This document shows, one piece after another, positions 1 to 32,580 of a stretch of 32,580 nucleotides of DNA. Under the pieces are notes generated by a model. That model saw only the letters and a list, made by a program, of their open reading frames with translations. It had not been told where the DNA came from and did not search any database. Made by a program: the position numbers and the translations under genes. This DNA comes from Rhizobium sp. Q54. Lineage in GTDB: Bacteria; Pseudomonadota; Alphaproteobacteria; Rhizobiales; Beijerinckiaceae. The stretch is from contig CAMCMI010000004.1 in the NCBI GenBank assembly GCA_945875875.1, positions 1 through 32,580 of the forward strand. The letters run 5' to 3'. The first letter of the stretch is position 1. Each line of letters begins with the position of its first letter.

Positions 1-897
1 ACCCGCCGCAAGAAGGCTGTTCTGTCGGGCGGATTGCATCCCCATTACGCTGAAGTGGTGCGCACGCTCTCGCGCATGGCGGGCGACGACGTGATGACCA
101 TGGCGCCCGACGTTTTGGCGGGCGAGGACATGCTGGCCTGCATCGACAAGACCGTCTCCTGCGTCGTCGTGCAAACGCCGGACGTGTTCGGCAATCTGCG
201 CGATCTCAACGCGCTGGCCGCAAAATGTCACGAGAACGGCGCACTGCTGATCGCGGTGTTTACGGAAGCCGTCTCGCTGGGCCTGATCGAGCCGCCGGGC
301 GCAATGGGCGCCGACATTGTGGTCGGCGAGGGTCAATCCATCGGCAATGCGCTGAACTTTGGCGGGCCATATGTGGGCCTGTTCGCAACGCGGCAAAAAT
401 ACGTGCGCCAGATGCCGGGGCGCCTGGCGGGCGAGACGCTGGACGCCAATTTCGAGCGCGGCTTCGTGCTGACGCTCTCAACGCGCGAGCAGCATATTCG
501 CCGCGAGAAGGCGACGTCCAACATCTGCACCAATTCAGGCCTGTGCGCGTTGGCTTTCTCGATCCACATGACCCTGCTGGGCGAGAGCGGCTTGCGCACG
601 CTGGCGCGCGTCAACCATGCAAACGCCGTCAAGCTCGCCGACATGCTGGCGCGCGTGCCCGGCGTTGAAGTGCTGAACCAGACTTTCTTCAACGAGTTCA
701 CGATTCGCGTGAAGGGCGATGCGGGCCAGCTTGTCGAAAAGCTTGCCGCGCAAGGGGTTCTGGCTGGCGTGCCGATGTCGAGGCTGCTGCCGCGCGCAGG
801 CCTCGACGATCTTTTGCTCATCGCTTCGACTGAAACCAATACGGACGAAGACCGCGCGGCGCTTGTCGCGGCGCTCTCCTCCCAGCTCGCGCATTAA
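1..897 (+). CDS. gcvPA: Glycine dehydrogenase (decarboxylating) subunit 1, 3' part; gene begins upstream of the window
   Basis: Frame is open from base 1 ([20 protein letters not shown]...), typical P-protein alpha subunit; followed 12 nt later by gcvPB. Confidence 0.93.
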
Positions 898-909
898 GGG
901 GTTTTGACC

Positions 910-2490
910 ATGCTCAACAATCAAGGCCGCCCCACTGGCGCAGGCGAATCTGCACCCGCCTATAATCGCAAGACGTTCACTGGAAACCGCGCGCTGCAAA
1001 CCCGCGAGGCGCTGATCTTTGAGATCGGCAGACCGGAAGTCAGCGGGATCGATATGGATGAGCCCGAGGCGTTCACGCCGCGCCTTGGCGCGCATGCGCG
1101 CAAAACGCCGCTCGATCTGCCGGGCCTGTCCGAGCCCGAAACCATGCGCCATTACGTGCGCCTGTCGCAGAAAAATTACGCCATTGACGCAGGGCTCTAT
1201 CCGCTGGGCTCCTGCACCATGAAGCACAATCCCCGCCTCAACGAAAAGCTGGCGCGTCTGCCCGGCTTTGCCGACGTGCATCCCTTGCAGCCGACATCCA
1301 CCGTGCAGGGCGCGCTGGAGCTGATCGAGGTGTTGTCGGGCTGGTTGATGGAGTTGACCGGCGCCCATGCGGTCGCCATGTCGCCCAAGGCTGGCGCGCA
1401 CGGCGAACTTTGCGGCATGATGGCGATCAAGGCCGCACTGGCCGCGCGCGGCGAAGGCTCGACGCGCAAAGTGGTGCTGGTGCCTGACAGCGCCCACGGC
1501 ACCAATCCCGCCACCGCTGCGCTGATCGGCTTTGAGGTGCGCGCGATCCCCGCCCGCGAAGACGGCACGGTCAGCGCGCAGGCTGTGCGCGAAGCATGCG
1601 GGCCTGACGTGGCCGCCATCATGCTCACCAACCCCAACACCTGCGGCCTGTTTGAGCCTGAAGTGGTGGAGATTGCCGCCGCGATCCACGAGGCAGGCGG
1701 CTATTTCTATTGCGACGGCGCCAATTTCAACGCCATCGTCGGCAAGGTGCGCCCCGTCGATCTGGGCGTGGACGCCATGCACATCAATCTGCACAAGACG
1801 TTCTCGACCCCGCACGGCGGCGGCGGACCGGGCGCCGGCCCGGTCGTGTTGTCGGAAGCTCTCGCGCCGTTTGCGCCAGCGCCCTTCCTGCGCCGCGTTG
1901 GGGCGGATTTAGAGACTCTCACGCTCGTGGAAGAGACTGGCGATGGCGCAGCCTTTGGGCGCCTCACCGCTTTCCATGGCCAGATGGGCATGTTCGTGCG
2001 CGCGCTGTCCTACATGATGTCGCACGGCTCGGACGGGTTACGGCAGGCCTCCGAAGACGCCGTTCTCAACGCGAACTATGTGCGCGTTGGCCTTGGCGAC
2101 GTGATGAGCGCACCGTTTGGCGACCGCCCCTGCATGCATGAGGCTTTGTTCGATGATCGCTGGCTCAAGGGAACCGGCGTCACCACGCTCGATTTCGCCA
2201 AGGCGATGATCGACGAGGGCTATCATCCGATGACGATGTACTTCCCGCTTGTCGTGTCCGGCGCAATGCTAATCGAGCCCACCGAATCCGAATCGCGCGC
2301 CTCGGTCGATCTGTTCATTATGACGCTGCGCGATCTCACTTTCAGCGTGCGCAGGGGCGAGCTGGAGCGCTTTTCGGGCGCGCCCTATTACGCGCCCCGC
2401 CGCAGGCTCGACGAGACGCGCGCCGCCCGCCAGCCGATCCTGCGCTGGACGCCCCCCGCGCCAATCGCCGAAGACGAGGCTGCGGAATAG
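910..2490 (+). CDS. gcvPB: Glycine dehydrogenase (decarboxylating) subunit 2
   Basis: PLP-site region FNAIVGKVRPVDLGVDAMHINLHKTFSTPHGGGGPGAGPV; ATG at 910 preferred over TTG at 904. Confidence 0.94.
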   Translation: MLNNQGRPTGAGESAPAYNRKTFTGNRALQTREALIFEIGRPEVSGIDMDEPEAFTPRLGAHARKTPLDLPGLSEPETMRHYVRLSQKNYAIDAGLYPLGSCTMKHNPRLNEKLARLPGFADVHPLQPTSTVQGALELIEVLSGWLMELTGAHAVAMSPKAGAHGELCGMMAIKAALAARGEGSTRKVVLVPDSAHGTNPATAALIGFEVRAIPAREDGTVSAQAVREACGPDVAAIMLTNPNTCGLFEPEVVEIAAAIHEAGGYFYCDGANFNAIVGKVRPVDLGVDAMHINLHKTFSTPHGGGGPGAGPVVLSEALAPFAPAPFLRRVGADLETLTLVEETGDGAAFGRLTAFHGQMGMFVRALSYMMSHGSDGLRQASEDAVLNANYVRVGLGDVMSAPFGDRPCMHEALFDDRWLKGTGVTTLDFAKAMIDEGYHPMTMYFPLVVSGAMLIEPTESESRASVDLFIMTLRDLTFSVRRGELERFSGAPYYAPRRRLDETRAARQPILRWTPPAPIAEDEAAE

Positions 2491-2512
2491 ACGGCGCCCC
2501 AAAAAACAAAAA

Positions 2513-2539
2513 CCCCGGAGCGCGCTCCGGGGTTTTTTT
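2513..2539. terminator. Bidirectional rho-independent terminator between convergent gcvPB and atpF
   Basis: CCCCGGAGCGCGCTCCGGGG perfect palindrome followed by T7 and preceded by an A-rich run (aaaaaacaaaaa), so usable from both strands. Confidence 0.85.
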
Positions 2540-2559
2540 ATTGGTAAATCTAAAAGAGC

Positions 2560-3048
2560 TTAGTGCGCGAAGCCCTTGCGGACGTCGCCGATGCCACGTG
2601 TCAACATGTCGGCGCTGGCGCCGTCCTGCATCTGGGCGCGCAGGATCGTCTCGGCGACCTTCACGGCGGCGTCGGCGGCAGCCGAGCGCACGTCGTTCAT
2701 CGCCTGCGATTCGGCGATGACGATCTTGGCTTCCGCCTGCTGGGTGCGGCGGGCGACGAATTCGCTCATCCGCTTGGCGGTCTCGGCGGCTAGCGCCTCG
2801 GCTTCTTCTCGAGCAGTGGTGAGAATGGCGTCAGCCTCGAATTGGGCCTCAGCCGCCTTTTTCTGGTAGGAGGCGAGCACAGCCTCGGCTTCCGTGCGCA
2901 GGCGGCTGGCTTGCGCCAATTCGTCTGCGATCAGGGAGGCGCGATCATCAAGCGCTTTGGCCAGCGTGCGGTGAACCCCGAGGTAACCCAGAAGCAGGAC
3001 GAACAGCACGAAGCCGAGCGCGACGAAGAAACTCTCGTCAAAATGCAT
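2560..3048 (-). CDS. atpF: F0F1 ATP synthase subunit b
   Basis: MHFDESFFVALGFVLFVLLLGYLGVHRTLAKALDDR: N-terminal TM plus long coiled coil; start set at 3048 rather than the long ORF start at 3438. Confidence 0.88.
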   Translation of the reverse strand: MHFDESFFVALGFVLFVLLLGYLGVHRTLAKALDDRASLIADELAQASRLRTEAEAVLASYQKKAAEAQFEADAILTTAREEAEALAAETAKRMSEFVARRTQQAEAKIVIAESQAMNDVRSAAADAAVKVAETILRAQMQDGASADMLTRGIGDVRKGFAH

Positions 3049-3058
3049 CACGCTCTCC

Positions 3059-3607
3059 TTAGACGTTCTGGCCGGCGACGGCCTTGGCCAACGCTTGGGG
3101 ATCGGCGTCGCGGCCGGTGATCTGACGAACGATGGCACCCGCCGCTTCCGTAGCGATGGCGGAAACATTGTCCATAGCCTGCGCCTTGCCGGCGGCAATC
3201 TTGGCCTCAGCCTCTGCAAGATGTGCATTGAGGTTGCTTTCCAGCGCCTTACGCTTGGCGTTGCTGTCTGCGGCCAGATTATCGCGTACATCCTGTACGC
3301 TCTTCTGAACGGTCGCCTTGGCGTCGGCCAGCGTCCTTTCGTAGTGAGCCCCTGCCTCTTCCGCAAATTTCTGGGCGGCGGCGGCGACTTCAAGATCATT
3401 ATCGATACGCAGGCGGCGCGTGTCGATGATCTTCGCAACGCGGGGCAGCGCGATCCGCGACATCACAAAATACAACGTTCCGAACGTGATCACGAGCCAG
3501 AATAATTGGGCCGGGAACGTCGATACGTCGAAAGGCGGGAACACGCCCTTGGCTGCGGGAGCGCTCGAATTTGCCGCTGTGGCGGCGAAGGCATCTGAGA
3601 TGAACAT
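3059..3607 (-). CDS. atpF': F0F1 ATP synthase subunit b'
   Basis: FPPFDVSTFPAQLFWLVITFGTLYFVMSRIALPRVAKIIDTR is typical of b'; located between atpE and atpF. Confidence 0.9.
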   Translation of the reverse strand: MFISDAFAATAANSSAPAAKGVFPPFDVSTFPAQLFWLVITFGTLYFVMSRIALPRVAKIIDTRRLRIDNDLEVAAAAQKFAEEAGAHYERTLADAKATVQKSVQDVRDNLAADSNAKRKALESNLNAHLAEAEAKIAAGKAQAMDNVSAIATEAAGAIVRQITGRDADPQALAKAVAGQNV

Positions 3608-3703
3608 CGTGCAGTCCGGAACGTCAGGGCCAAAATGGCGAAGTAGATTTACTCAAAGACCATGCGCGGCTCATCGCAAGGCGAGAACCGCGCATGAAAG
3701 AAA

Positions 3704-3931
3704 CTAGACCACGAAGAGCAGCAAAATCGCGACAAGGAACGCGAAAATGCCGAGGCCTTCCGCAAGTGCTGCGCCGATGAACGCGCGACCAAACTGGGCG
3801 TCTGCCGCAGAGGGGTTGCGCAGAGCGCCGGAGAGGAAGTTACCGAAAATCGTGCCCACGCCGATGGCGGCGGCGCCCATGCCGATGGCGGCCAGACCGG
3901 CGCCGATATACTTAGCTGCTACGGGATCCAT
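3704..3931 (-). CDS. atpE: F0F1 ATP synthase subunit c
   Basis: 75-aa [42 protein letters not shown]...; two TM helices. Confidence 0.95.
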
Positions 3932-3984
3932 GTCGAACTCCTGTTCGATTTTGTAAGAGGGCGACCGTCTGTTGTTGATATTTA

Positions 3985-4749
3985 TCAGTGGCCCGGGTGG
4001 ATTGCGTCGTTGAGATAGACGCAAGTGAGGATGGCGAATACGTACGCCTGCAGCACCGCGACGAGAAGCTCGAGCGCGGTGAGAGCGACAACGCCGAGAA
4101 GTGGCAGCGGCGCAAGCGCAGCCCACGCTCCGGCACCCATCAGCATGGCGACGAATCCACCGAAAACTTTCAACGTGATGTGACCGGCCAACATGTTGGC
4201 GAACAGTCGCACGGATAAAGAAATCGGACGCGAGAGGAAGGAAATAACCTCAATCAGCATCACGAACCAGAGCAAAGCCGGCGACACGCCCGATGGAACA
4301 AACAGGCGCAGGAAGTGAAGGCCATGGCACCAGAAGCCATAAAGCAGCACGGTCAGGATCACGAGCGCGGCGAAGGCAAAAGTCACGAGAATCTGGCTGG
4401 TGACCGTGAACGTGTACGGTACAAGGCCGATGAGGTTCGAGAACAACACGAACATAAACAGCGAAAAAACGAGGGGGAAAAAGCGCATCCCCTCCTGCCC
4501 CGCAGAACCGCGCACAGTGGCAGCGACAAATTCATAGGACATTTCGGCCGCCGCTTGCAGGCGACCGGGGATCAACGCCTGCTTGCGCGTGCCATAAACC
4601 ATCAGGCCCAAAATCGAGAGCACCACGATCGCCATGAACAAGGACGCGTTGGAGAATGACACGTCCTGACCAAACAGATTGATCGGAACAATCTTGTTCA
4701 CCTGGAATTGGTGGATGGGATCGATTGTGTTTCCGGCGGAAGCAGCCAC
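3985..4749 (-). CDS. atpB: F0F1 ATP synthase subunit a
   Basis: [23 protein letters not shown] motif; operon position. Confidence 0.96.
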
Positions 4750-4797
4750 GTCTTTGCCCTCGATCTTAGTCTCGCCATCGCGCAGCGGCGCGAAAAA

Positions 4798-5148
4798 TCA
4801 TGAAGAACCACCGTTTCGAGCCTGCGGCCCAGCAGCGATTCGGTATACGTTATAGAAGCCGGCCGCCGTCCCGAACGCCAGAAAAACGATCAAGAACAAC
4901 GGCTTAGTTGAGAACCAGTTGTCAAGAACCAGTCCGATGACCAACCCGACAATGATGCCCGCTACAAACTCTGATAGCACGCGAACGCCCAGATTCAATG
5001 CGCGTCCCGTGGTGCTCGCCGACGCATCGTCTGACGCGCTCTTTCGAGGCTCTTCATTGCGTTTATTCTGAAGAGCGCTTGCGAGCCGCTCCAGACGCGC
5101 TTTCAGGGCCTCGTCGTCGCTCCGATCATTTTCGATCATGGGGATCAT
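4798..5148 (-). CDS. atpI: AtpI family F0F1 assembly protein
   Basis: Short two-TM protein (EFVAGIIVGLVIGLVLDNWF...FLAFGTAAGFYNVYR) directly upstream of atpB; start assumed at MIPMIEN. Confidence 0.82.
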   Translation of the reverse strand: MIPMIENDRSDDEALKARLERLASALQNKRNEEPRKSASDDASASTTGRALNLGVRVLSEFVAGIIVGLVIGLVLDNWFSTKPLFLIVFLAFGTAAGFYNVYRIAAGPQARNGGSS

Positions 5149-5273
5149 CCTGTACGTCACGCATAACGCACAATATAGCCGCCCTTGATCCCGAAAGCGC
5201 CTGAAAATCAACACCGGACAAGCCGAGCTGCAAACATTTTATTGTTGTTCAGACTACCCTCGCGAGCGGTTTT

Positions 5274-5302
5274 AACATATTAGCGGGACTACAGCCTGTC
5301 AA
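5274..5302 (-). promoter_or_regulatory. Candidate sigma70-type promoter of the F0 ATP synthase operon
   Basis: On the minus strand: TTGACA (5302-5297), 17-nt spacer, TATGTT (5279-5274), upstream of atpI. Confidence 0.6.
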
Positions 5303-5374
5303 GCGTAGGTACAGTTTTGCAACGCTTTGTATTTAAAACAAAAAATGAAGAAAGGCGGCAGCTGCGACGTTTTT

Positions 5375-6175
5375 TCAGATCACATAGTCTTCCACCGGCG
5401 CGGCAGCATCAGCGGTGATGTCAGCTTTCTCCTTGGCGGCGATATCCTGCAAGGCAAGCGCCCCGCGCCGGCGCGGGCGGGCGACGTCGATCACGCGCAC
5501 GGACCTGACCTCGCCGGGTTTGCCGCCCAAAGCCACGATCCGGTCGGCGAGATAGACCGCCTCTTCGATATCATGGGTCACGAACACGATGGTTTTGCCG
5601 GTCTGGCGCCACACGCGCAGCAATTCGTCCTGCAAGCCTTCGCGGGTCGCCACGTCCAGAGCCGAGAACGGCTCGTCCATCAACAGGATCGAGGGCCGCA
5701 CGGCGAGCGCGCGGGCCAGCGCCACGCGCTGGCGCTGACCGCCCGACAATTGCCACGGCCAGCGATCGGCAAGGTCAGACAAGCCGACAAGCCCCAGCGC
5801 CTGCATTGCGCGCTCGCGCCGGGCGACGGCTGGCAGGCGCGTTTTCTCAAGGCCAAACGACACGTTGGCGATGACGCGACGCCACGGCAGCAGGCGCGAA
5901 TCCTGAAACACCAGCGCCATTGGTCGTTCAGCGGCGGGATCGGGCGTCACGACGACTTTGCCCTCGCTCTGCGGGGCCAGCCCCATCAGCACGCGCAGCA
6001 GCGTTGATTTGCCAACCCCGGAGGCGCCGACCACCGCCACGAATTCGCCCGGCGCTATTTTCAGATCGAGCCCGCGCAGCACGTGCGTGCGCTTCCCGTC
6101 CTGATCGAAAGAGAGCGCGAGGCCCTCAATGTCGATGACGTGATCGGGCAGTTTTGAGGCGCTTACGGCTTCCAT
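5375..6175 (-). CDS. NitT/TauT-type ABC transporter ATP-binding protein
   Basis: Walker A GASGVGKST, signature LSGGQRQRVALARAL, Walker B ILLMDEPFSALD. Confidence 0.92.
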   Translation of the reverse strand: MEAVSASKLPDHVIDIEGLALSFDQDGKRTHVLRGLDLKIAPGEFVAVVGASGVGKSTLLRVLMGLAPQSEGKVVVTPDPAAERPMALVFQDSRLLPWRRVIANVSFGLEKTRLPAVARRERAMQALGLVGLSDLADRWPWQLSGGQRQRVALARALAVRPSILLMDEPFSALDVATREGLQDELLRVWRQTGKTIVFVTHDIEEAVYLADRIVALGGKPGEVRSVRVIDVARPRRRGALALQDIAAKEKADITADAAAPVEDYVI

Positions 6176-6921
6176 CGCAGGAGCCTTCCCTGTGCGGCCA
6201 TGAAGAATGTGTCCATCAAACCATAGAGGGCGGCCATGGTGAGCATGTAGACGACGACGATATCGGTGGCGAGCAGGCTTGAAGCCTGCATCATGCGGCT
6301 GCCCAATCCCGTCACGCCGAAAAGTTCAGCCGCAACGACAGCCATCCACGCCTGCCCCAAAGCGGTGCGCGCGCCGACCAGAATGCCCGGAGTGGCGGCT
6401 GGCAGCAGCACTTTGAACAGGCGCTCCAGCGGGCCGGTGAAGCCGAACGCCTTGGCCAGCTCGATGTAATCGCGATCCACGCCGCGAATAGCGCCATGGG
6501 TCGCAAAATACACGATCCAGAACACGCCGATGGCGATGATGAACACCGCGCCCGATTGACTGACGCCAAACCAGATAATCGCAAACGGCACCCAGGCTAG
6601 CCCCGGAATCGGCCGCAGCACGCGGCTCACCCACGCGAACAGGCCTTCGGCAACGTTCGACATGCCGGTGAGCACGCCAAGCCCGATTCCGGCGCCGAGC
6701 CCCACAAGCAGGCCCAGCGTATAATGCGACAGGCTGAGGCCAACCGATTTCAGCCACATGCCGTTTGCCAGCTCGCGCATGAATGCGTCCGGCAGATCGC
6801 TTGGCGCGGGCAAAAGCACCCGCGAGGCGAGCCCAAGGCGCGGCATCGCCTCCCACACCAGCAGGAAAGCGACGAGGCCGAGCAGCGGCAGCAGTCTGTA
6901 CGCAAAACTGCGTTTGGTCAT
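6163..6921 (-). CDS. NitT/TauT-type ABC transporter permease
   Basis: SsuC/TauC-like permease (LGQAWMAVVAAELFGVTGLGSRMMQASSLLATDIVVVYML); overlaps the ATPase gene. Confidence 0.92.
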   Translation of the reverse strand: MTKRSFAYRLLPLLGLVAFLLVWEAMPRLGLASRVLLPAPSDLPDAFMRELANGMWLKSVGLSLSHYTLGLLVGLGAGIGLGVLTGMSNVAEGLFAWVSRVLRPIPGLAWVPFAIIWFGVSQSGAVFIIAIGVFWIVYFATHGAIRGVDRDYIELAKAFGFTGPLERLFKVLLPAATPGILVGARTALGQAWMAVVAAELFGVTGLGSRMMQASSLLATDIVVVYMLTMAALYGLMDTFFMAAQGRLLRWKP

Positions 6922-6959
6922 GAGACGCGCTTTCGTTCGTGTTCGCGGATCGAGGCGGC

Positions 6960-7994
6960 TTACTTAGCCGTCGCCTTGATGAAGTAGGACGCGTCAAACA
7001 GACCATCAAGCGGCACGTCCTCGTTGAGCGTTCCCAGCGAGACCTGATAGGTCTGCATTTTCTTGGTCGCTTCAATAATCGCGCGCGGATCGGCCACAAA
7101 TTTGGTGGCGGGCGAGGCAAGCGCCTTCTCGATCACCGAGACCGCGATGATGCCCTTGCCCAGCGCAGCTTCAATATGGGGCGCGGCGCGCTTGGGGTCT
7201 TTCTGGATCAGGTCTATCGCCTTGACCACCGATTCGACGATGGCCTGCACGGCCTGCGGGTTCTTCTGCGCAAACGCGCCCGACACTGCGACCACTGACC
7301 CGGGCTGGTTGGGGAACATGTCGCCGCCAAGGGCCACGAGCTTGATGCGCGGATCGCGCGTCTGGACGATGGCGATTGTAGGCTCGCGGATGGTTGCGCC
7401 ATCGACTGCGCCAGCAAGCAGCGCCTGCTGGGTCGCATCAATGCCCATCGGCACGATCTGCGCGTCGGCCGCGTCCACTTTGCTGGCGACAAACAGCCAA
7501 TGATTGAGCGTGGTGTGCGGCACCGAGCCGGGCGGCTGGGTTGCGATTCTGGCGGCGCGGCCATTCTTGGCGCGGAAGGCCTTGAACGCGGCGGCGTTCG
7601 AGACGCCGGGCGTAAAGAATGCAGCGAGCGGGGCGCCGACGGCCACCGTCATCTCCTCGACCGCCGTCGCCGTCACCACGCGCACGTCAATGCCCTTGGA
7701 GCGCGCGACCCCGAGCGGCGAGACGCCCGCCACGTAAACATCGAGCGTGCCGGACGCCAGAGCCTGAATCATGTTCGGGCCGGATTCAAATGTCGTGAAG
7801 CGCAGATCCACGCCCGCCGCTTTGGCGAACCCTTCCTTGTCGGCCACGAAAATGGGGGCTGCGCCCAAAATCGGGATGTAACCCACGCGCGCCTGAACAT
7901 TCTGGGCCATGGCTGGCGCGATTATGGAAACGGAAAACAAGGCGGCGACGGCGGGAAAAAGGATGCGGCGGCTAACGGGCAAACGAGCGAACAT
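6960..7994 (-). CDS. ABC transporter substrate-binding protein (NMT1/TauA-like)
   Basis: Signal peptide then RVGYIPILGAAPIFVADKEGFAKAAGVDL; first gene of the ABC operon. Confidence 0.88.
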   Translation of the reverse strand: MFARLPVSRRILFPAVAALFSVSIIAPAMAQNVQARVGYIPILGAAPIFVADKEGFAKAAGVDLRFTTFESGPNMIQALASGTLDVYVAGVSPLGVARSKGIDVRVVTATAVEEMTVAVGAPLAAFFTPGVSNAAAFKAFRAKNGRAARIATQPPGSVPHTTLNHWLFVASKVDAADAQIVPMGIDATQQALLAGAVDGATIREPTIAIVQTRDPRIKLVALGGDMFPNQPGSVVAVSGAFAQKNPQAVQAIVESVVKAIDLIQKDPKRAAPHIEAALGKGIIAVSVIEKALASPATKFVADPRAIIEATKKMQTYQVSLGTLNEDVPLDGLFDASYFIKATAK

Positions 7995-8046
7995 GGCGAG
8001 GCTCCAGATGAGAAACTGACCTTTGCACATATTTCATGGTTTGAAA

Positions 8047-8069
8047 ATGTATATTTTTTTTATATACAT
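8047..8069. promoter_or_regulatory. Perfect 8-bp inverted repeat, candidate operator in the divergent intergenic region
   Basis: ATGTATAT-TTTTTTT-ATATACAT between divergent genes at 7994 and 8170. Confidence 0.5.
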
Positions 8070-8169
8070 AAATTATAAGTTTAATGTGCCTCTGGACAGT
8101 CGCCATGCCCGCTTCTACGGTTGCGATCATCTGCCGAAACAGGCGGGAAACCGGGAGGATAGACGCCCC

Positions 8170-9342
8170 ATGGGTCGGCTGGACCATTGCTACAACATCG
8201 CTGACCTGCGCGAGGTCGCGAAAAGCCGCCTGCCCAAGGGCGTGTTCGAATATATCGATAAGGGCACCGAGGATCAGATCTCGCTCGACAACAATCGCGC
8301 GACCCTCAACGCGACCAAATTGCTGAACAAGATTCTGGTCGATGTGTCGGATGTGCAGCTCGATGCACAGATATTGGGCGCAAAATCCGCTATGCCTCTC
8401 ATCATTGCGCCCACCGGCATTGCGGGCCTCACCTGGCACGAAGGCGAGTTAGAGCTGGCCAAAGCCGCCGGGCGCGCCGGGGTTCCGTTCACGCTGGCCA
8501 CCGGCTCCAACACGCCGATGGAGAAAGTTGCGCAGGAATCGGGCGCCCGCGCATGGTTCCAGCTTTATATGTGGCGCGAGAAGGAATTATCCTACGAGCT
8601 GGTGCGCCGCGCCGCCAAAGCGGGCTTTGAGACTTTGGTGTGGACGGTGGACATCGGCCATGGCGCCAATCGCGAGCACAATGCGCGCAACGGCTTCTCG
8701 CAGCCCTACAAGCTCAACGCCCGCAGCATCGTTGATATGCTGAAACATCCCGAATGGCTGGCGACCGTGATGGGCCGCTACGTGATGGGCGGGCGCATGC
8801 CCGAGCATGTGAATTATCCCGAAAAATACCAGATGCGGATGACGGGAGGCGGCAAACGCGCCGCTGGTCACGCCACCGCCATGCGCGCCGATAGAGTGTC
8901 GTGGGAGGACGTGGACCGGCTGCGCGACATCTGGCCCGGCAAGCTCATCATCAAGGGCGTGATGCGCGTGGACGATGCGCAAATGGCCGTGGAGCGCGGC
9001 GCCGACGCCATCGTCGTCTCCAACCATGGCGGGCGCAATATGGACAGCGCGCCAGCCACCATTGCGGTATTGCCCAAGATCGTCGCCCATGTCGGCGACA
9101 AGGTGGACGTGATCGTGGATTCGGGCGTGCGGCGCGGCAGCGACATAGTGAAATGCCTCGCACTAGGCGCCAAAGCCGTGCTGGCGGGCCGCGCGACGCT
9201 CTACGGCGTGGCCGCTGGCGGGCAGCCGGGCGCGGAAAAAGCGCTGGCCATTCTGAAAGACGAGATGAAGCGCACCATGGCCTATGTCGGCCTGCAGCGC
9301 GTTGAGGACATCGATCAGGACATCATCTGGCGCCAGGATTAA
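8170..9342 (+). CDS. FMN-dependent alpha-hydroxy-acid oxidizing protein (lactate/mandelate dehydrogenase family)
   Basis: LIIKGVMRVDDAQMAVERGADAIVVSNHGGRNMDSAPATI, VDSGVRRGSDIVKCLALGAKAVLAGR; start set at ATG 8170. Confidence 0.92.
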   Translation: MGRLDHCYNIADLREVAKSRLPKGVFEYIDKGTEDQISLDNNRATLNATKLLNKILVDVSDVQLDAQILGAKSAMPLIIAPTGIAGLTWHEGELELAKAAGRAGVPFTLATGSNTPMEKVAQESGARAWFQLYMWREKELSYELVRRAAKAGFETLVWTVDIGHGANREHNARNGFSQPYKLNARSIVDMLKHPEWLATVMGRYVMGGRMPEHVNYPEKYQMRMTGGGKRAAGHATAMRADRVSWEDVDRLRDIWPGKLIIKGVMRVDDAQMAVERGADAIVVSNHGGRNMDSAPATIAVLPKIVAHVGDKVDVIVDSGVRRGSDIVKCLALGAKAVLAGRATLYGVAAGGQPGAEKALAILKDEMKRTMAYVGLQRVEDIDQDIIWRQD

Positions 9343-9365
9343 CGAGCGCTGCACGGGGGAAGAGC

Positions 9366-10379
9366 ATGAAAACCACACGCAAGTTTGCTTTCGCAATCAT
9401 CGCCGCCAGCGCCGCTATCGCCAGTGGGGCGGCGCGTGCGCAAAATCAGGTGATGCAAAATCAGGTGATGGAAGCGATCATTTTCCCCGGCGCCAGCGCC
9501 ACGCCCATTTATGTGGCGCAGGAGAAGGGCTTCTTCGCGCGCGAAGGCCTTGAAGTGCGAACGACCCCCACGCCCAATTCCGGCTTCCAGATGGGAAACC
9601 TGATAGACGGCAAGTTTCAGGTCGCCAGCACGGCGGTCGATAATCTCATCGCCTATCAGGAAGGTCAGGGCTCGGCCAAGACGGAACGCACGCCCGATCT
9701 CATCGTCATCATGGGCGGCGCATCGACATCGCTGGCGCTGATGGCCCTGCCCTCGATCAAGAACCTCAATGATCTGAAAGGGAAGGAATTCGCGCTCGAT
9801 TCGCTGACCACCGGCTACGCCTTCGTGTTGCGGCGGATGCTGGAGAGCAACGGATTTGGCCCCAAGGATTACACGTTCGTGCGCGTGGGAGGCACGCGCG
9901 AGCGCTTTGAGGCGCTGAAGGCTGGAACGAAATCAGCAGGCCTGATCAGCGAGCCTTTCACGACGCAGGCCAAAGAAGCGGGCTTTACCTTCATCGGCGA
10001 TGCAATCCAGAGCGTGGGCCGCTACCAGGCGACCGTGCAGATCGCCAATCGCGATTGGGCCAAGGCGAATGAGAAGGCGACCGTCGGTTATATCCGCGCG
10101 ATGATTTCTGCGATCGACTGGATTTATGATCCAGCCAACAATCAGGAGGCCGCCAGGATTCTGGCCGCCAAAGTGAAAATTCCGGAAGCCGCCGCGCAGC
10201 CCGGCATCAACGGGCTGACAAAGGGACCGGCTGCGCTGGCGCCCAAAGGCGCGCTCGACATCGAGGGCCTGAAGACCGTGATCAGCTTGCGCGAGCAATA
10301 CGCCACGCCGCAGAAGAAGATGAGCGCGCCGGAAAAATATTACGATCTTTCTTATTATAACAAGGCTATTGGCAAGTAG
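9366..10379 (+). CDS. ABC transporter substrate-binding protein (NMT1/THI5-like)
   Basis: Signal peptide; IIFPGASATPIYVAQEKGFFAREGLEV; downstream of the oxidase. Confidence 0.88.
   Translation: MKTTRKFAFAIIAASAAIASGAARAQNQVMQNQVMEAIIFPGASATPIYVAQEKGFFAREGLEVRTTPTPNSGFQMGNLIDGKFQVASTAVDNLIAYQEGQGSAKTERTPDLIVIMGGASTSLALMALPSIKNLNDLKGKEFALDSLTTGYAFVLRRMLESNGFGPKDYTFVRVGGTRERFEALKAGTKSAGLISEPFTTQAKEAGFTFIGDAIQSVGRYQATVQIANRDWAKANEKATVGYIRAMISAIDWIYDPANNQEAARILAAKVKIPEAAAQPGINGLTKGPAALAPKGALDIEGLKTVISLREQYATPQKKMSAPEKYYDLSYYNKAIGK
9441..9470 (+). repeat. Exact 15-bp tandem duplication (caaaatcaggtgatg x2) inside a coding sequence
   Basis: Encodes QNQVMQNQVM directly after the predicted signal-peptide end (ARA). 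Confidence 0.97.
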
Positions 10380-10381
10380 CC

Positions 10382-10479
10382 GAAGAACCCCTCATCCGCC
10401 CCTTCCTAACGCATGGCGCACCTTCTCCCCTTGCGGGAGAAGGTGACGCGCGGAGCGCGGCGGATGAGTGGTATTCTTC
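10382..10479. repeat. Dispersed intergenic palindromic element, copy A
   Basis: Ends GAAGAACCCCTCATCCG ... CGGATGAGTGGTATTCTTC are inverted; internal hairpin CCTTCTCCCcttgcGGGAGAAGG; matches copy B at 30713-30852. Confidence 0.85.
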
Positions 10480-11453
10480 TACTGCCTACTCGCCACATCC
10501 ACCACCCGCTTCTCATTGGCCGATTGCGCAATCGCCTCCAGCACAGTCACGGCATGCACGGCTTGATCCTGCGCAACGGGAAAAGGCCTGGCGCCTGCGA
10601 TAGCGTCGGCGAAGGCCTCGACCTCCAGCAATTCAGGGTCGGCCTCAGGCAGCGTCTCGTCAATTTTGCGCCCGTCGGTCGTTTGCAGGCGGAAAGAATT
10701 CGAGCCGCGCAATTCGGCCCAGCCCTTCGTGCCGAACACCTGAAAGCGGTGGTATTTCGCCGTTGTTCCGATGGCGGTGAGAAAAGCGCTGGCGCCGTTT
10801 TGCATGCGCATCAGCACCGCCGTTGAATCGGCAAGGCCGTTATCGGTGACGTCAAAACGCGACAGCGCATGCACCTGCGATACCGCGCCAAGCGCTTCAA
10901 TCGTCAGATAGAGCATGTGATCGGCGAGCCCGCCGGGCGGGGAGGAGAGCGGATCGCCCTTCCATTCACCGTGTTTGAAGCGATGATAGCGATGGACGCA
11001 GAAATCGCCCTCGGTATGCAACAGCTCGCCTAAAGAGCCCGCTTTCAATTCGTCCCGGAGCATGGCGACGTTAGGCATAAAGCAGCGGTCATAGCCCAGA
11101 GCCAGCACAAGTTTGCGCTGGTCTGCAGCGGCTTTCAACGCTTGCGCATCCGCGCCCGACAGCGCCATCGGCTTGACGCCCAGCACCGGCTTGCCCGCGT
11201 TCAACGCCTGCAGGGAATGGGCGGCGTGCAAATGCGCCGGGCCGCAGGAAACGATGCCCGCAATAGTGGGATTGGCCAGAACGCTGGCGTAATCGGACGT
11301 CAGCACCAGATGTTTGGCGGCTGCAAAATCGCGCACAAGCTCATGACGCGGCGCCACAGCCATCGTGAAGCGAACCTTGTGCGAATGGCCGTTGACGGCC
11401 TCAACCAGCCTTTGGCCAAAATGGCCAAGTCCCACAATTGCGATATTCAGCAT
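10479..11453 (-). CDS. Gfo/Idh/MocA family oxidoreductase
   Basis: MLNIAIVGLGHFGQRLVEAVNGH Rossmann start; start at ATG 11453, not at the ORF-track start 11780. Confidence 0.88.
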   Translation of the reverse strand: MLNIAIVGLGHFGQRLVEAVNGHSHKVRFTMAVAPRHELVRDFAAAKHLVLTSDYASVLANPTIAGIVSCGPAHLHAAHSLQALNAGKPVLGVKPMALSGADAQALKAAADQRKLVLALGYDRCFMPNVAMLRDELKAGSLGELLHTEGDFCVHRYHRFKHGEWKGDPLSSPPGGLADHMLYLTIEALGAVSQVHALSRFDVTDNGLADSTAVLMRMQNGASAFLTAIGTTAKYHRFQVFGTKGWAELRGSNSFRLQTTDGRKIDETLPEADPELLEVEAFADAIAGARPFPVAQDQAVHAVTVLEAIAQSANEKRVVDVASRQ

Positions 11454-11540
11454 GTTTTGTTTCCGCCTCGTTCGGGCTGAACCTAAAGGCTTTGTGCGCT
11501 TTTGTGTAGACGGGTCATGCATACGCAAGGAGGCGCGCAA

Positions 11541-12170
11541 ATGCCAGACGCTCACGCCGCATCGCCACGCTGGCGCGCCCGCATTATCGAAACGCATGCC
11601 TTTGCTTTGGTTGAACAGGAGGCCGGTCAGCACGCGGGGGATTGCCCGCCGGTTGTGTGCCTTGGCTTTCCCGAGCCCGCCGCCTCGCGCATGCTCGACG
11701 ATCTGGCGCAAAGCTTTCACATGATCGCGCTGGCGCCAGCCGCCGTACCTTTGAGCGCTTCTGAAGAGCTGGACGCCCATGCGTTTGCGCGCGAGGCTTT
11801 GGCCTGCGCCGACCGCTTAAGCCTTGCCCGTTTCAGCGTGCTGGCGCGCGGCGACGACAACCATGCCGCGCTCTGCCTGGCGCTGATCGCGCCACAGCGC
11901 GTGGCGGGAATGGCGCTGATTGCGCCCGATCTGCATTCGCGCGACGGGGCGGCGCAGGACGCGCAACTGATGGAAAAACTGGCGCAGGTGCGCGCGCCCG
12001 TGCTGGCGATGTTTGGCGCGCTGGATCGCCTCGCAAATCCGCACTTGTGGCGCGAGCGCCTGCCCGCATGTCACGTCGTGTTCTTCGCGAACGCCGGATC
12101 GCAACCAGATCGCGAACGCCCCCATGCGCTGGCCCGCGCCGCCGGGGCCTTCCTGCGCACGCCCGGCTGA
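11541..12170 (+). CDS. Alpha/beta-hydrolase-fold protein with degenerate catalytic motifs
   Basis: Fold-like pattern (FSVLARGDDNHAALCLALIAPQRVAGMALIAPD; PVLAMFGALDRLANP; ERPHALARAAGAFL); start uncertain (11502-11541). Confidence 0.6.
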   Translation: MPDAHAASPRWRARIIETHAFALVEQEAGQHAGDCPPVVCLGFPEPAASRMLDDLAQSFHMIALAPAAVPLSASEELDAHAFAREALACADRLSLARFSVLARGDDNHAALCLALIAPQRVAGMALIAPDLHSRDGAAQDAQLMEKLAQVRAPVLAMFGALDRLANPHLWRERLPACHVVFFANAGSQPDRERPHALARAAGAFLRTPG

Positions 12171-12175
12171 AGGGG

Positions 12176-12203
12176 CTCCATCTAGGCCGCGCGCGGTCCA
12201 AAG
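12176..12203. repeat. Collapsed copy of the GGACC/GGTCC repeat family
   Basis: CTCCATCTaggCCGCGCGCGGTCCAAAG; shares the CTCCATCT and GGTCCAAAG flanks with 24677-24739. Confidence 0.6.
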
Positions 12204-12263
12204 GGGGCTTTGTGCAACAATCGACTAAGAGTTAAACAAGCCTGGCACATTGAGGAAACGACC

Positions 12264-12740
12264 ATGAACATTCGCCCCGCCCTGCCCTCCGAGGCAGAAG
12301 CCGCCATTGAGCTTGTGCGGCGTTCGATCACGCAGCTTTGCGTCGAGGATCACCAGAATGATTCCCTGACGCTGCAAGGCTGGCTCGCCAACAAGAGCGC
12401 CAAAAACATGCGCGCCTGGATCGAAACCCCGGGCTCCTTCGCCTTTGTGGCAGAGCGCGATAGCAGTCTTGTCGGCGTCGGCGTCTACACCGGCGCGGGC
12501 GATCTGCTGCTGCTTTACGTCGATCCCGAGGCGCGCTTTTCAGGAATCAGCTCGGCTTTACTCAAGCACATGGAGGACAGCGCGCGGGCGTTACGATTGC
12601 CCAGCCTGCATGTCAGCGCCAGTCGGGCGGCGCGGCGGTTCTTTCTGGAGCGCGGCTATCACGTGCAGGCGCAGGACGACGATATTTTCGAATCTGAACT
12701 CGGGCCGGAAGACAGCAACGAGATGGCCAAAGCACTCTGA
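12264..12740 (+). CDS. GNAT family N-acetyltransferase
   Basis: MNIRPALPSEAEAAIELVRRS...LLLLYVDPEARFSGISSALLKHME...FFLERGYH. Confidence 0.87.
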   Translation: MNIRPALPSEAEAAIELVRRSITQLCVEDHQNDSLTLQGWLANKSAKNMRAWIETPGSFAFVAERDSSLVGVGVYTGAGDLLLLYVDPEARFSGISSALLKHMEDSARALRLPSLHVSASRAARRFFLERGYHVQAQDDDIFESELGPEDSNEMAKAL

Positions 12741-12756
12741 GGATCAAGCGCTTTAA

Positions 12757-14019
12757 CTATTCGGCAGCCACCGCGCCATAGCCCGCTGCGCTGATGCGCG
12801 GCGCCTTGCGCGGCAGGCCCAGCCGCTGCCAGACGTCGCTCATCGCGCCCACAAGCGCGGCCACATGCGCGTCGGTATGGGCCGGGGTCGGCGTGATGCG
12901 CAGCCGCTCGGCGCCGCGCGCGACCGTGGGATAATTGATCGGCTGGATGTAGATATCGTGGCGCTCCAGCAGCATGTCGCTGGCGGTCTTGCACAATTCG
13001 GCGTCGCCAACGAACACCGGCACGATGTGGGACGGGTTCTCCATCACCGGAATGCCTGCCGCAACCAGCGCCGCCTTGGACTGCGCCACCTGCCGCTGCT
13101 GGCTGAGGCGCTCGACATCGGACGCCTTCAGCAATTTCACGGCGGCATGCGCAGCGGCGGCGACAGCCGGGGGCAGCGCGGTCGTGAAGATGAACGAGGG
13201 CGCATAGCTGCGCACGGCGTCGATAATCACCTGATCGGCGGCGATGTAGCCGCCCAGCGTGCCAAACCCCTTGGCCAACGTGCCTTCGATGACGTCGATC
13301 CGGTCCATCACGCCTTCGCGCTCGCAAATGCCGCCGCCGTGAGCGCCGTACATGCCAACAGCATGAACTTCGTCGACATAGGTCATGGCGCTGTATTCTT
13401 CCGCCAGCTCGCAAATGCGCTTCACCGGGGCGATGTCGCCGTCCATGGAATAGAGGCTCTCGAAGACGATCAGCTTGGCGCGCGCGCGCCCCGCGGCCTT
13501 CAACAGCTGCTCCAGATGCTCCATGTCGTTGTGATTGAAAATCTGCTTTTCGGCGCCCGAGCGCTTCACGCCCTCAATCATCGAATTGTGGTTGAGCGCG
13601 TCCGAGATAATCAGGCAATCGGGCAGCAATTGCGCAATGGTTGAGATCGCCGCCAGATTTGAGATCCAGCCGGACGTGAACGCCAGCGCGGATTCCTTGC
13701 CGTGCAGATCGGCCAGCTCGGCCTCAAGCTTCACAAGCGGGTGGCTGTTGCCTGAAATGTTGCGGGTGCCTCCGGCGCCGACGCCAAAAGCGTGCGCGGC
13801 CTCGCTCATGGCGGCGATCACGTCCGGGTGCTGGCCCATGGCCAGATAATCGTTCGAGCACCAGATCACGACGTCGCGCATCGCGCCGTCCGGCCCGTCC
13901 GGGCGCCAGCGCGCGTGCGGAAAGCGCGAGGAATCGCGCTCAAGGTCCGCAAACACGCGGTAACGCCGTTCGTCGCGGAGGCGGTCGATCGCCTGGCCGA
14001 AGTGCCGCCTGTAATCCAT
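12757..14019 (-). CDS. hemA: 5-aminolevulinate synthase (ALAS)
   Basis: [67 protein letters not shown]. Confidence 0.96.
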
Positions 14020-14271
14020 ACTCAAGCCGTCCCCGCCTGGACCGGAGCCTTTTGCTAGCTGCGGCAGCGACCGGAAAACGTGTGCGTTCCCCGGCCTGTC
14101 TGGAATGATCATAAAATCACATAAATCTTTTTGGGTCGAGGCGCGAGAGGCGCATCGTCTCAGCCTAAGGGTTGTACGCAGACCGTCTTTGCGTTGGATC
14201 AGATTCGAGGTCGTTGCGGCCATAAGACGGCAGCGCCGCAATCCCAAAGATCAATCATGCACCTCCAGCGC

Positions 14272-14403
14272 CGTCATGGACGGGCTTGTCCCGTCCATCC
14301 ACGTAAGCGGCGCAAGCCGTGGCTTTGCATGCCAGCCGCGAGGCTCGGAACGGCGTGGGTGGCCGGGACTGATCCCCGATCAAGTCCGGGGACGGCCATG
14401 ACG
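14272..14403. repeat. Composite intergenic palindromic repeat
   Basis: Outer inverted ends CGTCATGG (14272-14279) and CCATGACG (14396-14403); inner hairpin ATGGACGGGcttgtCCCGTCCAT (14276-14298). Confidence 0.75.
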
Positions 14404-14530
14404 TGGTTGGGATGTTGTCCTCGTGCGCAATCTTATTGCCAAGCCACAGAATTTATAATTTCGGCGCCTGTGCCATCCTGTGCGCGAGCGGGGGCTTTTG
14501 GCGCAAGCGCGCGGTTGCGGAGGTGGCCCC

Positions 14531-15775
14531 ATGGGCGGTTTGCTCGAAGCATTCCTGAAAACCTTTCTCAGGCGCGGGGAGCTGGAGGTCCGGCTCGCAG
14601 ATGGGCGAACCTTCGCCTGCGGCGACGGCGCGGGAAAGCCCGCCGCCATCGCATTCCGGGATTCATCGGCTGAGATGCGCCTGTTGCGCGACCCCACGAT
14701 GGCGCTGGGCGAGCTCTATATGGAGGGCGGGCTCGTCCTTGAGCGGGGCGACCTTTACGATCTGCTGGAGATCGGCCTGCGCAATCTGGAGCCAGGCGAG
14801 GCGCACGGGTGGATTCGCGCGCTCGACGGCGTGCGGTTTGCGCTGCGGCGTCTGCACCAGCGCAACGATGCGGGCAAGGCGCGCAGCAATATCGCCCACC
14901 ATTACGATCTGGGAAACGCCTTCTACGAATTGTTTCTTGATTCCGACATGCAATATTCCTGCGCTTATTTTGAGCATCCCGGCATGAACCTTGAGGATGC
15001 GCAACTGGCCAAGAAGCGCCATATCGCCGCCAAGCTCCTCGTCGATCCCGGCCATAGAGTGCTCGACATCGGTTGCGGCTGGGGCGGCATGGCGCTGTAT
15101 CTGGCCAGCGTCTGCGGCGCCGATCCTGTCGGCGTCACCCTCTCAAACGAGCAATTGGCCCGCGCGCAGGCCCGCGCCGCCGCACGGGGCGCGCCCGCCG
15201 CCTTCCGCTTGCAGGATTACCGCAACGTGCGCGAGACCTTTGACCGCGTGGTGTCGGTGGGCATGCTAGAGCATGTCGGAGCGGCTTATTTCGAGGGCTA
15301 TTTCAGGCAGGTGGCGCGCCTGTTGAAGAAGAACGGCGTGGCGCTGATCCATGTGATCGGGCGCCCGGAGGGGCCGGGCGTCACCAATCCATGGATCGCC
15401 AAATATATTTTCCCCGGCGGCTATATCCCTTCGCTCTCGGAACTTGCCCGCGCGATTGAGCGCGCCGGACTGCTCGTCACCGACGTCGAGGTGCTTCGCG
15501 TGCATTACGCCGACACTTTGAAAGCCTGGCGCGAGCGGTTCACGGCCCGCCGGGCGGAGGCGCTCGCCATGTATGACGAACGCTTTTGCCGTATGTGGGA
15601 CTTCTATCTGGCTGGCAGCGAGGCCTGCTTTCGCCTTGGCCAGCAGAGCGTGTTCCAGATTCAGCTCGCCCACGACGTGAACGCAATCCCCCTCACGCGC
15701 GCCTACATCCCTGAGCGCGAGGCGCGTTTACAGGATCGGGAGATGCGTGAGCAACTACGAACACCCGGGGAGTAA
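14531..15775 (+). CDS. Cyclopropane-fatty-acyl-phospholipid synthase family methyltransferase
   Basis: NIAHHYDLGNAFYELFLDSDMQYSCAYF; VLDIGCGWGGMALYLA; VSVGMLEHVG. Confidence 0.93.
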   Translation: MGGLLEAFLKTFLRRGELEVRLADGRTFACGDGAGKPAAIAFRDSSAEMRLLRDPTMALGELYMEGGLVLERGDLYDLLEIGLRNLEPGEAHGWIRALDGVRFALRRLHQRNDAGKARSNIAHHYDLGNAFYELFLDSDMQYSCAYFEHPGMNLEDAQLAKKRHIAAKLLVDPGHRVLDIGCGWGGMALYLASVCGADPVGVTLSNEQLARAQARAAARGAPAAFRLQDYRNVRETFDRVVSVGMLEHVGAAYFEGYFRQVARLLKKNGVALIHVIGRPEGPGVTNPWIAKYIFPGGYIPSLSELARAIERAGLLVTDVEVLRVHYADTLKAWRERFTARRAEALAMYDERFCRMWDFYLAGSEACFRLGQQSVFQIQLAHDVNAIPLTRAYIPEREARLQDREMREQLRTPGE

Positions 15776-15877
15776 CCTCCGTATTTCCACGATTTTTCCA
15801 CTGGCGCGCTGCGCCGGGCGCGATAGACTGCATCCATGACCCGCCAGATCAGCAAGGCGGGCGATGGGGAGGAAAGC

Positions 15878-18061
15878 ATGGGAGCGATCAGCAACCTGCG
15901 CGCGTCGGCTTTGGGCGCCGCTAATTTAACCGCCGTAATCGGCGCCGCCGCGATTGGCTTCGCGGCGCTGGGATTAAGTCCGGCCTTCGCACAAGCCGCC
16001 AGCGCACAATCGGTGGCGATTGATTCCGACGACATCGGCGGCGTGGTGCGCGGCCCCAATGGGCCTGAAGCCGGCGTCTGGGTGATTGCGGAAACCCGCG
16101 ACCTGCCGGTGCGCTTCATCAAAATCGTCGTCACCGACGATCAGGGCCGCTTTGTTCTGCCAGACCTGCCCAAGGCCAGTTACGACGTCTGGGTGCGCGG
16201 CTATGGGCTTGTTGATTCCGACAAGGTGAAATCCGAGCCCGGCAAGCATCTTGCGCTCATATCCAAACCTGCCCCGAACGAGGCCGCCGCCGCGCATTAT
16301 TATCCGGCGATCTATTGGTTTTCGATGATGAAGATTCCCGGCGCCGACCAGTTTGGCGGTGCGGGCGACATTCCCAAGAACATCACGCAGAATGCGTGGC
16401 TGAACCTGATGAAGAACAACGGCTGCGTCGGCTGCCACCAATTGGGGCAATTGTCGACGCGCACCATTCCCAAAGAGTTTGGGCAATTCGCCAGCCATGA
16501 AGAGGCGTGGTTGCGGCGCATTCAATCGGGCCAGTCGGGCGAGAGCATGGTCAACATCATTGCTGGCCAGCTCAACAGCGTACCACTGAAATATTTCGGC
16601 GACTGGACCCAGCGCGTCGCCAACGGCGAATTGCCGAAAGCAAAGCCCCAGCGCCCAAGCGGCGAAGAGCGCAACATCGTCGTCACGCTGCGCGACTGGA
16701 TGAACGAAAAACAATATCTGCATGACCTGATCGCCAGCGACCGACGCAACCCGACCGTCAACGCCTATGGCCTGCTCTATGGTTCGCCCGAATATTCTTC
16801 CGACGACATGCCGATCCTCGATCCGGTGAAGAACGTCACAACGACTTTCCGCATGCCGGTCGCCCCCGATACGCCAGAAGCGCTTGGGCCGGGGCACGCG
16901 GCCTCAAAGGACGCGTTGCAACCCTCCGCCTATTGGGGCGATGAAAAAATCTGGAACACGAAGGCCAACAACCACAACGCCATGTTTGATTCCAAAGGCC
17001 GCCTGTGGATGGCGGCCACTGGTCATGCGCCAGCCAATCCAGACTTTTGCAAGAAAGGCTCGGACCATCCCTCGGCAAAGGCGTTTCCGCTGGATCGCAC
17101 CAATCGCCGCGTGACGATGTTTGACCCCGGGACGCAAAAATATACCGCGCTGCAGACCTGCTTTGGCGCGCATCATCTGCAATTTGGTTATGACAAGAAC
17201 GAAACCGTCTGGATGAGCGGCGGCGGGCCTGTCGTGGGCTGGATCAACACCAGGCTGCTGGACGAGACCGGCGACATCCAGAAGGCGCAAGGCTGGACGA
17301 CCTTGGTGCTCGACACCAACGGCAACGGTCGCCGGGACGAGGCGGTGGAGCCCAACCAGCCGGTCGACCCCACCAAGGACAAGCGCATCGTGGCTGGCTT
17401 CTACGCCGTGATGCCGCACCCAACCGACGGCTCGATCTGGGGCTCGTTCCGCTCCAATCCCGGCGCGGTCGTGCGCATCCAGCCCGGCGACAATCCTTCC
17501 GAAACGGCTCTGGCGGAAATCTACAACGTGCCCATGCCCGGCTTTGGCGTACGCGGCGGCGACATCGACAAGAAGGGCGTGGTCTGGGTGTCTCTGGCCA
17601 GCGGCCACATGGGCGCCTTCGACCGCTCCAAATGCAAAGCCCCGCTCAACGGCCCCAAGGCGACCGGCAACCATTGCCCGGAAGGCTGGACGTTTCATAA
17701 ATACCCCGGCCCCGGCTTTGAGGGGATTGGCGATAACAGCGCCGAGTCGAGCTATTATTCATGGGTCGACCAGCACAACACGTTCGGGCTTGGCGAGGAC
17801 ATCCCCATGTCGACTGGCAATCTCAATGACGGCCTGATCGCGCTCAAGGACGGCAAGATGCTGAACCTGCGCGTGCCCTATCCCCTGGGCTTCTACGCCA
17901 AGGGGTTTGACGGTCGCATCGACGATGCAAAAGCCGGCTGGAAAGGCCGCGGCCTGTGGGCGTCCAACGGCGACCGCACGCCGTGGTTGATTGAAGGGGG
18001 CAAGGGCACGAAGCCTCTGGCGGCGCACTTCCAGCTGCGCCCCAACCCGCTCGCCAAATAA
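15878..18061 (+). CDS. Secreted multidomain protein: carboxypeptidase-regulatory-like (CNA-B-like) domain, c-type heme motif, NHL/Vgb-like beta-propeller
   Basis: Signal peptide; GGVVRGPNGPEAGVWVIAETRD...VTDDQGRFVLPDLPKASYDVWVRGYG; CVGCH heme motif; FDSKGRLWMAATG and DIDKKGVVWVSLASG propeller repeats. Confidence 0.8.
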   Translation: MGAISNLRASALGAANLTAVIGAAAIGFAALGLSPAFAQAASAQSVAIDSDDIGGVVRGPNGPEAGVWVIAETRDLPVRFIKIVVTDDQGRFVLPDLPKASYDVWVRGYGLVDSDKVKSEPGKHLALISKPAPNEAAAAHYYPAIYWFSMMKIPGADQFGGAGDIPKNITQNAWLNLMKNNGCVGCHQLGQLSTRTIPKEFGQFASHEEAWLRRIQSGQSGESMVNIIAGQLNSVPLKYFGDWTQRVANGELPKAKPQRPSGEERNIVVTLRDWMNEKQYLHDLIASDRRNPTVNAYGLLYGSPEYSSDDMPILDPVKNVTTTFRMPVAPDTPEALGPGHAASKDALQPSAYWGDEKIWNTKANNHNAMFDSKGRLWMAATGHAPANPDFCKKGSDHPSAKAFPLDRTNRRVTMFDPGTQKYTALQTCFGAHHLQFGYDKNETVWMSGGGPVVGWINTRLLDETGDIQKAQGWTTLVLDTNGNGRRDEAVEPNQPVDPTKDKRIVAGFYAVMPHPTDGSIWGSFRSNPGAVVRIQPGDNPSETALAEIYNVPMPGFGVRGGDIDKKGVVWVSLASGHMGAFDRSKCKAPLNGPKATGNHCPEGWTFHKYPGPGFEGIGDNSAESSYYSWVDQHNTFGLGEDIPMSTGNLNDGLIALKDGKMLNLRVPYPLGFYAKGFDGRIDDAKAGWKGRGLWASNGDRTPWLIEGGKGTKPLAAHFQLRPNPLAK

Positions 18062-18077
18062 GCGAACGCGAAAAACA

Positions 18078-19715
18078 TCAGGGGGACGCGTAAACCACGC
18101 GCCCCCCAACGACCGTCAGCCATGAACGGATCGAGCTGATCCTGTCCGTCGGCACGGAAAAATAATCGTCCGTGAGAACTGCAAAATCGGCCAGCATGCC
18201 GCGCGCCAGAGTTCCACGCTCGCCTTCGGCAAAAGCAAACCATGCGCTGCCTTGAGTCCACAGCCGCAGGGCTTCTTCACGCGAGGGACGCTGGTTTTGC
18301 GCGCGCGTCTCCTGGTCGTCAATCGTGCGTCCATCGACCAGCCATTGCAGCGCGATGAACGGATTATAGGACATGACGCGCGTTGCATCCGTGCCAGCGC
18401 CCACCTTCATCCCCATCGCCAGCGCGCTGGAGATGGCGGGAACCAGAGCCCTGCGCGAGGCCGACATGGAGCGAATGAAAGCGGGGGCTGCAAAATATGG
18501 CGCGTTCTGCGTCAGCCACCCCAGCCCCGATTGATGCAGGCGCGCAAGGGTTTCGGGCTCGGCGTCGTGAATGTGCGCAACCGACCAGCGCAAAGAACCC
18601 AGATCAAAATCGCGACCAACCCGGTCGAATACGTCCAGCAGCGGGCCAATGGAGCGCTGGTTGTTCCAGTGAACCGTCATCGCCAGCCCGCTGCGCGCCG
18701 CCCAATAAGCAATATCTTCAAAGGCGGCGATGTCGGCGGCGTCAGGCTTTTCGTTATTGTACATGCCAAACGTCACGCGCTCGCCGATGCCGTTGAAACG
18801 CAGCCAGCGATCGCCAAAGCCCATGGGGACAAAACGCAGATCGCGCTCAAAATCGGCGCGCTCGGCGCCCGCTGTCTGCGCGCTGACAAAATAAGCGACG
18901 CGCAGATTCATCTCGCGCCTGCGCCAGAGCGCAAACAGCGCCGCATAATCTGAGCGTGCAAGGTTGTGTCCGCCCGGATCGATCACGCCGGTGATTCCAT
19001 AAGCGTTCATCTGCGCAAAGAAAGCGCGCGTGCTGTTGATCGCCTCCTGCAATCCGGGCTTGGGCAGACGCTCCCAAAGCGCCGTGATCGCAGCCACATC
19101 CCCGGTGAGCCAACCCGTGGCGGCGCCGCTGTCGTCGCGTTCGAAAACGGTTCCGGGCGGGGGATTTTCAGCATCCACGCCAAGCGTCTGCTGCGCGCCC
19201 TGCGAGAGAAACGCAGCCCGGTAGAACGCCTGCACGTAAATGCGACGGCCCGGCGCCGCAGCCTCCATCTCCGCTCCTGTGGGACGGCGATCCTCGATAA
19301 ACTGCTGCGCCGTCCACCCGCCGCCAACCACGATCCAGCTGTCGCCGTCATCGCGCGCGCCAGCCATGCGCAGCCGCTCCATCGCCTGCCCGATCGTGCG
19401 CGCGCCCTCAAAGCTGGCTTCCTGCGCAAAGGTGAGCCCGGCGCGAATGGCGTGGATGTGGGAATCGATCAGGCCGGGAATGATCGTGCGCCCGCCCGCG
19501 TCGATGATGCGGGTCGCAGGATCAGCCAGCGCGAGAACGTCTGCATTGGCGCCGATGGAGACGATGCGCTCATGATCGATTGCGAGCGCCTGCGCAAACG
19601 GATGGACGTGATCGAGCGTAACGATGCGCGCGTTATGCACGATGAGATCGACGGCGAGCGCGGGCGAGACTGCAAGAAATGCGAATGCCGCAACACTCGC
19701 CAGACGCAGCGCCAT
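18078..19715 (-). CDS. Secreted amidohydrolase (YtcJ-like)
   Basis: Signal peptide; VDLIVHNARIVTLDH; IIPGLIDSHIHAIRAG; GAGTDATRVMSYNPF; start at ATG 19715 overlaps upstream stop (TGATG). Confidence 0.9.
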   Translation of the reverse strand: MALRLASVAAFAFLAVSPALAVDLIVHNARIVTLDHVHPFAQALAIDHERIVSIGANADVLALADPATRIIDAGGRTIIPGLIDSHIHAIRAGLTFAQEASFEGARTIGQAMERLRMAGARDDGDSWIVVGGGWTAQQFIEDRRPTGAEMEAAAPGRRIYVQAFYRAAFLSQGAQQTLGVDAENPPPGTVFERDDSGAATGWLTGDVAAITALWERLPKPGLQEAINSTRAFFAQMNAYGITGVIDPGGHNLARSDYAALFALWRRREMNLRVAYFVSAQTAGAERADFERDLRFVPMGFGDRWLRFNGIGERVTFGMYNNEKPDAADIAAFEDIAYWAARSGLAMTVHWNNQRSIGPLLDVFDRVGRDFDLGSLRWSVAHIHDAEPETLARLHQSGLGWLTQNAPYFAAPAFIRSMSASRRALVPAISSALAMGMKVGAGTDATRVMSYNPFIALQWLVDGRTIDDQETRAQNQRPSREEALRLWTQGSAWFAFAEGERGTLARGMLADFAVLTDDYFSVPTDRISSIRSWLTVVGGRVVYASP

Positions 19716-20125
19716 CAGCGCTTTTCGAACAGGCACTCGACAACGGTCGCAGCGTCCGCCGCTTTCGAGACGCGCCGACGCGTCAGATCGAGCAGATGAT
19801 AGCCGTCCATCGCGCATTGAATGTCCACGCTTTCAGGATCGACGCTCTTGCCAAAACCGCGCAGGCTGAAGCGCCCCTCGTCGTTCGTGTTCACGAACAC
19901 CGGCAAAGGCTGGCCCTTCACTTGCGCACGAATGCGTACGCCCTCCAGCGGGCGCATGCCCTTCACATTCGTCGCCTCGCCAAAGAACGGCGGGCCATTT
20001 TCCTTGTCGCCCTCAATGGCTTGCAGATCAGCATCGCCCGCGTGCGCGACGGGGACCGCCAACGCCGCCAGGACTGCAACAATCGCCAAACGCAAGGAAC
20101 GGGGCGCATCCATGAGCTGCTCCAT
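19715..20125 (-). CDS. Small secreted protein with carboxypeptidase-regulatory-like domain
   Basis: Signal peptide; GVRIRAQVKGQPLPVFVNTNDEGRFSLRGFGKSVDPESVDIQCAMDGYHLLDLTRR. Confidence 0.65.
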   Translation of the reverse strand: MEQLMDAPRSLRLAIVAVLAALAVPVAHAGDADLQAIEGDKENGPPFFGEATNVKGMRPLEGVRIRAQVKGQPLPVFVNTNDEGRFSLRGFGKSVDPESVDIQCAMDGYHLLDLTRRRVSKAADAATVVECLFEKR

Positions 20126-20448
20126 CAACGCAGAAAAAACGAACGCAGAAACCAGAAGAACGCCAGCATGGAAGCCAGCGGAACCGCCCAGCCGATCCAG
20201 ACCGGCGGACCCATGCGCCGCAGCAATGGCGTGGCCAGCAGCGTCGCCAGAAAGGCGGCCAATCCTGCCGATGCCAGCCAGCCAAACCAGTACATGGCCG
20301 GCCCGGTGCGGGCGGGAACGGTTCCGATGTCCCATTGGCCAAGACGGGGATGATAGGTGAAGAGCGCCAGATTCATCTCCACGCAAACCACGTAGACGAC
20401 GGCGAACAAAGCGGAGAACAGCGTGAAAGCGCGCATTTGCGTCGTCAT
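20125..20448 (-). CDS. Small integral membrane protein
   Basis: MTTQMRAFTLFSALFAVVYVVCVEMNLALFTY..., about 3 TM; stop overlaps next start (TGATG). Confidence 0.7.
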   Translation of the reverse strand: MTTQMRAFTLFSALFAVVYVVCVEMNLALFTYHPRLGQWDIGTVPARTGPAMYWFGWLASAGLAAFLATLLATPLLRRMGPPVWIGWAVPLASMLAFFWFLRSFFLR

Positions 20449-20939
20449 TGTCCAAACAACCCCCGCACGTTGTTGACGATGTGGCCAGCCACGAACGAAT
20501 ACCAGACGACGACGCATAAAATGCCCGTCACCCATGCGCGCGCGCTTGCAAATTGCGGATCGAGCGGCTGATCGGCGGGCGTGCGCCAGAGCAACCAGTA
20601 AAGCGGCAACATGCCAAGACCGATGGCCAGCAATTGCTCCTTGACCTCGAACATCCCGCTGATCGACCACAGCCGCGCGTTCTCGATCCATGTGCGTACG
20701 GCCAAACGATAGGCGGGATAAATCAGCCCGCCGAGAACGAAAGTGACGAGATACAAAACGATGTTGGCGTTCGTGTAGAGCCGCGCATTGACGCCGCGAA
20801 ACGAATTCGCCATCGCCCCGCCGCCTCCCGCACCCGTCCCTTTACGAACCGGCCAGATCGTCGCCAACGCCTGATGCGTCAGCCCGCCGAGCAAAACAAC
20901 AGCGGCCAGACCGTGCAAGATCAGCATGAAAGTAATCAT
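20445..20939 (-). CDS. Integral membrane protein with TM histidines
   Basis: MITFMLILHGLAAVVLLGGLTHQALATIWP...; overlaps the following gene (ATGA); alternative start 20951. Confidence 0.72.
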   Translation of the reverse strand: MITFMLILHGLAAVVLLGGLTHQALATIWPVRKGTGAGGGGAMANSFRGVNARLYTNANIVLYLVTFVLGGLIYPAYRLAVRTWIENARLWSISGMFEVKEQLLAIGLGMLPLYWLLWRTPADQPLDPQFASARAWVTGILCVVVWYSFVAGHIVNNVRGLFGQ

Positions 20940-21029
20940 GCCCCTCCCCATTGTTACGGCGTTCTCTGAAACTGGACAGCCGTTTTTTAAAATCTAGCAG
21001 ATGCGCAACGCAGGGCAAATCAGACGCGC

Positions 21030-21566
21030 CTACCAGATTTTCCCGCTCAGCCATTCCGCGCCGATGATGCCGGGCGTCAGCGTGGTGGTCGCCCATGCAA
21101 AAGCCGATGTCCAGTTGGCGAACTGGAACGGCACGCGCGGCATTTGGCAGGCGCCCGCAGCCAGCGGCACGGCGGCGCGCAAGGGCCCGAAAAAGCGCCC
21201 GCCGAATACGCCCAAAGCGCCCCATTTTTCAAAGAAGCGCCGACCGCGCGGCAACAGGTCAGGGTAATTGCGGATCGGCCACATGCGCGCGATCTGCTCG
21301 TGGTAATGATGTCCGAGCCAATACGACAGCCAATCGCCCAAGCCCCCGCCGATGGCGGCCGCCAGCCAGATCGGCCAGAAATCGAGGCCCGCGGCGCCGA
21401 TCAGCGCGCCCACGCCCCACAAAATGACGGTGGCGGGCACAAGCAGCGCGACCAGCGCCAGAGATTCAGCGAACGCCAGCACAAACACGATGGGCGGCGC
21501 CCATGCCTGGTGCGTCTTGAGGAATTCCAGAACGGTCTGGGCAAATTCCGGCATGGACCCTTGCAT
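21030..21566 (-). CDS. DedA family membrane protein
   Basis: FAESLALVALLVPATVILWGVGAL; GDWLSYWLGHHYHEQI; FFEKWGALGVFGGRFFGPLRAAVPLAAG. Confidence 0.92.
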   Translation of the reverse strand: MQGSMPEFAQTVLEFLKTHQAWAPPIVFVLAFAESLALVALLVPATVILWGVGALIGAAGLDFWPIWLAAAIGGGLGDWLSYWLGHHYHEQIARMWPIRNYPDLLPRGRRFFEKWGALGVFGGRFFGPLRAAVPLAAGACQMPRVPFQFANWTSAFAWATTTLTPGIIGAEWLSGKIW

Positions 21567-21569
21567 CGC

Positions 21570-22670
21570 TCAAACCACAATCGTCAGGCGCTTGGCGGCG
21601 CGGGTCACGCCCGTATAGAGCCAGCGATTGCGGTGTTCGCGGAAGGCGAAGGATTCGTCGAACAGCACCACGTCGTCCCATTGCGAGCCCTGCGCTTTAT
21701 GCACGGTGAGCGCGTAGCCAAAATCGAACTCGTCAGAATTGCGGCGCAGCGCAAACGGCACTTCGTCCTCGCCCTCAAAGAAAGCGGGCACGACGCCGAT
21801 GCGCTGGGGCTTGGCGGACGGATCTTCCTCGGGCGTCACGGACATGCGCAGCCGGCCGTTGCGCAGGCCCGTCGCCGTCTGCACGCGCCAGACGCCGCCG
21901 TTGAGCAGGCCTTTCTTGCGATCATTGCGCAGACACACCAGCTTGTCGCCAGGCTCGGGCGTCGAGCTTGTGCGCCCCAGCAAATCGCGCATGCGCTTGT
22001 TGTAGAGGCGGCGCGTGCGGTTGAGCCCGACCAGCACCTGATCGGCCTGCGTGACCGCTTCCGCGTCAATCTGGTCGCGGCGGATGATGCGCGTCTGCCC
22101 ATATTCGCCCGGCTCCAGCCGCCCGCCCTCGCGCACGATCATCGACAACCGCACGATGGGATCGCCCTCGGCCTGACGATGGACCTGCGTCAACATCGCG
22201 TCCGGCTCCGCCTCGGTGAAGAAGCCGCCGCCCTTGACGGGCGGCAATTGCGCCGGATCGCCCAGCACAAGCACCGGGCGCCCGAACGACAACAGGTCGC
22301 GACCCAATTCCTCGTCCACCATCGAGCATTCGTCGATGACGATCAGTTTGGCCTTGGCCGCGTCGCTGTCGCCATTAAGCTCGAACGAAGGCTCTTCGCT
22401 CTCCAGCTCCCTTGGCCGATAGATCAGCGAGTGGATCGTGCGCGCATCAGGGCACCCGCGCGAGCGCATGACCAAAGCGGCCTTGCCGGTGTAGGCGGCG
22501 AAAAGAACGTCGCCCTCCACGCCTTCGGCCACGTGGCGGGCGAGCGTTGTTTTGCCGGTTCCGGCATAGCCAAACAGACGGAAAACCTGATCCTTGCCGC
22601 TGCGCCCGTTGAGCCAGCGGCCGACCTGATCAAGCGCGCGCGTCTGGTCGGGCGACCAATCTGTGCTCAA
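21570..22670 (-). CDS. ATP-dependent RecD-like DNA helicase
   Basis: RLFGYAGTGKTTLARHVAEG Walker A; VIDECSMVDEELGRDLL; FGYALTVHKAQGSQWDDVVLFDE; TTG start. Confidence 0.92.
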   Translation of the reverse strand: MSTDWSPDQTRALDQVGRWLNGRSGKDQVFRLFGYAGTGKTTLARHVAEGVEGDVLFAAYTGKAALVMRSRGCPDARTIHSLIYRPRELESEEPSFELNGDSDAAKAKLIVIDECSMVDEELGRDLLSFGRPVLVLGDPAQLPPVKGGGFFTEAEPDAMLTQVHRQAEGDPIVRLSMIVREGGRLEPGEYGQTRIIRRDQIDAEAVTQADQVLVGLNRTRRLYNKRMRDLLGRTSSTPEPGDKLVCLRNDRKKGLLNGGVWRVQTATGLRNGRLRMSVTPEEDPSAKPQRIGVVPAFFEGEDEVPFALRRNSDEFDFGYALTVHKAQGSQWDDVVLFDESFAFREHRNRWLYTGVTRAAKRLTIVV

Positions 22671-22676
22671 GGCGAT

Positions 22677-22716
22677 TTTCCTAGCAGTTGAAACGTAGGA
22701 ATCTTCCTACAGGAAA
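22677..22716 (-). promoter_or_regulatory. Candidate SD-masking hairpin in the helicase 5' leader
   Basis: Minus strand: TTTCCT-GTAGGA-agat-TCCTAC-N12-AGGAAA-atcgcc-TTG; AGGAAA pairs with TTTCCT. Confidence 0.45.
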
Positions 22717-22745
22717 CGCGAGAGCCTGTCTTGGGCGCGTGAGCC

Positions 22746-23150
22746 CTAGGCTGCGGCGCGGGCCGCCGCCAGCGAGGACGCGGCGTCCACCAGCGTCATC
22801 GTATAGCCGCAAGCCACGTTTGGCGAACGCTGGTATCGCGTCAGCACGCAATGCAAGACCTCGATCAGCACTTCGCGATCGGCCTCCAGCACGGCGTCGT
22901 CGTCGACGCCCGCCGCAAGGGCGATCTCATTGAGGCGCTCGCGGCTTTCCATCGCCTCCTCGACGCGTCCCGACAGAAGATGTCGCCAGATTTTGAAATG
23001 GGCCTGAGACAGCGGCCGGGCCAATTCCGGGCGCTCTGTCAAATAGCGGCCATAGGCGCCGCTGATAACGTCGATCACGACGGGGGCCGTCCACTCGGCC
23101 AAGTCTGAAGTTGCAGAACCGGATCTGCCCTCAAGAGAAGAAACGCGCAT
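22746..23150 (-). CDS. Hypothetical protein, all-helical
   Basis: 134-aa ORF alone on its strand, with short leader between flanking genes; no confident family. Confidence 0.6.
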   Translation of the reverse strand: MRVSSLEGRSGSATSDLAEWTAPVVIDVISGAYGRYLTERPELARPLSQAHFKIWRHLLSGRVEEAMESRERLNEIALAAGVDDDAVLEADREVLIEVLHCVLTRYQRSPNVACGYTMTLVDAASSLAAARAAA

Positions 23151-23256
23151 ACAAAAAACCTTTACTGAAACTAAACAAAACTGTTACCGGGCAGCACGCA
23201 AGAACTAGAACGCAACTATGCGCGCACATGGTTAAAAGCTGGTTTAGGCAATCAGC

Positions 23257-24522
23257 TCAGGTCAACTTGTCGCGCGCCGCCAGATCGGGAAACAGGCGCA
23301 TCCACAATCCTGTCACGCCCAGCGCGCCTGTCCCGCCGATGAGCACGGCGGCGACGGGGCCAAAGAAGCTCGCCAGCAGGCCGGATTCAAATTGCCCCAG
23401 CTCATTGGAGGCGCCGACGACCATGCTGTTGACGGCGGAAACCCGCCCGCGCATCTCGTCGGGCGTTTCCAATTGCACCAGCGTCAAGCGGATATAGACG
23501 CTCACCATATCGGCGGCGCCGATCAGCGCGAGGCAGACCATCGCAACATACATATTGGTCGACAGGCCAAAGCCGATGGTGGCGAGGCCGAAGATCGCGA
23601 CCGATTGAAACATGCGCAGGCCGACCTTGCTGTTGAGCGCAAACCACGCCAGCGCAATCGCCGTCAGCAGAGCGCCCACGGCCGGTGCGCTGCGCAGCAG
23701 GCCAAGGCCCACAGGCCCGGTCTGGAATATATCCTTCGCAAAGATCGGCATCAGCGCGGTCGCGCCACCCAGCAGCACCGCGAACAGATCAAGCGAGATA
23801 AGCCCCAGCACGGTTTTATTGCCGCGAATGAAGCGAATGCCCGCCGTCAGATATTGCCAGCTCACAGGCTCGCGTTCGCTTTTTGCGCGCCGCGTGCGGA
23901 TGGCGAGCAGCAGAGCCACGCAAGATGCAAAGCACAGCGTCGTGATCGAGAACACGGCGCCGGGTCCAAACATGTAGACAAGCCCGCCCACGGCTGGCCC
24001 GGCAATGGTCGCCACCTGATTGGCGGATGAATTCATGGCCACTGCATTGGCGAAATGCTCGCGCGGCACCAGTGTTGGCGCAATCGCCGACGACGCCGGG
24101 CTGGCGAATGCGCGCGCCGTGCCGATCATGACGACGAGGGCAAAGATCAGCGGCGGGGTCAGCGCGTCATAATAAACCGCCAGCAGCAGGCCGGAGGAGG
24201 CGCACGTGGTGACCGTGTAGGCAATCGCCAGCACGAGCCGCCGGTCAAAGCGATCCGCCACATGGCCCGCCACCAGCAGAAACAGAATGTTTGGCAAGAA
24301 GATCGCCAGCCCGATCATGCCCAGCGCCAGCGCGCTGCCGGTGATGTCGTAGATCAGCCACGCCACCGCCACGTCCACCATCTGCACTGCGAGCCCGTTG
24401 AGCAGGCGCGAACAAAAGAACAGGCGATAATCGCGATGCTGAAACGCTACAACCCGGGTCGAGGCGCGGGTGGAGGCAGAGGAGGAAATAACGGCGATCC
24501 CGCACGCGGTTCGGCCGCGCAT
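23257..24522 (-). CDS. MFS transporter
   Basis: FQHRDYRLFFCSRLLNGLAVQMVDVAVAWLIYDITGSALALGMIGLAIFLPN...; multiple TM helices; start uncertain. Confidence 0.88.
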   Translation of the reverse strand: MRGRTACGIAVISSSASTRASTRVVAFQHRDYRLFFCSRLLNGLAVQMVDVAVAWLIYDITGSALALGMIGLAIFLPNILFLLVAGHVADRFDRRLVLAIAYTVTTCASSGLLLAVYYDALTPPLIFALVVMIGTARAFASPASSAIAPTLVPREHFANAVAMNSSANQVATIAGPAVGGLVYMFGPGAVFSITTLCFASCVALLLAIRTRRAKSEREPVSWQYLTAGIRFIRGNKTVLGLISLDLFAVLLGGATALMPIFAKDIFQTGPVGLGLLRSAPAVGALLTAIALAWFALNSKVGLRMFQSVAIFGLATIGFGLSTNMYVAMVCLALIGAADMVSVYIRLTLVQLETPDEMRGRVSAVNSMVVGASNELGQFESGLLASFFGPVAAVLIGGTGALGVTGLWMRLFPDLAARDKLT

Positions 24523-24612
24523 CCGGGCGCACCATGCGCGCCCGGCGGCAAGCTAGAGGTTTTGGGCGGGGGATGGAAGGCGGATATATCACAGCTACGG
24601 CTTGCGCAATTT

Positions 24613-24629
24613 GCGGGCTGGAAGCCCGC
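24613..24629. repeat. Perfect hairpin GCGGGCT-gga-AGCCCGC, module of the GGACC/GGTCC repeat family
   Basis: Identical to the second hairpin of the composite element at 27481-27526. Confidence 0.8.
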
Positions 24630-24684
24630 ACTCCTTGAGCGCATTTGCTGAACGGCCGGGCTTGGTTTCGTGACAGCTCCATCT

Positions 24685-24735
24685 GGACCGCGCGCGGCCT
24701 CGCGCGCTTCTTTTGCGCCAGTGCGCGCGCGGTCC
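24685..24735. repeat. GGACCGCGCGC ... GCGCGCGGTCC inverted repeat
   Basis: 11-bp stem around a 29-nt interior; downstream of the minus-strand gene at 24748. Confidence 0.85.
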
Positions 24736-24747
24736 AAAGCAGGGCCG

Positions 24748-25776
24748 CTATTTTATCATTTCGCCGACAGCCTCCACGATTTCCTTCGGCGTGGCGTAAA
24801 TCTCGCGGATCAGCTTCTCCAATTGCTCGCCGGTGCGCGGATCGAGATCGAGGTTTTGCTTCTTTACCTCGGCGATGAAATCCTTGTCTTTCATCGTCGC
24901 GTTAAATGCGTCGCGCAGCATTTTCAGGCGCGCCGGGGGCAAATCCGGCGGGGCGACGAAGGGGCGCCCAATCCCCTGGCCTGCATAGAGAAAGCGGATC
25001 GCGGCCTTTTGCTCTTCGGTTTTGGCCAGATCGAGAATGAGTGGAATGTCCTTGATCTCGGGATTGATTTCCGTGCCGCCCTGGAAGATCACGTTGACGA
25101 CTTTCTTGGGAATCCAGTCCGGCTTCTTGCCGTGAACGCTGTCGAGGCTTTCGCAAATGCCGTCGACCTCGCCGCGCTCCATCGCCAGAAATACGTCCGA
25201 CGACGACGGGAAGCCGGCGATCAGCCTGAACTTCAGGCCCAAGATCGACGACAGCGCCTTGGGATAGGAGCGCGTGCCGGTGCCAGCTCCGGTCTCGCCC
25301 AGAATCAACTCTTTGGTTTTCAGATCTTCCAGATTTTTCACCGAGGCGCCCGCGCGCGCGATGCAGACGTTGGTCTCGGTCGTTGGCGTGCCAATCCATG
25401 AAATCGTCAGCGGATCGAAGCGCGCGCCAGTCTGGCCGGTGAGGCGGCCAAGCGGGGCGTCACGGGCGATGATGCCCATCACCGTGCCGTCTTTGGGCGA
25501 AACCGAAAAAATGGTGTTGGCCGCGTTATAACTGCCCGCTCCCGGCATGTTCTGCGACACGACATTGGGCGTGCCCGGAAGATGGCGGCCAATGTGGCGC
25601 GCCAGCGTACGGCCCCAGCGATCATAGCCGCCGCCTGGCCCAAAACCGATCAGCATGGTGAGCTGCTTGCCGTCCCTGAACGGACCGGGATCAGAGCCCT
25701 GCGCCTGCGCGGACGATGCGCCCAAACCCGCCAGAACAGCGGCCGCAAGCACGGCGAGATTGCGTGAAATTGCCAT
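24748..25776 (-). CDS. Bug-family (tripartite tricarboxylate) substrate-binding protein
   Basis: Signal peptide; LTMLIGFGPGGGYDRWGRTLARHIGRHLPGTPNVVSQNMPGAGSYNAAN; start at 25776. Confidence 0.9.
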   Translation of the reverse strand: MAISRNLAVLAAAVLAGLGASSAQAQGSDPGPFRDGKQLTMLIGFGPGGGYDRWGRTLARHIGRHLPGTPNVVSQNMPGAGSYNAANTIFSVSPKDGTVMGIIARDAPLGRLTGQTGARFDPLTISWIGTPTTETNVCIARAGASVKNLEDLKTKELILGETGAGTGTRSYPKALSSILGLKFRLIAGFPSSSDVFLAMERGEVDGICESLDSVHGKKPDWIPKKVVNVIFQGGTEINPEIKDIPLILDLAKTEEQKAAIRFLYAGQGIGRPFVAPPDLPPARLKMLRDAFNATMKDKDFIAEVKKQNLDLDPRTGEQLEKLIREIYATPKEIVEAVGEMIK

Positions 25777-25852
25777 ATCGATTCCTCCCGGTTTTTGATT
25801 TGGCGGGATCGTCACCAATCGCGGGCGTCGTGTCAAATCGGGGATGCAAACT

Positions 25853-25878
25853 GGACCGCGCGGGCACACGCGCGGTCC
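25853..25878. repeat. Perfect 10-bp inverted repeat GGACCGCGCG-ggcaca-CGCGCGGTCC
   Basis: Same family as 24685 and 27481. Confidence 0.9.
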
Positions 25879-25892
25879 ATATGCCTGTAAAA

Positions 25893-26876
25893 CTAAATCC
25901 GGTGTCCGCCGCGCTTGCGGCCCTGGCCGACGTCGAGAAACAATTCGTCGAGCGACATCTTGCGCTTCATCAGGCCTTGCTCGTGCGAATAGCCCACGAC
26001 CGTCTCAAGCGTATGCCTATTGCGTTCGCTCAAGCCATATTCCCACGGGTCTTTTCCAAGCAGATCTTCCTGCTCTTCCCAGGCTTCGCGATACCAGACG
26101 ATGGGCGCCACGCGCGGGTTTTCCATGCGCTGCATGCCAAGCTCTTTTGCGGCCTCGAACGCTTTGTAGAGTTCAATCGGCGCCCACGGATATTGTTCGA
26201 CGATCTCACGCTTCATGCCCATGACGTGCATGATCGGGAAGATGCCGGTCTTTTTATAATAGCTTTTTTCTTCGCTCTTATAATCGGGCCACAAGCGCGC
26301 CGCGTTGGGATGTTTGTCGACGATGGGCCAGATCAGATCGGCGTGCAGCACCGCGTCAAGCTCGCCCGAGACCAGCATGTCTTCGCAATTCTGGTCGTCG
26401 CGCAGGCGCGTGAGGCTGAGGCCCTCTGGCGGATCAAACTCCACGTCCTCGTCGTATTCTGCGAACCAGTGCACTGATTTATGCGGCACGCCATATTCAT
26501 GTTCGAGCATGCCGCGCAGCCACAACACCGCCGTCACCTGATAGGATTTCACGCCGATGCGCTTGCCGATGAGGTCTTTGGGCGTACGGATGCCCACGTT
26601 CGCGTTCACAAAGGCAAAGCCATGCCGGAAGCGGCGATGCAGGAACACGGGGATCGCGTCCAGCGGCATGTCCTGATCTCGCGCCACCAAATAAGAAGAG
26701 CACGACACTTCAGCCACGTCGAACTCGCGATTGCGCAGGAAGCGCCAATGGCGGGTGGTGGAATCCATGTCGGTGAGAATGGTGAGATCAATCCCGTCCG
26801 GCGAAACAACGCCTTCCTTCAGCGCGCGGACGATTTCATAATCGCCGCACGCGAGCGTGAGTTTAAGTTTGCCCAT
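25893..26876 (-). CDS. Periplasmic-binding-fold protein related to 4,5-dihydroxyphthalate decarboxylase / NMT1-like
   Basis: MGKLKLTLACGDYEIVRALKEGVVSPDGIDLTIL...FDVAEVSCSSYLVARDQ...IGVKSYQVTAVLWLRGMLEHEYGV; no signal peptide. Confidence 0.78.
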   Translation of the reverse strand: MGKLKLTLACGDYEIVRALKEGVVSPDGIDLTILTDMDSTTRHWRFLRNREFDVAEVSCSSYLVARDQDMPLDAIPVFLHRRFRHGFAFVNANVGIRTPKDLIGKRIGVKSYQVTAVLWLRGMLEHEYGVPHKSVHWFAEYDEDVEFDPPEGLSLTRLRDDQNCEDMLVSGELDAVLHADLIWPIVDKHPNAARLWPDYKSEEKSYYKKTGIFPIMHVMGMKREIVEQYPWAPIELYKAFEAAKELGMQRMENPRVAPIVWYREAWEEQEDLLGKDPWEYGLSERNRHTLETVVGYSHEQGLMKRKMSLDELFLDVGQGRKRGGHRI

Positions 26877-26969
26877 GGCCTTGCGGTTTCCCCTGCTGCG
26901 CGGCCCCTTGAGCGGACCAGCCTGTTGGAGGCCATAGAAGCGGGCGCGGGCGCCCTGTCAAGACGGGGC

Positions 26970-27476
26970 TCAATACGGAATCTTGTCCGCCTTCACGGCC
27001 CACGCCGCGAACACCGCGTCAGCCTCCGCGCATTGCATCTGGCGCGTGGAGAGCAGGCGCTCGTGCGGGGCTTTGGGCACTTCGGCATAGATCAGAGCAT
27101 CGTCGAAGCCCACGGCGGCAGCCTCGTCGCGCGTGCTGGCGAACACCAGCCGATCTATCCGCGCCCAATAGATTGCGGCAAGGCACATCGGGCACGGCTC
27201 GCAGCTTGAATAGAGCGTCGCGCCTTCGAGCTTGTAATCGCCAACGGCCTCGCAGGCGCGGCGGATAGCGACGACTTCGGCGTGCGCGGTCGGATCAAGG
27301 CTTGACGTGACCTCGTTCCAGCCTTCCGCGATCACAGCGCCGTCGCGCACGATGACGGCGCCGAACGGCCCGCCCGCGCCTGATTCCATGTGGGCGTGCG
27401 CTAATTGGGCGGCGCGTTTGATGAAGTGCTGGTCCTTGCCGTCGTCGCGCATGAAGGCTCCATTGGCGGCGCACAT
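26970..27476 (-). CDS. Nucleoside/guanine deaminase (cytidine deaminase fold)
   Basis: TAHAEVVAIRRACE and SSCEPCPMCLAAIYWARIDRLVFAS zinc motifs; GFDDALIYAEV resembles GuaD. Confidence 0.88.
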   Translation of the reverse strand: MCAANGAFMRDDGKDQHFIKRAAQLAHAHMESGAGGPFGAVIVRDGAVIAEGWNEVTSSLDPTAHAEVVAIRRACEAVGDYKLEGATLYSSCEPCPMCLAAIYWARIDRLVFASTRDEAAAVGFDDALIYAEVPKAPHERLLSTRQMQCAEADAVFAAWAVKADKIPY

Positions 27477-27480
27477 CTTT

Positions 27481-27526
27481 GGACCGCGCGCCTCCGGCGC
27501 GCATGCGGGCTGGAAGCCCGCGGTCC
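27481..27526. repeat. 46-bp composite palindrome able to form a three-way junction
   Basis: GGACC-[GCGCGCC tcc GGCGCGC]-at-[GCGGGCT gga AGCCCGC]-GGTCC, all stems perfect. Confidence 0.9.
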
Positions 27527-27784
27527 ATGCGATGAAAGTGGCGAGAGCGGGCGCCTGAATTCCCGCCCCCGCCGGGCCATGAAAACCTTAGAGGGGACCT
27601 CATAGCCGCCCTCAGCATAGCCCCTGTACAATGACGAAAGCACGTCGAAAATGAGCACAAGCTAAACATTTTACGCAAAGCCAGTCTTGCGGTTATGGTT
27701 GAGTCGTAAAAAGGCGCCCCCCTCTTGCGCCGCCTCTTGCGCCCCCGCTTGGCCAGTGCCAGCCAGCCGTGCCATAGGTTGGGC

Positions 27785-28495
27785 ATGAGCTGGCTGGCCG
27801 AATTAAGTCCGGACGAGTGGAGCGCCATCAGGCTCAGCCTGAAGGTGTCGCTGACAGCCGCGCTCGCCACGCTGCCCGTGGCGCTGGCGCTGGCGTTTGC
27901 CCTCGCGCGCGGGCGCTTTGCCGGCAAGGCGCTGCTCGACGGGCTGATTCTGCTTCCCCTCGTGCTGCCCCCCGTCGTCACCGGCTATGTTTTGCTGATT
28001 GCGTTTGGACGGCGCGGCCCTATCGGCGCTTTTCTCGACGAGAATTTTGGAATCGTCCTCGCCTTCCGCTGGACAGGGGCGGCTTTGGCCTGCGCCATCA
28101 TGGGCCTGCCGCTGATGGTGCGCACGATGCGGCTGGCAATTGAGGGCGTGGACCGGCGGCTGGAGGCGGCGGCGGGCACGCTGGGGGCCAATCGGCTCCA
28201 GACGTTCGTCTTCGTCACTTTGCCGCTGATCTGGCCCGGAATCCTCGGCGGATTCGTGCTTGGTTTCGCAAAGGCCATGGGGGAATTTGGGGCCACGATC
28301 ACGTTTGTCGCCAATATTCCGGGCGAGACCCAGACGCTGCCCTCGGCGATTTATTCCCTCACACAGACGCCCGGCGGCGATACGGCTGCGCTGCGGCTGA
28401 CCATGATCTCGATCATCGTATCCCTTGGCGCTGTGCTGGCGTCCGAGCTTCTGGTGCGGCGGGCGGCGCGCAGAAGAGGGGCCGGCAATGCTTAA
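27785..28495 (+). CDS. modB: Molybdate ABC transporter permease
   Basis: LILLPLVLPPVVTGYVLLIAFGRRGPIG; LGFAKAMGEFGATITFVANIPGETQTLPSAIY. Confidence 0.93.
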   Translation: MSWLAELSPDEWSAIRLSLKVSLTAALATLPVALALAFALARGRFAGKALLDGLILLPLVLPPVVTGYVLLIAFGRRGPIGAFLDENFGIVLAFRWTGAALACAIMGLPLMVRTMRLAIEGVDRRLEAAAGTLGANRLQTFVFVTLPLIWPGILGGFVLGFAKAMGEFGATITFVANIPGETQTLPSAIYSLTQTPGGDTAALRLTMISIIVSLGAVLASELLVRRAARRRGAGNA

Positions 28496-29552
28496 GGTAA
28501 ACGTGCGCAAACAGCTTGGCGCGCTCGATCTTGATTGCGCGTTCGAGGCGGGGCCGGGCGTCACGATCCTGTTTGGTCGCTCGGGCAGCGGCAAAACCTC
28601 GCTGTTGAGCATGATCGCAGGATTGCTGCGCCCGGACGCCGGCGCCATTTCCATCGACGACGAAGTGCTGGACGATTCACGCGCCGCCTTCACCCCGCCC
28701 CATCGCCGGCGCTTTGGCTATGTGTTTCAGGACGCTTTGCTGTTTCCCCATTTGACCGTGCGCGCCAATCTCGATTTCGGGCGCAGGTTCTCCAAAGCCC
28801 CGCCCGATCCCGCCGCTTTTGCGCGCGTCATCGAGATGCTGGGAATCGACGCGCTGCTGGAGCGCATGCCGGATTGTCTTTCGGGCGGCGAAAAGCAGCG
28901 GGTCGCGATTGGCCGGGCTTTGTTGTCAAACCCGCGCCTGCTGTTGCTGGACGAGCCCCTCGCCGCGCTCGATCAGCAGCGCAAGGACGAGATCATGCCC
29001 TATCTGGAGCGATTGCGGGCGCAGACGCGGGCGCCCATCATTTACGTCACCCATTCAATGGCGGAAGTGACGCGGCTGGCCGACAAGATCGTGCTGTTGC
29101 GCGATGGCCGGGTGGTCGCCGCCGGCGCCCCTCAGGACGTTTTGCATCGCGCCGACGCGCTCGATTCCTCGGAAGCGGCAGGCGCCGCTGCAATGTTTGA
29201 CGCCATCGTCGACCATATCGATCCAGACGGGCTCGCCGCGCTGGATTGCGCGCTCGGGCGCATCTGGGCGCCTGCCGATGAATTGACTGCGGGGGCGCGC
29301 GTGCGGCTGCAAATTTTTGCAAGCGACGTGCTGATCGCCACACAAAAGCCCTTGGCTTTAAGCGCGCTGAACGTGCTTGAGGCCAAAGTCGCGACAATCG
29401 CCGCCCAAAGCCCGGCGGTCGCACAAGTAGAGCTGGCCTGCGCCAACGGGCGGCTCTGGAGCCATGTCACGCACCGCTCCGCCACCGCCCTGAAGCTCGC
29501 GCCGGGATTATCCGTGTACGTAATCGTGAAAAGCGTCGCGCTCGATACGTAA
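28488..29552 (+). CDS. modC: Molybdate ABC transporter ATP-binding protein
   Basis: GRSGSGKTSLLSMIAGLLRPDAG; LSGGEKQRVAIGRAL; C-terminal TOBE/Mop-like region; overlaps modB. Confidence 0.93.
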   Translation: MLKVNVRKQLGALDLDCAFEAGPGVTILFGRSGSGKTSLLSMIAGLLRPDAGAISIDDEVLDDSRAAFTPPHRRRFGYVFQDALLFPHLTVRANLDFGRRFSKAPPDPAAFARVIEMLGIDALLERMPDCLSGGEKQRVAIGRALLSNPRLLLLDEPLAALDQQRKDEIMPYLERLRAQTRAPIIYVTHSMAEVTRLADKIVLLRDGRVVAAGAPQDVLHRADALDSSEAAGAAAMFDAIVDHIDPDGLAALDCALGRIWAPADELTAGARVRLQIFASDVLIATQKPLALSALNVLEAKVATIAAQSPAVAQVELACANGRLWSHVTHRSATALKLAPGLSVYVIVKSVALDT

Positions 29553-29660
29553 GCCTGAGCGGCGCATGGCGAGAAGGTTAAAGCGCCCCCGTATCAAATC
29601 CAGGAGCAGCCGCAGCGTGTCGACGAAGGTCAAATTGCCGCACCTGTTCTAAAGTTGACG

Positions 29661-30852
<1,192 letters not shown>

Positions 30853-30878
30853 ACTACTCCCTAATCGCTACTCGCCCT

Positions 30879-31367
30879 CTACTTTCCGCCAACCAGCTCG
30901 CTCCATGCCTGTTTGATCTGGCTAGAATCGCCGTCTTCCAGAACGTCCTGCAAACGCTGGAAATGCGGATTGGCGAGGAGATCGCGAACGGCGGAGGTGG
31001 CGCTGCGCTTGGGGGAGTAAAGCCCCATGTCCGCATCGCCGGAAGGGGGGCTCAACATGGATTGCACGCTTGAAATCAGCGCAAGCTCTTCAAGCATTTT
31101 CTGCATCGCCTTGCGGGCGCCGTCCGCATCGCCATCCTGTACGGCGGAGGCGAATTGCGACGCGGCGCCGGCGCTGCCCGAAGCTTTTGCCCCAGCGCTG
31201 GCTGGCGCCGCCGGCGGCCTTGTCGTTACGGGCTGAGACAGCGCAGGAAAATCCGTTGCAGCGGCTGAAGACTTGGCCTCAACCGGGTTATTCAACGAGC
31301 GTCGGCCTGGGTCGGCGTTAACGCCGTAGGCGCTGGACAGACCAGTAAAGTTCACCGCCACAACCAA
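30879..31367 (-). CDS. Hypothetical protein with low-complexity Ala/Ser/Pro N-terminal half
   Basis: 162-aa ORF; helical C-terminal half ARKAMQKMLEELALISSVQSML...DLLANPHFQRLQDVLEDGDSSQIKQAWSELVGGK. Confidence 0.6.
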   Translation of the reverse strand: MVVAVNFTGLSSAYGVNADPGRRSLNNPVEAKSSAAATDFPALSQPVTTRPPAAPASAGAKASGSAGAASQFASAVQDGDADGARKAMQKMLEELALISSVQSMLSPPSGDADMGLYSPKRSATSAVRDLLANPHFQRLQDVLEDGDSSQIKQAWSELVGGK

Positions 31368-31567
31368 AATCCCTTACTAAACGCACAACACGCGAGCGAC
31401 GCCGCACCGGAGCTGCAAAGCTGACCGACGCCAGCACACTCGCCGCCTCGCTTTGGGTTGTCCAATTCTTAATACAAACTTAAAGGCAATATCTGTGGAC
31501 GGCTGTGGGCAAGTATCCTTTAGCTCTCATCCGCAATAGATGCGCTCAAGATACTTTTGGTACAGAC

Positions 31568-31942
31568 TTACCTGAGCGCTTTGTATTCGGACAGCATGTC
31601 TTTGAGCGCGAGCGTGTACTTGCACATTAACTTGATGCCGCTCGCGGTGACGACGACGTTCTTAACGCGCTGATCGGAAATCTCGGTCTCGACTGCAACG
31701 AAGTTCAGCTCCTGAAGGCCGCGCAGATGCTTTCTGATGCTGACTTCGGTCGCCGCCAGATCCTTGTAAAGGGAGGATACGCTTGCGCTGCCGCCGTTGG
31801 CGGTCAGGTAGACGATAATCTCGAACGAGGTTTGGGCGGTCGTCGTGAAATAGAGCCGTTCCAGTGACGCAACCGACAATCGTACCTGCGCCTGTTTGTG
31901 AACCAGCGTGTCAGCACCCTTCGGCTCCTGCCCCCTCGTCAT
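31568..31942 (-). CDS. Small winged-helix (MarR-like) transcriptional regulator
   Basis: QTSFEIIVYLTANGGSASVSSLYKDLAATEVSIRKHLRGLQELNFVAVETEISDQRVKNVVVTASGIKLM. Confidence 0.75.
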   Translation of the reverse strand: MTRGQEPKGADTLVHKQAQVRLSVASLERLYFTTTAQTSFEIIVYLTANGGSASVSSLYKDLAATEVSIRKHLRGLQELNFVAVETEISDQRVKNVVVTASGIKLMCKYTLALKDMLSEYKALR

Positions 31943-32156
31943 AATTATCCCTTTGGTTGATCCATTCGCACCAGCAGAAACTTGGCGCACAGGCGGGACA
32001 AAATAAAACCAAAAGGTTTATGGCGATCTGTAGCGAGGCTTCGAGACAAGGCCATTGCAAATCAATGCTCTGTGAAAAAAGAGCATAATTGTCGCAAAAT
32101 GTTTTGGGTTTCTGCGCACAGCCAGTGGAGACGCTTCAGGCGACGTCGAGGGCTGA

Positions 32157-32202
32157 TGGTGCTGCGAGACAGGATTGAACTGTCGACCTCTCCATTACCA
32201 AT
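32157..32202 (-). pseudogene. 3' half of tRNA-Thr(GGT) (canonical positions 31-76 including CCA); candidate attachment-site scar
   Basis: Minus strand A-TTGGTAA-TGGAG-AGGTC-GACAG-TTCAATC-CTGTC-TCGCAGC-A-CCA; anticodon loop, variable loop, T-arm, acceptor 3' strand and CCA at exact canonical lengths; no matching 5' half. Confidence 0.8.
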
Positions 32203-32270
32203 TTATGAAGCGACCAATAAACCACTGTAGTAGAGGAGTTTTAGAGAAATTAAAAATATACGTTTATGAT

Positions 32271-32284
32271 CCGTTTATAAACGG
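32271..32284. promoter_or_regulatory. 14-bp perfect palindrome CCGTTTATAAACGG with an extra CGTTTAT half-site at 32261-32267
   Basis: Seen directly; in AT-rich DNA just right of the tRNA fragment. Confidence 0.5.
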
Positions 32285-32496
32285 GCGCCTATAATCAGAG
32301 GCTTGTGACTTAATCTTAGCTTTCAAAAAGAAGGGTATTTTGAACCACCTCCGTTAAAAAATTAAGAGGTTCAATATCATTCCGATTCTGAACTCAGCGT
32401 AAGATTTTTTCCATAGCATCCCTCTGTTTTATGCTTTATTTCCTATTCCAAGCCGCTTAAATGAGGTTGCTGTTCACTAGCCAAGAGGAGAACAGC

Positions 32497-32580
32497 ATGT
32501 CCATTCTCAAGTCCCTCACATTCACTGTCAGCCCGCAGCAAGTCGCTCGCAATCCCAAACTAATTCGGCGTCAGAAGCTC
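32497..32580 (+). CDS. 5' end of a CDS running off the window; possibly DUF6641-like
   Basis: AAGAGGAGAACAGC RBS then ATG: MSILKSLTFTVSPQQVARNPKLIRRQKL; family resemblance recalled, not searched. Confidence 0.5.
   Translation, partial: MSILKSLTFTVSPQQVARNPKLIRRQKL

Follow-up and report, generated by a model that had tools for sequence, protein, structure and literature searches.

The boundary at the end of the contig

The window, by which we mean the whole 32,580-bp stretch analysed, is the entire contig C4 of the draft genome of Rhizobium sp. Q54 (G000; 2.83 Mb in 289 contigs, 77% complete). Positions 1–32156 carry ordinary metabolic genes and represent host chromosome, namely the downstream flank of a tRNA-Thr(GGT) gene. 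The chromosomal gene closest to the junction (31568–31990, minus strand) encodes a winged-helix, HTH_34-like regulator (Pfam E-value = 9.6 × 10-5, under the family cut-off) and falls within a stretch that is conserved in G021, another genome of the same genus. Beyond it, the minus strand at 32157–32202 reads ATTGGTAATGGAGAGGTCGACAGTTCAATCCTGTCTCGCAGCACCA, in agreement with the first-pass annotation, which had recognized here an exact 3' half of tRNA-Thr(GGT); these 46 nucleotides run from the last 5' anticodon-stem base (nucleotide 30/31) to the CCA. The remaining sequence, 32203–32580, is the integrase-distal end of an integrated element, so that the window ends 378 bp into the element, where the contig is cut. 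The start of a DUF6641-family gene (32497–32580, plus strand, 28 codons) points into the element and is likewise cut by the contig end. It is 79% identical over 28 amino acids to a protein of genome G005, which itself matches Pfam DUF6641 above the cut-off (E-value = 5.8 × 10-9).

ARAGORN found no complete tRNA in the window, and no tRNA or other RNA was recognized there by Rfam at the gathering threshold. The best weak Rfam match, Plastid-ycf2 (E-value = 0.009), overlaps the fragment and lies far under the family cut-off, and it was rejected. For the 32-nucleotide 3' part of the fragment, 0.00 matches are expected in shuffled windows, even with three mismatches. A search of the whole genome recovered exactly two copies of the 46-mer, one in the window and the other at C58:14056–14101, where an intact tRNA-Thr(GGT) gene (C58:14027–14101) has it as its 3' part. 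A second, intact gene sharing all 46 bases, as had been predicted, therefore exists in the same genome, and contig C58 ends precisely at its CCA. The 5' anticodon strand of the intact gene is CTCCA and the window has ATAAA at this position, which was also noticed at first reading.

An uninterrupted site in a genome of the same genus

The first-pass annotation had called for comparison with a relative whose site is empty, and G021 is such a genome: its tRNA-Thr(GGT) locus (L023) is uninterrupted, with the intact tRNA contiguous with the downstream chromosome. C58 aligns to this locus at 91–96% identity as far as the CCA (L023 position 9771), and window positions 32202–29615 align to it at 90% identity from L023 position 9726 on. 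The alignments have exactly 46 bp in common, namely the 46-mer. No counterpart of 32203–32580 was found at the G021 locus, for which the junction sequences were also compared directly, and the orientation of the fragment in the window is consistent with the locus. Accordingly, the sequence below 32157 is chromosome and that above 32202 belongs to an integrated element. Both halves of the earlier proposal, chromosome to the left and element to the right, are thus borne out, the former because G021 joins the C58 flank to the left flank of the window and the latter because the sequence to the right is absent from G021 and resembles other element ends.

These comparisons also decide against the view that a full tRNA gene, or a chance tRNA-like sequence, lies here, with a 5' half mutated in place and no element involved. 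The attraction of this view was a D-loop-like string, CAGTGGTTTA, upstream on the minus strand, but this string is conserved element sequence and not a remnant of tRNA, since its counterpart GCAGTGATTTTTTAGTCGC is found at the end of a twin element on contig C119 (see below). Moreover, the 3' half is 100% identical to that of the functional gene, the 5' half is absent, the edge at nucleotide 30/31 is sharp, and G021 has an intact gene at this very place. If an element has entered the tRNA gene, an uninterrupted locus like that of G021 is to be expected, and a decayed tRNA can be regarded as ruled out.

The twin element in tRNA-Thr(CGT)

Window positions 32203–32580 are 81% identical to C119:1–374, and C119 runs on into the 3' half of tRNA-Thr(CGT) (C119, L041, 379–426). 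The opposite end is present on C231 (L067, 4012–4414), in which an intact tRNA-Thr(CGT) is followed by an element end with the N-terminus of a tyrosine integrase that begins about 140 bp past the tRNA. The layout of this twin is the same as that of the copy in the window. G021 is empty at both of its threonine tRNA genes, GGT and CGT, and the flanks of the twin overlap there by 48 bp. Based on C231 and C119 together with the comparison with G021, two threonine tRNA genes of this genome are occupied by related elements, a natural test of the anticodon-loop bases that an integrase reads. Other integrases encoded in the genome, on C63, C81, C94, C49, C75 and C51, were weighed as candidates for this element, and only that of C231, recovered with the G005 query, matches the family. 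On C63 (L061, 11008–12563), a tRNA-like 3' fragment on the minus strand, 77% identical to tRNA-Thr(CGT), adjoins a 455-amino-acid integrase on the plus strand, and the contig has no intact tRNA.

Window positions 32432–32580 and C119:1–149 are identical, and these 149 bases lie at the breaks of both contigs. C4 and C119 both stop here because the identical bases are shared by two elements; the shared interior of the two is absent from the genome bin. The outer 230 bases of the two copies differ markedly, whereas the 149 inner bases are identical. On one reading, the identical interior and differing ends reflect a recent exchange, or the spread of an interior between older ends.

Interpretation of the fragment

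We conclude, with a probability of roughly 95%, that a small integrative element in tRNA-Thr(GGT) has its far-end attachment site at 32157–32202. Exchanging strands in the anticodon stem-loop, a tyrosine integrase would join the circular form of the element to tRNA-Thr(GGT) in the chromosome. A working gene, now on C58, would be rebuilt with the tRNA 3' half that the element brings in, and the original 3' half of the host would be pushed to the far end of the element, beside the original downstream chromosome, which is the window. With a crossover in the anticodon loop, the window contains the half that originally belonged to the host, and the "intact" tRNA owes its 3' half to the element. In the window and in the complete relatives described below, the repeats have a constant left edge, which points to strand exchange in the anticodon stem-loop; the exact position of the crossover is inferred. 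The integrase and the left junction of the copy in the window lie outside the assembly, C58 ending at the CCA; this copy probably carries the same integrase. Spread between cells probably depends on a helper, because the elements are small and no transfer or capsid genes were recognized among their most-matched families.

As the assembly is a draft of 289 contigs in which C58 stops with the last base of the repeat, it might be supposed that element DNA located elsewhere, or existing extrachromosomally, was wrongly joined to the chromosomal flank through the 46 bp. The breaks of C4 and C119 at the 149 shared bases, too, indicate that repeats disturbed the assembly. Repeats of 46 bp are, however, shorter than the usual read lengths for such assemblies, and the same layout turns up independently elsewhere: both this genome and G073 show it at tRNA-Thr(CGT), and G005 shows it at tRNA-Thr(GGT). 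A chimeric join is consequently very improbable.

Related elements in other genomes

The same element occupies tRNA-Thr(CGT) in G073, where both of its ends are seen and the end corresponding to the window is 79% identical. In G071, a complete element of 8.95 kb is inserted in tRNA-Val(CAC) and closes with a 47-bp tRNA-Val fragment; it encodes the integrase, a glycosyltransferase, a collagen-repeat protein, a short tyrosine recombinase and a clamp-loader-like ATPase, as well as two larger unknown proteins, with small ORFs ahead of the fragment. G005 has two tRNA-Thr(GGT) 3' fragments 7 kb apart (C39, L024, 5519–12604), and the interval between them carries DUF6641 at one end and a broken integrase at the other. 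This interval is likely a tandem array or the remnant of one. Its integrase N-terminus runs into a segment of the short recombinase in inverted orientation. In G032, an end bearing DUF6641 lies at a tRNA-Gly(GCC) fragment, and a second sequence resembling an element arm is found directly behind it.

Other insertions use the same target. On another contig of G005 (C48, L044, 4234–5804), an intact tRNA-Thr(GGT) is followed by a different integrase, about 25% identical, which belongs to another element family at the same tRNA gene. In G025 (C67, 33304–117455; L025–L029), an intact tRNA-Thr(GGT) and a 45-nucleotide 3' fragment are 84 kb apart, probably representing a much larger island in this gene; the intact tRNA adjoins sequence 75% identical to the upstream flank on C58.

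Such other occupants bear on a variant of our main explanation, in which only some of the cells sequenced carry the element in tRNA-Thr(GGT), or different cells carry different elements. C58 breaks right after the CCA, where an empty site, this element or another would diverge, a stop that a mixed population might account for, and genomes of the same genus do have the other integrase or the probable 84-kb island at this gene. The contig of the window, however, crosses the fragment unbroken, so that a single arrangement seems to dominate on that side, and we consider a mixed population unlikely.

Integrases and their tRNA targets

An alignment search of GTDB genomes with the integrase yielded 107 relatives, of which 80 were kept; most are labelled Alphaproteobacteria. 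IMG/VR contained two relatives, both weak and partial, and an exact 31-mer of the element end was absent from it. In 60 of the 80 loci, the integrase match is preceded at 61–339 bp by an intact tRNA of the same strand; within that distance the other 20 showed no tRNA, whichever its orientation, in some cases because sequence was missing. Complete elements, 2.4–11.2 kb in length, are present in 12 loci and are bounded by repeats of 45–52 nucleotides that start at tRNA nucleotides 29–33. The targets include Thr(CGT), Thr(GGT), Val(CAC), Gly(GCC), Ala(GGC) and Arg (CCG, CCT and ACG), and also tRNAs for Pro, Phe, Met, Gln and Lys.

In a quick tree of 43 integrases, 12 changes of target were counted for 12 target labels, compared with a mean of 23.5 for shuffled labels. 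The choice of target is therefore largely inherited, with a switch now and then. The integrase of Thr(CGT) groups with the Val(CAC) clade (support 97).

Paired repeats inside the element ends

Inside both ends of the elements there are pairs of TAAACGG-like heptamers, spaced by 11 bp, whose distance from the end is nearly constant. In the window, the pair consists of TAAACGT (32260–32266, minus strand) and TAAACGG (32271–32277, minus strand), the latter forming a palindrome with an inverted TAAACGG at 32278–32284. At this DUF6641 end, the heptamers are 64 and 75 bp from the core in the window, C119 and G005, and their offsets in G071 and L121 are the same within 2 bp. At the integrase end, they are located 54 and 65 bp past the tRNA in C231, G073 and G071. 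The pair is missing from L108 and L125, which are more distant elements.

TAAACGG occurs in exact form 14 times in the left arms (2.0 kb) and 10 times in the right arms (2.1 kb), as against 25 times in whole loci totalling 176 kb, an enrichment that is rough in that the motif was picked after the ends had been viewed and the two sets overlap only partly. By analogy with the attachment sites of lambda-type systems, the paired repeats are probably arm-type sites of the integrase.

Shared genes and cargo

A short tyrosine recombinase is encoded in eight of the 12 complete elements and in G005. It and its homologues (L085, 8440–9033, for instance) are about 195 amino acids long, consist of a catalytic domain only, similar to that of XerC/XerD, and keep the expected catalytic-site residues; they may act in resolution, inversion or excision. 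Six of the 12, and again G005, encode a conserved protein of unknown family, here called LWFEY; its profile found no convincing relative in the PDB, and its predicted fold (pLDDT 65) was too poor for use. DUF6641-like proteins (four of 12) and a small protein resembling ribbon-helix-helix regulators (three of 12) also occur in G005. Searches of phage and plasmid records gave no match to DUF6641, and limited open-access searching of the literature found no mention of it.

The rest of the cargo differs between the complete elements. Among the 25 most-matched PHROGs and Pfam families listed for the 12 complete relatives, none is a capsid, terminase or conjugation family, and there is one tail-fibre-like match. 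Matches to the REP_ORF2-G2P profile were observed in L024 (14491–15030) and in three proteins of complete elements, and some elements may, judging from these profile matches, replicate by a rolling-circle mode.

Comparison with known mobile elements

Integrative and mobilizable elements are integrated, small and dependent on a helper, and the elements described here are apparently alike in these respects. They differ, however, in that a relaxase or a transfer origin was identified in none of them, whereas three of their proteins match the Rep profile REP_ORF2-G2P.

Small phage satellites (PICMI, PICI and P4; PMC10803314) share with our elements a similar size range, the reliance on an integrase and, as far as the families listed here go, the lack of recognized capsid genes. 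AlpA and the PICMI-type primase are, however, not among these families, integration takes place in tRNA genes and not next to fis (PMC10803314), and a helper phage is known for none of our elements. The tycheposons of Prochlorococcus and Methylophilaceae are large cargo transposons of 4–200 kb (PMC10872708). They resemble the present relatives in tRNA anchoring, in the adjacent tyrosine recombinase and in their aquatic hosts, and one integrase relative found here is from Methylophilaceae (L167). The complete elements of the present family, in contrast, measure 2.4–11.2 kb, a comparison made by description.

The closest likeness is to the genomic islands collected in Islander, in which a restored tRNA with the integrase marks one end and a displaced 3' fragment the far end (PMC4383910), and of which 2083 of 3919 use the anticodon site "A" (PMC4383910). 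Here too, an intact tRNA and a displaced fragment of the same tRNA, in matching orientation, mark the two ends, the core starts in the anticodon region (nucleotide 30/31 in the 46-mer, 29–33 in relatives), and in the twin copy on C231 and in relatives a tyrosine integrase lies inside the element. No mechanistic difference from these islands was found, and the mechanism of integration is textbook; the family here is small and seemingly unnamed.

In short, what began as a curiosity of 46 bases is now an integration boundary that has been mapped and checked against an empty site, and from it a coherent family of very small mobile elements has come into view, with integrases that have changed their tRNA target several times. 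Within the limited open-access literature searched, this family appears to be undescribed. We lean, by a modest degree, toward regarding it as an undescribed family of about 2–11 kb, mainly in Alphaproteobacteria, with a tRNA-adjacent integrase acting at the anticodon loop and, in many members, TAAACGG pairs, the short recombinase, LWFEY and DUF6641, which has switched repeatedly among tRNA targets (Thr, Val, Ala, Gly, Arg and others) and of which two copies can reside in one genome, in two threonine isoacceptor genes.
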